Positions 1-54,296 of a stretch of 54,296 nucleotides of DNA are shown here, one piece after another. The position numbers were made by a program, and so were the translations under genes. How positions within the stretch are numbered: the first letter of the stretch is position 1; every line of letters begins with the position of its first letter. Under the pieces are notes generated by a model. That model made no database searches. It worked only from the letters and a program-made list of their open reading frames with translations, and was not told the origin of the DNA. This DNA is from Lachnospiraceae bacterium (GTDB lineage: Bacteria; Bacillota; Clostridia; Lachnospirales; Lachnospiraceae), in assembly GCA_016281385.1 (NCBI GenBank), contig JAEEIN010000137.1, forward strand, positions 1 to 54,296, given 5' to 3'.

Positions 1-124
1 CCTTTCGGATCTTGTGGAAAAAGAAAGAGTTTCCAAGCGCGTATCCGCCAGAGAATACATGCACGAGCATGGTGATGACTTTGACAACGATCTCGACGAA
101 GACATCGACCATGATCTTCATTGA
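1..124 (+). CDS. C-terminal fragment of an unknown gene
   Basis: An open frame runs from base 2 to a TGA at 122-124 and is cut by the window edge. The 40 visible residues end in a very acidic, histidine-containing tail (HGDDFDNDLDEDIDHDLH). A good terminator follows 12 bases after the stop, which supports a real gene end. I do not recognise the family. An acidic tail of this type occurs on many unrelated cytoplasmic proteins, so no function is offered. Confidence 0.6.
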   Translation, partial: LSDLVEKERVSKRVSAREYMHEHGDDFDNDLDEDIDHDLH

Positions 125-135
125 TCATAATGTAT

Positions 136-165
136 TGCCGCACCTTCGGGTGCGGCATATTTTTT
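136..165 (+). terminator. Rho-independent terminator
   Basis: Nine-base-pair stem TGCCGCACC/GGTGCGGCA closed by a TTCG tetraloop and followed by a T-rich run. It ends the upstream partial gene and separates it from the histidine kinase at 228. Confidence 0.85.
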
Positions 166-227
166 GCCTTTTTTGCCTGTTCGTTAAGTGATTATGGTAA
201 AATGGAGAAGTCGGAGGAATATTTTGG

Positions 228-2360
228 ATGGAACAGATCAACGAACGTGAACTGGATCTTCAGCGCGAAAGGGCAAAAAGACAGGAAAGTACCCTTTATG
301 AGAGCATCAATGTCCTATGCGAGGAAGAGGATACAGGCAAGGCTATAAATACATTTCTTAAGATGTCAACGGAGTACTATGATGCTGCCCGTACCATGAT
401 CTATGAAAAAGAGGGTGAGAGTGTCATGATCTGCAAGACCTATGAATATTCCACCAGTCGTGTAACGGGAAGGGGAGGACCTCCCGACAGGTTTCCCATC
501 AGCGTGATGCAGGGTGTCGGAGAACATTTTCTGAAGACCAGCGACCCCCGGATCTTTCGCAGGGAAGATGAAAATTCTCCCTTCCCCTTTGAGAGATTCC
601 CGTATCTTGAAAATATCGCTTTTCTTCCGATGAAGGTAAACGGAAAGATCCTGGGAGTCGTTTCCATGATAAACAGCAGGGTAAGCCTTGACGATCCAAT
701 GATCTTTCGTACCGCCGGCGCATTCTGTCTTAATGCCATATTAAGAAGAAACCAGACCGATGAGGAGCATCTGGTGCTTAACGAGATAGCGGAGAGCTTC
801 CGCTTTGTTGCCTATGTGGATTTTGAAAGCGACCATATGAGAGTGTATCGCGTAAGCGACAGAAAAGGTTTTGCTGCATTAAACGTAAACACCTACTCGG
901 AATTTGTGGCGGCAGGCTTATCCGCCGGTATCGTTCCCGATGACAGGGCAAGGTTCAGGGTTATGACAAGTCCCGGCTATGTTCAGGAGCAGTTTACGAA
1001 GAAGACCACCCTCAGCATGAGCTTTGTTGTTGAAAACGGCGGGGCAAGATTTAATTATGAGCTTCAGTTCATCCGCGGTAACAAAGAGGGTACAAGAGCC
1101 GTCTTATCCCTTGCGGACAATACAGAGATCATCAGGCATGAAACGGATATCCAGAACCGCCTGAAGGAAGCAAAAGAGGTGGCGGAGGCTGCCAGCCATG
1201 CAAAGAGTGTTTTTCTTGCGAAGATGAGCCATGATATCAGAACGCCTATCAACGGGGTCATCGGTATGACGGACATAGCCCGCAAATACATAGATGACAA
1301 GGACAGGGTAATGGACTCCCTTGACAAGATCCATCTTGCCTCCCATCACCTTCTGGCCCTTTTAAACGATGTTCTGGACATGAGCCTTATCGAGAGCGGA
1401 AAAACAAAGATCACGAAAGGTCCCATGAATATCCGCAATTTTGCCGAAAACTGCTGCACCATCATGGAAAGCCAGATCCAGGAAAAGGGCATTACGTTTA
1501 TAAGGAAATATGATGACTTTTCAAGTGAAGAGGTTATGGGGGACGAGCTTCTTTTAAGACGCGCGATCATAAATATCCTGGGCAATGCGGTAAAATTCAC
1601 ACCCGTCGGCGGAGTGATAGTCTTTGCGGTTGAGGAGCTTGAAGCTTCCGACGATGAGATACGGTTTAAGTTTGTGGTAACCGATAACGGAAGAGGCATG
1701 AAGCCGGAATTTGTGGAGCACATCTGGGAGCCCTTTGTTCAGGAGGATACCTCCATCCACACATCATATAAGGGAAGCGGTCTGGGAATGACCATATGCA
1801 AGCAGCTCATCGATATGATGGGCGGTAATGTTTCCGTAAAAAGCGTAGAGAACGAAGGCACCACCTTCGCCATAGAAATATCACTGGAAGTAAACAAGAA
1901 CTTAAGGATCCTTGAACTTAAGGAATCCGAGGTTGATATAAAGGGAGCGCATATCCTTGTTGCGGAGGATAATCCCATAAATGTGGAGATAGTCAAGGAG
2001 ATCCTCACAAGCGAGGGCGCGATACCTGCCATAGCCGAGAACGGTGAGGCAGCCGTGGATCTGTTCTCAAAGGCAGAGCCGGGGCAGTTTAATCTGATCC
2101 TCATGGATATAATGATGCCCGTTCTTGACGGTCTTGAAGCCGCAAAAAGAATAAGAGAGCTTGACCGTGAGGATGCGAGATCGATTCCCATCATCGCCAT
2201 GACGGCCAATGCTTTTGATGAAGATATCAAAAAGTCCAGGGCAGCGGGAATGGATGCGCATTTATCAAAGCCCATCCAGGTTACGGTGATGCTTAAGACC
2301 ATATCATATTTTATCCGTGAAGGAAGAAAGAGTGAAAAGCAGTGGAATACGAGCTCATAA
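228..2360 (+). CDS. Hybrid histidine kinase with N-terminal GAF-like sensor
   Basis: A 710-aa soluble kinase with no membrane segment. Residues about 20-175 look like a GAF sensor and 180-300 like a PAS-type domain. A coiled linker leads to HisKA with the phospho-acceptor in KMSHDIRTPIN (H335). The HATPase has N-box GNAVKF, G1 DNGRGM and G2 GSGLGM. A C-terminal receiver (574-695) has AEDN, phospho-acceptor D627 in LMDIMMP and K681. ATG 228 has GGAGGAA at proper spacing; a TAAAAT at 198-203 could be its -10 box. It presumably senses a cytoplasmic ligand and passes phosphate through its receiver to an Hpt protein; the Hpt gene at 6552 is a nearby candidate. No output domain is present. The ligand is unknown. 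Confidence 0.93.
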   Translation: MEQINERELDLQRERAKRQESTLYESINVLCEEEDTGKAINTFLKMSTEYYDAARTMIYEKEGESVMICKTYEYSTSRVTGRGGPPDRFPISVMQGVGEHFLKTSDPRIFRREDENSPFPFERFPYLENIAFLPMKVNGKILGVVSMINSRVSLDDPMIFRTAGAFCLNAILRRNQTDEEHLVLNEIAESFRFVAYVDFESDHMRVYRVSDRKGFAALNVNTYSEFVAAGLSAGIVPDDRARFRVMTSPGYVQEQFTKKTTLSMSFVVENGGARFNYELQFIRGNKEGTRAVLSLADNTEIIRHETDIQNRLKEAKEVAEAASHAKSVFLAKMSHDIRTPINGVIGMTDIARKYIDDKDRVMDSLDKIHLASHHLLALLNDVLDMSLIESGKTKITKGPMNIRNFAENCCTIMESQIQEKGITFIRKYDDFSSEEVMGDELLLRRAIINILGNAVKFTPVGGVIVFAVEELEASDDEIRFKFVVTDNGRGMKPEFVEHIWEPFVQEDTSIHTSYKGSGLGMTICKQLIDMMGGNVSVKSVENEGTTFAIEISLEVNKNLRILELKESEVDIKGAHILVAEDNPINVEIVKEILTSEGAIPAIAENGEAAVDLFSKAEPGQFNLILMDIMMPVLDGLEAAKRIRELDREDARSIPIIAMTANAFDEDIKKSRAAGMDAHLSKPIQVTVMLKTISYFIREGRKSEKQWNTSS

Positions 2361-2896
2361 GGTCGGCCCGAAGGACTCTGTCCGTTGAGGTGAAACCCGA
2401 CGGAAGGATCGTTGTGAGAGCCCCCCTTACCCTTTCGAAAAGAAGGATAGACCGTTTTCTTCTTGAGAGGGAGGAGTGGATAGAGGATGCACAGAGAAAA
2501 TACGAAAAAAGAAACGAAGCACTGTTAAAGATAGATAAACTGTCCGAAAAAGAAATAAGAGACCTTAAAAACGAAGCCCGCAGGGAACTGACGGCTCTTT
2601 GCGAAGAGTATGCCGATATCATGGGCCTTGATTACAATCGGGTATCCATCAGGACTCAGAGGACCAGATGGGGAAGCTGCAGCAGGGACAGGAATCTTAA
2701 CTTCAACGCCCTTCTTATGCTGGCTCCCGAAGGCGCAAGGCGCTATGTGGTGGTGCACGAGCTTTGCCATTTATGGGAGATGAACCACTCAAAACGCTTC
2801 TGGGACAAGGTCTCAAAGTACTGCCCCGACTGGCGGTACGAAAGAAGATGGCTTAAAAAGAACGGGGATGCCCTTATTGCAAGGCTTCCCGACTGA
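2342..2896 (+). CDS. YgjP-like (DUF45) metallopeptidase
   Basis: A 184-aa protein with the zinc-protease signature HELCHLWEMNHSKRFWD (HExxH plus downstream H), typical of the YgjP/SprT-like DUF45 family. The family N-terminus (YELIRS...TLSVEVKPDGRI) and the TRWGSCS motif are also present, and length is normal. The start is GTG at 2342, overlapping the kinase gene by 19 bases, so the two are probably co-transcribed. The physiological substrate of this family is poorly known; a link to the kinase is only positional. Confidence 0.88.
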   Translation: MEYELIRSARRTLSVEVKPDGRIVVRAPLTLSKRRIDRFLLEREEWIEDAQRKYEKRNEALLKIDKLSEKEIRDLKNEARRELTALCEEYADIMGLDYNRVSIRTQRTRWGSCSRDRNLNFNALLMLAPEGARRYVVVHELCHLWEMNHSKRFWDKVSKYCPDWRYERRWLKKNGDALIARLPD

Positions 2897-2905
2897 GGAA
2901 AGAAT

Positions 2906-3766
2906 ATGAGCGACAGAGCAAAACTGAACGTATACAGAGTCCTTCTGGTGACGGCTCTGGTCCTTCTTGTTTACACGAGCAGGGACCGCATCGGAAGGTT
3001 TCTTGCGGGGATCCCCGATGAGGAGCTTTCCTCCGGCATTGAAACCGGAGAGAGCAGCTACAGCGCAAACGGCGAAAGCGCATCAACAAACGGCGGAGTG
3101 GACGGTTTTCTTTCAGCCAGCTACAGGGATGAGCGAAAGCCCAATTATCTCATCGTCAATTCCTTTAACAACGATCCCGTATCCATCGAGTTTACCTGGA
3201 CATCCTACGAGCAGCTTTATTTTGCCACCATCTGCTACTCCATAGATTCGGGACTTTACAACTACTATAAGGGCCTTTCCAGGTATTACGGAGACAACGA
3301 ATACATCAATTACATAAAGGATCCGTTAAACGACCAGTATCTTGATATGCTTGTGGAGAACATCAACGAGATCGCACAGAAGCGCGGTTATTCCGAGGGC
3401 GAGAAGGTCAGGGAGACCATAAACTTTGTGCAGAGCTTTACCTATGCGGACGACAGCGATACTTCAACGGGGGTCGAGTGGCCCAGATACCCGGTGGAAA
3501 CTTTGTATGAGCGGGGAGGGGACTGTGAGGACACCAGTATTCTTCTTGCGGGCCTGCTTTCAAAGATGGGATACGGAACGGCACTCATCAAATATGCGGA
3601 TCACATGGCCGTGGGCATAAAGTCCGACGAAACCGCTTCCGGGGCTTTCTATTCCCTCGACGGCATTGACTATTACTACATAGAAACTACCAACAAGGGC
3701 TGGGACATCGGAGAACTGCCCGAGGAGTACAAGGATAAAAACGCTACGGTCATAGTCATAAACTGA
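2906..3766 (+). CDS. Membrane-anchored transglutaminase-like protein
   Basis: A 286-aa protein with one N-terminal membrane segment (about 10-24), a Ser/Gly/Asn-rich linker, and a transglutaminase-like fold. The probable catalytic Cys is C207 in ERGGDCEDTS, with H233 in YADHMAVGI and an acidic residue in the following YYYIETTN strand. The family includes cysteine proteases and transamidases. Nine bases separate it from the metallopeptidase gene, and AGGAAAG precedes the ATG. It is likely exposed outside the membrane. Protease versus transamidase activity cannot be read from the sequence. Confidence 0.75.
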   Translation: MSDRAKLNVYRVLLVTALVLLVYTSRDRIGRFLAGIPDEELSSGIETGESSYSANGESASTNGGVDGFLSASYRDERKPNYLIVNSFNNDPVSIEFTWTSYEQLYFATICYSIDSGLYNYYKGLSRYYGDNEYINYIKDPLNDQYLDMLVENINEIAQKRGYSEGEKVRETINFVQSFTYADDSDTSTGVEWPRYPVETLYERGGDCEDTSILLAGLLSKMGYGTALIKYADHMAVGIKSDETASGAFYSLDGIDYYYIETTNKGWDIGELPEEYKDKNATVIVIN

Positions 3767-3793
3767 TCTGTGACAAGGGGAGATTTTGTGGGG

Positions 3794-5344
3794 ATGGACA
3801 ACAGAGAAGAACTTATTGCGTATATTGAGGAACTGGAAAAAGAAAACAAAAAGCTTCGGAGAAGGACCGTAAGGCTTGAACGTGACGTGATCATGTTATC
3901 AAGCCTTAATGACTGTGCCCTCTATTTAAGGGACTATAACGAGGAGGAGCGAAGCAGGAGCATCATAGAGCTTGCGGAAGCCAAGGAAAAGGCAGAGCAT
4001 GCAAATAAGGCAAAGAGTAATTTCCTGCGGAGCATGTCCCATGAGATAAGGACACCCATGAATGCCATCATGGGAATGGATGAGATGATCCTTAAGGAAA
4101 GCCGTGAAGAGGAAACTCTTAAGTATGCATCCGACATAAAGACCGCGGGGGAGACCCTTCTTTCCATAATCAACGGCATTCTCGACCTTTCCAAGATCGA
4201 ATCGGGAAAGATGGAGATCACCGATTCCGAATATGAACTTAAGGACGTAGTCAATCATGTACTTAACATGACACGCAGCAAAGCCTTTGAAAAGGGACTT
4301 AAGTACAACGTGGAGGTGGATGACGATACACCTGCAATGTTTTACGGCGATGAGTTAAGGCTTCGTCAGATAATGATAAATCTCATAAACAATGCCATCA
4401 AATATACCGAATACGGCAGCGTTGAGGTATTGATCTCCTACGATCCCCAAGGGGGATTTTTAAAGATCGAAGTTAAGGATACCGGGATCGGAATCAGGAA
4501 AGAGGATGCGGAAAGGCTCTTTAAATCTTTTTCCCGACTTAAGGATTCCGTTGAAAGACAGATCGAAGGAACCGGTCTCGGACTCAATATCACAAAGGAA
4601 CTGGCAATGCTCATGGGCGGGGATGTGACCTTTGAGAGTGAATACGGCAAGGGCAGCATCTTCAGGGCATATGTAAAGCATAAGGCCCTGGGGGATCTTA
4701 AGTACAAAGCGGCAAGGGATCTTGTCCCGGAGCCCGGCCCCGGGGACACGGAGATCCTTTTCTCGGCCCCTGCGGTCAGAGTTCTTGTTGTGGATGATAA
4801 TGACATGAACCTTGATGTGATAGGAGCGCTTTTAAAGCCCACGGGCATAAGGGTAAAGGAAGCGGCTTCCGGAATGGAATGCATCGAAAGGCTTAAAAAA
4901 TCCGGCTTTGACCTGGTGCTTCTTGACCAGATGATGCCGGGACTTAACGGCGACGAGACCTTAAGGATGATCAGGGAGGAGCATATCGCCGACGATACCC
5001 CCATAATCGCACTGACTGCGGATGCGGTCATCGGAGCGAGAGAGGAGTATTTGAAGCTTGGCTTTGCGGATTATCTCTCAAAGCCCGTTGCTTACAAAGA
5101 TCTAGAAACCATACTGATGAAGCACCTTCCGAGCGAACTGTATACACTGACCGAGGTTAAAAAGAAAGAGGAAACAAAGCCGAAGGTCCTTGTTGTTGCG
5201 CCTACCACCGAGGAACTTGACGCGATCCGACACATAATGGGGACAAATGCCGACGGAGTTTTTGTCAAGGATGAAGAAAAGGCGGAAAAATATCTGTCAA
5301 AGCACAGTGTTGACTATATTGTGAGAAGGGGGGACGGGAAATGA
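3794..5344 (+). CDS. Soluble hybrid histidine kinase with a truncated second receiver
   Basis: Starts at ATG 3794 (MDNREELIAYIEELEKE). In-frame GTG codons at 3770 and 3788 are alternatives, and AAGGGGAG at 3775-3782 fits 3788 or 3794. About 516 aa with an N-terminal coiled coil and no sensor domain, then HisKA (SMSHEIRTPMN, H83), HATPase (NNAIKYT, DTGIGI, GTGLGL) and receiver 1 (VDDND, phospho-acceptor D378 in LLDQMMPG, KPV). Residues about 462-510 begin a second receiver-like fold (KPKVLVVAPTTEELDAI) that ends at VDYIV, exactly where the phospho-acceptor Asp should follow. With no sensor of its own, it may take its signal from the FIST protein encoded next (ATGA overlap). Confidence 0.9.
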   Translation: MDNREELIAYIEELEKENKKLRRRTVRLERDVIMLSSLNDCALYLRDYNEEERSRSIIELAEAKEKAEHANKAKSNFLRSMSHEIRTPMNAIMGMDEMILKESREEETLKYASDIKTAGETLLSIINGILDLSKIESGKMEITDSEYELKDVVNHVLNMTRSKAFEKGLKYNVEVDDDTPAMFYGDELRLRQIMINLINNAIKYTEYGSVEVLISYDPQGGFLKIEVKDTGIGIRKEDAERLFKSFSRLKDSVERQIEGTGLGLNITKELAMLMGGDVTFESEYGKGSIFRAYVKHKALGDLKYKAARDLVPEPGPGDTEILFSAPAVRVLVVDDNDMNLDVIGALLKPTGIRVKEAASGMECIERLKKSGFDLVLLDQMMPGLNGDETLRMIREEHIADDTPIIALTADAVIGAREEYLKLGFADYLSKPVAYKDLETILMKHLPSELYTLTEVKKKEETKPKVLVVAPTTEELDAIRHIMGTNADGVFVKDEEKAEKYLSKHSVDYIVRRGDGK

Positions 5345-6525
5345 TATCCTTTCAGTCTTTTTCAAAGGAGATCGACGAACTTGACCTTGTGGTCAGACAG
5401 TTCGAAGACGAGATAAAGGCACGGACCCTCCTTAAGAACACCTGCGGCATCGTATATGCCAGTCATGAAGCTGACATAGCGGAGCTTACAGGCAGGCTTT
5501 CAAAGACCTTTGATTTTCCCTTTATAGGATGTACGGGTCTGGGAATACTTAATTCCGAAGGATATGCGGACGAGCAGATATCCCTTCTTGTTCTGACTGC
5601 ATCCGATTGCGAATTCAGCGTTGCGTTAAGTGACAGCCTTTCGGAAGCGGATACGGAGGAAGAACTGAGAAAGGCCTATGACGAGGCACGAAGCAGGCTG
5701 CCCGAGAAGGAAAAGGTCATAATCTCATATATGCCGTGGAATTTCGACATTTCCTACGACAAAGTGGTGGCAACCCTTGACAAACTGTCGGAAGGAGTCC
5801 CGGTATTCGGCGGCGTGTCATCGGATACCTGGAGCTTTACGGAGACCGTTGTTTTTACTAACGGGCAGATATCCAGGGACGGAGCGGTAATGCTGCTCAT
5901 ATCCGGAAACATCGATCCGATCCTCAGGATGGAGCAGTCGGTGGTACCGGTACCGAGAACAACGGGAAAGGTAACAAAGGCTTCCGACAGGATCGTTTAC
6001 GAAATAGAGGGTATGACCGCAGAGAATTACCTAGCGAACAAGGGTATACTTCCCGCCAAGACTTCCGTTATGGACGGCTTTATGGTAGCACCCTTCATCG
6101 TATCGAGGGAGGAAGACGGGGAGAAGATCTCAGCTCTCAGAAACCTCGATCACGTGAACCAGGAGAACGGTTCCTGCGGCTTTGTGGGAAATATCGATGA
6201 GGGAAGCGAGATAACCCTTTCCTACATAAGCAAGGATGAGATGAGCAAGTCCGTAAATACGTTTCTGGATAAACTTATTTCGGATATGAAAAAAGAAGGT
6301 ACGGGGAAGTATTCGACGATACTCTGTTCTTCCTGTGCCAGCAGATACTGCCTTATCGTGGCGGACAAGAGTACCGAGGCCAGGGGATATGTTGGGAAAC
6401 TCCCCGAAAATGTGAATTTTCAGGGTGTGTACCTCTTCGGTGAATTCTGCCCCGGCAAAGGGGGAAAGAGCGGCAGATATTATAACCGGTTTAACAATGA
6501 GACCTTTGCAATTTTGGCATTTTAA
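5341..6525 (+). CDS. FIST-domain sensory protein
   Basis: A 394-aa protein with FIST_N features (early GCTGLGI, then VPVFGGVSSD) and FIST_C features (VYLFGEFCPG and NNETFAIL near the end). FIST proteins are proposed small-ligand, possibly amino-acid, sensors associated with kinases and chemotaxis-type modules. The start overlaps the upstream kinase stop (ATGA), indicating translational coupling. No signal peptide or membrane segment is seen, so it acts in the cytoplasm. The pairing with a kinase lacking a sensor suggests it is that kinase's input partner; this is inference. Confidence 0.85.
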   Translation: MISFQSFSKEIDELDLVVRQFEDEIKARTLLKNTCGIVYASHEADIAELTGRLSKTFDFPFIGCTGLGILNSEGYADEQISLLVLTASDCEFSVALSDSLSEADTEEELRKAYDEARSRLPEKEKVIISYMPWNFDISYDKVVATLDKLSEGVPVFGGVSSDTWSFTETVVFTNGQISRDGAVMLLISGNIDPILRMEQSVVPVPRTTGKVTKASDRIVYEIEGMTAENYLANKGILPAKTSVMDGFMVAPFIVSREEDGEKISALRNLDHVNQENGSCGFVGNIDEGSEITLSYISKDEMSKSVNTFLDKLISDMKKEGTGKYSTILCSSCASRYCLIVADKSTEARGYVGKLPENVNFQGVYLFGEFCPGKGGKSGRYYNRFNNETFAILAF

Positions 6526-6551
6526 GGTAAGATATTCATAAGGAGATCCGA

Positions 6552-7163
6552 ATGAACAAAGAGTTTTTAGATCTTAGGGAAGCCGGCTTTGATATTGAAG
6601 CCGGGATCCGATATACCGGCAGCCGGGACAACTATTATTATATGCTGAAAAGGTATTATGATAATGCGGGTCCTGCTTCGGATGCGATCTCCGACTGTCT
6701 CGTGAGGGGAGATCTTTCTTCTTACATGCGCGCGGTTCACTCCATAAAGAGTAATTCCCGAATGATAGGTGCAAATGACCTTTCCAAAATGGCCGAGGAG
6801 CTTGAGTATATGGCCAAGGCTGAGGATAAGGCGGGGGTACTTGAGAAGACTCCTGCACTTCTTGGGAAACTTACTGAAGTGTGCGGGTACTTAAAGCCCT
6901 ACGGAGAACCGGAAGCCGTAAAGGAGAAAAACGATCTTGCCGCAAAGGATGCATTACGCATAGGCCGCGAGATACTGAAGGCTTTGGAGGAACTTGACGA
7001 TAAGAAAGCCACGGAACTTACAAAGCAGCTGATGGAATATCCCTTCGGCCGGAGGCAGAAAAATCTTTTAAAGAGCGCCCTTGACGATATCGCCGATTAC
7101 AGCTATGACGATGCGGCGGAGCAGGTGCTCGAAGCGATCAGAGAGGTGGATGAACAAGTATGA
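6552..7163 (+). CDS. Stand-alone Hpt phosphotransfer protein
   Basis: A 203-aa protein. Residues about 20-110 form an Hpt four-helix domain with acceptor H63 in AVHSIKSNSRMIGA. The helical C-terminal part (about 130-203) is not recognised. AAGGAG precedes the ATG. It lies 26 bases after the FIST gene and overlaps the next gene by ATGA. It probably takes phosphate from the receiver of the neighbouring hybrid kinase(s) and passes it to an unlinked response regulator. Confidence 0.85.
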   Translation: MNKEFLDLREAGFDIEAGIRYTGSRDNYYYMLKRYYDNAGPASDAISDCLVRGDLSSYMRAVHSIKSNSRMIGANDLSKMAEELEYMAKAEDKAGVLEKTPALLGKLTEVCGYLKPYGEPEAVKEKNDLAAKDALRIGREILKALEELDDKKATELTKQLMEYPFGRRQKNLLKSALDDIADYSYDDAAEQVLEAIREVDEQV

Positions 7164-8530
7164 ATTATGACGTTATTATCGTAGGGGCAGGACCCGGAGG
7201 GATCTATTCCGCATATGAGCTTACAAAGAAGCGCCCTGACCTTAAGATCGGGGTTTTTGATGCGGGATTTCCCCTTGAAAAAAGAAAATGTCCCATAGAC
7301 GGAGACAAGGTTAAGTCCTGCATAAAGTGTAAGACCTGTGCCATCATGTCCGGTTTCGGCGGAGCAGGTGCTTTTTCCGACGGTAAATACAATATCACAA
7401 ACGATTTCGGCGGAACCTTATACGAGTACATCGGCAAGGAGAAGGCTCTTGAACTCATGAGATATGTTGACGACATCAACGTATCCCACGGCGGAGAGGG
7501 CACAAGGATGTATTCCACCGCAGGAAGCGAGATCAAGAAGATCTGCATGCAGAACCGCCTTACCCTTCTTGATGCTTCCGTTCGTCACCTGGGAACCGAC
7601 ATCAACTACATAGTTCTTGAGAATCTTTACGAGGAACTCAGCAAGACCGTTGATTTCCATTTTATGACTCCCGTTTCAAAGATCGCAAAGACCGATGCGG
7701 GCTACAGTATCGAGTATGAAGGCGGCAGCGCGGAGTGTAAGAACCTTATCGTTTCCGCAGGAAGAAGCGGAAGCAAATGGATGGAGCAGGTCTGCAAGGA
7801 CATGGGCATCCCCACCAAGTCAAACCGTGTGGATATCGGTGTCAGGGTTGAGCTTCCCGCAGTCATCTTCTCACACCTTACGGACAAGCTTTACGAGAGC
7901 AAGATCGTATACCGTACCTCGAAGTTCGAGGATAATGTAAGAACCTTCTGTATGAACCCCAACGGTATCGTTGTTAATGAGAATACAAACGGTATCGTTA
8001 CCGTTAACGGACACAGCTTCGAAGATCCCGACAAGAAGACGGAGAACACAAACTTCGCACTCCTTGTGGCAAAGCATTTCTCGGAGCCCTTCAAGGACAG
8101 TAACGGCTACGGCGAAAGTATCGCTAGGCTTTCAAATATGCTCGGAGGCGGCGTTATCGTTCAGCGTTTCGGCGACCTTGAAAGGGGAAGAAGAAGTAAC
8201 CAGAAGAGAATGGACGAGAATACCGTTCGTCCCACTCTTAAGGCTACGCCCGGCGACTTAAGCCTTGTTCTTCCCAAGCGTATCCTTGACGGTATCGTTG
8301 AGATGATCCACGCACTTGACAAGATCGCTCCCGGTACCGCAAACGACGATACACTTCTTTACGGTGTTGAGGTTAAGTTCTACAACATGGAGGTTGCTCT
8401 CGATGAGAATCTTGAGACCAACTACAAGGGTCTTTACTTCATCGGCGACGGCAGCGGCGTTACCCACTCCCTTTCCCACGCATCCGCAAGCGGGGTATAT
8501 GTGGCAAGAAGGATATCCGAAACTTTATGA
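7160..8530 (+). CDS. FAD-dependent dehydrogenase, COG2509-like
   Basis: A 456-aa flavoprotein starting with the dinucleotide-binding motif DVIIVGAGPGGIYSAYEL. A Cys-rich stretch (CPIDGDKVKSCIKCKTC) comes before a Gly-rich GFGGAGAFSDGK. The C-terminal FAD-contact region is GLYFIGDGSG. This arrangement matches the uncharacterised FAD-dependent dehydrogenase group COG2509, whose reaction is unknown. The cysteines could hold a metal or take part in redox chemistry. The gene overlaps the Hpt stop by ATGA, but a functional link is not evident. Confidence 0.85.
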   Translation: MNYDVIIVGAGPGGIYSAYELTKKRPDLKIGVFDAGFPLEKRKCPIDGDKVKSCIKCKTCAIMSGFGGAGAFSDGKYNITNDFGGTLYEYIGKEKALELMRYVDDINVSHGGEGTRMYSTAGSEIKKICMQNRLTLLDASVRHLGTDINYIVLENLYEELSKTVDFHFMTPVSKIAKTDAGYSIEYEGGSAECKNLIVSAGRSGSKWMEQVCKDMGIPTKSNRVDIGVRVELPAVIFSHLTDKLYESKIVYRTSKFEDNVRTFCMNPNGIVVNENTNGIVTVNGHSFEDPDKKTENTNFALLVAKHFSEPFKDSNGYGESIARLSNMLGGGVIVQRFGDLERGRRSNQKRMDENTVRPTLKATPGDLSLVLPKRILDGIVEMIHALDKIAPGTANDDTLLYGVEVKFYNMEVALDENLETNYKGLYFIGDGSGVTHSLSHASASGVYVARRISETL

Positions 8531-8548
8531 TACAAAGGAAATGAAATG

Positions 8549-8577
8549 CCGGCCCCTTAACCGGGCCGGTATTCTTT
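8549..8577 (+). terminator. Probable weak terminator
   Basis: Seven GC-rich base pairs (CCGGCCC/GGGCCGG), a 7-base loop, then ATTCTTT. The T-tract is interrupted, so it may only attenuate transcription before the next gene, which starts immediately after it. Confidence 0.5.
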
Positions 8578-9348
8578 ATGGGTGTATATATGGCTTTATT
8601 ATTTATCATCATCGGCATTCTCGGACTTATCTGGTGTCTGATCCCCAGGATCGTCTACGGAGTGCTCAATATCGGAAACATAACCGGGATCATCGTTTTT
8701 CTGGCATTCCTTGCCATCGGTATCTTTTATAAGCGCTTTAAAGCCTTTATAAAAAGAACACGGGATAGGAAGGCGGGAAGGATCTTTCTTGGGGCAGCAG
8801 AGCTTCTTGTTGCCGTGATCGCTGTTTTTACGATCATAGAGACTATATGCATGTTCGGAGCTTCGAGGAAAGGCCCGGACGGGACGGAAACAGTGGTGGT
8901 TCTTGGAAGTTATGTCAACCGCGCCGGCCCCAGCATAATGACTGCAACAAGGCTTAATGCAGCATATGACTACCTTACGGCTCACCCCGATGCAGTCTGC
9001 ATAGTCACCGGCGGACAGGGGGATAACGAACCCTGGCCCGAAGCGGACGCAATGTGCGATTACCTTGTGGAGAGGGGAATTTCGGCAGATCGCATCTACA
9101 AGGAGCGGGAGTCGAAGAATACCAGGGAGAACCTGAAATTTGCCGAAAATATAATAGAGGAGCATTCCTTAAACAAAAAGATAGTCATCGTATCCAACGA
9201 ATTTCATCTTTACCGTGCGGGAAGGATAGCGGACAGGCTTGATATCGACCATACATACATTTCCGCTCATTCACCCTGGGGAATGTTCTCATCATTTTAT
9301 ATAAGGGAGCTGTACGCTATTCTGGCGGACTGGTTTGTTTATTCATGA
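8578..9348 (+). CDS. Membrane protein with DUF218 (YdcF/SanA/ElyC-like) domain
   Basis: About 256 aa with three predicted N-terminal membrane segments (about 5-22, 35-53, 75-95) and a DUF218 domain (ETVVVLGSYV, IVTGGQGDNEPWPEA, ESKNTRENLKFA). Members of this family affect envelope integrity or polyprenyl-linked carbohydrate metabolism, but the reaction is unsettled. No clear ribosome site precedes ATG 8578. The in-frame ATG at 8590, behind GGGTG, is a plausible alternative. It overlaps the following hydrolase gene by ATGA. Confidence 0.8.
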   Translation: MGVYMALLFIIIGILGLIWCLIPRIVYGVLNIGNITGIIVFLAFLAIGIFYKRFKAFIKRTRDRKAGRIFLGAAELLVAVIAVFTIIETICMFGASRKGPDGTETVVVLGSYVNRAGPSIMTATRLNAAYDYLTAHPDAVCIVTGGQGDNEPWPEADAMCDYLVERGISADRIYKERESKNTRENLKFAENIIEEHSLNKKIVIVSNEFHLYRAGRIADRLDIDHTYISAHSPWGMFSSFYIRELYAILADWFVYS

Positions 9349-9962
9349 AAGAGATAAAGTTAACTGACAGGATTTCATATCTGCCGGCGGTGGAGCATCC
9401 TCTTTCCGCGGATATCGTGCTTGTAAGGGGTGACAGCGGGCTCTTTGTTTTTGATGTGGGAAACTGTGATGCCGCCACCACTTATCTTAACGAGCTTCAT
9501 ATGCACAAGACTGTGATCCTTTCCCATTTCCATTCGGATCATACCGCAAGGCTTGAGGATACGGTGTTTGACGAGCTTTACGTCGGGAATCAGACCTTTA
9601 AGTCCGTAAGGCAGGGCACAACGGTGACCGAGCCTGTGGTCCTTGAGGACGGTATTAAAGTCCGTATTGTTCCCATTCCGTCCACCCATGCAAAGGGATC
9701 CCTTCTTATGGTGGCGGATGGTGTTGTTTTTACGGGAGATGCGACTTATGCCATGTGGAAGGACGGGAAGGTGATCTACAATTCCCAGCTTCTTAAGGGG
9801 ACCATCGATACCCTTAAGGCGCAGCCGGAGGATAAGTGTTACTTAAGCCACGACGGCGGGGTCATAAGGAAGAAGGAAGCGATACTTAAGCTGCTTACGG
9901 GGATATATGCAAAAAGGACATCCGACAGTCCGTACATCGTTCTTAACGACGATGAGTGTTAA
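9345..9962 (+). CDS. Metallo-beta-lactamase-fold hydrolase
   Basis: A 205-aa protein with the metal-binding signature HFHSDH (HxHxDH), a later STHAKGSL (third His region) and FTGDATY (bridging Asp). This defines a small soluble member of the metallo-beta-lactamase superfamily. The substrate cannot be inferred. Its ATGA overlap with the DUF218 gene indicates co-translation. Confidence 0.85.
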   Translation: MKEIKLTDRISYLPAVEHPLSADIVLVRGDSGLFVFDVGNCDAATTYLNELHMHKTVILSHFHSDHTARLEDTVFDELYVGNQTFKSVRQGTTVTEPVVLEDGIKVRIVPIPSTHAKGSLLMVADGVVFTGDATYAMWKDGKVIYNSQLLKGTIDTLKAQPEDKCYLSHDGGVIRKKEAILKLLTGIYAKRTSDSPYIVLNDDEC

Positions 9963-10034
9963 TTGGACGTTTAAACCCATTTGATATCATTAGTGATCAG
10001 TCGGGAACTTTTTGATTTTTTACGGAGCATTTTA

Positions 10035-12857
10035 ATGAAATTCTTCGGGAATAAAGTGATACAAAACGATATAAAGCGGGACAAACTCTTTGCGATGACC
10101 GAGGCCCTCGTCATCGTATTGATGTTTGTTGCGCTTATGTTTTTTATATTGCTGAGAGATCACTGGGTAGAGGACAGCGAGAAGAAGCAGCTCAGGGTGG
10201 AGAGTTTTGACACGGGCTGGGAGCTGGTGAACCACGACGGGACCCGAAGACCCATAAGGATCCCCGCATCTTTAAAAGGCATAAAAGCCGGCGAGACCGT
10301 TGTTCTTGAGACCACCCTTCCTTCCGAGATCTCGGATAAATATTATTTTTCCACCCGTGCCAGAAGCCAGGCCATGAAGGTCTATGTGGACGGAGATCTT
10401 CGCTGTGATTTCAACCAGACCTTTGAGTATTTCTACTGGTCGGAGATCATTTCAAAGTATATCTATGCTCCGATAAGTTCAAAGGATGCGGGAAAAACAA
10501 TAAGGATCGAAGCCACGGCCATCTCCGATATTACGCGTAACTTTACGGCGATGTATATCGGTGAAAAGACGGATATAGATTTTGAATATGTAAAGCCCCA
10601 GTTTTTTGAGATGATCCTGGGATTCTTTTTTCTGCTTCTCGGATTCATGATAGGGATCATGGGTGTTCTTTTCAGATACGGCGCAGGCAGCAGGATGAAG
10701 GTTGACTATCTTGGCTGGAGTATGATGATAGTCGCTATCTGGGAAGTGACCCAGTGCGGCTTCAGAGATTTTATCTTTACCAATATCGTGGGTATAAGCG
10801 CCATACCGAGTATAGCGCTTTCGCTCTTTCCCATGACCCTTGCGCTTTATTTAAATACCCTTCAGAACGGAAGGTACAGAAAGCTTTATATCGTTTACAT
10901 CCTTTTCACCATAGTAATGGCCCTTGTGCATATAGCATTGGCTCTTTTGAGGATACGCTCCGTAAGGGATGATCTGCCGACGATCTTCATCATTTTGGCA
11001 GTTTTGTTCGTACTGTTCGTATACACAGCCATGACGGACCGGAAAAACGATCTTTTGAAGGAATATAAAGAGGTATTCGTCGGAATGATGCTCATGGCAT
11101 TTTTCGGAACCGCCCAGACCTTTTCTTATATTTCCCTTTCGGAGGCAAGGGGTATAAATCTCGCGCTGGGCTTTGCCTGCTTTGCGGTCTGCGCTCTGAC
11201 CCATTCCATCAAATATCTGTTAAGGGTTGAGGAAGGAAAAAGAAAGGCCGAGATGGAAGCCGGCATCAAATCAGATTTCCTGGCCACCATGTCCCACGAG
11301 ATCCGTACGCCCATAAATGCGGTGCTTGGCATGAATCAGGCGATCCTTCGCGAAAGCTCCGAAGAAAGCATCTTAAGATACGCAACGGATGTTGACGGAG
11401 CGGGAAAGATGCTCCTTTCCATAATCAACGATATCCTTGATTTTTCCAAGATCGAATCGGGAAAGATGGATCTTGTTGTTTCGGATTACAGCTTAAGAGG
11501 CCTGGTCGCTTCATGTAACAATCTGATAGACAAGCGTGCTGCGGACAAGGGGCTGAACTTTGTTGTTGAAGTTGATGAAGAACTGCCTTCCCGTCTGTCC
11601 GGCGATGAGGTACGCATTCAGCAGATAGTCATCAATCTATTGTCAAATGCGGTGAAATATACCTCGAAGGGTCATGTGGGCTTTAAGATCTTCGGCGAAT
11701 ATGTTGACGATAAGACCATAGATCTTAAGATCCATGTTTCCGATACGGGAATGGGAATTAAGGCCGAAGACCGTGCAAAGCTCTTTGAGGCTTTCGGACG
11801 TGTGGACCTTGCCAGAAACAAGGGAGTCGAAGGAACCGGTCTGGGCCTTGCCATTACGGGAAGGCTTGTGGACCTTATGGGAGGAACGATAAAGGTTGAG
11901 AGTACCTACGGTTCGGGCTCCGTATTCATGGTTTCCATCCCTCAGGGAATAGCCTCCGATACAAAGGTCGGAAAGATCACCCTGGAAAGAGCGGTGAGCC
12001 ACGAAGTAAGAAAGGTGCAGAAGGATCTCTTTACCGCACCGAATGCAAGGATCCTTGTTGTTGATGACGTCCTGGTCAACTTAAAGGTTGTTAAGAGCCT
12101 GCTTAAGAAGACGGGAATGACCATAGATACCTGCTCAAGCGGTGACGATGCCATCTTAAAGACAAAAGAGGTTAAGTACGATGTTATTCTTCTTGACCAT
12201 ATGATGCCCGAAAAGGACGGTATTCAGACCTTCCATGAGATCCGGGAGGATGAGACCAATCAAAACCGCGAAACCCCCGTTGTCATGCTTACGGCAAATG
12301 CCATTGCGGGAGCGAAGGATGAATATATGTCCGAAGGCTTTGACGATTACATTTCCAAGCCCTTCTCCGTGGAAGGCCTGCAGTCCGTGCTCTTAAAACT
12401 GCTTCCTCCTGACAGGATAGGCGTGGACGTGTTGCCTGCAAAGACGGTTAAAGAACCTGAAATGACAAAGGAACCGGACGAGCCTTCAAAGACCGTGCCG
12501 GCAAAAGAAGACACGGAGAAGACCGAGGACTTCATCAATATGAAGGAGGCTCTGGCAAACTGCGGAAACGACAGGAAACTGCTGGAAGAAAAACTGAAGG
12601 CCTTCGCAGCCAAGGATAAGAGAGCGGAACTGGCGGAAAGCTTTGACAAACATGAGATTCTAAAGTACAAAGAATATGTACGCGTTATCAGAGTGGATGC
12701 TATGGAGATCGGAGCCTTTGCCCTTGCGGATGCGGCTTTGAAGATCGAAAGCGTTATCGTGGAACACGATACAAAGCTCTTAAGCCTGCGCCACCGGAAA
12801 TTTGTGGATGATTACAGCAGGTTCATAAACGTGATCATGAGAGAGATCGGCGGATAA
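10035..12857 (+). CDS. 7TM hybrid histidine kinase with receiver and degenerate Hpt
   Basis: The track start (TTG 9981) is less likely than ATG 10035, which has ACGGAGC six bases upstream; this gives 940 aa. One membrane helix near 24-41 precedes an extracytoplasmic beta-rich sensor (about 45-180). A 7TMR-DISM-like bundle (about 190-390) follows. HisKA has H421 in TMSHEIRTPIN, and the HATPase has SNAVKYT, DTGMGI and GTGLGL. The receiver has VDDVLVN, acceptor D721 in LLDHMMPEKDG and a KPF lysine. A Lys/Glu/Pro linker leads to a C-terminal four-helix Hpt-like domain. The residue aligned with the Hpt histidine is R883 (YVRVIRVDAMEIGA), so that domain probably cannot be phosphorylated. It likely senses an external ligand, perhaps a carbohydrate. 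Confidence 0.92.
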   Translation: MKFFGNKVIQNDIKRDKLFAMTEALVIVLMFVALMFFILLRDHWVEDSEKKQLRVESFDTGWELVNHDGTRRPIRIPASLKGIKAGETVVLETTLPSEISDKYYFSTRARSQAMKVYVDGDLRCDFNQTFEYFYWSEIISKYIYAPISSKDAGKTIRIEATAISDITRNFTAMYIGEKTDIDFEYVKPQFFEMILGFFFLLLGFMIGIMGVLFRYGAGSRMKVDYLGWSMMIVAIWEVTQCGFRDFIFTNIVGISAIPSIALSLFPMTLALYLNTLQNGRYRKLYIVYILFTIVMALVHIALALLRIRSVRDDLPTIFIILAVLFVLFVYTAMTDRKNDLLKEYKEVFVGMMLMAFFGTAQTFSYISLSEARGINLALGFACFAVCALTHSIKYLLRVEEGKRKAEMEAGIKSDFLATMSHEIRTPINAVLGMNQAILRESSEESILRYATDVDGAGKMLLSIINDILDFSKIESGKMDLVVSDYSLRGLVASCNNLIDKRAADKGLNFVVEVDEELPSRLSGDEVRIQQIVINLLSNAVKYTSKGHVGFKIFGEYVDDKTIDLKIHVSDTGMGIKAEDRAKLFEAFGRVDLARNKGVEGTGLGLAITGRLVDLMGGTIKVESTYGSGSVFMVSIPQGIASDTKVGKITLERAVSHEVRKVQKDLFTAPNARILVVDDVLVNLKVVKSLLKKTGMTIDTCSSGDDAILKTKEVKYDVILLDHMMPEKDGIQTFHEIREDETNQNRETPVVMLTANAIAGAKDEYMSEGFDDYISKPFSVEGLQSVLLKLLPPDRIGVDVLPAKTVKEPEMTKEPDEPSKTVPAKEDTEKTEDFINMKEALANCGNDRKLLEEKLKAFAAKDKRAELAESFDKHEILKYKEYVRVIRVDAMEIGAFALADAALKIESVIVEHDTKLLSLRHRKFVDDYSRFINVIMREIGG

Positions 12858-14237
12858 ATGATGAATGGAACGGTAAAGCTACCCGAAGCCTTTTTAAACA
12901 GGATGAGGGATATGCTTAATGAGGATTATGAGGCATTTGTGAGATCGTATGACGAGGAGAGGGCATATGGTCTCAGAGTTAATCCTATAAAATGTGATAA
13001 AGAAAGATTTACAGAGATCATGCCCTTTGAGTTAACCCGCGTAGAGTGGGCTTCGGAGGGCTATTACTATGTGGAGAGTGAGCGCCCCGGCAAGCATGTG
13101 TATCATGAAGCGGGGGCATATTATATTCAGGAGCCCAGTGCCATGAGTGCAGTGGCTCTTCTTGATCCGAAGCCCGGCGAAAAGGTCCTGGATCTTTGCG
13201 CGGCTCCCGGAGGAAAGAGCACCCAGATCGCAGGAAGGCTGATGGGTGAAGGACTTCTTGTTTCAAATGAGCCTGAGCGTGACAGGGCCCGCATCCTTTC
13301 CCAGAATATCGAAAGGCTCGGAATAAGAAACTGCGTTGTAACAAATGAAATGCCGGATCGTCTGGCGTCGAGATTTACGGGATTCTTTGACAGGATCCTT
13401 GTGGATGCTCCCTGTTCGGGGGAGGGAATGTTCAGGAAGGACGAAAATGCCGTAAACGAGTGGTCACCGGAAAACGTTGAGATGTGTGCAAAGAGACAGG
13501 CGGGTATCCTTGATGAAGCCGCAAAGATGCTCCGCCCCGGCGGTATCATGGTTTATTCCACATGCACTTTTTCCAAGGCCGAGAACGAGGATAATATTGC
13601 CTCTTTCCTTGAAAGACACAGGGAATTCACCCTTGAGAAAAGCGAAAGGCTCATGCCTCACAAGATAAAGGGCGAAGGCCATTTCGTGGCAAGACTGGTC
13701 AAAAGCGTCAGTGCGGCGGTGGAATACAGTTATGAAGAGAGTGCTCCCGTCAGCAGAAATGCGGGAAGAAAGCCCGATAAAAAGGGACGCACGGCGGTTT
13801 CTTCTTACAGTGAAAAAGATCTTAAGGAATTTCTTATAAATGAGGCGGGTGTTAAGAAAGAGACCGCGGAGGGGCTTTTGCAGACATCCTGCGTCAATGT
13901 GTTCGGAGAAAACATATATCTTACGCCCAAAACCTTCGGACCTCTTTCGGGGCTTTCCGTTGTAAGGCCCGGACTTCATATAGCTTCCGATCTTGGCAAG
14001 CGCATAGAGCCTGCTCATGCCCTAGCAATGTCGTTGCGCAAAAATGAGACCGAAAGATATGTTGAAGTGACAATGGATGAGGCGAAGAAATATCTCAGAG
14101 GTGAGACCATACCCGTTGATCCCGGAATAAAGGGCTGGTGCGTTGTTTTTGCCGATTCTTTTTCCGTCGGATACGGCAAGGCCACCGGCGGTATCCTCAA
14201 GAATCATTACCCCAAGGGACTCAGAGTCGAACTCTGA
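12858..14237 (+). CDS. rsmF: RsmF-type rRNA cytosine-C5 methyltransferase
   Basis: A 459-aa Nol1/Nop2/Sun-family SAM-dependent methyltransferase. It shows the SAM motif DLCAAPGGKSTQIA and the two family cysteines in DAPCSGEGMF and YSTCTFS. The C-terminal part (about 300-459), ending SVGYGKATGGILKNHYPKGLR, resembles the RsmF/YebU pre-PUA and PUA-like RNA-binding extension. Family members methylate C5 of a 16S rRNA cytosine. The ATG directly follows the kinase stop codon. The exact target base cannot be assigned from sequence, so the symbol is tentative. Confidence 0.88.
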   Translation: MMNGTVKLPEAFLNRMRDMLNEDYEAFVRSYDEERAYGLRVNPIKCDKERFTEIMPFELTRVEWASEGYYYVESERPGKHVYHEAGAYYIQEPSAMSAVALLDPKPGEKVLDLCAAPGGKSTQIAGRLMGEGLLVSNEPERDRARILSQNIERLGIRNCVVTNEMPDRLASRFTGFFDRILVDAPCSGEGMFRKDENAVNEWSPENVEMCAKRQAGILDEAAKMLRPGGIMVYSTCTFSKAENEDNIASFLERHREFTLEKSERLMPHKIKGEGHFVARLVKSVSAAVEYSYEESAPVSRNAGRKPDKKGRTAVSSYSEKDLKEFLINEAGVKKETAEGLLQTSCVNVFGENIYLTPKTFGPLSGLSVVRPGLHIASDLGKRIEPAHALAMSLRKNETERYVEVTMDEAKKYLRGETIPVDPGIKGWCVVFADSFSVGYGKATGGILKNHYPKGLRVEL

Positions 14238-14249
14238 TCCAATTCCTCA

Positions 14250-14278
14250 TTGACAGTGTTTGCGCAATATGCTACTTT
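14250..14278 (+). promoter_or_regulatory. Probable sigma-A promoter of the galactan locus
   Basis: A consensus -35 TTGACA (14250-14255) lies 17 bases from a weak -10 TACTTT (14273-14278). It sits just after rsmF and directly upstream of a LacI-type palindrome. Confidence 0.5.
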
Positions 14279-14283
14279 ATATG

Positions 14284-14301
14284 TGAGCAAACGGTTGCGC
14301 A
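14284..14301 (+). promoter_or_regulatory. Candidate LacI-family operator
   Basis: TGAGCAAACGGTTGCGCA is an 18-base imperfect palindrome (7 of 9 half-site positions match) with a central CG, as in LacI-family operators. It covers the expected transcription start. The 8-base palindrome TTGCGCAA occurs at 14260-14267 and again at 14295-14302, overlapping this site. The likely regulator is the LacI protein encoded at 16373. Confidence 0.55.
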
Positions 14302-14340
14302 AAAGCGCGGCTCAAACTGTTCGGAGGATTGAAGAAGATT

Positions 14341-16359
14341 ATGAAACGACTCATTATTTGTGCGCTTGCGGCGGGGATGGCATTCTCGCTTTTTGCAGGC
14401 TGCGGAAAAGAAAAAGCCGGTGCCGGTACATCCGGAGACGGTTATGTTTATTCTGCCCCCACGGAGGCGGAGGATTTCGGAATCTATGTGGCACCCGTTG
14501 AGGGCATCGGCGATGATTTCATCAGGGGTGTCGATATATCAAGTGTCATCTCCGAGGAGCAGTCGGGGGTTGTTTATTACAACCAAAACGGCGAAGCGGA
14601 GGACATCTTTAAGATCCTTGCGGATGCAGGCGTAAATTACGTCCGTGTCCGTGTCTGGAACGATCCCTATGACAAAAACGGAAACGGCTACGGCGGCGGA
14701 AACTGCGATGCCGACAAGGCAGCCGAGATTGGAAAGCGGGCTTCGGCTTACGGCCTTAAGCTTCTTGTTGATTTCCATTACAGCGATTTCTGGGCCGATC
14801 CCGGAAAGCAGATGGTTCCCAAGGCCTGGGACGGTATGAGCGTTGAGGAGAAGGCTTCTGCCTGCTACGATTTCACTCTTGAAGCCATGAACAGGATCCT
14901 TGACGCAGGTGCGGACGTTGGCATGGTACAGCTTGGTAACGAGACCAACAACGGCATGAGCGGAGAAACAAAATGGTCCGATATCGCACAGATCATGAAC
15001 GAAGGAAGACGTGCGGTACTTGAGGCGGGAACGGCTCACGGTAACGACGATATCCTTATCGCGGTCCATTTTACGAATCCCGAGAATTCCGACGGAATAA
15101 AAGGCGTTTTGAGAAAGCTTGAAAGCTCCGGCGTTAAGTACGATGTATTCGCCCTTTCCTATTATCCTTACTGGCACGGAACCCTTGAGAATCTTACGGA
15201 TCTAATGAAATACATTGTTGATACCTACGGAAAGAAGGTAATGGTAGCGGAAACATCCTATGCCTACACGGTTGAGGACGGTGACGGAACCGGAAACAAC
15301 ATAAGCCAAAAGGATTTAAACAAGAATTACGCTGCCACCGTTCAGAGCCAGGCAAATGCGGTAAGAGATGTATTTGCGGCAACGGCTGCGGTGGGTGAGA
15401 ACGCTCTCGGAGTCTTTTATTGGGAGCCTGCATGGATCCCCGTAAAGGAATATGTTTACGGTGAGGAAGGCGCGGAGGCCATCCTTGCATCCAACAAGGA
15501 AGCCTGGGAAAAATACGGCTCGGGCTGGGCATCATCCTATGCAACGGAATACGATCCCAAGGATGCGGGAGTTTATTACGGCGGCTCCTCCTGGGATAAT
15601 CAGGCGATGTTCGACCACAACGGAAAAGCCCTTGATTCTCTCTATGTTTTCAAATATCTCAAATACGGTACAAAATGCGATCTGAAAGTGGAATTTGCCA
15701 ATGATTTTGTTCTTACGGTCAATCCCGGTGCGGCGCTTGAAATGCCCGGCGAGGTGGAGGTTCATTACAACAATTCCGCAATGAACGGTCCTGCGCCCAT
15801 AACATGGAACGAGGCACAGGTTGCGGCAGTAGATACTTCAAAGACCGGCGAGTATGAAGTTGAAGGAACCTTTGAGGACGGAACCACGATCATCTGCACC
15901 GTAAAGGTTGCGGAGGTCAACTGGATCCAAAACCCGAGTTTCGAGGATGAAGACAGATCCATGTGGAAGTTCCATACAAACGGCGACACCTGCACGGATT
16001 TCCAGAAAAAAGAAACCGACGCATACACAGGGGAATGGGCGATGCATTACTGGCGCCAGTCCGCAGTGGAATTTACGGCGGAAACCACCATTACGGATCT
16101 TGAGAACGGAACCTATTATCTTTCCATGTACACCCAGGGCGGTGACAGCGGAAGCGGTGCGGAAATGTATCTGTACGCTAAGACCTCGGAAGGCGAATTC
16201 AAAACGCCTTACAGCGTAAACGGCTGGTGCGACTGGCAGTTTGTTGAGGTCAAAGGAATAGAAGTTACGGACGGAACCATAACCGTTGGCATATCCTTCA
16301 ACGGTGGCGAAGGCGCGTGGGGTACCTTCGACGATTTCTATCTGTGCAAAGAAAAATAA
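14341..16359 (+). CDS. Surface GH53 endo-beta-1,4-galactanase lipoprotein
   Basis: The start chosen is ATG 14341 (MKRLIICALAAGMAFSLFAGC); the track start is a TTG abutting the GGAGGA. The signal peptide ends in FAGC, a lipoprotein-type site. The GH53 barrel (about 55-430) includes DFHYSDFWADPGKQ, probable acid/base E201 (VQLGNETNNG) and probable nucleophile E304 (VAETSYAYT). An Ig-like Big_4-type segment (about 450-520) follows, then a C-terminal jelly-roll module (about 525-672, starting NPSFEDEDRSMW) resembling CBM61, a galactan-binding family. It likely cuts galactan side chains of pectin at the cell surface. The operator at 14284 predicts LacI control. Confidence 0.9.
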   Translation: MKRLIICALAAGMAFSLFAGCGKEKAGAGTSGDGYVYSAPTEAEDFGIYVAPVEGIGDDFIRGVDISSVISEEQSGVVYYNQNGEAEDIFKILADAGVNYVRVRVWNDPYDKNGNGYGGGNCDADKAAEIGKRASAYGLKLLVDFHYSDFWADPGKQMVPKAWDGMSVEEKASACYDFTLEAMNRILDAGADVGMVQLGNETNNGMSGETKWSDIAQIMNEGRRAVLEAGTAHGNDDILIAVHFTNPENSDGIKGVLRKLESSGVKYDVFALSYYPYWHGTLENLTDLMKYIVDTYGKKVMVAETSYAYTVEDGDGTGNNISQKDLNKNYAATVQSQANAVRDVFAATAAVGENALGVFYWEPAWIPVKEYVYGEEGAEAILASNKEAWEKYGSGWASSYATEYDPKDAGVYYGGSSWDNQAMFDHNGKALDSLYVFKYLKYGTKCDLKVEFANDFVLTVNPGAALEMPGEVEVHYNNSAMNGPAPITWNEAQVAAVDTSKTGEYEVEGTFEDGTTIICTVKVAEVNWIQNPSFEDEDRSMWKFHTNGDTCTDFQKKETDAYTGEWAMHYWRQSAVEFTAETTITDLENGTYYLSMYTQGGDSGSGAEMYLYAKTSEGEFKTPYSVNGWCDWQFVEVKGIEVTDGTITVGISFNGGEGAWGTFDDFYLCKEK

Positions 16360-16372
16360 AAAGGAATGGTAT

Positions 16373-17389
16373 ATGGAAAACAAAAGAATAACCATCGATG
16401 ATGTGGCGGTAGCCCTGTCGGTCTCAAAGACCACGGTCTCCCGTGCGATATCCGGCAAGGGAAGAATAGGGGCTGCCACAAGGGAGAGGATCCTTGCATA
16501 CATTGAGGAGCATGATTATGTGCCCAATGCCATTGCAAAGGGCCTTGCCCAGTCAAGGACCTACAATCTGGGAATAACGGTGCCTGTGGACTTTACACTG
16601 GTGGACCTTCCTTTCTTCCAGAAATGTCTTATGGGAGTATGCGACTATGCGGCCTCCGAGGATTATGACGTGCTGGTGACACTTACATCCATCGATGACA
16701 TATCCCAGCTTGAGAGGCTGGTAAACAACAGGAAAGTCGACGGTGTTGTTCTTACCAGAACCCTTACAAAGGATCTGCCGGCGCAGTTCCTTATGGATAA
16801 GAAAGTGCCCTTTGTCTCTGTGGGCTTAAGCAAGATGCAGGGAATAATCCAGGTGGACAACGACCATGAAACCGCCTGCTTTGACCTGACAACAAGGCTC
16901 ATCGGAATGGGCATAAAGCGCTTTGCGCTTATCTGTGACAGCGGAGCCTATGTGGTAACAAGAAGCCGTTGCAACGGATTTGAGAATGCACTTAAGGAAG
17001 CGGGGCTTCCCGAAAGCAACGGACTTATCTTTGACGATACCACGGATGAGAACCTGGACAGGGTTCTGGAGCGGGTGCTTAAGTCCGACGTGGACTGTAT
17101 CCTCTGCATGGACGATTCCATCTGTGTCAAGGTACTTGACCGCCTGAGAAAAGCGGGACTTGAGGTGCCTGCGGATATAAAGGTTGCTTCTTTTTACAAT
17201 TCAAGCGTGCTTGAGAGAAACATTCCCTCCATCACATCCCTTGATTTCGATGCAAGGGAGCTTGGACGGGTAGCCTGCAAGACTCTTATACAGCTCATAA
17301 ACGGAGAAACGGTTCCTTCAAGAAGTCTTCTCGGATACAGGGTATCCATGAAGGAATCCACAAAAACAATACTTGGAAAGGAAGAATGA
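16373..17389 (+). CDS. LacI-family transcriptional regulator
   Basis: Starts at ATG 16373 (MENKRITIDDVAVAL) with AAGGA seven bases upstream; the longer track start at 16286 runs into the GH53 gene. It has 338 aa: an N-terminal LacI helix-turn-helix (TIDDVAVALSVSKTTVSRAI) and a periplasmic-binding-protein-like effector domain (about 60-335) including VPFVSVG and SLDFDARELG. It sits between galactanase genes, so the effector is probably a galactose-containing sugar. The palindrome at 14284 is the natural target. Its end overlaps the next gene by ATGA. Confidence 0.9.
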   Translation: MENKRITIDDVAVALSVSKTTVSRAISGKGRIGAATRERILAYIEEHDYVPNAIAKGLAQSRTYNLGITVPVDFTLVDLPFFQKCLMGVCDYAASEDYDVLVTLTSIDDISQLERLVNNRKVDGVVLTRTLTKDLPAQFLMDKKVPFVSVGLSKMQGIIQVDNDHETACFDLTTRLIGMGIKRFALICDSGAYVVTRSRCNGFENALKEAGLPESNGLIFDDTTDENLDRVLERVLKSDVDCILCMDDSICVKVLDRLRKAGLEVPADIKVASFYNSSVLERNIPSITSLDFDARELGRVACKTLIQLINGETVPSRSLLGYRVSMKESTKTILGKEE

Positions 17390-19239
17390 ACGTGGAAAAC
17401 AGATTTATCGTAAATATCATTCACCGTCCGGAAATGGTTCCGGAGTATGCGGAAAAGGTCACGGGACACGGAAAGGCCGAGGATATAGGAAGAAAGGCTC
17501 TTCTGACCGAATCTCTTGATATCTTTAAGACTCAGCAGGAGCTGGCTCATATCAACGGACTTAAGACAACGATTCAGATGACCTATGCCAGCCTTTTTAA
17601 CGAAGAGGCTGTTGCACTGGCAAAGAAACATCATGAGGAGTTCGGTGACGAGATCGCCCTTACACTTCTGGGCCTTCCCTGCACGGAATTCCGTGAAAAG
17701 TATAAAACAAAGGATTTCTGCATCTGGATGTTCTCCATGGAGGACAAGATGTCCATCGTTGACGATGTATTCGGAAAGTTCCATGACTGCTTCGGTTTTT
17801 ATCCCGAGTCAACGGGTTCTTATTACATGGATGCGGAACTCATAAACTATATCAAGGAAAAATACCCTTCCGTTAAATGTGCGGTGGCAACCTGCTGGGA
17901 GGAAGGACCCAAGGCATATCATACCTGTAACAATTCCTGGTATACCCTTATGGACGGCGGTCCCTGGGCTCCCTGGATCCCTTCCAAGGTCAACACCCAT
18001 GCCCCCGCAGCCGATGAGTCCGAGGACAGCGGCATTGTAGCGATACCCCATCTTTCCAGAGATCTGCTGGCATGCTACGACGGAAACGGTTCAAACTTCG
18101 GAACCCACCCCCAGAACGTGCTTCGCGGAATGATCTATGAGGACGGAAAGTACCCTTATCTTTTCAACCTCATAGATCAGTACAGAGTTCTGGGAGATTA
18201 CAACAACGGAATCGCATATAACATGATGTTCGTAGGCCCCGGCTGGATGAACAAAATGGGCCGCTGGGAGGCACCCTATGAGCTTTTAAGACAGTCCTAT
18301 GCCGATGGAATGGCTTATTACGGAGAACTTAAGAAACAGGGCCTTCTTGAAGATATGGGAATGGCCGAGTTTGCCGACTTCTGGAGAGCAAACAAGCGCT
18401 ATACTGAGCCTGAATGCGCACTCTGGAAGGATATCCTTTACGGATCCGACAAGCAGCTTTTCTGGTATTGCGATCCCTTCATGAGAGTCTGTGTGAACAT
18501 GGATCAGGGCGGTGCCATCGTGGATCTTCGCCCCTATGCCGCAAAGCTTGAATGGCCGGTAGGTATCGGAACGGATCATGTGCAGGACTGCTCCTATCCT
18601 TTCTTAATACAGGAGAAGTACCGTGCGGGCTATTTCACACACTATGCGGGTGAAGGTACCGTAAGAAGTGCCAAGATCAGCCATAACGGGGAAGAAGTGG
18701 ACCTTTGCCTTTGCAGGACCAAGGCAAAATTCCACGAGGAAAAGAAAGCAGACGGAGGAAAGGTTCGTTTTCTTCTTCTGGAGCCCGTGGATATCGAGTT
18801 CTCGGATCTTACGGTGAAGCTTCAGACCAAAGTTGTTTTCGATGAAGGAAGCTCGGAGATAAAGATCGAGAGAAAGATCCTCGAAATGAGCGATCCTTCC
18901 GCGGAAGTATCCATAAACGAGTACATGGTTGCCTGCTATGGTACCACGGAATACCCGGAAGATATGAAATGTGTAAAGTTAAATCTAACCGGAAAAGAAA
19001 ATAAAACCATTGATTACGCATATAAATGCCGCGAGGAATACCTTGACGATGCGGACGAGGCATATGCGACCATCGGTGCAATAAAGACAAGGGTAGGCTT
19101 AAGATGCGAAGGCTTTGGCAAGACCGGCTACATAAAGGAAGGCTACGCATTTTCGCCGATGTTTACCCTGGGATACACAGGTACACTTAAGAATGAGGAG
19201 GTGTTTACGACATGGCTCAGTCTGGCAAGGGAAGATTAA
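17386..19239 (+). CDS. Unrecognised 617-aa cytoplasmic protein, possibly sugar-acting
   Basis: No signal peptide is present. The N-terminal half (about 10-370) alternates predicted strands and helices, with aromatic and acidic clusters (CIWMFSMEDKMS, YPESTGSYYMD, DGGPWAPWIPSK), and could be a barrel-type hydrolase or deacetylase-like domain. The C-terminal part (about 380-615) is beta-rich, as in carbohydrate-active enzyme accessory domains. A relationship to DUF3863/DUF3864 proteins is possible but not shown. Translational coupling to LacI (ATGA) and position between two GH53 genes argue for a role in processing galactan oligosaccharides. No catalytic residues can be named. Confidence 0.7.
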   Translation: MNVENRFIVNIIHRPEMVPEYAEKVTGHGKAEDIGRKALLTESLDIFKTQQELAHINGLKTTIQMTYASLFNEEAVALAKKHHEEFGDEIALTLLGLPCTEFREKYKTKDFCIWMFSMEDKMSIVDDVFGKFHDCFGFYPESTGSYYMDAELINYIKEKYPSVKCAVATCWEEGPKAYHTCNNSWYTLMDGGPWAPWIPSKVNTHAPAADESEDSGIVAIPHLSRDLLACYDGNGSNFGTHPQNVLRGMIYEDGKYPYLFNLIDQYRVLGDYNNGIAYNMMFVGPGWMNKMGRWEAPYELLRQSYADGMAYYGELKKQGLLEDMGMAEFADFWRANKRYTEPECALWKDILYGSDKQLFWYCDPFMRVCVNMDQGGAIVDLRPYAAKLEWPVGIGTDHVQDCSYPFLIQEKYRAGYFTHYAGEGTVRSAKISHNGEEVDLCLCRTKAKFHEEKKADGGKVRFLLLEPVDIEFSDLTVKLQTKVVFDEGSSEIKIERKILEMSDPSAEVSINEYMVACYGTTEYPEDMKCVKLNLTGKENKTIDYAYKCREEYLDDADEAYATIGAIKTRVGLRCEGFGKTGYIKEGYAFSPMFTLGYTGTLKNEEVFTTWLSLARED

Positions 19240-19433
19240 ATTACAGGTGTCCTTCATGCTTCATGAGGGATCTTGATATCGATATGTTCTATGATAAGGA
19301 CAAGAAGGAATACTACTGCTTAAGATGTCAGTACACAGGCACCGAAGAGGATGTCCTTGAGAAAAACAAAATGGCACGATTCAGATACCGCAGCATGATG
19401 AAGAGATATACACTTGAGGAGTTGAGACAGTGA
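19212..19433 (+). CDS. Small zinc-ribbon protein
   Basis: A 73-aa protein with two metal-binding knuckles (CPSC and CLRC) spaced as in a zinc ribbon, followed by a basic helical tail (MARFRYRSMMKRY). Its ATG lies inside the end of the 617-aa gene (28-base overlap), with GAATGAGGAGG upstream as a good ribosome site. Its stop overlaps the following GH53 start. It is probably a real co-translated gene. Its role is unknown; RNA, DNA or protein binding are all possible. Confidence 0.7.
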   Translation: MAQSGKGRLNYRCPSCFMRDLDIDMFYDKDKKEYYCLRCQYTGTEEDVLEKNKMARFRYRSMMKRYTLEELRQ

Positions 19434-20554
19434 TGGAATTTATCAAGGGAATGGATGTATCGACACTCATTGAGGAAGAGGCCTGCGGTGCAAGATATTA
19501 CGACGGAGGAGAAGCCGAGGATCTTTTTGCCATCCTTAAGCGCCACGGGGTGAATTCTGTAAGGCTTCGTCTCTGGAACGATCCCTATTCGCCGGAGGGA
19601 AAGCCCTATGGTGCGGGTACCAACGATCTTGAACGTACCCTTTTGCTGGCAAAGAGGGCAAAAGAGGCCGGAATGGAGATACTTCTTGACTTTCATTACA
19701 GCGATTTCTGGGCAGATCCGGGAAAACAGTTTGTACCGAAGGCATGGGAAGGTCATGACGGAAAGCAGCTTGTGGAAGATGTTTATTCCTATACGGTACA
19801 GGTACTTAAAGAGATGAAGGCTCGCGGTGTCTCTCCCTTTATGGTTCAGGTGGGAAATGAGATCACAAACGGCTGTCTGTGGCCCCTGGGAAACCGCCAT
19901 TATGAAAGGACGGAAGGAGTTAAATGCTATTTTAACCCGATCCTTAAGGAGATCCTTTCAGCAGGAATAAAGGCTGTAAGGGAGATATTACCAAAGGCAA
20001 AGGTGATGCTTCACCTTGATAACGGCGGCAATAACGAACTGTACAGAGACTGGTTCGACGGATATATGGCTTTGGGCGGAGCGGATTTTGACGTAATAGG
20101 ACTTTCCTATTATCCCTTCTGGCACGGAAATCTGAGGGCCCTTGAAAACAATATGAACGACATAGCCCAAAGGTACAAAAAGCCCCTTGTGATAGCAGAG
20201 GTCTCCATGGGTTACACCATGGAAGATTATGCATCCTATGAGGGACTCTCTCCCGAAGAAAGAAAGGGCTATGCCACAAAGGAACATCTGCTTAAGGATC
20301 TGGACTATCCCATGACGAAGGAAGGACAGAAGGCCTTTATGGAACATGTGGTGCGGGTGATAAAGGGTGTGCCCGGAGATCTGGGAAAAGGCTACTATTA
20401 CTGGGAACCTGCGTGGATCCCTGTCAAAGGCTGCGGATGGGCTACTTACGAAGCACTGGAATACACCCATGAATCAGGCCCCTGCGGTAACGAATGGGCC
20501 AATCAGGCACTGTTTGATTATGACGGAAATGCGCTTCCGGCGCTTGATGTATAA
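19430..20554 (+). CDS. Cytoplasmic GH53 galactanase
   Basis: A 374-aa GH53 protein that is essentially a bare catalytic barrel, with no signal peptide or binding module. DFHYSDFWADPGKQ matches the secreted paralogue. Probable acid/base is E144 (VQVGNEITNG) and nucleophile E257 (IAEVSMGYT). The start is GTG 19430, eight bases after GAGGAG; ATG 19433 is also possible. Being intracellular, it probably trims imported beta-1,4-galacto-oligosaccharides, complementing the surface enzyme at 14341. A strong terminator follows the stop. Confidence 0.88.
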   Translation: MMEFIKGMDVSTLIEEEACGARYYDGGEAEDLFAILKRHGVNSVRLRLWNDPYSPEGKPYGAGTNDLERTLLLAKRAKEAGMEILLDFHYSDFWADPGKQFVPKAWEGHDGKQLVEDVYSYTVQVLKEMKARGVSPFMVQVGNEITNGCLWPLGNRHYERTEGVKCYFNPILKEILSAGIKAVREILPKAKVMLHLDNGGNNELYRDWFDGYMALGGADFDVIGLSYYPFWHGNLRALENNMNDIAQRYKKPLVIAEVSMGYTMEDYASYEGLSPEERKGYATKEHLLKDLDYPMTKEGQKAFMEHVVRVIKGVPGDLGKGYYYWEPAWIPVKGCGWATYEALEYTHESGPCGNEWANQALFDYDGNALPALDV

Positions 20555-20579
20555 ACGGTGTATAAATATATGAAATTTG

Positions 20580-20609
20580 CGAGGGGCGGGTTGTTACGCC
20601 CCTCGTTTT
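20580..20609 (+). terminator. Terminator of the galactan operon
   Basis: Perfect 9-base-pair stem CGAGGGGCG/CGCCCCTCG with an 8-base loop and TTTT. The loop contains the -35 hexamer of the next promoter. Confidence 0.85.
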
Positions 20610-20619
20610 GTGATAGAAT
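20591..20619 (+). promoter_or_regulatory. Promoter of tRNA-Gly and possibly the lipoprotein/rSAM pair
   Basis: TTGTTA (20591-20596), a 17-base spacer and TAGAAT (20614-20619) place the start about 10 bases before the tRNA. The -35 box lies in the terminator loop. Confidence 0.55.
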
Positions 20620-20635
20620 TTCTTTACGGGTTATT

Positions 20636-20706
20636 GCGGATATAGTACATCGGTAGTACACGAGCTTCCCAAGCTTGCGAGGCGGGTTCGACTCCCGTTA
20701 TCCGCT
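20636..20706 (+). tRNA. tRNA-Gly (anticodon CCC)
   Basis: Cloverleaf read by eye: acceptor GCGGATA/TATCCGC (7 bp), D-stem GTAC/GTAC, anticodon stem CGAGC/GCTTG around loop TTCCCAA, T-loop TTCGACT, discriminator T. The anticodon is CCC. CCA is not encoded. A run of T follows the 3' end, so transcripts may stop or slow there before the next gene 26 bases on. Confidence 0.93.
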
Positions 20707-20731
20707 TTTTTTGTTTATAAAGGAGAAGTTT

Positions 20732-21016
20732 ATGAGTAAACGAAAGAAGATTACGGGAATAGCGGCATTCTTTTCAATGATCGCTGCTACGTTAAGCGGC
20801 TGCGGAAGTAATTCATTCAGCGCAGAGAACAATCAGGCGGTTGAGATTTACGGTCCACCCGAAATGATCGAGTATCAGAACGAGCACGGAACTCTCGAGG
20901 GCTACAACGATGTATCTAAAAATGAGGAGGAATACGATCCTTCTTTAAATGTTGAGGAATGCATCTACGGCCCGCCCGAAATGTTTGAAGACAATGGAAA
21001 GAATGATCAGGACTGA
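20732..21016 (+). CDS. Small lipoprotein with two YGPPEM repeats, putative radical SAM substrate
   Basis: The true start is ATG 20732 behind AAGGAGAAG; the longer track ORF begins inside the tRNA. It has 94 aa with a signal peptide ending in LSGC (lipidated C24). The mature chain is short, acidic and mostly disordered. It has two copies of IYGPPEM (Tyr at residues 40 and 79) about 39 residues apart, each with acidic residues around it. The radical SAM/SPASM gene starts 23 bases after the stop. This layout matches the lipoprotein-plus-radical-SAM pairs (rSAM-associated lipoprotein families) best known in Bacteroidetes. Modification of the repeats is inferred, not shown. Confidence 0.82.
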   Translation: MSKRKKITGIAAFFSMIAATLSGCGSNSFSAENNQAVEIYGPPEMIEYQNEHGTLEGYNDVSKNEEEYDPSLNVEECIYGPPEMFEDNGKNDQD

Positions 21017-21039
21017 CAAGCCCGGATCTGGAGGAAAAT

Positions 21040-22137
21040 ATGACCTGTAATTCGGGACTTTCCGACGGTATAAAGAAAAAGCACATGAAGGAGCTGGCCG
21101 GATATGTGGACAAAACCTTGCGTCCGCATCCCGTGTTACGCTCCTTGTTTTTTGAAGTTACGACACTTTGTAATGAGCATTGTAAACACTGCGGAAGCAG
21201 ATGCGGAGATGTAAAGGCCGACGATCCTCTGACTTTGGATGAATGGAAAGGGATATTGGATAGGGTTAAATCTGAATTTAACATATCCGAACTGCGGCTT
21301 TGCATCACCGGAGGAGAGCCTTTGCTGATGCCTGAGTTCTTTGAGCTTATGGCCTATGCCCATTCCCTCGGGTTTACATGGGGAATGACCAGCAACGGAA
21401 CTCTTATAACAAAAGAGGCTGCGCTTAAACTTAAAGAAACGGGGATGAGCACTATCTCAATAAGTGTGGACGGCCTTGAAGAAAGCCACGACATCTTCAG
21501 ACAGTCCCCGGGAAGTTACAGAAAGACCATGGAAGGCATTGCGAATCTTCTGGAAACGAAAGCCTTCAAACATGTTCAAATAACAACTGTTGTTCATAAA
21601 GGAAACTATCATGAACTGGATGAAATGTATGAAGTCTTTAAAAAGACGGGAGTACGTTCCTGGAGAGTTATCAACATAGAGCCCATTGGCCGTGCCAAGG
21701 ACGATCCCGAGCTGATGCTTGATAAGGAGCAATACCGTGGACTGATAGATTTCATCAGAAAACATCGGTTTGAAGATAAGATGCAGGTCAGCTACGGCTG
21801 CAGTCATTATCTCGGAGTGGAAGACGAGAGGGAAGTAAGGCCCTGGTACTTTCTCTGCAATGCGGGCGTATACACCGCAAGCATCATGAATAACGGAAAC
21901 ATCGGGGCATGTCTTGATATAGAGAGACGTCCCGAAGTGATATTCGGGAATATAAGGAAAGACAGCCTTAAGGAGGTCTGGGAGAAGGGCTTTGAGATAT
22001 TCAGAACCGATTTCAGAAAGACCGGCCAATGCAAAAGGTGTAAACAATACCGCTTTTGCAGGGGTGATTCTTTCCATACCTGGGATTTTGATAAAATGGA
22101 ACCCGGGATCTGTATGTATAAGATGCTCAATGAATAA
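21040..22137 (+). CDS. Radical SAM/SPASM peptide-modifying enzyme
   Basis: A 365-aa enzyme with the radical SAM cluster motif C44-x3-C48-x2-C51 (CNEHCKHC), glycine-rich ITGGEPLL, and SISVDGLEESHD typical of this superfamily. The C-terminal SPASM region (about 270-362) carries many cysteines (CNAG, GACLDIE, CKRCKQYRFC, GICMY) able to bind auxiliary iron-sulfur clusters. SPASM enzymes usually modify ribosomal peptides. Its nearest partner is the YGPPEM lipoprotein, preceded by GGAGG at good spacing. It resembles the rSAM_w_lipo type (TIGR04133-like); exact family membership was not tested. The chemistry (thioether, C-C or other crosslink) is unknown. Confidence 0.88.
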   Translation: MTCNSGLSDGIKKKHMKELAGYVDKTLRPHPVLRSLFFEVTTLCNEHCKHCGSRCGDVKADDPLTLDEWKGILDRVKSEFNISELRLCITGGEPLLMPEFFELMAYAHSLGFTWGMTSNGTLITKEAALKLKETGMSTISISVDGLEESHDIFRQSPGSYRKTMEGIANLLETKAFKHVQITTVVHKGNYHELDEMYEVFKKTGVRSWRVINIEPIGRAKDDPELMLDKEQYRGLIDFIRKHRFEDKMQVSYGCSHYLGVEDEREVRPWYFLCNAGVYTASIMNNGNIGACLDIERRPEVIFGNIRKDSLKEVWEKGFEIFRTDFRKTGQCKRCKQYRFCRGDSFHTWDFDKMEPGICMYKMLNE

Positions 22138-22172
22138 AGATCAGGCTTTTCAGAAGGAGGACGAGTGATTAA

Positions 22173-24887
22173 ATGAAGATTTTACTTTTTGAAAACAATT
22201 CAAAAACCCGCTTTTTTGCTGAATCGAAGGCTTTCGGCGGTGTGAAGAAGATTGCTTCAAAAGTCATCGGAGATTTCAATAATGTGACCGGTGCGGAGGA
22301 AGTGCTTCATGATACCGACGAAACAATAACGGGTGGTTTTGAAAATGCCGTTTTGTTTGCGACCATGGGGAAAAGCTCTGTTCTTGAGTCTTTTTCCGAT
22401 GATCTGAAGGATTTGGCCGGAAAGAACGAATGTTTCAAATATCTTATAAAAAATGATGTGATCCCCGGCGCAAAGAGGACGCTGATCATTGCCGGAAGCG
22501 ACAAACGCGGAACCATATACGGAATGTTTTCTTTTTCCGAGATGATGGGAGTGACTCCCCTTGTTTACTGGGGCGATTCGGTGATACCTCACAAGGATCC
22601 CCTTAATGTGGATTTCTTCGATGGATTTTTATCCAAGGAGCCTTCGGTTAAATACCGCGGCTTCTTCATAAACGATGAATGGCCCTGCTACGGTAACTGG
22701 ACCACCGAGCATTTCGGCGGCTTCAATGCAAAGATGTACGACCATGTATTTGAACTTCTTTTAAGGCTTAAGGGTAATTACCTTTGGCCTGCCATGTGGT
22801 CTTCCAATTTCGCATGGGACGGTCCGGGACTTAAATCCTATGAGCTTGCGGATGAATACGGTGTTGTTATCGGAAATTCCCATCACGAGCCCTGTCTTCG
22901 TGCCGGAGCCGAGTACGGGAAGGTAAGGGGCAAGGACAGCCCTTACGGTGATGCATGGAACTTTATCACCAATCCCGACGGTATCAGAAAGTTCTGGGAG
23001 GATTCACTTAACGAACGCGCGCATCTTGAAAGCGTGGTTACCGTGGGAATGCGAGGCGAGGCCGACAGTAAGATCCTCGGTGAGAACGCAACCCTTAAGG
23101 ACAATATCGATCTTTTAAGAAATGTAATAACCTGTCAGAAGGAGCTTCTTGCAACCCAGGAGGCAAGGCTCGGACATAAGCTTCCCAAAATGCTTGCCCT
23201 TTATAAAGAGGTTGAGCCTTTCTATTACGGCGATGCAGATACCGAGGGGCTCTGCGGCTGGAAGGAGCTTGACGATGTCATTCTTATGCTCTGTGAGGAT
23301 AATCACGGCTGGTTAAGGACGCTTCCGGATGAGAAGATGCGTGATCATCCCGCAGGCTTCGGTATGTATTATCATGTTGATTATCACGGTGATCCCATCT
23401 CTTACGAGTGGATCAATTCAACTCCCATAAAGAAGATCAGAAAAGAGATGAAACGGGCTTACGAAAGCGGCGTTCGTTCCCTCTGGATCTTAAATGTGGG
23501 GGATCTTAAGCATAACGAGTTCCCTCTCGCGTTCTTTTTACAGATGGCTTACGATTTCGAGGAGTGGGGAGAAACGGAAAGATGTGACGAATTCACGGAG
23601 CTGTTCTTGAAGAACCATTTCGGCAATCTTCTTTCCGCAGATCAGCTTAAGAAGGCGGTTTACGTGCTTACGGAGACTGTTGACATTAACGGAACAAGGA
23701 GGCCTGAGGCACTTAATCCCGAAATCTATCATCCCTGCCATTACAATGAAGCCGATCGCATGCTTGAGAGAGCCGAGAAGCTTGAACGTACGGCGGAGGC
23801 TCTTTACAAGGAGATACCCGAGGGTGCAAAGGACGCTTTCTACAGTCTGATGCTCTTCCAGACCAGGGCTGCGGTGAATCTTTTGAGAATGCACCTCTAT
23901 GCCGGCAAGAACAAACTCTTTGCGCTTCAGGGAAGGAAGAAGGCAAACGAAATGGCTGACCTTGTTACCCTGGCAATCGAGCGCGACAGGGCCATTGCCA
24001 AGGAATTCTCCGAATTCGCTGACGAGAAGTGGAAGGGCATGGAGCTTGCTCCTCACATCGGTTTCACCAAATGGAACGAGGACGGCTGCAGATATCCCAT
24101 CAGGATGCGTGTTGAGCCTGTAAATCATCCGAGAATGACCCTTGTCCGCAATGACGAGGAATGGGTATATGACAAGAAGTACGGCGCGCCCATGTGTATT
24201 GTTTTTGATGATTTCCTTTATGAAGGATCCGATACGGCAAAATTTACTGTCTGCAATACCGGAACCGGAGCTTTCGATTATACGATAACCGTGCCCGACA
24301 ATGACTGGGTAACCTTTGACAAGGCTTCCGGTCATGTTGATAACGAAGATGAGATCACCGTTACCGTGGATCGTTCAAAGATCCCCGGAAACGAGGGTGA
24401 AGTCGTGGCCCGCGTGTCTGACGGAGATACTGTTGTTGAAGTTGCGGTTAAGGGAAGAAAGATCCCCGCAGGGGAAGGCCTAAAGTTAAGACGTTTCGGC
24501 TATATCCTTACCAAGGACAATTCTTCTTCCAAGGATAAGTGGATCATAGATGCGGAAAAAGAAGGGGAATACGATCTTACGATGTGGTTCGATCCCGTTA
24601 ACCCTCCCCACAGAGACGGTATCCTTGAGTATGTTACCGTTGTGAGCGGAAAGAAGACTGTTGCAAATGCCGTGCATGAAGGCTACAGGGCAGGTGAAGC
24701 TTACGAGCGCACATGGGCAAAGGGTGTTCTTGATCACAGACGCGAATGCGTACAGAAAATCTTTCTTAAGAAAGGCCTTAATGAGATCGAGATCCCTTAC
24801 AACGGAAACGGACTTTATCTTCAAAAAGCATTTGTAAGCAACGAGGAACACAAGCCTCTTGCAAGTTATCTTGGACCCCAGATCTGA
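22173..24887 (+). CDS. GH115 alpha-glucuronidase
   Basis: A 904-aa protein with the GH115 layout: an N-terminal alpha/beta domain (GTIYGMFSFSEMMGV), a large barrel (FINDEWPCYGNW, GNYLWPAMWSSNF, GMRGEAD, WILNVGDLK), and C-terminal helical and beta-sandwich domains, the last near 790-895. GH115 enzymes remove (4-O-methyl)-glucuronic acid from glucuronoxylan or its oligomers. No signal peptide is present, so it should act on imported oligosaccharides. GGAGG lies about 12 bases before the ATG. A terminator separates it from the GH3 gene, which probably works in the same xylan pathway. Confidence 0.92.
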   Translation: MKILLFENNSKTRFFAESKAFGGVKKIASKVIGDFNNVTGAEEVLHDTDETITGGFENAVLFATMGKSSVLESFSDDLKDLAGKNECFKYLIKNDVIPGAKRTLIIAGSDKRGTIYGMFSFSEMMGVTPLVYWGDSVIPHKDPLNVDFFDGFLSKEPSVKYRGFFINDEWPCYGNWTTEHFGGFNAKMYDHVFELLLRLKGNYLWPAMWSSNFAWDGPGLKSYELADEYGVVIGNSHHEPCLRAGAEYGKVRGKDSPYGDAWNFITNPDGIRKFWEDSLNERAHLESVVTVGMRGEADSKILGENATLKDNIDLLRNVITCQKELLATQEARLGHKLPKMLALYKEVEPFYYGDADTEGLCGWKELDDVILMLCEDNHGWLRTLPDEKMRDHPAGFGMYYHVDYHGDPISYEWINSTPIKKIRKEMKRAYESGVRSLWILNVGDLKHNEFPLAFFLQMAYDFEEWGETERCDEFTELFLKNHFGNLLSADQLKKAVYVLTETVDINGTRRPEALNPEIYHPCHYNEADRMLERAEKLERTAEALYKEIPEGAKDAFYSLMLFQTRAAVNLLRMHLYAGKNKLFALQGRKKANEMADLVTLAIERDRAIAKEFSEFADEKWKGMELAPHIGFTKWNEDGCRYPIRMRVEPVNHPRMTLVRNDEEWVYDKKYGAPMCIVFDDFLYEGSDTAKFTVCNTGTGAFDYTITVPDNDWVTFDKASGHVDNEDEITVTVDRSKIPGNEGEVVARVSDGDTVVEVAVKGRKIPAGEGLKLRRFGYILTKDNSSSKDKWIIDAEKEGEYDLTMWFDPVNPPHRDGILEYVTVVSGKKTVANAVHEGYRAGEAYERTWAKGVLDHRRECVQKIFLKKGLNEIEIPYNGNGLYLQKAFVSNEEHKPLASYLGPQI

Positions 24888-24897
24888 TGAATGACGA

Positions 24898-24926
24898 CCC
24901 GCGCACTTCGGTGTGCGGGCCTTTTT
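24898..24926 (+). terminator. Rho-independent terminator after GH115
   Basis: Stem CCCGCGCAC/GTGTGCGGG (9 bp, one G-U) with a TTCG loop, followed by CCTTTTTG. Confidence 0.88.
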
Positions 24927-25021
24927 GTTTTTATATCATTTCGCAAATATTGACTAATTGTACGCAAGAGATAACGAGCAAAGAAAAAGCCCTTTATTTA
25001 TACTGTTCCCATAACTGAAAA

Positions 25022-25036
25022 TAGGTTAAAAACCTA
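25022..25036. repeat. Inverted repeat in the GH3 leader
   Basis: TAGGTT-AAA-AACCTA, a perfect 6-base inverted repeat between a possible -10 (TATACT at 24999-25004) and the GH3 ribosome site. It could be an operator or a weak mRNA hairpin. No matching -35 box was found. Confidence 0.4.
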
Positions 25037-25061
25037 AATCGTATCGTAGAGGGAGAGTTAA

Positions 25062-27227
25062 ATGGATATCTCAGCAAACGAAAAAAAGACAAACGAATAC
25101 AGAGAAAGGGCAAGGGAACTTGTTAAGCAGATGACGCTTGACGAGAAGGTTTCCCAGACCCTTCATACCGCTCCCGCAGTTGAAAGGCTCGGAATAAAGG
25201 CTTACAACTGGTGGAACGAGGCTCTTCACGGAGTTGCGAGAGCAGGCGTTGCAACGGTTTTCCCCCAGGCCATCGGCCTTGCGGCAACCTTTGACGAGGA
25301 CTTCCTTGAGACCCTCGGAGACGCAGTCTCCACCGAGGCAAGGGGTAAGTTCAACATGCAGCAGAAATTTGAAGATACCGATATCTACAAGGGTCTTACC
25401 TTCTGGGCACCTAACGTAAATATCTTCAGAGATCCCAGGTGGGGCAGAGGCCACGAGACCTACGGTGAGGATCCCTTCCTTACATCAAGGCTCGGTGTCC
25501 GTTACATCGAAGGCCTTCAGGGACATAACGAGGAGTACTTAAAGGTAGCTGCCTGTGCCAAGCACTTCGCAGTTCACTCAGGTCCCGAGGCTGTAAGACA
25601 TCACTTTGATGCGAAGGCTACCAGGCAGGATATGTACGAGACCTACCTTCCCGCATTTAAGTCCTGCGTACAGGAAGCAAATGTTGAGATCGTAATGGGC
25701 GCATACAACAGAACCAACGGCGAACCCTGCTGCGGGAGCAAGACCCTTCTCATCGATCTCTTAAGGGATACATGGGGATTCAAGGGCCATGTTACATCCG
25801 ACTGCTGGGCAATCAGAGATTTCCACGAAGGACATCACGTAACCAAAGATCCCGTTGAGTCCGTTGCGATGGCTATGAATAACGGCTGTGATCTCAACTG
25901 CGGCAACCTTTTCGTCTACCTTAAACAGGCTGTTGAAGAAGGTCTTGTGGATGAAAGCAGACTCGATGAGGCACTTGTAAACCTCTTCGCAACAAGAATG
26001 AAACTCGGCGTATTCGATCACAAGGGAGACAATCCTTTTGACAAGATCGGATATGAGGCGGTAGATACAAAGGAGAACAGAGAGCTTAACCGCAAGGCTG
26101 CAGAGAAGTGTGTTGTTCTTCTTAAGAATGAGGGAGGACTTCTTCCTTTAGATAAGTCAAAGTTAAAGACCATCGGTGTAGTGGGACCCAACGCAGATTC
26201 CAGAGCCGCTCTTGTAGGTAACTACGAGGGAACCTCTTCAAGATATGTAACGATCCTTGAAGGAATCCAGGATTATGTGGGCGACGATGTAAGGGTAAGG
26301 TACTCCGAAGGATGTCATTTATATAAGGACAAAACCTCTAACCTCGCCAACGGTGTTGAGCGTTATTCCGAGGTTAAGGAGGTTTGTGAGGAGAGCGATG
26401 TCGTTATCGTTTGTCTCGGACTTGACGCAACTCTTGAAGGTGAAGAGGGTGATACCGGTAACGAGTACGGAAGCGGTGACAAGCCCAACTTAAGCCTTCC
26501 CGGAAGACAGAACGAGATCTTAAGGATCTGCGCAGAGAGCGGAAAGCCTGTGATCCTTCTTCTTCTTGCAGGTTCGGCAATGGATATCGCTTATGCAGAC
26601 GCAAAGGTTCCTGCGATCCTTGACTGCTGGTATCCCGGTGCTCAGGGCGGACACGGTGTTGCAAACATCTTATTCGGTGAGTGCAGCCCCGAAGGAAAGC
26701 TTCCCGTAACCTTCTACAGAACGACGGACGAACTTCCCGACTTCGAGGATTACTCCATGGAGGGAAGAACCTACAGATACATGAAGAACGATCCGCTTTA
26801 TTCCTTCGGATACGGACTTTCCTATACGGATTTTGATTTTGAATATATTAAGGCCGACAATGACAAGGTGACCGAAAACGGCATGAACGTTACCGTAAAG
26901 GTTACAAACAAGGGCAAATATGACTCGGGAGAAGCGGTTGAGGTATACGTTAAGTCCATCCCTTCGGATAAGGCTTCAAACGTTCCCAACTTCCAGCTTA
27001 AGGGACTTAAGAAGATCTTCCTTAAAGCAGGCGAGAGCAGGGAAGTTACCGTAAATCTTCCTGCATCCGCATTCGCACTCTTTGATGAAGAGGGCAGACA
27101 GCTTGTTCACAAAGGAAACTTTGTGGTATATGCCGGAAATCAGGCACCGGATGAAAGAAGTGCCGAACTTACCGGAAAGAGACCTCTTGAACTTACCTTT
27201 GAATGTGGCGAGACATTTGAACTTTGA
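25062..27227 (+). CDS. GH3 beta-xylosidase
   Basis: A 721-aa cytoplasmic enzyme with typical GH3 architecture: an N-terminal barrel (NWWNEALHGVARAG, PNVNIFRDPRWGRGHETYGE), probable nucleophile D247 in VTSDCWAIRD, an alpha/beta sandwich domain (GVVGPNADS, VVIVCLGLD) and a C-terminal fibronectin-III-like domain (VTVKVTNKGKYDSGEAVEVY). The NWWNEALHG and RWGRGHETYGE motifs favour the beta-xylosidase subgroup over beta-glucosidases. With the GH115 enzyme it would break down glucuronoxylan oligomers. GAGGGAGAG precedes the ATG. Arabinofuranosidase side activity is possible. Confidence 0.9.
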   Translation: MDISANEKKTNEYRERARELVKQMTLDEKVSQTLHTAPAVERLGIKAYNWWNEALHGVARAGVATVFPQAIGLAATFDEDFLETLGDAVSTEARGKFNMQQKFEDTDIYKGLTFWAPNVNIFRDPRWGRGHETYGEDPFLTSRLGVRYIEGLQGHNEEYLKVAACAKHFAVHSGPEAVRHHFDAKATRQDMYETYLPAFKSCVQEANVEIVMGAYNRTNGEPCCGSKTLLIDLLRDTWGFKGHVTSDCWAIRDFHEGHHVTKDPVESVAMAMNNGCDLNCGNLFVYLKQAVEEGLVDESRLDEALVNLFATRMKLGVFDHKGDNPFDKIGYEAVDTKENRELNRKAAEKCVVLLKNEGGLLPLDKSKLKTIGVVGPNADSRAALVGNYEGTSSRYVTILEGIQDYVGDDVRVRYSEGCHLYKDKTSNLANGVERYSEVKEVCEESDVVIVCLGLDATLEGEEGDTGNEYGSGDKPNLSLPGRQNEILRICAESGKPVILLLLAGSAMDIAYADAKVPAILDCWYPGAQGGHGVANILFGECSPEGKLPVTFYRTTDELPDFEDYSMEGRTYRYMKNDPLYSFGYGLSYTDFDFEYIKADNDKVTENGMNVTVKVTNKGKYDSGEAVEVYVKSIPSDKASNVPNFQLKGLKKIFLKAGESREVTVNLPASAFALFDEEGRQLVHKGNFVVYAGNQAPDERSAELTGKRPLELTFECGETFEL

Positions 27228-27237
27228 TGGGTCAAAG

Positions 27238-27268
27238 AAGACCGTCGGCTTTGTGCCGGCGGTCTTTG
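27238..27268 (+). terminator. Terminator between convergent GH3 and mgtC genes
   Basis: Twelve-base-pair stem AAGACCGTCGGC/GCCGGCGGTCTT (one G-U) and a short T run. It lies between convergent genes and could serve both directions. Confidence 0.8.
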
Positions 27269-27280
27269 TTATTGCTGATA

Positions 27281-28009
27281 TTAATTGATGGATGAGCAGC
27301 TTGCGCTTTTGACACCTTCCAATGATCCAAGGAAAATGTTCAGATCGTCAAGGGTTATGGCTCTGTTTGATTTAAGGGTGATGCTGTAGTTTGCGTATCC
27401 TTCTTCATCGATCTTTATCTTGCTCTCAAGTATCTCCGCATTTTTTGAGGCGATGTATCTGTTAAGCGCCTCATTCACGGAAGCGGAATTCCTGACCACG
27501 AACCTTAACTGAGTGGTGCTTACCGAATCCATTCCGCCGCGGAATTTAAAGAGGCATATCTGGATGAGAAGAAGAACAACGGTGGTAAATATTCCTATAT
27601 AATACATTCCCGATCCGAGGGCTAAGCCGATACCTGCGGTTGCCCAAAGACCTGCGGCAGTGGTAAGGCCCTTTGTGGCGTTTCCGTTATGGAAGATAAC
27701 GCCGGCACCGAGGAAACCGATACCGCTTACAACCTGGGCCGCTATTCTGGCGGGATCCGCACCTCGTGTTCCCATTAAGAGAACATCTCCGCCGGCTGCA
27801 AGATCCACAAATGCGTATTTTGAAACCAGCATCATAAGGGCCGAGGCAACACAGACAATGAGGTGTGTCCTGATACCCGCCTCCTTAAGACGTTTGCTTC
27901 TTTCGAAGCCGATGGCGATACCGCAGGCGCAGGCCACAACGATGCGAAGTGCAAACTCGGCATACTGAATCAGCGAAAAATGCTGCTGCAATAATTCGGA
28001 GTAAGTCAT
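27281..28009 (-). CDS. MgtC/SapB family membrane protein
   Basis: A 242-aa protein with the MgtC signature (RIVVACACGIAIGFERS, GIRTHLIVCVASALMMLVS, GIGFLGAGVIF, GLTTAAGLWATAGIGLALG) over about five membrane helices. A C-terminal soluble ACT-like domain (about 165-242) follows. MgtC-type proteins act in magnesium-limited growth and modulate the F-ATPase in some species. AAGGAG precedes the start, and a consensus promoter lies upstream. It is transcribed away from the Pel-type locus and is probably unrelated to it. Confidence 0.9.
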   Translation of the reverse strand: MTYSELLQQHFSLIQYAEFALRIVVACACGIAIGFERSKRLKEAGIRTHLIVCVASALMMLVSKYAFVDLAAGGDVLLMGTRGADPARIAAQVVSGIGFLGAGVIFHNGNATKGLTTAAGLWATAGIGLALGSGMYYIGIFTTVVLLLIQICLFKFRGGMDSVSTTQLRFVVRNSASVNEALNRYIASKNAEILESKIKIDEEGYANYSITLKSNRAITLDDLNIFLGSLEGVKSASCSSIN

Positions 28010-28039
28010 AGGGTTTCTCCTTGAATTTTTATTAATAAA

Positions 28040-28068
28040 ATTATATCAATGTTGCAACTTAATAACAA
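28040..28068 (-). promoter_or_regulatory. Promoter of the mgtC gene
   Basis: On the minus strand TTGTTA (28068-28063), 17 bases, then a perfect TATAAT (28045-28040). The start would fall about 25 bases before the mgtC ATG. Confidence 0.72.
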
Positions 28069-28194
28069 CATGGAAAAGGCCGTTTTTTATAACCCTTTCG
28101 GTGGAAAGATGCAACGAAAACGATTACGTTTTGATTTACATAAATTATTTCAAGAAATTTCGCCTAAGGGGGTTGTATTATTATAAAACTTGTG

Positions 28195-28212
28195 TTAACT
28201 TTAATGAGTTAA
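28195..28212. repeat. Inverted repeat upstream of the PqqD/Pel operon
   Basis: TTAACT-TTAATG-AGTTAA, a perfect 6-base inverted repeat just upstream of the first gene of the exopolysaccharide operon; an operator candidate. A possible -10 (TATAAA, 28182-28187) lies before it. No clear -35 and no c-di-GMP riboswitch core was seen in 28010-28240. Confidence 0.4.
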
Positions 28213-28240
28213 AGTATGCAACATTAAAAGTGGGGTGAAT

Positions 28241-28522
28241 ATGGATATGAGCGAAGGAAACTATCCGGGCTTTGTTTTACGACATGCCGCGGGGATGTGG
28301 AACCTTTTAGATCTTAGCCATCCTGAGTTTCCCTACAAAGAGCCGCTGCGACTCAATGAATCCGGAGCCATTATATGGCAGGAGATTGAACGCGGCATGA
28401 ATTTGGATGCAATATCGCAGGAACTTGTGAAAGAGTACGGAATCTCTCGGGAAGAGGCGGATTCCGATCTTAGAGTTTTCTGCGAAAAACTTAAGGCATT
28501 TGGTGTGCCTTTAGACAATTAA
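28241..28522 (+). CDS. PqqD-like RiPP recognition protein
   Basis: A 93-aa protein starting at ATG 28241 (MDMSEGNYPG) after GGGGTG; the track start is an upstream GTG. It follows the PqqD fold: an N-terminal beta part (FVLRHAAGMWNLLDL), then LNESGAIIWQEIERGMNLDAISQEL and a winged-helix end (GISREEADSDLRVFCEKLKAFGV). PqqD-type proteins bind leader peptides and hand them to modifying enzymes or exporters. It is the first gene of a run reaching 45200 and lies 11 bases before the PelD-type gene. The leader-bearing protein at 45326 is the best candidate partner. In a Pel-type locus this protein is unexpected. Confidence 0.82.
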   Translation: MDMSEGNYPGFVLRHAAGMWNLLDLSHPEFPYKEPLRLNESGAIIWQEIERGMNLDAISQELVKEYGISREEADSDLRVFCEKLKAFGVPLDN

Positions 28523-28533
28523 AGGGGTTTTGT

Positions 28534-30717
28534 ATGAATATTTTAATTGCAGGTGGTGCAGGAACCTTCCTTAATAATATCCTGATCAAACTTCACAAGG
28601 AGGGACATAAGGTATCCGTTCTTACCGGTAATCGTTTCGCCGACAAGGATGCCTATCAGAAGAATTTCGAAGTCTACAAGTTCCAGTATGATGCGAGCTG
28701 CTTAAACGAGATCTTCGAAAGTGTATCCCCCGATGTTACCATATTCATGGGAGCATTTGATACCAACTTTGAATGGAAGAACGAGGAAGCCGATTCGGTA
28801 AAATATACGGCTTCTTTGGCAAATATTCTTATGGGTTACGCCATGCGCGGTAAGGGAAGATTTATCTATCTTTCCTCACATGAAGTGTTTGGCGATAATC
28901 ACGATGCGGATATCACCGAGAATCTTATGACATCTCCCGACGGATTCCGTGCCCAGTCCATCTATCAAGGCGAGCAGATGTGTGAAAACTATCGTTCCAA
29001 CCGTGATATGGATATCGTAACGGTCCGCTTCGATCACCTTTATTGTATTCCCGAGAAGCGCGCGGATATCAAGGATGTTGTTACATCCATGTGCCTTGAA
29101 GCTTTGGAGGAGAAGACGATCCATTATGCAAAGAGCACATTCCTTTCGCCTTTATATGAAAATGACGGCGTAGAGGCCCTTTACAGGATCATTTCATGTG
29201 CAAAACACAACGCAGACGTATATCATGTATCCGCTTCAAATCAGATCTCCGAGGAAGAACTGGCAAATCTCGTCAGAGACAACATGAACCCCGAGTGTGA
29301 TGTTATCTCTACACCCGGTACTTCCGCATACAGATGCGTCCTTTCAAACCGTCTGTACGAGAGCGAATTCGGAAACCCCAGATTCATGGATCTTGCGACC
29401 ATCGTAAAGCGTATCGCAACCACAATGAAGAAGAAAGCATATGTATTCCTCACCGATGAGGAGACAGGCCTTTCCTTCACACAGAGACTTAAGAAGAAGC
29501 TGGGCTGGTTCATCAGCACCATGATCCCCTTCCTTGAGAATGTGATCATCTTCATCCCCTGCTTCATGTTCTATAACAGAGCTGCGGAGAGTTCTTATTT
29601 TGCAAGGCTTGATATCTATCTTCTCTATGTGCTTCTGTTCGCTATCGTATACGGACAGCAGCAGGCAACGCTTTCGGCCCTTCTTGCGGTTGCGGGTTAT
29701 TTCTTCAGAAATACCTATGAACAGACCGGATTCAGACTTCTGCTTGACTCCAATACATACGTATGGGTTGCTCAGCTGTTCATCGTAGGCCTTTCGGTAG
29801 GTTACCTTCGCGATCAGATCATTAAGCTGAGAAAAGAGAACGAAGAGGAGAAGGAATTCTTAAAGCAGCAGATCGAAGACATTCAGGTCATCAACTCCAC
29901 AAACGTCCGCGTTAAGGACGTTCTTGAAACACAGGTTGTTAACCAGACTGATTCCGTAGGAAAGATCTACGGCATCACATCTTCGCTTGATCAGTACAGC
30001 CCTGAAGAGGTTCTCTTCTATGCAGCTCGTACCGTGAGCGAACTTATGAAGACCGAGGATGTTGCCATTTACCAGGTTTCCAATGCCGACTACGCAAGAT
30101 TGTTCTCTTCAACCTCTGCAAAGTCCAGAGTACTTGGTAACTCCGTCCGCTATACCGAAATGGGTGACTGCTACGAAGCCCTCAGAAACCGCAGGGTATA
30201 TATCAACCGTAAGATGGACGGTCGTTACCCCCTTATGGCCAATGCCATTTTTGAAAATGATGAGATGCAGATGATCGTAATGCTTTGGGGTCTCTCATGG
30301 GAGAATATGACTCTCGGCGAGGCAAACAAGCTTGTCATCATCAGTGCACTTATACAGAACGCAGTCCTTCGCGCTAACCGTTACATCCTTGCTCTTGAGG
30401 ATCAGAGATACGAGGAAGGCACGAAGATGCTTGAAAAGGACAGCTTCAGAACTCTGCTTGATGCGTTCTTAAAGGCTGAGAAAGAAGATCTTACCGAATG
30501 TTCGGTAATCAGGGTTAAAACAGATCAGTCCAACAGAGCGGACGTTATCGGCATCATCGAAAAGTCCTTAAGAACATCGGATTATCTCGGAAATCTCGGA
30601 GGAAGCGAGGTATATGCACTTCTTTCCAATACTACGGAAGAGGGCGCAACCTTCGTTCTCAACAGATTCCTTGAGAAGGGCCTTGAGGCCGCAATAGTGG
30701 AGGAAGGAACGATATGA
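28534..30717 (+). CDS. pelD: SDR-PelD fusion, probable c-di-GMP receptor
   Basis: 727 aa. Residues 1-300 form an extended SDR (epimerase-like) domain, but it is degenerate: the third Gly of GxxGxxG is L13, and the YxxxK catalytic Lys is Q148 (Y144QGEQ). Four membrane helices (about 330-425) are followed by a coiled segment, a GAF domain (about 485-615) and a degenerate GGDEF domain (about 630-720). The active site reads GGSEV (689-693), so no cyclase activity is expected. The inhibitory RxxD site is intact as R680-T-S-D683, exactly five residues upstream. TM-GAF-GGDEF with this I-site is the PelD plan. PelD binds c-di-GMP and activates Pel synthesis. Fusion to an SDR domain recalls the separate PelX epimerase. 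Confidence 0.85.
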   Translation: MNILIAGGAGTFLNNILIKLHKEGHKVSVLTGNRFADKDAYQKNFEVYKFQYDASCLNEIFESVSPDVTIFMGAFDTNFEWKNEEADSVKYTASLANILMGYAMRGKGRFIYLSSHEVFGDNHDADITENLMTSPDGFRAQSIYQGEQMCENYRSNRDMDIVTVRFDHLYCIPEKRADIKDVVTSMCLEALEEKTIHYAKSTFLSPLYENDGVEALYRIISCAKHNADVYHVSASNQISEEELANLVRDNMNPECDVISTPGTSAYRCVLSNRLYESEFGNPRFMDLATIVKRIATTMKKKAYVFLTDEETGLSFTQRLKKKLGWFISTMIPFLENVIIFIPCFMFYNRAAESSYFARLDIYLLYVLLFAIVYGQQQATLSALLAVAGYFFRNTYEQTGFRLLLDSNTYVWVAQLFIVGLSVGYLRDQIIKLRKENEEEKEFLKQQIEDIQVINSTNVRVKDVLETQVVNQTDSVGKIYGITSSLDQYSPEEVLFYAARTVSELMKTEDVAIYQVSNADYARLFSSTSAKSRVLGNSVRYTEMGDCYEALRNRRVYINRKMDGRYPLMANAIFENDEMQMIVMLWGLSWENMTLGEANKLVIISALIQNAVLRANRYILALEDQRYEEGTKMLEKDSFRTLLDAFLKAEKEDLTECSVIRVKTDQSNRADVIGIIEKSLRTSDYLGNLGGSEVYALLSNTTEEGATFVLNRFLEKGLEAAIVEEGTI

Positions 30718-31622
30718 CTTGGAGTGTAAGATTTTTTATAATCTTTCTTCTGTTGAATTTTCTCCTTACGGCATGTTACCTCATCGTTGCCATCCACTTC
30801 AGGAAGATCAAACGCCATCTTGCATATGCCCGGGCTGTGGTAATGCTTCTTGTTCCGGGAGCGGGCACTTTGCTGATGGTTCTCGGATGGTTCGGATATG
30901 AATATGTATTCCGTAAGGATGTAGACCTTTCCGACGTTATCTTCAGTAAGGAGAGAGGCCGCGAACTTGTAAGGTCCAACGAGGAGATAGAGCGTAACGT
31001 TGTTTCCCTCGAGGAAGCCATTGCAGTAACGGATAAAGCGGATTTGAGAAGCCTGGTAATGGGTGTTGCCCAGGGTGATTACGAGGATTCCCTTTCAGCT
31101 ATTTCCCTTGCACTTAACAGTGAGGATTCAGAAACTGCCCACTACGCCGCTTCACTTTTACAGGATGCGATCAACGATTTCAGACTTAAGGTCCAGAAGG
31201 GCTACAACAAGGTTCAGAAGAGAGACGAAGAACTTGAAGATACCGCAAAGGGTCTTATCAAGTATATGAACAAGGTTCTAGTTCAGAAGGTATTTACGGA
31301 TCTTGAACAGAGATCCTTCACACATATTCTGGAGGATACCGCACAGATCCTTCACGAGGAGCATCCGGAGGCACTTACCAGCGAACTTTACGAGATCGTC
31401 TGCTTAAGACTTCTGGAGATCAAGGATTTCGAAAAGTGCGAGCTTTGGGCAAACAGAGCAATGGCTCAGTTCCCCAACACCCTTTCATCCCACACCTGCC
31501 TGATCAAATACTTCTTTAACAGCGGGCAGAAGGAAAGATTCTTTGAGGCACTTGACAACTTAAAGAAATCGTCTGTGGTAATCGATAAGGAGACGCTGGA
31601 ACTTATAAGGGCATTCCAGTAG
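30714..31622 (+). CDS. pelE: PelE-like membrane protein with TPR-like repeats
   Basis: 302 aa with two N-terminal membrane helices (about 6-27 and 40-62) followed by a long cytoplasmic helical region with TPR-like features (residues about 100-300, ending ALTSELYEIVCLRLLEIKDFE...). This is the PelE plan, a scaffold in the inner-membrane synthesis complex. Its ATGA overlap with the PelD-type gene fits PelD-PelE partnership. The identification rests on position and topology more than on sequence motifs. Confidence 0.72.
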   Translation: MTWSVRFFIIFLLLNFLLTACYLIVAIHFRKIKRHLAYARAVVMLLVPGAGTLLMVLGWFGYEYVFRKDVDLSDVIFSKERGRELVRSNEEIERNVVSLEEAIAVTDKADLRSLVMGVAQGDYEDSLSAISLALNSEDSETAHYAASLLQDAINDFRLKVQKGYNKVQKRDEELEDTAKGLIKYMNKVLVQKVFTDLEQRSFTHILEDTAQILHEEHPEALTSELYEIVCLRLLEIKDFEKCELWANRAMAQFPNTLSSHTCLIKYFFNSGQKERFFEALDNLKKSSVVIDKETLELIRAFQ

Positions 31623-31657
31623 AGAAGGACATCAGGATTAAGGAGGATATACAGTTT

Positions 31658-33982
31658 ATGTCTATGACAGTTATTACTGTGCTTCAAATAACGGGCATAT
31701 ACTGTGCATATCTGCTTATAACGGTCTTTTTGCCTCATTTCGCCTTCGGAAAAACGGTCAGGTTTAAGAACCGATATGAACGTTTTCTCTTTTATGTGAT
31801 CTCGGGCAACTTTTATATGATCAACCTGGTATATCTGCTTGAGTTGGTGCATATTTCCTATCGTTTAACATTGATCCTGTTTACAGTCGTTCCGGCAATA
31901 ATCATTAAAGTCAGACTTGAGAGGATCCCTCTGGGAAAATACATTCTTGATATATGGGACACCTTAAGAAAGCTGACCGGCGGACAGCTTAAAGTAAAGA
32001 ACGTAAGTGATCAGATAGAGCCGCTGCTTGCACAGAGAAGAAAGAAGTTCTTTGCAAAGATAAAGAAGGTATATCTGAACAATATAGTCGATGTTCTGCT
32101 GACACTTACACTGCTTTTATGTATTCTTTATTTCTTCGGATCGCATCTTCTGAAGACATACGGATATAAAGCCTCCGACCTCATAGTACATAACTACTGG
32201 ATCAACAGCTTAAGTGAAAACAGGCTGTTCTGCGCCGGTATTTATCCCTTTGGTTTTCACAACACCGTGTATTACATACACAAGGTTTTTGGCATAGATA
32301 CGGTTGCTTTATTGAGAACGTTCAGCCTTCATACGGTGACGTTCAATATACTGATGCTTTTCTGTGCACTTAAGCTTCTTTGCAAGTCGAGATATATACC
32401 GTATATCGGCGCGTTTATGTATTCCGTGGTCGACTGCTTCTTGTCCCATACATACGGCAGATATAATGCTCCCCTTCCTCAGGAGTACGGCATTATGTTC
32501 ATATTCCCCGCCATTTATTGCGGGTTCGCATATTTCAGGGCACAGAGAAGGGAAAAGCGCGGTTTATACTCAAAGGACTGCTATCGGTATCTTGCCGGAT
32601 TCGCCATGAGTTTTTCGCTTTGTATCACGACTCACTTTTACGGCGTTATGGCGGCAGGAATTTTTGCGTTTTCAATGGCCACCGGGTTTGCGGTATGGCT
32701 CTTCAGAAAGACCTACTTTAAGCGCGTTATGTGTACGATCTTTATTACCATGGGCATTGCGCTTACGCCCATGTTCCTGGCAGCTGCCGAAGGCATAGAG
32801 ATCGAAGGATCCTTGAGATGGGGGCTGAGCATCATCTTCGGTGTAAAGGGCGATGATGAAGCGGACAAGGAAAACACCGAAACGGAAGAACAGACAGAAA
32901 TTGTTGAAGAAGTTACGGAAGAGGTTGAGGAAGTCGAGGAAGAAGTAGATCGAACGACTCGTCTCCAAAGATTTATAGAGACTTATTCCGAAAAATACGG
33001 CAGTATCGCCGGCCCGCCCGTAGCTTATGTGGAATTGTTAAAAGCCGATCTTAGCTCCAACGTATTCAAGGAGAAGGATCAGAGTCAGATATATGTAGTG
33101 CTTATAGGATATGGAACCCTGCTTGTTTTGGGCGTAGTGATAATGCTTGGAAAAAGGGATAAGATGTACGGTGCCGTGCTTTTGTCAACGGGAATCCACA
33201 TGGTAGTGATCACAACCGTACTGTGCGCAGGTGATATAGGTATTCCGATGCTGATGGACCCTGCCCGAGCCAGCATATATGTGGCTTACAGTGCTGCCTT
33301 TGCAATCCCGATGTTTGTAGATGCAGTCATGTACTTCATCCTTGGATGGGGCACTAAAAAGAAATATGTTTTGTCGATTGCATCATTTGCATTGCTTGCA
33401 TTCTGGGGCGGAATGGTAATACGCACCAACTACATAAGAAAACCTCTTTCTCCCGGTGGAATGGAGACAAACGGCGCAGTTGAGTGCCTTACCAGAATTT
33501 CCATGGAAGAAGAGGACTATTCCTGGACAATATGTTCGGCCAACGATGAAGGCCGTATGGTCTATGACCACGGTTTCCATTATGAGCTGATAGATTTCCT
33601 CAGAGGAATGGAATATGTTGCGGACAAGGGCCGAGTTCGTATGCCTACCAAGTATGTATATATCTTCGTGGAAAAAATCCCGATAGATTACTTCGCGACC
33701 TATTGGGGAAGCGGACAATCCGTATCGAAATTCGGCGCAAAACGTGACCTGCCTTTGGGTAGATCTTTGGGATTGTACACCAAGGCAAATCGATGGATAT
33801 GTATGTCGAGACTGTATTATTGGGCGCAGGCATTTATGGAGCTTTATCCCAATGAGATGTCAGTATATTATGAGACAGACAATTTTGTATGTTACAAGAT
33901 CATACAAAATCCATACAGGTTATTTAATTTTGCAATAGACTATGAATACAACAGCACTAACCCTATGGATGTAGAACCATAG
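31658..33982 (+). CDS. Large membrane protein, GT-C-like
   Basis: 774 aa with about 12-13 predicted membrane helices. Early loop features (SDLIVHNYWINSLS, then GIYPFGFH) resemble membrane glycosyltransferases of the GT-C type, where an acidic residue in the first outer loop is catalytic. Residues about 400-432 are a Glu/Val-rich insert (EEVTEEVEEVEEEVD) between helices. A soluble C-terminal part (about 600-774) follows. AAGGAGG lies upstream. It stands where no standard Pel gene is known to me, between PelE and the DUF2194 protein. It might transfer a sugar or other group to the polymer or lipid carrier. Not assigned to a named family. Confidence 0.7.
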   Translation: MSMTVITVLQITGIYCAYLLITVFLPHFAFGKTVRFKNRYERFLFYVISGNFYMINLVYLLELVHISYRLTLILFTVVPAIIIKVRLERIPLGKYILDIWDTLRKLTGGQLKVKNVSDQIEPLLAQRRKKFFAKIKKVYLNNIVDVLLTLTLLLCILYFFGSHLLKTYGYKASDLIVHNYWINSLSENRLFCAGIYPFGFHNTVYYIHKVFGIDTVALLRTFSLHTVTFNILMLFCALKLLCKSRYIPYIGAFMYSVVDCFLSHTYGRYNAPLPQEYGIMFIFPAIYCGFAYFRAQRREKRGLYSKDCYRYLAGFAMSFSLCITTHFYGVMAAGIFAFSMATGFAVWLFRKTYFKRVMCTIFITMGIALTPMFLAAAEGIEIEGSLRWGLSIIFGVKGDDEADKENTETEEQTEIVEEVTEEVEEVEEEVDRTTRLQRFIETYSEKYGSIAGPPVAYVELLKADLSSNVFKEKDQSQIYVVLIGYGTLLVLGVVIMLGKRDKMYGAVLLSTGIHMVVITTVLCAGDIGIPMLMDPARASIYVAYSAAFAIPMFVDAVMYFILGWGTKKKYVLSIASFALLAFWGGMVIRTNYIRKPLSPGGMETNGAVECLTRISMEEEDYSWTICSANDEGRMVYDHGFHYELIDFLRGMEYVADKGRVRMPTKYVYIFVEKIPIDYFATYWGSGQSVSKFGAKRDLPLGRSLGLYTKANRWICMSRLYYWAQAFMELYPNEMSVYYETDNFVCYKIIQNPYRLFNFAIDYEYNSTNPMDVEP

Positions 33983-34000
33983 GAAAAAGGGGAAAATGGA

Positions 34001-35842
34001 ATGATCTCACGCAGAAATTACTTTATCATCCTGATTGTAATGGGGATAATATTTGTCCTCTTCCAATTCAGCCAGTTTGCCAGATCGGCAGGGAATGATT
34101 TCAACGTAAACAAGTTTATTGAACTTGAATTACCTGAAAAAAGGCCCTGGCAGCAGGTATCTTTGACAGTGGACGATGATCTGCCCTGGGGCGATAAGGA
34201 ATATACCGTATTTGTCGGAGATAAAGGATCAAATATCGGAAGTATCGTTACGCAGTGGACTTATTATACCAAGAGAGATATCCTGATCGCAGACAGTCTG
34301 ACTGATTTTGCAAAGAAAGAGCATGCCCTTCCGGAATTTGTCATTATCGATTCCACCTGTGTGGATTTTGACACAGAGACGCAGATCCTGACAGATATGT
34401 TAAATACCGGTAATTCGGTGATCCTTTGCAATCTTCCGGACGTTAGTGTTATTCAGAACAATCTTGAACTTAAATCCGTATTGGGAATCGACTTCATCAA
34501 AGAAGAAAGTGTGACGGTTGAAGGAATCAAGCTCTTTGCCGGTTTCCTTTTAGGAGGCGAAGAAATATATGAGCCACAGAAGAAGGAGGAGGAGAAGAGA
34601 CAGGATCTGGAGCTTACAATGCCCTGGTATATTCCTACCGGAGGAACCAAGACCTATATGGTCGGCGTTATGGACGAATATTTCGATAGCGTGATCGAGG
34701 ATTATGAGTTTAAAAACGATTATTTTCCTGCAATCATATGGAGAAAGAGCACACCTAACGGACAGATCTTTTGTGTAAACGGAGACTATATGTCAACCAC
34801 CACCGGACTTGGAATTTTAAGTGCGATGAGTTACGAACTGAGCAGCTATCAGTTGTACCCGGTTGTAAATGCACAGAATACGCTGGTTATAGATTTCCCT
34901 CTTATGGCGGATGAAAACGACGAAAGATTCAATGAGATCTATTCCAGATCTTTCAACGAGTTTCAGACAAATGTTATCTGGGCTTCACTTATGGCGCTTG
35001 GCGAGCAGAACGATCTTCAATTCACCTGCTTCATGTCACCAAAATACAATTATTCGGATCCCGCACAGCCCAGTTACGACGAGTATAATACACTCCTTCA
35101 GCTGTTTAATGAAAAGGATGCCGAAGTTGGTCTGTCACTTGAACATGCCGACGGCATTACACTTCTTGAAAAACTTAAGGTTGATAAGGATTATTACGAT
35201 GGAATAGAAAACAGATATCAGAATTCCAGCGCATTCATGGACCTTGCGGACATTGATGAACTGGATGAGGCTGTTAAGGTAGCTTATGTAAGAAATGTTA
35301 GGACCATCGCCTGCGATGCAGATGTTCAGCTTCCTATCCTGAGCTATCTCACCGATGATATCACCTTACAGAGCCTTACAAGTAACACCCGCTATTTTAC
35401 ATACTCTAAGGATCTTATGCTTAAGAGTATCGAAACGGTTCTGGGATATGATAACGCAAAGCTTAACATGAGTCCCGTTATCTGGCCGGAATCCGTTGAT
35501 GATCAGTGGGAGAACATCTACATCGACATGGCTAGTTCGCTTGCAACTTACTGGAGAAGATTCAAGGTATTTGACAATACTACACTTACCGAAAGCGATC
35601 AGAGAGTAAGAACCTTCTTAAACATTGATTCTTCTTCATCCATTGATGGTGATGTGATCACTCTCAACGTTTCCGGAGCAGACGGAAATACGACCTGGTT
35701 CATGCTTCGTACCCACAATGCAAAGATCGATGAGATCGAGGGAGCAACATATAAGAAGGTTGAAACCGATGCTTACCTTCTTACGGTAAATTCGGAAACT
35801 GTAACTATCAGATTAAAGAACACACAGAATATTAATAACTGA
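34001..35842 (+). CDS. DUF2194-like extracytoplasmic protein
   Basis: 613 aa with one N-terminal signal-anchor (about 6-23) and a large outside domain. The N-terminal region (about 50-160) is Rossmann-like (YTVFVGDKG, EFVIIDSTC). Residues about 290-520 resemble the barrel of DUF2194 proteins, which accompany PelF and PelG in Firmicute Pel clusters and are deacetylase-like. The usual deacetylase metal ligands (DD and HxxxH) are not evident, so it may be inactive or use other residues. It sits where PelA/PelA-DA would be expected. Family assignment is by context and general pattern. Confidence 0.62.
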   Translation: MISRRNYFIILIVMGIIFVLFQFSQFARSAGNDFNVNKFIELELPEKRPWQQVSLTVDDDLPWGDKEYTVFVGDKGSNIGSIVTQWTYYTKRDILIADSLTDFAKKEHALPEFVIIDSTCVDFDTETQILTDMLNTGNSVILCNLPDVSVIQNNLELKSVLGIDFIKEESVTVEGIKLFAGFLLGGEEIYEPQKKEEEKRQDLELTMPWYIPTGGTKTYMVGVMDEYFDSVIEDYEFKNDYFPAIIWRKSTPNGQIFCVNGDYMSTTTGLGILSAMSYELSSYQLYPVVNAQNTLVIDFPLMADENDERFNEIYSRSFNEFQTNVIWASLMALGEQNDLQFTCFMSPKYNYSDPAQPSYDEYNTLLQLFNEKDAEVGLSLEHADGITLLEKLKVDKDYYDGIENRYQNSSAFMDLADIDELDEAVKVAYVRNVRTIACDADVQLPILSYLTDDITLQSLTSNTRYFTYSKDLMLKSIETVLGYDNAKLNMSPVIWPESVDDQWENIYIDMASSLATYWRRFKVFDNTTLTESDQRVRTFLNIDSSSSIDGDVITLNVSGADGNTTWFMLRTHNAKIDEIEGATYKKVETDAYLLTVNSETVTIRLKNTQNINN

Positions 35843-35869
35843 TAGATAAAGATACACAAAGGGGAATAT

Positions 35870-37288
35870 ATGAAGATTTGTATTGTAGCCGAAGGATGTT
35901 ATCCATATGTAGTAGGCGGTGTATCCGGATGGATACACAGTATGGTCCAGGCTTTTCCTGAACACGAATTTGTCATTCTCGGAATCATACCCGATCGTGA
36001 ACAGAGCGGTAAATTCGAATATCATTTGCCGGACAATGTAAGCGCTGTTTATGAAGCATATCTGGATGATTTTGACTGGAGCGAAACAAGAAAAGAAGGA
36101 CGACGCACAAAGTTAAGAAAATCGGAATACAGGGCACTTCGAAGCCTTATCATGAACAGGCGTGTTGAATGGGATGCGATCTTTGATATGTTTTCAAAGG
36201 ATACCTTCTCAATTGACGACCTTTTAATGGGTGCCGACTTCTTAAAGATCGTTACGGAGTATTACAACACGAATTATCCGGAAATCGTATTCTCGGATTT
36301 CTTATGGACCATGAGATCCATATATCTTCCGCTTTTCCTGATACTTAAGACTCCGTTGCCTCAGGCAGACATTTATCACTGCGTTGCCACCGGCTATGCC
36401 GGAGTTTTGGGAGCTATGGCAAACAGACTTTACGGAAGCAAGCTTCTTCTTTCAGAGCATGGTATTTATACCCGTGAACGTGAGGAAGAAGTCATCAAAG
36501 CTACATGGGTAAAGGGTATTTACAAAAATATCTGGATCGATCAGTTTAAGAAGATGTCCATGGTAGCATATGAAAAGGCAGAGATCGTAACAAGCCTTTA
36601 TGCACATGCAAGAGAGCTTCAGATCGAACTTGGATGTCCCGAAGAGAAGACCAGGATCACTCCCAACGGTATAGATGTTGAAAGGTTCCGAAATATTCCC
36701 GGTAAGCAGCCCGAGGATGAGGGATGGTTCAATATCGGAGCAGTATTGAGAGTTGCTCCCATAAAGGATGTTAAGACATTGATACAGGCATTTTCTTTTG
36801 CAAAGTCCAGATGCGCAAATCTGAAGCTCTGGATAATGGGTCCTACCAACGAGGATGAGGACTACGCAGCGGAATGTTTTGATCTCGTGGACGCCCTGGG
36901 GGTTAAGGATATAGAGTTCACCGGAAGGGTTGATGTTTCACAGTATCTGGGAAGAATGGATGCGACCATTCTTACAAGTATAAGTGAAGGACAGCCCCTT
37001 ACCATTCTCGAAAGTTATGCAGCGCATGTACCTACCATTGCAACGGACGTAGGAAACTGCCGCGGACTTATCTATGGTGAGGATGACGATGAATTAGGGG
37101 AATCAGGTATTCTTACTCATATCATGAACGTGAGTGAGATCGCCGATGCGATGGTATATCTTGCATCCAATGAAGAAGAACGCCGCAAGATGGGCGATAT
37201 CGGATTCAAGAGACTGAATTCGAAATACCGCATCGAAATGATGAGAGATACATATCGTAGCATTTATGAGGAATTAGGGAATAAATAA
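35870..37288 (+). CDS. pelF: PelF glycosyltransferase (GT4)
   Basis: 472 aa with the characteristic PelF/DUF3492 N-terminus MKICIVAEGCYPYVVGGVSG and a GT4 C-terminal domain (GAVLRVAPIKDVKTLIQAF, ITPNGIDVERF). The EX7E nucleotide-sugar motif is present (SEGQPLTILES). PelF is the cytoplasmic glycosyltransferase that polymerises Pel from a UDP-sugar. Length matches the family. GGGGAAT lies before the ATG, and PelG follows 12 bases later. This is the most secure Pel marker in the window. Confidence 0.93.
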   Translation: MKICIVAEGCYPYVVGGVSGWIHSMVQAFPEHEFVILGIIPDREQSGKFEYHLPDNVSAVYEAYLDDFDWSETRKEGRRTKLRKSEYRALRSLIMNRRVEWDAIFDMFSKDTFSIDDLLMGADFLKIVTEYYNTNYPEIVFSDFLWTMRSIYLPLFLILKTPLPQADIYHCVATGYAGVLGAMANRLYGSKLLLSEHGIYTREREEEVIKATWVKGIYKNIWIDQFKKMSMVAYEKAEIVTSLYAHARELQIELGCPEEKTRITPNGIDVERFRNIPGKQPEDEGWFNIGAVLRVAPIKDVKTLIQAFSFAKSRCANLKLWIMGPTNEDEDYAAECFDLVDALGVKDIEFTGRVDVSQYLGRMDATILTSISEGQPLTILESYAAHVPTIATDVGNCRGLIYGEDDDELGESGILTHIMNVSEIADAMVYLASNEEERRKMGDIGFKRLNSKYRIEMMRDTYRSIYEELGNK

Positions 37289-37300
37289 GGATAAATAACT

Positions 37301-38740
37301 ATGGCAGGAATAGGAATAAGACTTAATAAGATCTTTAACAAAAATTCTATTGCATCGAAGCTGGTAGGTTGTGGATACAGTGTGGTTGTAACCATTGCAC
37401 CCATGCTCATAATCATAACGGTAGTAGTTCTGATGCAGCTTCTGTTAGGTTTTTCAAAACTTGACTTCTATACCAGAGAATTGTATTCATGTACGGTTCT
37501 TTACATATTCGTATTTGCCTTGCTGACAACTTCGCCCTTTAACGCCGTTGTATCAAGGTACATGTCGGATATCATTTACGAGGAAAGATATGAAGACATA
37601 CCTCCCTGCTTCTACATGGGACTTGCTCTTAACACGATCCTTTCCTTCATACCCGCAGCATTTTTCTGCTGGAGAGAGTATCACATAGGCGGTATAAATA
37701 TCTGGTATGTATTTGCCGGATTCACCGGATACATGTGCATGATATTTACCTTCACCGTTATGCTTTACCTTTCCATCTGTAAGGATTATAAGAAGATCTC
37801 CGGTTTCTATGTCCTCGGAATGATGGTAACCCTTGTTCTTTCACTTATCCTTCACTACATATTCGGAGTTCGTACGGATATTGCGATGCTTGTTTCACTT
37901 GACGTGGGACTTCTGCTCATCGCCGTACAGGAATTCTCTCTTTTCAGAAGATACTTTAAAAAGAACTCGGGAAACTATTACGGAATGGTTCCCTATCTTA
38001 AGAAATACTGGCAGCTGGTTGTAGCCGACTTCTTCTATATCTTCGGTCTCTATGTTCACAACTTTGTATTTTGGACTACGGACTGGCACCTTATCGTTGC
38101 GAAGAGTTTTGTATGTAACCAGCCCTACGACATGGCAAGCTGCCTTGCGATGTTTACAAACATTACCGCCAGCGTAATATTCATTACCCGTGTTGAAATG
38201 TATTTCCACACAAAGTACAAGGCATACTCCGAAGCCGTTATCGGTGGAAGAGGTCTTGATATACAGAGCGCAAAGCAGAGAATGTTCCGTCAGCTTATGG
38301 AAGAGATCATGACACTTGTTCGTGTACAGTTTATCGTTACCACACCTGTTTTCATGATCGCCATGATAATCCTTCCCAGATTCGGATTCGGAGGAAACAC
38401 CATGAGAATCTATCCCTGCCTTACGGTCGGATACTTTATCATGTTCATTATGTATTCCTTCATAATCTTCCTGTATTATTTCAACGATCTTACGGGAGCT
38501 GTTGTAACATCCGTTACTTTCTTTATCGTTACGATGCTTGCAAGTATTGTGGCAACTCACCTTCCCGTGGTTTGGTTTGGTACCGGCCTTGTTGTAGGTG
38601 CAGTTGCGGGATTCTCGGTAGCTTACTATCGAATGAGACGTATGGAAAAGACATTGGATGTGCATATTTTCTGCAGCGGCAGCATTCTCAAAAAGGGCCG
38701 CGGAAAGATGCCTTCAAACCTTGTTTACGAGAGGAAATAA
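37301..38740 (+). CDS. pelG: PelG Wzx-like membrane transporter
   Basis: 479 aa with about 12 membrane helices and the PelG-type N-terminus (MAGIGIRLNKIFNKNSIASKL followed by a hydrophobic segment). A cytoplasmic loop has EAVIGGRGLDIQSAKQRM. PelG is a Wzx/MOP-like membrane protein that works with PelD and PelE to move the growing polymer across the membrane. Order PelF-PelG is conserved in Pel loci. Confidence 0.9.
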   Translation: MAGIGIRLNKIFNKNSIASKLVGCGYSVVVTIAPMLIIITVVVLMQLLLGFSKLDFYTRELYSCTVLYIFVFALLTTSPFNAVVSRYMSDIIYEERYEDIPPCFYMGLALNTILSFIPAAFFCWREYHIGGINIWYVFAGFTGYMCMIFTFTVMLYLSICKDYKKISGFYVLGMMVTLVLSLILHYIFGVRTDIAMLVSLDVGLLLIAVQEFSLFRRYFKKNSGNYYGMVPYLKKYWQLVVADFFYIFGLYVHNFVFWTTDWHLIVAKSFVCNQPYDMASCLAMFTNITASVIFITRVEMYFHTKYKAYSEAVIGGRGLDIQSAKQRMFRQLMEEIMTLVRVQFIVTTPVFMIAMIILPRFGFGGNTMRIYPCLTVGYFIMFIMYSFIIFLYYFNDLTGAVVTSVTFFIVTMLASIVATHLPVVWFGTGLVVGAVAGFSVAYYRMRRMEKTLDVHIFCSGSILKKGRGKMPSNLVYERK

Positions 38741-38742
38741 AA

Positions 38743-39126
38743 ATGGGTCCCAGTATTATTTTACGAGTTATTCTCATTTTATCCGGCGGTGCGATGATGC
38801 TCATTACCGTCGGCAGCCTTGCAAAAAGAAGGATGAACGAATCCTTCTGTCTTGCCTGGAGCATCATTTCTTTGGCATTGTTTGCGGCAGGTATTGTTTT
38901 AAGACCTGCTGAATGGCAGAAGTACATAAGCGGAAAGGCCCTGGCCCTGGTACTTATAATCTTCACCGCAATCTTTTACGCAGCATATTTTACGAGTCTT
39001 AAGGTTTCCGAGATCACAAGAAAGAATCAGGAACTGGCCATTCAGGTTTCGTTACTCAATCAGGAAAATGAACGTATATTGAGAAGGCTGGCCGAAGTTA
39101 CCGGAAAAGATGTACGGGAATTATAG
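38743..39126 (+). CDS. DUF2304 small membrane protein
   Basis: The real start is ATG 38743 (MGPSIILRVILIL), two bases after the PelG stop and behind GAGGAAA; the track start at 38572 lies inside pelG. 127 aa with three hydrophobic helices (about 3-22, 33-50, 66-85) and a C-terminal coiled coil (KNQELAIQVSLLNQENERILRR). This is the layout of DUF2304 proteins, which commonly accompany GT2-type glycosyltransferases in polysaccharide clusters; here a GT4 and a GT2 gene follow. The role is unproven. Confidence 0.82.
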   Translation: MGPSIILRVILILSGGAMMLITVGSLAKRRMNESFCLAWSIISLALFAAGIVLRPAEWQKYISGKALALVLIIFTAIFYAAYFTSLKVSEITRKNQELAIQVSLLNQENERILRRLAEVTGKDVREL

Positions 39127-39129
39127 TGT

Positions 39130-40341
39130 ATGAAAAAAATACTGTTTGTTATTAATACTCTTGGCCTCGCAGGTGCCGAAAAGGCTCTTATCGAGATGCT
39201 CAGACGATTGGACACTCCGGATTACGAAGTGTCTCTTTTCGTTTTAATGAATCAGGGCGAATTACGGGAAGAACTTCCGTCAAACGTCAAATTGTTGAAC
39301 AAATGCTTTGATGACTGTCCCATTCACGGAGAAGAAGGTAAGGCACATTTAAAGAAGCATGTTATGAAATCCCTGTTCAAAAGGTGCGCATTCCTGAGAT
39401 GTTTTCCTTATATGACGGTCAATGCATTCAGAATGCTCTTTAAAGGCGGTTTAAAGGTCGATAAGCTGCTTTGGCGTGCCATGGCAGTAAGTGCGGACCG
39501 CTTTGACGAGCACTATGATCTGGCTGTTGCTTATATTGAGGGCGGTGCGGCGTACTATGTCAAAGAGTTTGTAAATGCGGACAGGAAAGCAGGGTTTATA
39601 CATATCGATTACAAAGAGGCAGGATATACTCGAAAGCTTGATAAAAACTGTTACCTCTCATTTGACCGGATATTTACCGTATCGGATGAGGTTAAAGGAG
39701 TATTTTCCGAGGTTTATCCCGAATTAACCGACAGGATCGAAGTATTCCATAATCTTTTGGATATCGAAGGAATAAAGCATAAGGCTGAGTTACCCGGCGG
39801 ATTTGACGACGACTTTGACGGATTGAGAATTGTAACGGTTGGACGTCTTAATCTGCAGAAATCATTCGATGTATCCATAGATGCCATGAAGCTTATAAAG
39901 GATGCGGGTATCAGGGCGAGATGGTATGTTCTCGGCGAGGGTGATCAGAGAGAATTCCTTGAGTCACGAATAGAAATGTTGGGTCTTAAAGAAGATTTTA
40001 TTCTTCTTGGCAATCGTGCAAACCCTTATCCGTATGTTAAGCAATGTGACCTGTACGTACATGCTTCGAAATTTGAAGGAAAGAGTATTGCAATCCAGGA
40101 AGCCCGGATTCTCGGTAAGCCCATTGTTGTCACCGACTGCAGCGGAAACAGGGAACAGATCAATGATGGAATGGACGGAAGGATATGCGACTTTGACAGC
40201 AATGCGATCGCCGAAACCGTTATTGAAATGCTTAAGGACAAGGATAAAGCAACACAAATGGGAATTGCGGCCGCTAACCGCATTTTGGAAGAAGAAAAGA
40301 ATTCTGCTGATCTGCAGAAGCTGATAAATCTTTTAGCATAG
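39130..40341 (+). CDS. GT4 glycosyltransferase
   Basis: 403-aa GT-B glycosyltransferase: N-terminal acceptor domain (FVINTLGLAGAEKALIEML), linker, then a GT4 domain (VTVGRLNLQKSFDVSIDAM, VLGEGDQREFLE) with the EX7E motif (FEGKSIAIQEA). It is cytosolic, with no membrane segment. It lies three bases after the DUF2304 gene and nine before a GT2 gene. It likely adds a sugar in the same polymer or glycan; substrate unknown. Confidence 0.88.
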   Translation: MKKILFVINTLGLAGAEKALIEMLRRLDTPDYEVSLFVLMNQGELREELPSNVKLLNKCFDDCPIHGEEGKAHLKKHVMKSLFKRCAFLRCFPYMTVNAFRMLFKGGLKVDKLLWRAMAVSADRFDEHYDLAVAYIEGGAAYYVKEFVNADRKAGFIHIDYKEAGYTRKLDKNCYLSFDRIFTVSDEVKGVFSEVYPELTDRIEVFHNLLDIEGIKHKAELPGGFDDDFDGLRIVTVGRLNLQKSFDVSIDAMKLIKDAGIRARWYVLGEGDQREFLESRIEMLGLKEDFILLGNRANPYPYVKQCDLYVHASKFEGKSIAIQEARILGKPIVVTDCSGNREQINDGMDGRICDFDSNAIAETVIEMLKDKDKATQMGIAAANRILEEEKNSADLQKLINLLA

Positions 40342-40350
40342 GGGAAAATT

Positions 40351-41160
40351 ATGGAACAGAAGAGAAAAGAGGTACTTATAATAATTCCGGCCTATAACGA
40401 GGCCAAGACCATTGAGCCCGTATTGGACGCTCTGCAGTCACCGCCCATATCAGATGTGTGCGATGTGCTGGTCATGAACGATGCGTCAAAGGACGGAACT
40501 CAGTATATATGTAAGCGTCGCGGGATTCCCGTAATAACCCATGTTTATAATTTGGGTTACGGCTCCGGTCTTCAGGTCGGTTATAAGTATGCCTTCAGAA
40601 GGGGATATGACTATGTCATTCAGATGGATGCAGACGGACAACATGACCCTTCCAATGTTCTGAAAATATATGATGCTTTGAAAACAAAGGACGAGAAGGG
40701 CGGATATCCGGATATAGTCATCGGTTCCAGATTTGTTGACGGTGCCATTGCTTTCCCTGTGCCCATTTCCAAGAAGATAGCCTTTGTGCTTTTCAGAACT
40801 CTCATCAAGTGGGCCACCGGTCAAAAGATAATGGACCCCACTTCAGGTTTACAGGGACTCAGCAAGAGAACATTCTGGTATTATTCCAGATATTCCCATT
40901 TTGATGATAAATATCCGGACGCAAATATGCTTATGCAGATGAAGATGTTGGGATATAATGTTAAAGAGATCCCTTCGGTAATGTATGCGAGAACGGAAGG
41001 AACAAGCATGCACTCCGGAATCATCAAGCCCATGGTCTATATGTTCAGAATGGCATTTTCGATCATTGCCGTATGGGCCAGGGTAAGAATTTACGGTATG
41101 GATAAAGGAGCTATAAATGAGCAGGCAATCATCGAAGACTTACAAAAGAGCGTCTTTTAA
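40351..41160 (+). CDS. GT2 glycosyltransferase, polyprenol-phosphate sugar synthase type
   Basis: 269-aa GT-A enzyme with LIIIPAYNEAKTIEPVLDAL and DxD region QMDADGQHDP. The layout resembles dolichyl-phosphate mannose synthase-type enzymes without C-terminal membrane helices. Such enzymes make lipid-linked sugars, which would be the donor type for GT-C enzymes such as the neighbour at 31658. That functional link is inference. Its end overlaps the next gene by 44 bases. Confidence 0.85.
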   Translation: MEQKRKEVLIIIPAYNEAKTIEPVLDALQSPPISDVCDVLVMNDASKDGTQYICKRRGIPVITHVYNLGYGSGLQVGYKYAFRRGYDYVIQMDADGQHDPSNVLKIYDALKTKDEKGGYPDIVIGSRFVDGAIAFPVPISKKIAFVLFRTLIKWATGQKIMDPTSGLQGLSKRTFWYYSRYSHFDDKYPDANMLMQMKMLGYNVKEIPSVMYARTEGTSMHSGIIKPMVYMFRMAFSIIAVWARVRIYGMDKGAINEQAIIEDLQKSVF

Positions 41161-42454
41161 GGCACCTCGATTAAAGGAAATTTCTGATGAACTTGTTAAT
41201 CCTTACAGAGGCTGGTATCAGATACACACCTTTAAGCTCGATGAAGATATAGATATGACTGACAGGGAGTATACCCTTAATCACACGGATACACTGGCGC
41301 TGATCCTTGTGGATATCAGTGCCTACAGGAGTAGCGCACTTGATGACAAGGCAATCAATAATCTAAGGAATATATTTGCATTCTTCAGAGATTACAGACT
41401 GGATATGATCGTGCGAGTAGTATATGACACCGTGGGAAAATGTCTTGAGACGGAGCCCTCGGAGGAAACAACGATCATGGAGCACATGGATCAGCTGGTT
41501 CCCATAATGAAGGATTACGCCGCTAATATTTTCGTTTATCAAGGCCTTCTTATCGGTAACTGGGGTGAGATGCACTCTTCAAAGTTTCTTTCTCCCGCCC
41601 GCCTCAGCCGACTGGCTACGGACTTCCTTGAGAACATTCACGGAACGGCTTTCCTTGCGGTACGTCGTCCGGCTTATGTTCGCATTCTTTTTCCCGAAGG
41701 AGAGGATTTAAGGCAGAACAGGGTAGGTATCTTTGATGATGCCATCCTTGCTTCACCCACCCATTTGGGAACCTTTGGTGAGAAACCTGCCAAGGATGTA
41801 AGGCGTGAACAGTCATGGCTTCCCAAGGAAGAAATAAAGTACGTTTCGTCTCTCTGCGACCGTGTTCCTTATGGTGGTGAAGGACTTTATTCGGAGGAAA
41901 AGGATGCCATTTCTTCCGTAAGGCATTCGCTGAAAGCAATGTCGGAGTATTTCTCCACTCTTCATGTTACATACTTAAACAGAATACATGACATCAACTT
42001 CGTAGAGCATTTAAAGACTCTTAAATGGAACGGCAGAGATCTCTACAGAGGAATGGACGGCTACGAGTACATAGGCAGACATCTCGGCTACCGTTTCGTT
42101 CTCAGAAAGGTGGCATGTTCGTTGCTGGAGAGCGACAACAGCATTCTCCGCTGGGATATAACCATTGAAAATATAGGTTTTGCCCGTATTTTCTTTAAGA
42201 ACGGCTGCACAATGCGTGCAACGGATATTTACGGAAATGAAGTTGTTTTGGAACTGGCTGACTGGATCGAATTAAACCAGATAGCATCCGGGGAGAAGCA
42301 TACTTTCGTGTGCATGACACCCGTAGTTGTGGGCAAGGTTTATCTTTCTTTCACCAAGGAAGATACAAAGCAGGCAATTTATTTTGCCAATCGTAATCAG
42401 ATTGACAGTGAGTTCAACTCTGAAATCTATTTGGGAAGTATTAAATTACATTAA
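41117..42454 (+). CDS. DUF4874/DUF4832-like protein, possible glycosidase fold
   Basis: 445 aa. The N-terminal part (about 10-200) contains NPYRGWYQIHTF and LILVDISAYRSS, as in DUF4874; the C-terminal part (about 215-440) resembles DUF4832 (GIFDDAILASPTHLGTFGE and a late beta-rich end). These paired domains look like a TIM-barrel plus beta-sandwich hydrolase. The start at ATG 41117 is well supported by AAAGGAG, making a 44-base overlap with the GT2 gene. No signal peptide is visible, which is odd for a polymer hydrolase. It could replace the PelA hydrolase domain or act in the cytoplasm. Confidence 0.7.
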   Translation: MSRQSSKTYKRASFKAPRLKEISDELVNPYRGWYQIHTFKLDEDIDMTDREYTLNHTDTLALILVDISAYRSSALDDKAINNLRNIFAFFRDYRLDMIVRVVYDTVGKCLETEPSEETTIMEHMDQLVPIMKDYAANIFVYQGLLIGNWGEMHSSKFLSPARLSRLATDFLENIHGTAFLAVRRPAYVRILFPEGEDLRQNRVGIFDDAILASPTHLGTFGEKPAKDVRREQSWLPKEEIKYVSSLCDRVPYGGEGLYSEEKDAISSVRHSLKAMSEYFSTLHVTYLNRIHDINFVEHLKTLKWNGRDLYRGMDGYEYIGRHLGYRFVLRKVACSLLESDNSILRWDITIENIGFARIFFKNGCTMRATDIYGNEVVLELADWIELNQIASGEKHTFVCMTPVVVGKVYLSFTKEDTKQAIYFANRNQIDSEFNSEIYLGSIKLH

Positions 42455-42459
42455 GCAAA

Positions 42460-44007
42460 ATGGGTAATAAAACCGAATCCAGAACAGAATATTCGGCGAG
42501 AAATATAACATTTGCAATGGTGGGAAGGGTTGCGGCCCTTCTTATGGGGTTTGTTTCGCGTGTAGTATTCACCCACACACTCGATACGGAGTATGTGGGT
42601 GTTAATGGTCTGTTTACCGATATCCTCCACGTTCTGTCACTGACGGAGCTGGGCTTCGGAACCGCCATCACCTATGCCCTTTATAAGCCAATCGCCGAGG
42701 ACGATATAGAAAAACAAAAATCCTATATGAAGATCTACCGCCTGTTTTACCATATTGTTGCGGTGATCGTACTTGCAATGGGATTATGCGTCACACCCTT
42801 CCTGGATGTGATAATCAAAAACAAACCGAATATACCGCATCTTACGCTGATCTACCTGATGTATCTTGCGAATACGGTGATTTCCTATCTTCTTGTTTAT
42901 AAGAGGACGCTGATAGATGCCCATCAGAAGAGTTACATCGGAGAGATCGTCAGGACAACCTCCTGGGTCATACAGACTCTCATACAGATCATAATTCTTG
43001 TTGTTACAAAGAACTTTATCCTTTATCTTTCCATAAACCTGCTCAGTACGTTGTGCTTTAACCTGGTTATATCCTTTATAGCGGAAAAGATGTATCCCTA
43101 TCTTAAGGACAAGGAAGTGGAGCCCCTTGAGCCCGAGGAGAGAAAGGATATCTTTAAAAATGTGGGAGCACTGATCCTTAACAAGATCGGAGATGTTGCG
43201 ATAAACAACACGGATAATATCCTTTTGTCTTCCCTTGTTGGCATTGTGGCAGCGGGGTTATATTCAAACTATTATCTGATCATTGATTCAGTGAAGATGG
43301 TCTTTGCCCAGATCTTTAACGGTATTACCGCAAGCGTGGGTAATCTGGGAGTTTTAGAGAATAAAGGCCGGGTTAAAAAGATATTTGAAGGCTGCTTTTT
43401 CATGGGACATTGGATGAACGGAGTGGCCGCCATAGCCCTTTATGAGGTCCTGAATCCCTTCGTAGCCATGAGCTTTGGTGAAAACTATGTTTTCGAAGCA
43501 AACATAACGCTTATATTATGTATTAATTTCTACATAAACGGAATGAGACAGGCGACTCTGGCATTCAGAAATTCCCTGGGATTATTCTATTACGACAGAT
43601 ATAAATCCATTCTGGCAGCTATCATCAACCTGGGTGCTTCCATTGTTCTCGGATTATGGCTGGGTACCGTGGGAATCTTCCTTGGAACTCTTGTAAGCCT
43701 GATAACCACATTATTCTGGATAGAGCCCTATGTGTTATATAAAAAGAGGCTCGAAAGTCCGGTATTACCCTATTTTGCCAAGTATTTCATCTATTCGGCA
43801 TCCACTGCGGGGCTTTGGCTTGTTTGTGATCTTATATGCAGGAATATACAGGGAGCACATTTTAAGGTTTGTCTGCTTAGGGGTATCATTTGTGTTGCTG
43901 TCGTGGATCTGGGATTTCTTTTATTGTTTTTCAGAACAAAGGAATTTAAACTTCTATGGAACAAGGCAATGTTTATTCTCGGGAAAAAACTGAAAAAGGC
44001 GCAATGA
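42460..44007 (+). CDS. Wzx-type polysaccharide flippase
   Basis: 515-aa MOP-superfamily exporter with about 12-14 membrane helices. It begins ARNITFAMVGRVAALLMGFVSR and has VGVNGLFTDILHVLSLTELGFG, typical of Wzx-like proteins. No clear ribosome site precedes the ATG; it may rely on coupling to the gene five bases upstream. A second flippase beside PelG implies that a separate lipid-linked glycan is also made here. Confidence 0.88.
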   Translation: MGNKTESRTEYSARNITFAMVGRVAALLMGFVSRVVFTHTLDTEYVGVNGLFTDILHVLSLTELGFGTAITYALYKPIAEDDIEKQKSYMKIYRLFYHIVAVIVLAMGLCVTPFLDVIIKNKPNIPHLTLIYLMYLANTVISYLLVYKRTLIDAHQKSYIGEIVRTTSWVIQTLIQIIILVVTKNFILYLSINLLSTLCFNLVISFIAEKMYPYLKDKEVEPLEPEERKDIFKNVGALILNKIGDVAINNTDNILLSSLVGIVAAGLYSNYYLIIDSVKMVFAQIFNGITASVGNLGVLENKGRVKKIFEGCFFMGHWMNGVAAIALYEVLNPFVAMSFGENYVFEANITLILCINFYINGMRQATLAFRNSLGLFYYDRYKSILAAIINLGASIVLGLWLGTVGIFLGTLVSLITTLFWIEPYVLYKKRLESPVLPYFAKYFIYSASTAGLWLVCDLICRNIQGAHFKVCLLRGIICVAVVDLGFLLLFFRTKEFKLLWNKAMFILGKKLKKAQ

Positions 44008-45200
44008 CCACCGGGTTAAGGGATGATGAAATCTGGCTTTGTTCGGCATTAAAGGCTTCGATCAATGGTTCGGAATTTTCAAAAGCCGATGAAACGGTTG
44101 AAAGGGAAGTCCTCAAGAATGATAAAGGCCGTGGTGTGCTTGCCCTTCTTTATCCGTTTTTTGATGACATATCGGATCTCGGGCTAAAAAAAGCTGTTGA
44201 ATACTCGGCAAAGAATAATGCAGTCAGTTGTTATCGTCTCTTTCAGAATACTCGGTATATTCTTGAAAAACTGGAAGCTGAAGGAATAGATTGTGCAGTT
44301 CTTAAAGGCGTTGACCTGGCAAGCAGATATCCCGTTCCGGAATACAGAGGGTTTGCTGATATAGATCTTTTTATCCGAGACAGGGAGCAGATCGACAACG
44401 CCGTACGGATAATTGAAAACTGTGGATTTGAAAAGGAAAAAGAACAAAGCTCCATACATCACATAGCCTTTTTGAATCAGGAACGGATTGAGATAGAACT
44501 CCATACGGATATGGTCCGTCCTTTTGACAGCGAGGCCGTCAACAGCAGGATCGCAGATATATATAAGTCAACGGACTATAGTTTCTTTGAAAGGGAATTG
44601 TTCGGAGTCCGATTCAAAGTACTTCCGGATTCATTGAACGGCTTTTATCTTCTTTTACATACACTCCAGCATTTTCTGGCTGCGGGCTTCGGATTGAGGC
44701 TTCTGCTTGACTGGATGGCCTTCTGGAACGGTGTGGGGGATGATAAAGCATTTACGGAATTTAAGGCTCATTGTGATTCATGCAAGGTCAGAGGATTTTC
44801 TGATGCCATAACCGGCATATGTGTGAAATATCTGGGGATGTCTCCCGAGAGAGCGGAAAAGATCATGAGTCCCGGCTATTTGCAGGCTTTGGATAAAAAT
44901 GAAGTTATAGATAAACTGGCGCGAGAAGTGTTTGATGCCGGCCGGTTTGGCGAAGGCACCGGAAGACTTGTAAATTTGAGGAATCCTTCGATCTTTGGAT
45001 TGATCAAGGAATTTCATCATCAGACCAGGATCAACTATCCCAAAGCCTCAAGAATTTTTCTTATATGGCCGATATTATGGATAGGTTCGTTGATCCGTTT
45101 TATGAAGAATAACAAGACTGTGAGACATACCGGCGCAAAAGAGATCATCGGAAATGCCAAAAAGCGAAGCCGCCTTACAAAGGAAATTGGGTTATGGTAA
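44004..45200 (+). CDS. Nucleotidyltransferase-family protein (NTP_transf_5)
   Basis: The start chosen is ATG 44004 (MTTGLRDDEIWL), overlapping the flippase stop as ATGA; the track start at 43956 is less likely. 398 aa with the PF14907-type core CAVLKGVDLASRYPVPEYRG followed by the DxD pair in FADIDLFI, and IEIELHTDM as a further acidic strand. Proteins of this family occur in lasso-peptide and other RiPP clusters, for example the paeninodin type, next to PqqD and ABC genes. Here the PqqD gene is at 28241 and a leader-bearing protein follows, so a role in modifying that protein is plausible. Sugar-related nucleotidyl transfer is an alternative. Confidence 0.8.
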   Translation: MTTGLRDDEIWLCSALKASINGSEFSKADETVEREVLKNDKGRGVLALLYPFFDDISDLGLKKAVEYSAKNNAVSCYRLFQNTRYILEKLEAEGIDCAVLKGVDLASRYPVPEYRGFADIDLFIRDREQIDNAVRIIENCGFEKEKEQSSIHHIAFLNQERIEIELHTDMVRPFDSEAVNSRIADIYKSTDYSFFERELFGVRFKVLPDSLNGFYLLLHTLQHFLAAGFGLRLLLDWMAFWNGVGDDKAFTEFKAHCDSCKVRGFSDAITGICVKYLGMSPERAEKIMSPGYLQALDKNEVIDKLAREVFDAGRFGEGTGRLVNLRNPSIFGLIKEFHHQTRINYPKASRIFLIWPILWIGSLIRFMKNNKTVRHTGAKEIIGNAKKRSRLTKEIGLW

Positions 45201-45215
45201 AACACTCGTGTTTTT
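45199..45215 (+). terminator. Weak AT-rich terminator at the end of the Pel-type operon
   Basis: AAAACA-CTCG-TGTTTT followed by T, overlapping the stop codon of the nucleotidyltransferase gene. The stem is short and AT-rich, so termination may be partial. Confidence 0.4.
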
Positions 45216-45216
45216 A

Positions 45217-45262
45217 GTACCAAATTCCCAAAAGGATTGACAATTTCGCGAAAAATTGGTAC
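45217..45262. promoter_or_regulatory. Nested palindromes around the precursor promoter
   Basis: GTACCAA (45217-45223) and its exact complement TTGGTAC (45256-45262) flank the promoter, the right arm overlapping the -10 box. A perfect 10-base palindrome TTTCGCGAAA (45244-45253) lies inside the -35/-10 spacer. This looks like an operator for a repressor or MerR-type regulator. Confidence 0.5.
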
Positions 45263-45265
45263 ATT
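45237..45265 (+). promoter_or_regulatory. Sigma-A promoter of the leader-bearing protein gene
   Basis: Consensus TTGACA (45237-45242), a 17-base spacer, and TACATT (45260-45265). The predicted transcript start is about 55 bases before the ATG at 45326. Confidence 0.75.
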
Positions 45266-45325
45266 AAAGATACCTATGATGAATTAAGTGTCTTTGTTCA
45301 CATTTTGTGAGAGAGGAGTATATAT

Positions 45326-45814
45326 ATGAAAGAATATGTAAAGCCCGTGGTTCTTGAATCGGCTGAAATGACTGAAGGAGTATTTGCAAACACCTGGAGT
45401 GGCGAAACCGGTGAGTGGACCTGGGAGGCATGGTGGGAAGGTCACAATTCCGGATCCCATTCCGAAATGCAGATCAAAGGTCATTACAGCGGAAACAGAT
45501 CAGGTACTGTCAGAATCACCGTTGAAATGCAGTTCCTGGGAGAAGCCGATATTACCGGTGTCGACAGTGTTTCTATGGGCTCAGTAGATTGGACCTCTAA
45601 AACGCTTACCTGGAAATGTGAAAGACCGTTTAACCCGGGAGAGAATATAGCAGCCACGTGGCACATTACGTTCTCGAAGGGTGCGCCCGGCGAGGAAGAT
45701 TTGGTACATGGTGCTTACCATACTCCGCGTGATAAATCCGGCAACGAAAGTCCTTATGCTCATATAATTGCTCCCGAGTGGATGATCACAAAGCATACAG
45801 AAGAGATTTTATAG
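45326..45814 (+). CDS. Leader-bearing exported protein, putative RiPP-like precursor
   Basis: 162 aa. The N-terminus EYVKPVVLESAEMTEGVFAN resembles the short KPVV...E.xEGV(Y/F)A leaders of many putative modified peptides in Lachnospiraceae, not a Sec signal. The rest is polar and beta-rich, with clustered Trp (WTWEAWWEGHN) and a single Cys, and looks like one small beta-sandwich. AGAGGAG precedes the ATG. It has its own strong promoter and is followed by a strong terminator and an ABC exporter. I infer export, perhaps after processing at EGVFA-N. It is large for a classical RiPP and might be a matrix or surface protein accompanying the polysaccharide. Confidence 0.78.
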   Translation: MKEYVKPVVLESAEMTEGVFANTWSGETGEWTWEAWWEGHNSGSHSEMQIKGHYSGNRSGTVRITVEMQFLGEADITGVDSVSMGSVDWTSKTLTWKCERPFNPGENIAATWHITFSKGAPGEEDLVHGAYHTPRDKSGNESPYAHIIAPEWMITKHTEEIL

Positions 45815-45844
45815 TAGTAGAATATTTTATATAAGCATATTTGT

Positions 45845-45872
45845 AAAAGGCGGCTTTGCAAGCCGCCTTTTT
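45845..45872 (+). terminator. Strong hairpin between precursor and ABC exporter genes
   Basis: Perfect 12-base-pair stem AAAAGGCGGCTT/AAGCCGCCTTTT with a TGC loop and trailing TT. It separates the precursor gene from the ABC gene 16 bases on. No clear promoter lies between them. Confidence 0.9.
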
Positions 45873-45887
45873 GCGGAAGTGGGATAG

Positions 45888-47651
45888 ATGAAAAACAGAA
45901 GTAACAATAAGGATCAAAACAAAAAGAATACTGCCAAGGAAAAAGTTACTTCGATGATCTCGAACTATAAGTGGGTGGGACATTACGCCAAAAAACATTT
46001 CTGGACAATAGTTATTTATACTTTATTGGGATTGTCGGGTGTTTTGGTTTCCCTTTTATCAAGCCTTACTTCGAAGGATCTGGTTGATATCATTACCGGA
46101 AGGCAAGCGGGTACTTTGATAAAAACTTTTATCATGCTTATCGGTTATCAGCTTTTTTCAGTAGCCATCAGTAATGTTTCATCATATTTGAACACTGTCA
46201 TGACCATCAAAGTAGAAAACGGTATTAAAGCCGATATTTATGATCAGATTGTTGTTACCGATTGGGAGTCTCTTTCCAAATTTCATTCGGGAGCCATCGT
46301 CTCCAGATGGGGAGGAGATTCAAGCACCATTGCCAATGGACTATTAAATACTGTTCCGAGTATTGTAACAAATCTGGTCAGATTTTTCGCTGCATTATAT
46401 CTGATAGTCAAAGAAGATTGGACGTTTGCGTTGTTTGTATTGGCTAGTGTGCCTTTAAGCTTTATTGTGTCACGAACAAATCTTTCACGCATGAGTTCCG
46501 TTAACAAAGAGAATAATGAGCTTTCCGTTAAGATGAGCACTTTTACTCAGGATTCTTTTTCAAATATCCAGACTGTAAAAGCGCTTGATATGATAAAGCT
46601 GTATTCAAAGAGATTAAGAGAGCTGCAAAAGGAAGGAGCCTCTGTAAGGCTTAAAACCCAGAAAGTAGCCATCGTTAATTCACTTGTACTGGTTCTTGTT
46701 ACGCAATTGGTAACATATTCAACCTATGGGTGGGGAATATACAGAGTCTGGTCGGATGTGATCACTTACGGTACCATGACGATGTTTCTTACTTTATCGA
46801 ATTCGCTTACGGGCACTGCCCAGACACTGATCAATGTAGTACCGTCACTTATAAGGATCTCAAATGCCTCCGAACGCCTGAGAGAGATCGTGGATCTTCC
46901 CAAGGAAGATTATTCAATGGCGGGGGAAGTGGAAGCATTTTATAAAGAGAATGCTTCCAAGGGAATTGGATTAAAGCTGAACGATATTTCTTTTTCATAT
47001 CTGTCGGGAACGGAAGTATTTGACAAAGCTTCCATGGATGCGTCTCCACGTGAAATAGTCGGCCTGGTTGGCCCGTCCGGTGAAGGAAAAACAACAATGC
47101 TCAGGCTTCTTCTTTCGATAGTGAAGTCAAAAGAAGGGGAAGCATTCATAACTGCCGGAGATGCGAAGAAGGCTTATGGGGATGCGCTGATGCCACTGAA
47201 TGCTTCGGCCAGACAGCTTTTCGCTTATGTTCCTCAGGGTAATTCAATGTTCCCCGGAACCATTGCGGATAATATGAGAAATGTTAAAGAAGATGCTACG
47301 GATGAGGAGATAATAGATGCATTAAAGAAAGCATGTGCATGGGACTTTGTAGCCAAGCTTCCGGAGGGAATCAATAGCGAACTTAAGGAACGCGGTGGCG
47401 GATTGTCAGAAGGTCAGGCCCAGAGGCTGGCCATTGCCAGGGCATTTATAAGGCGTTCACCCATTCTTCTTCTTGATGAGGCTACTTCCGCACTGGATAT
47501 GGATACCGAGAAGAAGGTTCTGGACAATATTGTCAGCGATGAATATCCTCGAACCTGTATCGTGACAACTCACAGGCCTGAGGTCATGGATATATGTCAC
47601 AAGGTATATAAGATAGACAATAAGGACATCAGTTTAAAGAAGGCTGATTAA
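45888..47651 (+). CDS. ABC exporter (fused membrane and ATPase domains)
   Basis: 587 aa with about six membrane helices (residues about 35-330) and a nucleotide-binding domain with Walker A GPSGEGKTT, Q-loop region YVPQGNSMFPGT, signature LSEGQAQR (LSGGQ with one change), Walker B ILLLDEATSALD and H-loop TTHRPE. There is no N-terminal C39 peptidase, so any leader would be removed by another enzyme. GGAAGTGGG precedes the ATG. Position after the leader-bearing protein indicates that this protein is its cargo. Lipid-linked glycan export is an alternative. Confidence 0.9.
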   Translation: MKNRSNNKDQNKKNTAKEKVTSMISNYKWVGHYAKKHFWTIVIYTLLGLSGVLVSLLSSLTSKDLVDIITGRQAGTLIKTFIMLIGYQLFSVAISNVSSYLNTVMTIKVENGIKADIYDQIVVTDWESLSKFHSGAIVSRWGGDSSTIANGLLNTVPSIVTNLVRFFAALYLIVKEDWTFALFVLASVPLSFIVSRTNLSRMSSVNKENNELSVKMSTFTQDSFSNIQTVKALDMIKLYSKRLRELQKEGASVRLKTQKVAIVNSLVLVLVTQLVTYSTYGWGIYRVWSDVITYGTMTMFLTLSNSLTGTAQTLINVVPSLIRISNASERLREIVDLPKEDYSMAGEVEAFYKENASKGIGLKLNDISFSYLSGTEVFDKASMDASPREIVGLVGPSGEGKTTMLRLLLSIVKSKEGEAFITAGDAKKAYGDALMPLNASARQLFAYVPQGNSMFPGTIADNMRNVKEDATDEEIIDALKKACAWDFVAKLPEGINSELKERGGGLSEGQAQRLAIARAFIRRSPILLLDEATSALDMDTEKKVLDNIVSDEYPRTCIVTTHRPEVMDICHKVYKIDNKDISLKKAD

Positions 47652-47674
47652 GATATATTGGGGAGTTAAAAAAT

Positions 47675-48766
47675 ATGGCAGAATGCAAAAAGTGTATCGG
47701 TTTCTTTTCGGGAAATCTCACACATTCCGGAGGAACGGAGCGTGTATTGTCCACGATAGCAAACGGACTGGTTAAAAGGGGATACAGGGTATTTATAGTA
47801 AGCCTTACGGGGGAAGGAGAACCCTATTTTGAGTTTGATAATTCCATCAGGGTGTTCTGGCTTAAATCCGCAAGCCTTAAATCAAATATTCTTCGTAATC
47901 TTTCTTCCTTAAAGAAGATCTTAAAGGAAATGCAGCCGGATATATGGATCGATGTGGATTCCATTCTCATTGTTTATTCTCTTTTCATGCACAGAATGCG
48001 TCCTGAGATGAAAAGAATATCCTGGGAGCATTTCAACTACTATTCAATATTTCCCGTAAATGCCGGACTTCGTAAGATCACTCGGAAGCTTGTGTTAAGA
48101 TATACGGATGTGTTTGTTATCCTTACGGATGAGGATATGGGCTATTACAGGAAAAATGAGAAGATAAAATGTGAGATCCGCAGGATATATAATCCTTCTC
48201 CATATGAGATCGTTGAACAGGAGCCTGATTACTCCATTAAGAAAGTCATATCCGCAGGCAGGCTGATATACCTTAAGGGCCTGGATATGCTGCTTGATGC
48301 GTGGAAGATGGTCCTGGATAAATATCCGGACTGGGAGCTGGATCTGTATGGTTCGGGGGACTATGAGGATGCTCTTAAAGCCAGAGTCACGGATGAGCAG
48401 ATTGACCGTGTAGTCTTTAAAGGAAACTGTGAAAATATGAGGGAAGCCTACAGTAATGGTTCCGTCTTTGTAATGACTTCAAAGAGTGAAGGTTTCCCCA
48501 TGGTAAATCTGGAGGCCATGTCCTTTGGATTGCCCATAGTTGCCTTCGCATGTAAGAGCGGAGTTCGTGAGCAGGTATTTTCGGGATTCAATGGTGAATT
48601 GATCGAGCCCTTTGATGTGGATGAATACGCGAAGAAACTTGCGGAAGTAATGGCCGACCAGGATAAACGCCGTCAATACGGACATAACAGCATTAAGAAA
48701 GTGTCAGAGTTTTCCATAGACAATATACTTGACGACTGGGAGAACCTCTTTGAAGAACTTTGCTGA
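47675..48766 (+). CDS. GT4 glycosyltransferase
   Basis: 363-aa GT-B enzyme with N-terminal GFFSGNLTHSGGTERVLSTI and a C-terminal GT4 domain carrying SAGRLIYLKGLDMLLDAW and the EX7E motif (SEGFPMVNLEA). It follows the ABC exporter by 23 bases and is probably in the same transcript. It ends at a long bidirectional hairpin. Could glycosylate the exported protein or contribute to the polysaccharide. Confidence 0.88.
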   Translation: MAECKKCIGFFSGNLTHSGGTERVLSTIANGLVKRGYRVFIVSLTGEGEPYFEFDNSIRVFWLKSASLKSNILRNLSSLKKILKEMQPDIWIDVDSILIVYSLFMHRMRPEMKRISWEHFNYYSIFPVNAGLRKITRKLVLRYTDVFVILTDEDMGYYRKNEKIKCEIRRIYNPSPYEIVEQEPDYSIKKVISAGRLIYLKGLDMLLDAWKMVLDKYPDWELDLYGSGDYEDALKARVTDEQIDRVVFKGNCENMREAYSNGSVFVMTSKSEGFPMVNLEAMSFGLPIVAFACKSGVREQVFSGFNGELIEPFDVDEYAKKLAEVMADQDKRRQYGHNSIKKVSEFSIDNILDDWENLFEELC

Positions 48767-48772
48767 TATAGA

Positions 48773-48814
48773 AAGAGTGTATCAAAACGATGTTTTGATA
48801 CACTCTTGTTTTTT
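48773..48814 (+). terminator. Terminator between convergent glycosyltransferase genes
   Basis: Perfect 16-base-pair stem AAGAGTGTATCAAAAC/GTTTTGATACACTCTT with a GAT loop and a following GTTTTTT on the plus strand. It could also help end the minus-strand gene. Confidence 0.9.
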
Positions 48815-49820
48815 ACTTGTAAAACCTCTTTATTGCCCACAGAACGAACCGACATAATCCAAGTTTCAGCATGAGGATCACCAATGCAGGTCTAAGCGGC
48901 AATTGGCTTACATGGGCGTATTTAAGAATCTGTGTTTCTTTCAGTTCCTTCTTTAAATGACGAGCGGTTTTTGCGGGAGTGGAACTGCTTAAATAGGTAC
49001 CTGTTATGTCGTATATTATTCTGCTTGCATAGAAATCGTTCATCTGCGGAACGATAAGCGGATCTTTGGTCCATTTACGGCTCTCAATGTATTGGAAAAG
49101 GCGCAGTCTCTTCCTTATTCGCACTGTATCGTATTTTGATGTGATGGATCCTTCATTTAACTTGTTGTAGAAATATAAAACATCTTTACATATCACCACT
49201 GCATTTGAATTCATAACACATTCAAATACATACGCGGTGTCTTCACCAAGACGGATCCCTTCGTCGAAACAGTGATGTTCTTCAAGAAGTTCCCGCTTAA
49301 AGGCTCTGTTCCAGGAGGCAGGTAAAAAGACTGCATCTTCAATGTATAAGTCGGGATCGCTTACCAGGCGGGGGAATATTTCCTTTTCAAGCCTGGCCCT
49401 GTCATAAAAGCCGGCTTCGGCAGTGATCAGATGCACTCGCTTACGATCGCTGTGGACACGCATGGAGCCGAATATAACAAGATCCGGCTTCTCGGGAGCA
49501 GAGGTGATGCAGGAGTGTATTGTTTCAAGCCAGTTGGGAGCTACCCAGTCATCATCGTCAATATATAAGATGTAGTCGCCCCGAGCCGCCTTGATCCCTG
49601 TATTACGGGCAGAAACCAATCCACCGTTAGGCTTGTGTATTACCCTGATCCGATCATCGTGCTTGGCATATTCATCACATAGTTCCGAGGAACCGTCTGT
49701 AGAACCATCATCCACCAGAATGATCTCGGCTTCACAGCTTTTCTGGGGCAGGACGCTTCCAAGGCATCTATGCATGTATTCTTTTGCGTTGTAAATCGGT
49801 ATTATGATAGAAAAAAGCAT
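48813..49820 (-). CDS. GT2 glycosyltransferase
   Basis: 335-aa GT-A enzyme: SIIIPIYNAKEYMHRCLGSV, EIILVDDGSTDGSSELCDEY and the acidic metal site YIDDDDWVAP. The C-terminal part is helical with a hydrophobic end (about 295-330). It is the last gene of a minus-strand glycosyltransferase set and is EpsJ-like in general form. Acceptor and donor are unknown. Confidence 0.9.
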   Translation of the reverse strand: MLFSIIIPIYNAKEYMHRCLGSVLPQKSCEAEIILVDDGSTDGSSELCDEYAKHDDRIRVIHKPNGGLVSARNTGIKAARGDYILYIDDDDWVAPNWLETIHSCITSAPEKPDLVIFGSMRVHSDRKRVHLITAEAGFYDRARLEKEIFPRLVSDPDLYIEDAVFLPASWNRAFKRELLEEHHCFDEGIRLGEDTAYVFECVMNSNAVVICKDVLYFYNKLNEGSITSKYDTVRIRKRLRLFQYIESRKWTKDPLIVPQMNDFYASRIIYDITGTYLSSSTPAKTARHLKKELKETQILKYAHVSQLPLRPALVILMLKLGLCRFVLWAIKRFYK

Positions 49821-49891
49821 ATATGACAGCTTTCATAAAAAAATTTGACGTCATTTTATCTTGTAATGACTGAACCACATAAAAGTTAACA

Positions 49892-50842
49892 TCAAATTAA
49901 ACCGATCACAATAAGGTCATACAGCAGCTTGTAAGGCAGTTTAAGATAGGGATTATTCTTTTTGATCGCACGCATGCTGTCTGTTTTAAGCTCTGTCTTG
50001 ATGTTCTTAAATGCTTCGTTTTCTTTTTCCCCTCTGTCCATGCGACGAAGATTCCAGTAGCAATAGAGAGCGGAAAAGATATATTTGAATTCGGCCTCTT
50101 TTACAAGATGAGGACGTTCTTCTTTAATGAAATTCATGTTGTCCAGCGCGTTTTTGAACACATCCACTTTGCGCAGGGAGAAAGAAGAGGTTGTGATACT
50201 GTTGGCACGGATCCTGTATATGTATGTGGGATGCTGTGAGAACACTACCGTGTTACAGATGTTATATGCTCTCAAGACCGTATATTCATCATCGTTTACC
50301 CTTCCTGCGGGGAAACGAAGCTCTTTAAAGATCTCGCGCTTGAAGAGTCTGTTCCAGATAGCGGAGCCATTAAGAAGAACCTTCTTCATTGCTTCATCTG
50401 CAGAAACCTTTTCTACGACACCATCTTTTAAAGTGGTCTTTTCAAGTTCGTATGTTTTATCCGGCTGTTCAAAAAGCTTTACGCATCCGCCCACAACGCA
50501 ATCGGCATCATACTGCTGCTGTAGATCGAACAGGTGCTGGATGGCATCCTTTTCATAATAGTCATCACTGTCCGCAAAGATGATGAAGGGTGCATCCGCA
50601 ACATCTATTCCGTCGTTACGGGCCATGGCAACTCCGGCATTTTCTTTATGGATAACGTGTATACGCTCATCCTTTGCAGCATACTGATCACAGATTTCGC
50701 CACACTTATCCGGTGATCCGTCATCAACAAGGAATAACCTTATGTTTTCATAGGTCTGGTCAAGAATGCTTTCTATGCATTCTCCCAGATAATCTTCAAC
50801 CTTATATACAGGTACTACAACATCGATCAATGGTCTTTCCAT
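49892..50842 (-). CDS. GT2 glycosyltransferase
   Basis: 316-aa GT-A enzyme with VVVPVYKVEDYLGECIESIL, LFLVDDGSPDKCGEICDQY and the DxD-type FADSDDYYEKD. A 71-base gap separates it from the downstream GT2 gene and 6 bases from the upstream one. Likely part of a surface glycan pathway with its neighbours. Confidence 0.9.
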   Translation of the reverse strand: MERPLIDVVVPVYKVEDYLGECIESILDQTYENIRLFLVDDGSPDKCGEICDQYAAKDERIHVIHKENAGVAMARNDGIDVADAPFIIFADSDDYYEKDAIQHLFDLQQQYDADCVVGGCVKLFEQPDKTYELEKTTLKDGVVEKVSADEAMKKVLLNGSAIWNRLFKREIFKELRFPAGRVNDDEYTVLRAYNICNTVVFSQHPTYIYRIRANSITTSSFSLRKVDVFKNALDNMNFIKEERPHLVKEAEFKYIFSALYCYWNLRRMDRGEKENEAFKNIKTELKTDSMRAIKKNNPYLKLPYKLLYDLIVIGLI

Positions 50843-50848
50843 ATAAAA

Positions 50849-51889
50849 TTAACCCTCCGTCTTTTTGTTCATTTCCATTTTGCAGACAACAATAAACATA
50901 TTATAGGCTTTCAAAGCCAAAAGAAGCGAACCTATCTTTACTGCGAGATGCCAGTAAAGAGGGGCCTTGAAAGGTAGCAGACATCCGAAGGCAAGCTTTC
51001 GGATGGCCTTTTTGGCATCGACATCATTTGAAAAATATTCTTTTAATGCTGCTTTCGCAGCTTTATTACCGGAATCCTTGTGGCAAAGCAATTCCTGTTT
51101 GGCAACAAAGTTCGCTCCGGAAAAGTAATGCAGTGCGATCATGTCCATAAGGTCGTCGTCTGCACCTGTATCAATAAGATACTGCTTCAGATCGGCGGCT
51201 ATCGATTTCCATTTTTTGCCGTAGTTTTCTTTATACTTAAAAGTAGTGGATGAGGTGTTGACTCTGTATAAAACTACGCTGGAATCTATAAAGGAATACT
51301 TGGGATGCTTTGACAGGACCATAAGGCTGTGGGCTTTGTCCTGAGTAAAGGGATAGGGTTTCTGCCAAAGGTCATTGTCGATAAGGAAGGCCCTGCGATA
51401 TAGCTTGCCCCAGCTAAAGGACAGATGACTGTTTTGATAAAATCCCCTGAATCGGAAAAGGCGGCTCCTTGTGTTGAGCCCGTCCAGATTGTGACGTTGG
51501 ATAGATTTTACTTCTCCGTCGGAGTAACGGCGATAGTTGCCCTGCACCACATCCGATCGGTCTGCAGCGGCAGAATCGTATAATGTTTTAAGAGCCTTTG
51601 GCCCGTCCAGCAGGTCGTCGGAATCAAGAAACATGACATATTCGCCGTTGGCTTCTTTAAGTCCGGAGTTTCTTGCAAGGCCAAGCCCCATATTTTCCTG
51701 ATGGATCACCTTGATACGGGCGTCTCTCTGCACATATTCATCGCAAAGTTTGCCGGAACCGTCGGTGGAGCCGTCGTCAACAAGAATGATCTCGAAATCA
51801 TCAAATTCCTGTGAAAGAACACTGTCCATGGTTTCGGGCAGATAATTCAATGTCTGAAACACAGGAATTATTACGCTTATCTTTTCCAT
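50849..51889 (-). CDS. GT2 glycosyltransferase
   Basis: 346-aa GT-A enzyme with VIIPVFQTLNYLPETMDSVL, IILVDDGSTDGSGKLCDEY and FLDSDDLLDG. A hydrophobic stretch near the C-terminus may touch the membrane. It is the first gene of the three-gene minus-strand GT2 set. A possible promoter (TTGCTA, 17 bases, GATTAT) lies upstream on the minus strand, with GGAGAGGGG before the ATG. Confidence 0.9.
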   Translation of the reverse strand: MEKISVIIPVFQTLNYLPETMDSVLSQEFDDFEIILVDDGSTDGSGKLCDEYVQRDARIKVIHQENMGLGLARNSGLKEANGEYVMFLDSDDLLDGPKALKTLYDSAAADRSDVVQGNYRRYSDGEVKSIQRHNLDGLNTRSRLFRFRGFYQNSHLSFSWGKLYRRAFLIDNDLWQKPYPFTQDKAHSLMVLSKHPKYSFIDSSVVLYRVNTSSTTFKYKENYGKKWKSIAADLKQYLIDTGADDDLMDMIALHYFSGANFVAKQELLCHKDSGNKAAKAALKEYFSNDVDAKKAIRKLAFGCLLPFKAPLYWHLAVKIGSLLLALKAYNMFIVVCKMEMNKKTEG

Positions 51890-52058
51890 ATCCCCTCTCC
51901 GAAAAGCAAATTAGTACCCTTTTATAATCGCATTCTTGCCTTGATTTAGCAAGTGTTTTCTCGGGAGTTTTCCTATCACGCAACCTGCACTATTTTCATT
52001 CCGAAATCTTTATGCTAATATGTTTGTGTTATATTTCGCAGAAAGGGAATCATTGAAT

Positions 52059-52865
52059 ATGAAAAAATTTCTGATATATATAATGGCCGCTGCCATGACG
52101 GTGTCGCTATTTGGCTGCGGGGAAAAGACCGGATCCGGTGAAGAGGGTTCCGGAAAGACGTCGGAAGTGTCCGGGGCTTCAGTGACAACCGAACTGATAG
52201 CGGAAGATGTGAACGGATATGACGTTACCGTATACGACAGCGTCCTTGAGTATTATTACAATATACTTGCCGGCAATACGCCCTTTTCCTTCGATGACGA
52301 AGAATATCTTAATAACTATGACAGACTCGGCTGGCTGTATGATGCAATGAAGATTGAAGATGTTGATGAACGGATGAACACTTACGGATATAAGATCATG
52401 AACCTCACCAGAGATGAGACTCCGGAGCTTATCATAGGAACTTTTCCGGCTATGATGGAATACAGTGAAGCCAGTCCCGTTATGAATATCTATACCGTAA
52501 AAGACGGCGAGCCCTATTTTATCGCCGGCGGGGGTGGAAACGACAGGCTTTTCATTATTAATGATGATTCTATCTTTTTCACAGGATCGGATGGGGACAA
52601 TTTCTATTACTACGGTCGCTATATTTTCAGTTTTGACGGAACAGGAAAACTGTGGAGGGATTATTATTATTCCGCAGAGAGTGAAAACGGAAAGCTTGGA
52701 TATTATTACAATACTGTAGGCGGACCGGGACTGGCGTGGTCAGAGCGCATTACCCAGGCCAAATATGACGTGAACAGTCTTTCTGACAATATTCAGTCGA
52801 GACTTATTTACATAGATTTTAATCTATTTTCAACACTTTCCGGCAGGTACGAAAAGGCTGACTGA
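52059..52865 (+). CDS. Lipoprotein of unknown function
   Basis: The start chosen is ATG 52059 (MKKFLIYIMAAAMTVSLFGC); the track start at 52020 has no ribosome site. 268 aa with a lipoprotein signal ending in LFGC, a Gly/Ser/Glu-rich linker and a mature domain rich in Tyr, Asp and Gly (ELIIGTFPAMMEY, NIYTVKDGEPYFIAGGGGND). The mature domain has a beta-rich look. It is not recognised. It stands alone on the plus strand between minus-strand glycosyltransferase genes, with its own terminator. Confidence 0.8.
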   Translation: MKKFLIYIMAAAMTVSLFGCGEKTGSGEEGSGKTSEVSGASVTTELIAEDVNGYDVTVYDSVLEYYYNILAGNTPFSFDDEEYLNNYDRLGWLYDAMKIEDVDERMNTYGYKIMNLTRDETPELIIGTFPAMMEYSEASPVMNIYTVKDGEPYFIAGGGGNDRLFIINDDSIFFTGSDGDNFYYYGRYIFSFDGTGKLWRDYYYSAESENGKLGYYYNTVGGPGLAWSERITQAKYDVNSLSDNIQSRLIYIDFNLFSTLSGRYEKAD

Positions 52866-52875
52866 TATGCATCCT

Positions 52876-53979
52876 TTAGCAGGTGGAACGATATAATCGT
52901 TCTACCTGTTTTATTGTATGCTCAATATCAAATTCGGCGTTTTTGACCTTGTCCACGCCCTCTTCACGTGCATAATGCTTTACGTGAAGGATCGCATCGG
53001 TCCATTTAGGTATATTTCTTTTTCCCAGGGGCAGGAAGATCACACTGTCATTTATTTTCACAAGATCCGGAAGGCTGTCGGAGGCTACTACCGGCAATCC
53101 GGATGCCTGCGCTTCGATCACGGCAAAACCCAAAGCCTCATGCTTTGACGGAAGAATAAAAGCGTCCATTGCCATGAGATAACCCGGCACGTCTTCCGTA
53201 ATACCCGTAAAAACAACACGCTCAGACAGACCTTTTTTGCTGACCATATCCTCAAGGGCACTGCGATCGGGACCGTCACCGACAAGGATCAGTCTGGAGT
53301 CGGGCCTTACTTTCAGAAGCTCTTCAAAAACGGACAGTGTGAAAAACTGGTTTTTGTTCTCACACAGCCGTCCCACATTTCCCAAAACAAACTCCGTATC
53401 GGAAATATTTAAAGATTCGCGTATTGCGTTGCGACGTTTTTGATCAAACAGGAAACGGTCAGTCTCAATACCGTTGGTGATTATATGGGTTTTTTTCTGA
53501 TACTTTCGGGTAAATTTCCAGGCAGCAGCCTCCTTTGAACAGGCGCAATACACATCAACATACTTACGCATGCTGAGCGAAGCGATACTGCGATATAAAT
53601 GAATGGCCGGATTGTATCTGGTACCGGTCAAATGAGAATGAACGATGATCTTTGCAGACTTCTGACACTTTGTAGCTGCAGCTATGGTTGCGAGCTGCTG
53701 GATCGTAGAACCGTTTATATGAATAACATCGTAAGGATTTTCCTTAAAAAAAGCATACAGGGGCCTGTACCAGCCATTGATGTCCGATGCTTTTAATTCG
53801 AATGTAAATAAATTGCCTCCGCGGGCGTTCAATGCATTTTTAAGATCCCCGTTTATGTAAGTCAATGGCGTCAGGCAATCAATGCTGATGCTGCTGTCGA
53901 GGTTCTTAATGATCTGTGTAACAAACGTCTGTATACCGTCAGCCCTTATTGGACCGGCGATCACTTCCAAAACTTTCAT
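52876..53979 (-). CDS. GT4 glycosyltransferase
   Basis: The start chosen is at 53979 (MKVLEVIAGPIRADGIQTFV) with GGGAGAAG upstream; the track start at 54006 has no better support. 367-aa GT-B enzyme with LGNVGRLCENKNQFFTLSVF, LILVGDGPDRSALE and the EX7E motif (HEALGFAVIEA). Its last codons overlap the plus-strand hairpin at 52880. Belongs to the downstream surface-polysaccharide cluster. Confidence 0.9.
   Translation of the reverse strand: MKVLEVIAGPIRADGIQTFVTQIIKNLDSSISIDCLTPLTYINGDLKNALNARGGNLFTFELKASDINGWYRPLYAFFKENPYDVIHINGSTIQQLATIAAATKCQKSAKIIVHSHLTGTRYNPAIHLYRSIASLSMRKYVDVYCACSKEAAAWKFTRKYQKKTHIITNGIETDRFLFDQKRRNAIRESLNISDTEFVLGNVGRLCENKNQFFTLSVFEELLKVRPDSRLILVGDGPDRSALEDMVSKKGLSERVVFTGITEDVPGYLMAMDAFILPSKHEALGFAVIEAQASGLPVVASDSLPDLVKINDSVIFLPLGKRNIPKWTDAILHVKHYAREEGVDKVKNAEFDIEHTIKQVERLYRSTC
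52880..52915 (+). terminator. Terminator of the lipoprotein gene
   Basis: Thirteen-base-pair stem CAGGTGGAACGAT/ATCGTTCTACCTG (one G-U) with an ATA loop and TTTTATT. It lies within the last codons of the opposite-strand GT4 gene and has a T run only on the plus strand. Confidence 0.85.
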
Positions 53980-54040
53980 GTTTAATTCTTCTCCCAAAAG
54001 AAACAATCCGAATATCTGCGCAACGTTTATTGTTGACGAT

Positions 54041-54296
54041 TTACTTTTTCTTCTTGGGCCATTTCCCGAATGCCCAGGGAAACCACTTCATTGAAATGTA
54101 TGCAAAAGGTGCCATGATGACCGCCATGAATACGGCACATGTGATGGGAAGAACAAAACTCATCACACCGGTTTCTGCGGACAGGCCAATCATTTTGATC
54201 CCGATATAAAAGAACTCACGCACGATACCGGAAAATGCATAATAGAACAAAGTGTGGAGCCCCAGGAAATTGAGGACCTTTCCAAATTTAGTGTTC
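54041..54296 (-). CDS. C-terminus of a membrane protein, probably acyltransferase-3 type
   Basis: An open minus-strand frame runs from the window edge to TAA at 54043-54041. About 84 residues are visible: KVLNFLGLHTLFYYAFSG, a loop, a hydrophobic helix (SFVLPITCAVFMAVIMAPFAYISM) and a basic end (KWPKKKK). A conserved FLG-H-T step before the last helices is typical of acyltransferase family 3 (O-acetyltransferases of polysaccharides). The N-terminus is outside the window, so the call is tentative. The 62-base gap to the GT4 gene suggests one operon. Confidence 0.6.
   Translation of the reverse strand, partial: NTKFGKVLNFLGLHTLFYYAFSGIVREFFYIGIKMIGLSAETGVMSFVLPITCAVFMAVIMAPFAYISMKWFPWAFGKWPKKKK

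Follow-up and report, generated by a model that had tools for sequence, protein, structure and literature searches.

A pel-like locus in the genome of a Lachnospiraceae bacterium encodes a PelD protein that is very likely a c-di-GMP receptor and that carries an SDR domain stripped of its catalytic residues at its N-terminus. Our overall explanation, to which we give a probability of a little under four in five (0.78), is that c-di-GMP gates PelD, that the dead SDR serves for docking, and that the product is probably not deacetylated Pel. Homology and conservation suggest that c-di-GMP would bind an I-site triad (R680, D683 and R711) in a dead GGDEF domain. By analogy with P. aeruginosa and B. 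cereus, the bound PelD would switch on a membrane complex of PelD, PelE, PelF and PelG, in which PelF would polymerize the polysaccharide and PelG would export it. The dead but still constrained, epimerase-derived SDR most probably serves PelE and PelF as a module for docking or assembly in the cytoplasm; this is the weakest step, proposed from the retention of the domain and its new conserved positions. The polymer is probably not deacetylated in the manner of Pel because the PelA of the locus is without its catalytic residues.

Across the PelDs sampled, selection keeps the c-di-GMP triad almost without exception, and the adjoining SDR and, in a clade of enlarged loci, the PelA deacetylase are dead. 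The fusion of SDR and PelD is already known; the loss of the deacetylase around it seems to be undescribed. The locus also suggests c-di-GMP as a regulator of surface sugars in major bacteria of the gut and rumen. The stretch of DNA analyzed, hereafter the window, comprises positions 1-54,296 of contig JAEEIN010000137.1 (assembly GCA_016281385.1), and the locus features with coordinates from 28241 to 42454 given below lie on its forward strand.

PelD and its c-di-GMP site

The pelD reading frame (28534-30717) begins with ATG, is uninterrupted by stops and encodes 727 aa in the order SDR, membrane helices, GAF and degenerate GGDEF. An AlphaFold model built with 23 homologues has a mean pLDDT of 82 over the full length and 87 over residues 470-727. 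Of these domains Pfam recognized the SDR alone (RmlD_sub_bind, E 1.7e-16; Epimerase, E 3.5e-15), which occupies residues 1 to about 300 (28534-29433). Model helices and hydropathy place the membrane segment at residues of about 326-435 (29509-29838). The GAF domain (residues about 476-635; 29959-30438) was recognized from the model and from Foldseek matches to PelD and GAF domains, and GAF_3 was matched in 5 of 23 members (best E 7e-8). The degenerate GGDEF domain (residues about 636-722; 30439-30699) was identified with Foldseek and with profiles that scored below cutoff, namely NCBIfam TIGR00254 (E 0.006 at 672-712) and Pfam GGDEF (E 0.019).

The identification of the protein as PelD, made in the initial annotation, is borne out by its modeled structure and its neighbors. 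When residues 470-727 were searched against the PDB with Foldseek, the best matches were to P. aeruginosa PelD (4etz, E 7.8e-9; also 4eu0, 4etx and 4dmz), the c-di-GMP complex 4dn0 was among the matches, and PelD structures held ranks 1, 3, 4 and 6-9. Global TM-scores of the C-terminal model against solved PelD structures are low (0.35-0.42) because the GAF and GGDEF domains are differently oriented. In the window pelD is accompanied by pelE, pelA, pelF and pelG.

The same annotation described an intact I-site in a dead GGDEF domain, with RTSD at 680-683 (30571-30582) separated by five residues from GGSEV at 689-693 (30598-30612), and the reading frame matches these positions and this spacing exactly, the intervening residues being YLGNL. 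The GG(D/E)EF residues of an active diguanylate cyclase are absent, with GGSEV in their place. In a first set of 23 homologues the sole invariant residues of the GGDEF domain were R680, D683 and R711 (30664-30666). The proposed conservation of the I-site held in a larger set, 62 PelD proteins drawn from 60 loci: R680 and D683 are present in 62 of 62 proteins and R711 in 61, with Lys in the remaining one. No other column of the domain, whose top-residue frequency otherwise averages 0.42, is as conserved as R680 and D683, so that the RTSD motif is beyond chance. R711 is by position the third c-di-GMP contact, equivalent to R402 in P. aeruginosa and R395 in B. cereus; it lies 31 residues downstream of the RxxD motif, compared with 35 in P. 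aeruginosa and 32 in B. cereus, where the contacts are R363, D366 and R395 (PMC7112168). GGSEV itself is not conserved among homologues, in which the commonest residues are D at 690 and G at 691 and the near relatives read DDNAI, KDGCL or EDGRF. We therefore rejected it as a conserved GGDEF relic; the likeness is confined to the window protein, though it is rightly placed.

The genome of the window has 27 GGDEF matches, 26 of them over cutoff, and 11 EAL matches, and GGDEF proteins are present in all 30 of the other PelD-bearing genomes examined. Taken together, the conserved Arg-Asp-Arg triad, the match to the PelD fold and a genome rich in GGDEF and EAL domains make it very likely that the window PelD is, as predicted from its sequence, a c-di-GMP receptor. 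An alternative is that the I-site is vestigial and that the protein has ceased to respond to c-di-GMP, as with streptococcal PelDs, which have lost the GGDEF domain (PMC7112168); the completeness of the triad in 61 of 62 proteins and the abundance of GGDEF and EAL domains make this very improbable. A c-di-GMP riboswitch was considered as a second layer of control and rejected, as Rfam matched nothing close to pelD, either in the window or in seven relative loci; a tRNA at 20636-20706 is the window's only Rfam match.

In genome G274 a gene for a GGDEF protein (G274:C34:15242-15694) shares the strand of pelD at a distance of about 1.4 kb and perhaps encodes a dedicated cyclase. Genome G513 has only one GGDEF protein and a pelD split by a frame change (L058), which is perhaps a decaying system. 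Stand-alone proteins of 328-346 aa that resemble the GAF-GGDEF part of PelD occur in G1028 and G739 (L141 and L142), where no neighboring pel genes were found.

The N-terminal SDR domain

The initial annotation regarded a single polypeptide of SDR and PelD as unusual. Such fusions were published in 2020 from Brevibacillus, streptococci, clostridia and actinobacteria, with an SDR that is seemingly intact in Brevibacillus and degenerate in the other three groups, and with the GGDEF domain absent from streptococci (Whitfield et al., PMC7112168); in our set, 60 of 62 PelDs have an N-terminus of SDR length. By its sequence the window PelD is a further member of the known Gram-positive type with a degenerate SDR plus GGDEF. 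It shares with the SDR-PelD of Gram-positive pelDEADAFG loci the order SDR, membrane helices, GAF and GGDEF, as well as the degeneration of the SDR seen in clostridia and the retention of RxxD where GGDEF is present (PMC7112168). The PelDs of P. aeruginosa (4dn0, 4etz) and B. cereus have the same GAF domain and dead GGDEF with RxxD but no N-terminal SDR. Streptococcal PelD, class IV of the four PelD classes distinguished in a 2025 paper that states the function of the degenerate SDR to be unknown (PMC12345266), shares the degenerate SDR, membrane helices and GAF domain; unlike the window protein it is without a GGDEF domain and therefore outside c-di-GMP control.

The closest folds to the SDR found with Foldseek are GalE (4zrm, E 5.8e-16) and PelX (6wjb, E 5.7e-15). 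We compared its residues with the intact SDRs of loci L010 and L053 and with stand-alone epimerases. The former NAD motif GxxGxxG has become GGAGTFLN (residues 7-14; 28552-28575), aligned to GGYGFIGS of both intact proteins, with loss of the third Gly, and RAQSI (139-143; 28948-28962) stands at the site of the catalytic YxxxK, where L010 has YDVSK and L053 YGINK. Also gone are the acidic NAD residue after the second strand, HLAA, and two nucleotide-sugar positions, the asparagine in NVYGP and the arginine in RDF. Only the SS..V.G serine and some of the Gly loop (G7, G8 and G10) survive.

PelX (6wj9, 6wjb), a UDP-GlcNAc C4-epimerase, likewise has an SDR fold and a link to Pel; it is, however, a separate and active enzyme that uses S121 and Y146, whereas the window SDR has lost the Tyr and the Lys. 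An active UDP-GlcNAc/UDP-Glc C4-epimerase of this kind, channeling substrate to PelF, would suit the fold, the existence of intact SDR-PelDs in L053 and L010, and the presence in G467 of a separate GalE-type gene directly upstream of its SDR-PelD. Against it, YxxxK has become R...I, the third Gly is lost, HLAA and NVYGP have been rewritten, and YxxxK occurs in none of the enlarged-locus relatives; across the larger PelD set the full motif is confined to L088 (G147) and L091 (G399). The genome also encodes a separate bona fide GalE (C109; 474 bits, with the cutoff at 262). With catalytic and cofactor residues lost and a GalE elsewhere, we abandoned the PelX-like substrate supply that had been proposed and rejected the active-epimerase reading, which is extremely improbable.

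Nevertheless, the domain has not been left to drift in the enlarged-locus clade, where at least 90% conservation is found in 39 SDR residue columns, plus one column with a shared gap. These columns include G73, D76, F50, Y52 and P173 and are mostly not common to compact loci; G73, D76 and P173 lie in what were once the loops for cofactor and sugar. Counting against our overall explanation, the SDR evolves away faster than the membrane and GAF parts, and in the per-domain dN/dS comparison synonymous sites are saturated. We conclude from the alignments that the SDR is a conserved pseudoenzyme, probably with a structural or a sensory/regulatory task. Ligand sensing is possible, and in its fuller form, in which binding of a dinucleotide or nucleotide sugar would gate PelD jointly with c-di-GMP, would accord with the retained fold and partial Gly motif, with the clade-specific residues at the former ligand loops, and with the appearance of human MAT2B, a regulatory SDR subunit, among the Foldseek fold matches. 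The domain no longer has the canonical contacts to NAD and UDP, and we hold such a sensor to be unlikely, preferring the docking module.

The GalE-like gene of G467 and the PelD that follows it (L092, 3423-6626; the same region as L057), in which the SDR is degenerate, form a possible intermediate with a separate active epimerase copy. In G971 (L123), two adjoining SDR-PelD genes are divergently oriented.

The enlarged pel-like locus and its product

Upstream, 11 bases separate pelD from the end of a small PqqD-family gene (28241-28522; Pfam PqqD, E 6.4e-12), which several relatives also have at this position. Downstream of pelD is a pelE-like gene (30714-31622), assigned by position and by homologues in the compared pel loci, and then a gene (31658-33982) for a multi-pass membrane protein of 774 aa with about 12 hydrophobic segments, which we call M774. 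The latter is conserved across enlarged loci, with invariant D174, H178, W181 and HFY at 326-328. The window protein had no match in Pfam, NCBIfam or PDB, and one of 14 M774 members gave a weak match to DUF6541 (E 4.8e-4); M774 is possibly a membrane glycosyltransferase. The pelA-like gene (DUF2194; 34001-35842) is followed by pelF (35870-37288; NCBIfam PelF, 376 bits), which keeps the EX7E motif as SEGQPLTILE, and by pelG (37301-38740; Pfam PelG, E 1e-138), the only copy in the genome. Domain matches and co-occurrence assign DUF2304, GT4, GT2 and DUF4874/DUF4832 genes (38743-42454) to the locus, after which come a flippase-like gene and more.

The PelADA deacetylase of B. cereus uses D262, D263, H350, H354, P405, R458 and H488 and must be catalytically active for Pel to be made (PMC13254593). 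In the aligned window PelA, DD has become ID, HGYNH has become SLEHA and HPDD has become NMSP, so that it is not the competent PelADA deacetylase of a canonical pelDEADAFG locus. With the triad and the PelF EX7E kept and the PelA motifs lost, c-di-GMP control and polymerization look intact and deacetylation does not. Compared with the Gram-positive pelDEADAFG loci of PMC7112168, the PelD protein is alike in kind, but the locus is larger and the PelA deacetylase residues are lost.

Comparison of 20 kb regions separated two classes of locus. Compact loci have pelDEAFG only, and enlarged loci add M774, DUF2304 and GT genes, often with a PqqD-family gene just before pelD. All 15 compact loci scored retain the full set of deacetylase residues (DD, HxxxH, PP, R and HPD); 44 others have lost them, or 43 when L149, with its fragmented pelA, is discounted. 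M774 accompanies 40 of the 44 deacetylase-dead loci and a PqqD-like gene 21 of them, compared with none of the 15 compact loci in either case. A PelF+PelG tree of 23 loci unites the enlarged loci in one clade (support 100/100) with a single change for the loss in PelA, so the counts of 44 and 15 are not independent events; Fisher p-values, which take no account of ancestry, carry no weight here as tests. A strict link between death of the SDR and death of PelA was rejected, as the compact loci L093-L097 and L100 combine a dead SDR with a live PelA.

Given that B. cereus Pel needs an active PelADA, the 43 loci without these residues would require another product or another release route. It is rather improbable that the window locus makes ordinary, partly deacetylated Pel with a deacetylating enzyme encoded elsewhere. 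PelF and PelG are conserved, and the window encodes a DUF4832 protein, a domain also borne by an S. intermedius hydrolase that disrupts Pel aggregates (PMC12345266); but in B. cereus Pel depends on catalytic activity of the PelADA of the locus itself (PMC13254593), the window PelA is dead, and the locus has gained further glycosyltransferases and a flippase-like gene. The window genes that were scanned include no polysaccharide deacetylase.

On balance, we lean toward the view that the window represents a widespread, undescribed class of pel-derived loci in Lachnospiraceae, with a pseudo-deacetylase PelA, a pseudo-epimerase PelD receptor, added glycosyltransferases, both membrane and soluble ones, and in many cases a PqqD-like protein, in which c-di-GMP would gate a non-deacetylated and probably hetero- or decorated non-Pel polysaccharide. 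We found no description of a deacetylase-dead class in the open-licence papers searched, which included the main text of PMC7112168. As far as the main text of that paper describes them, the pel loci of Roseburia likewise lie inside a larger capsule or teichoic-like cluster in Lachnospiraceae, and loss of the PelA active site is absent from that main text. An artefact of the metagenome-assembled genome is unlikely, as the single-contig genomes G1052 and G717 have the same layout. An NTP_transf_5 gene (43956-45200) belongs to the same cluster as the PqqD-family gene and pelD.
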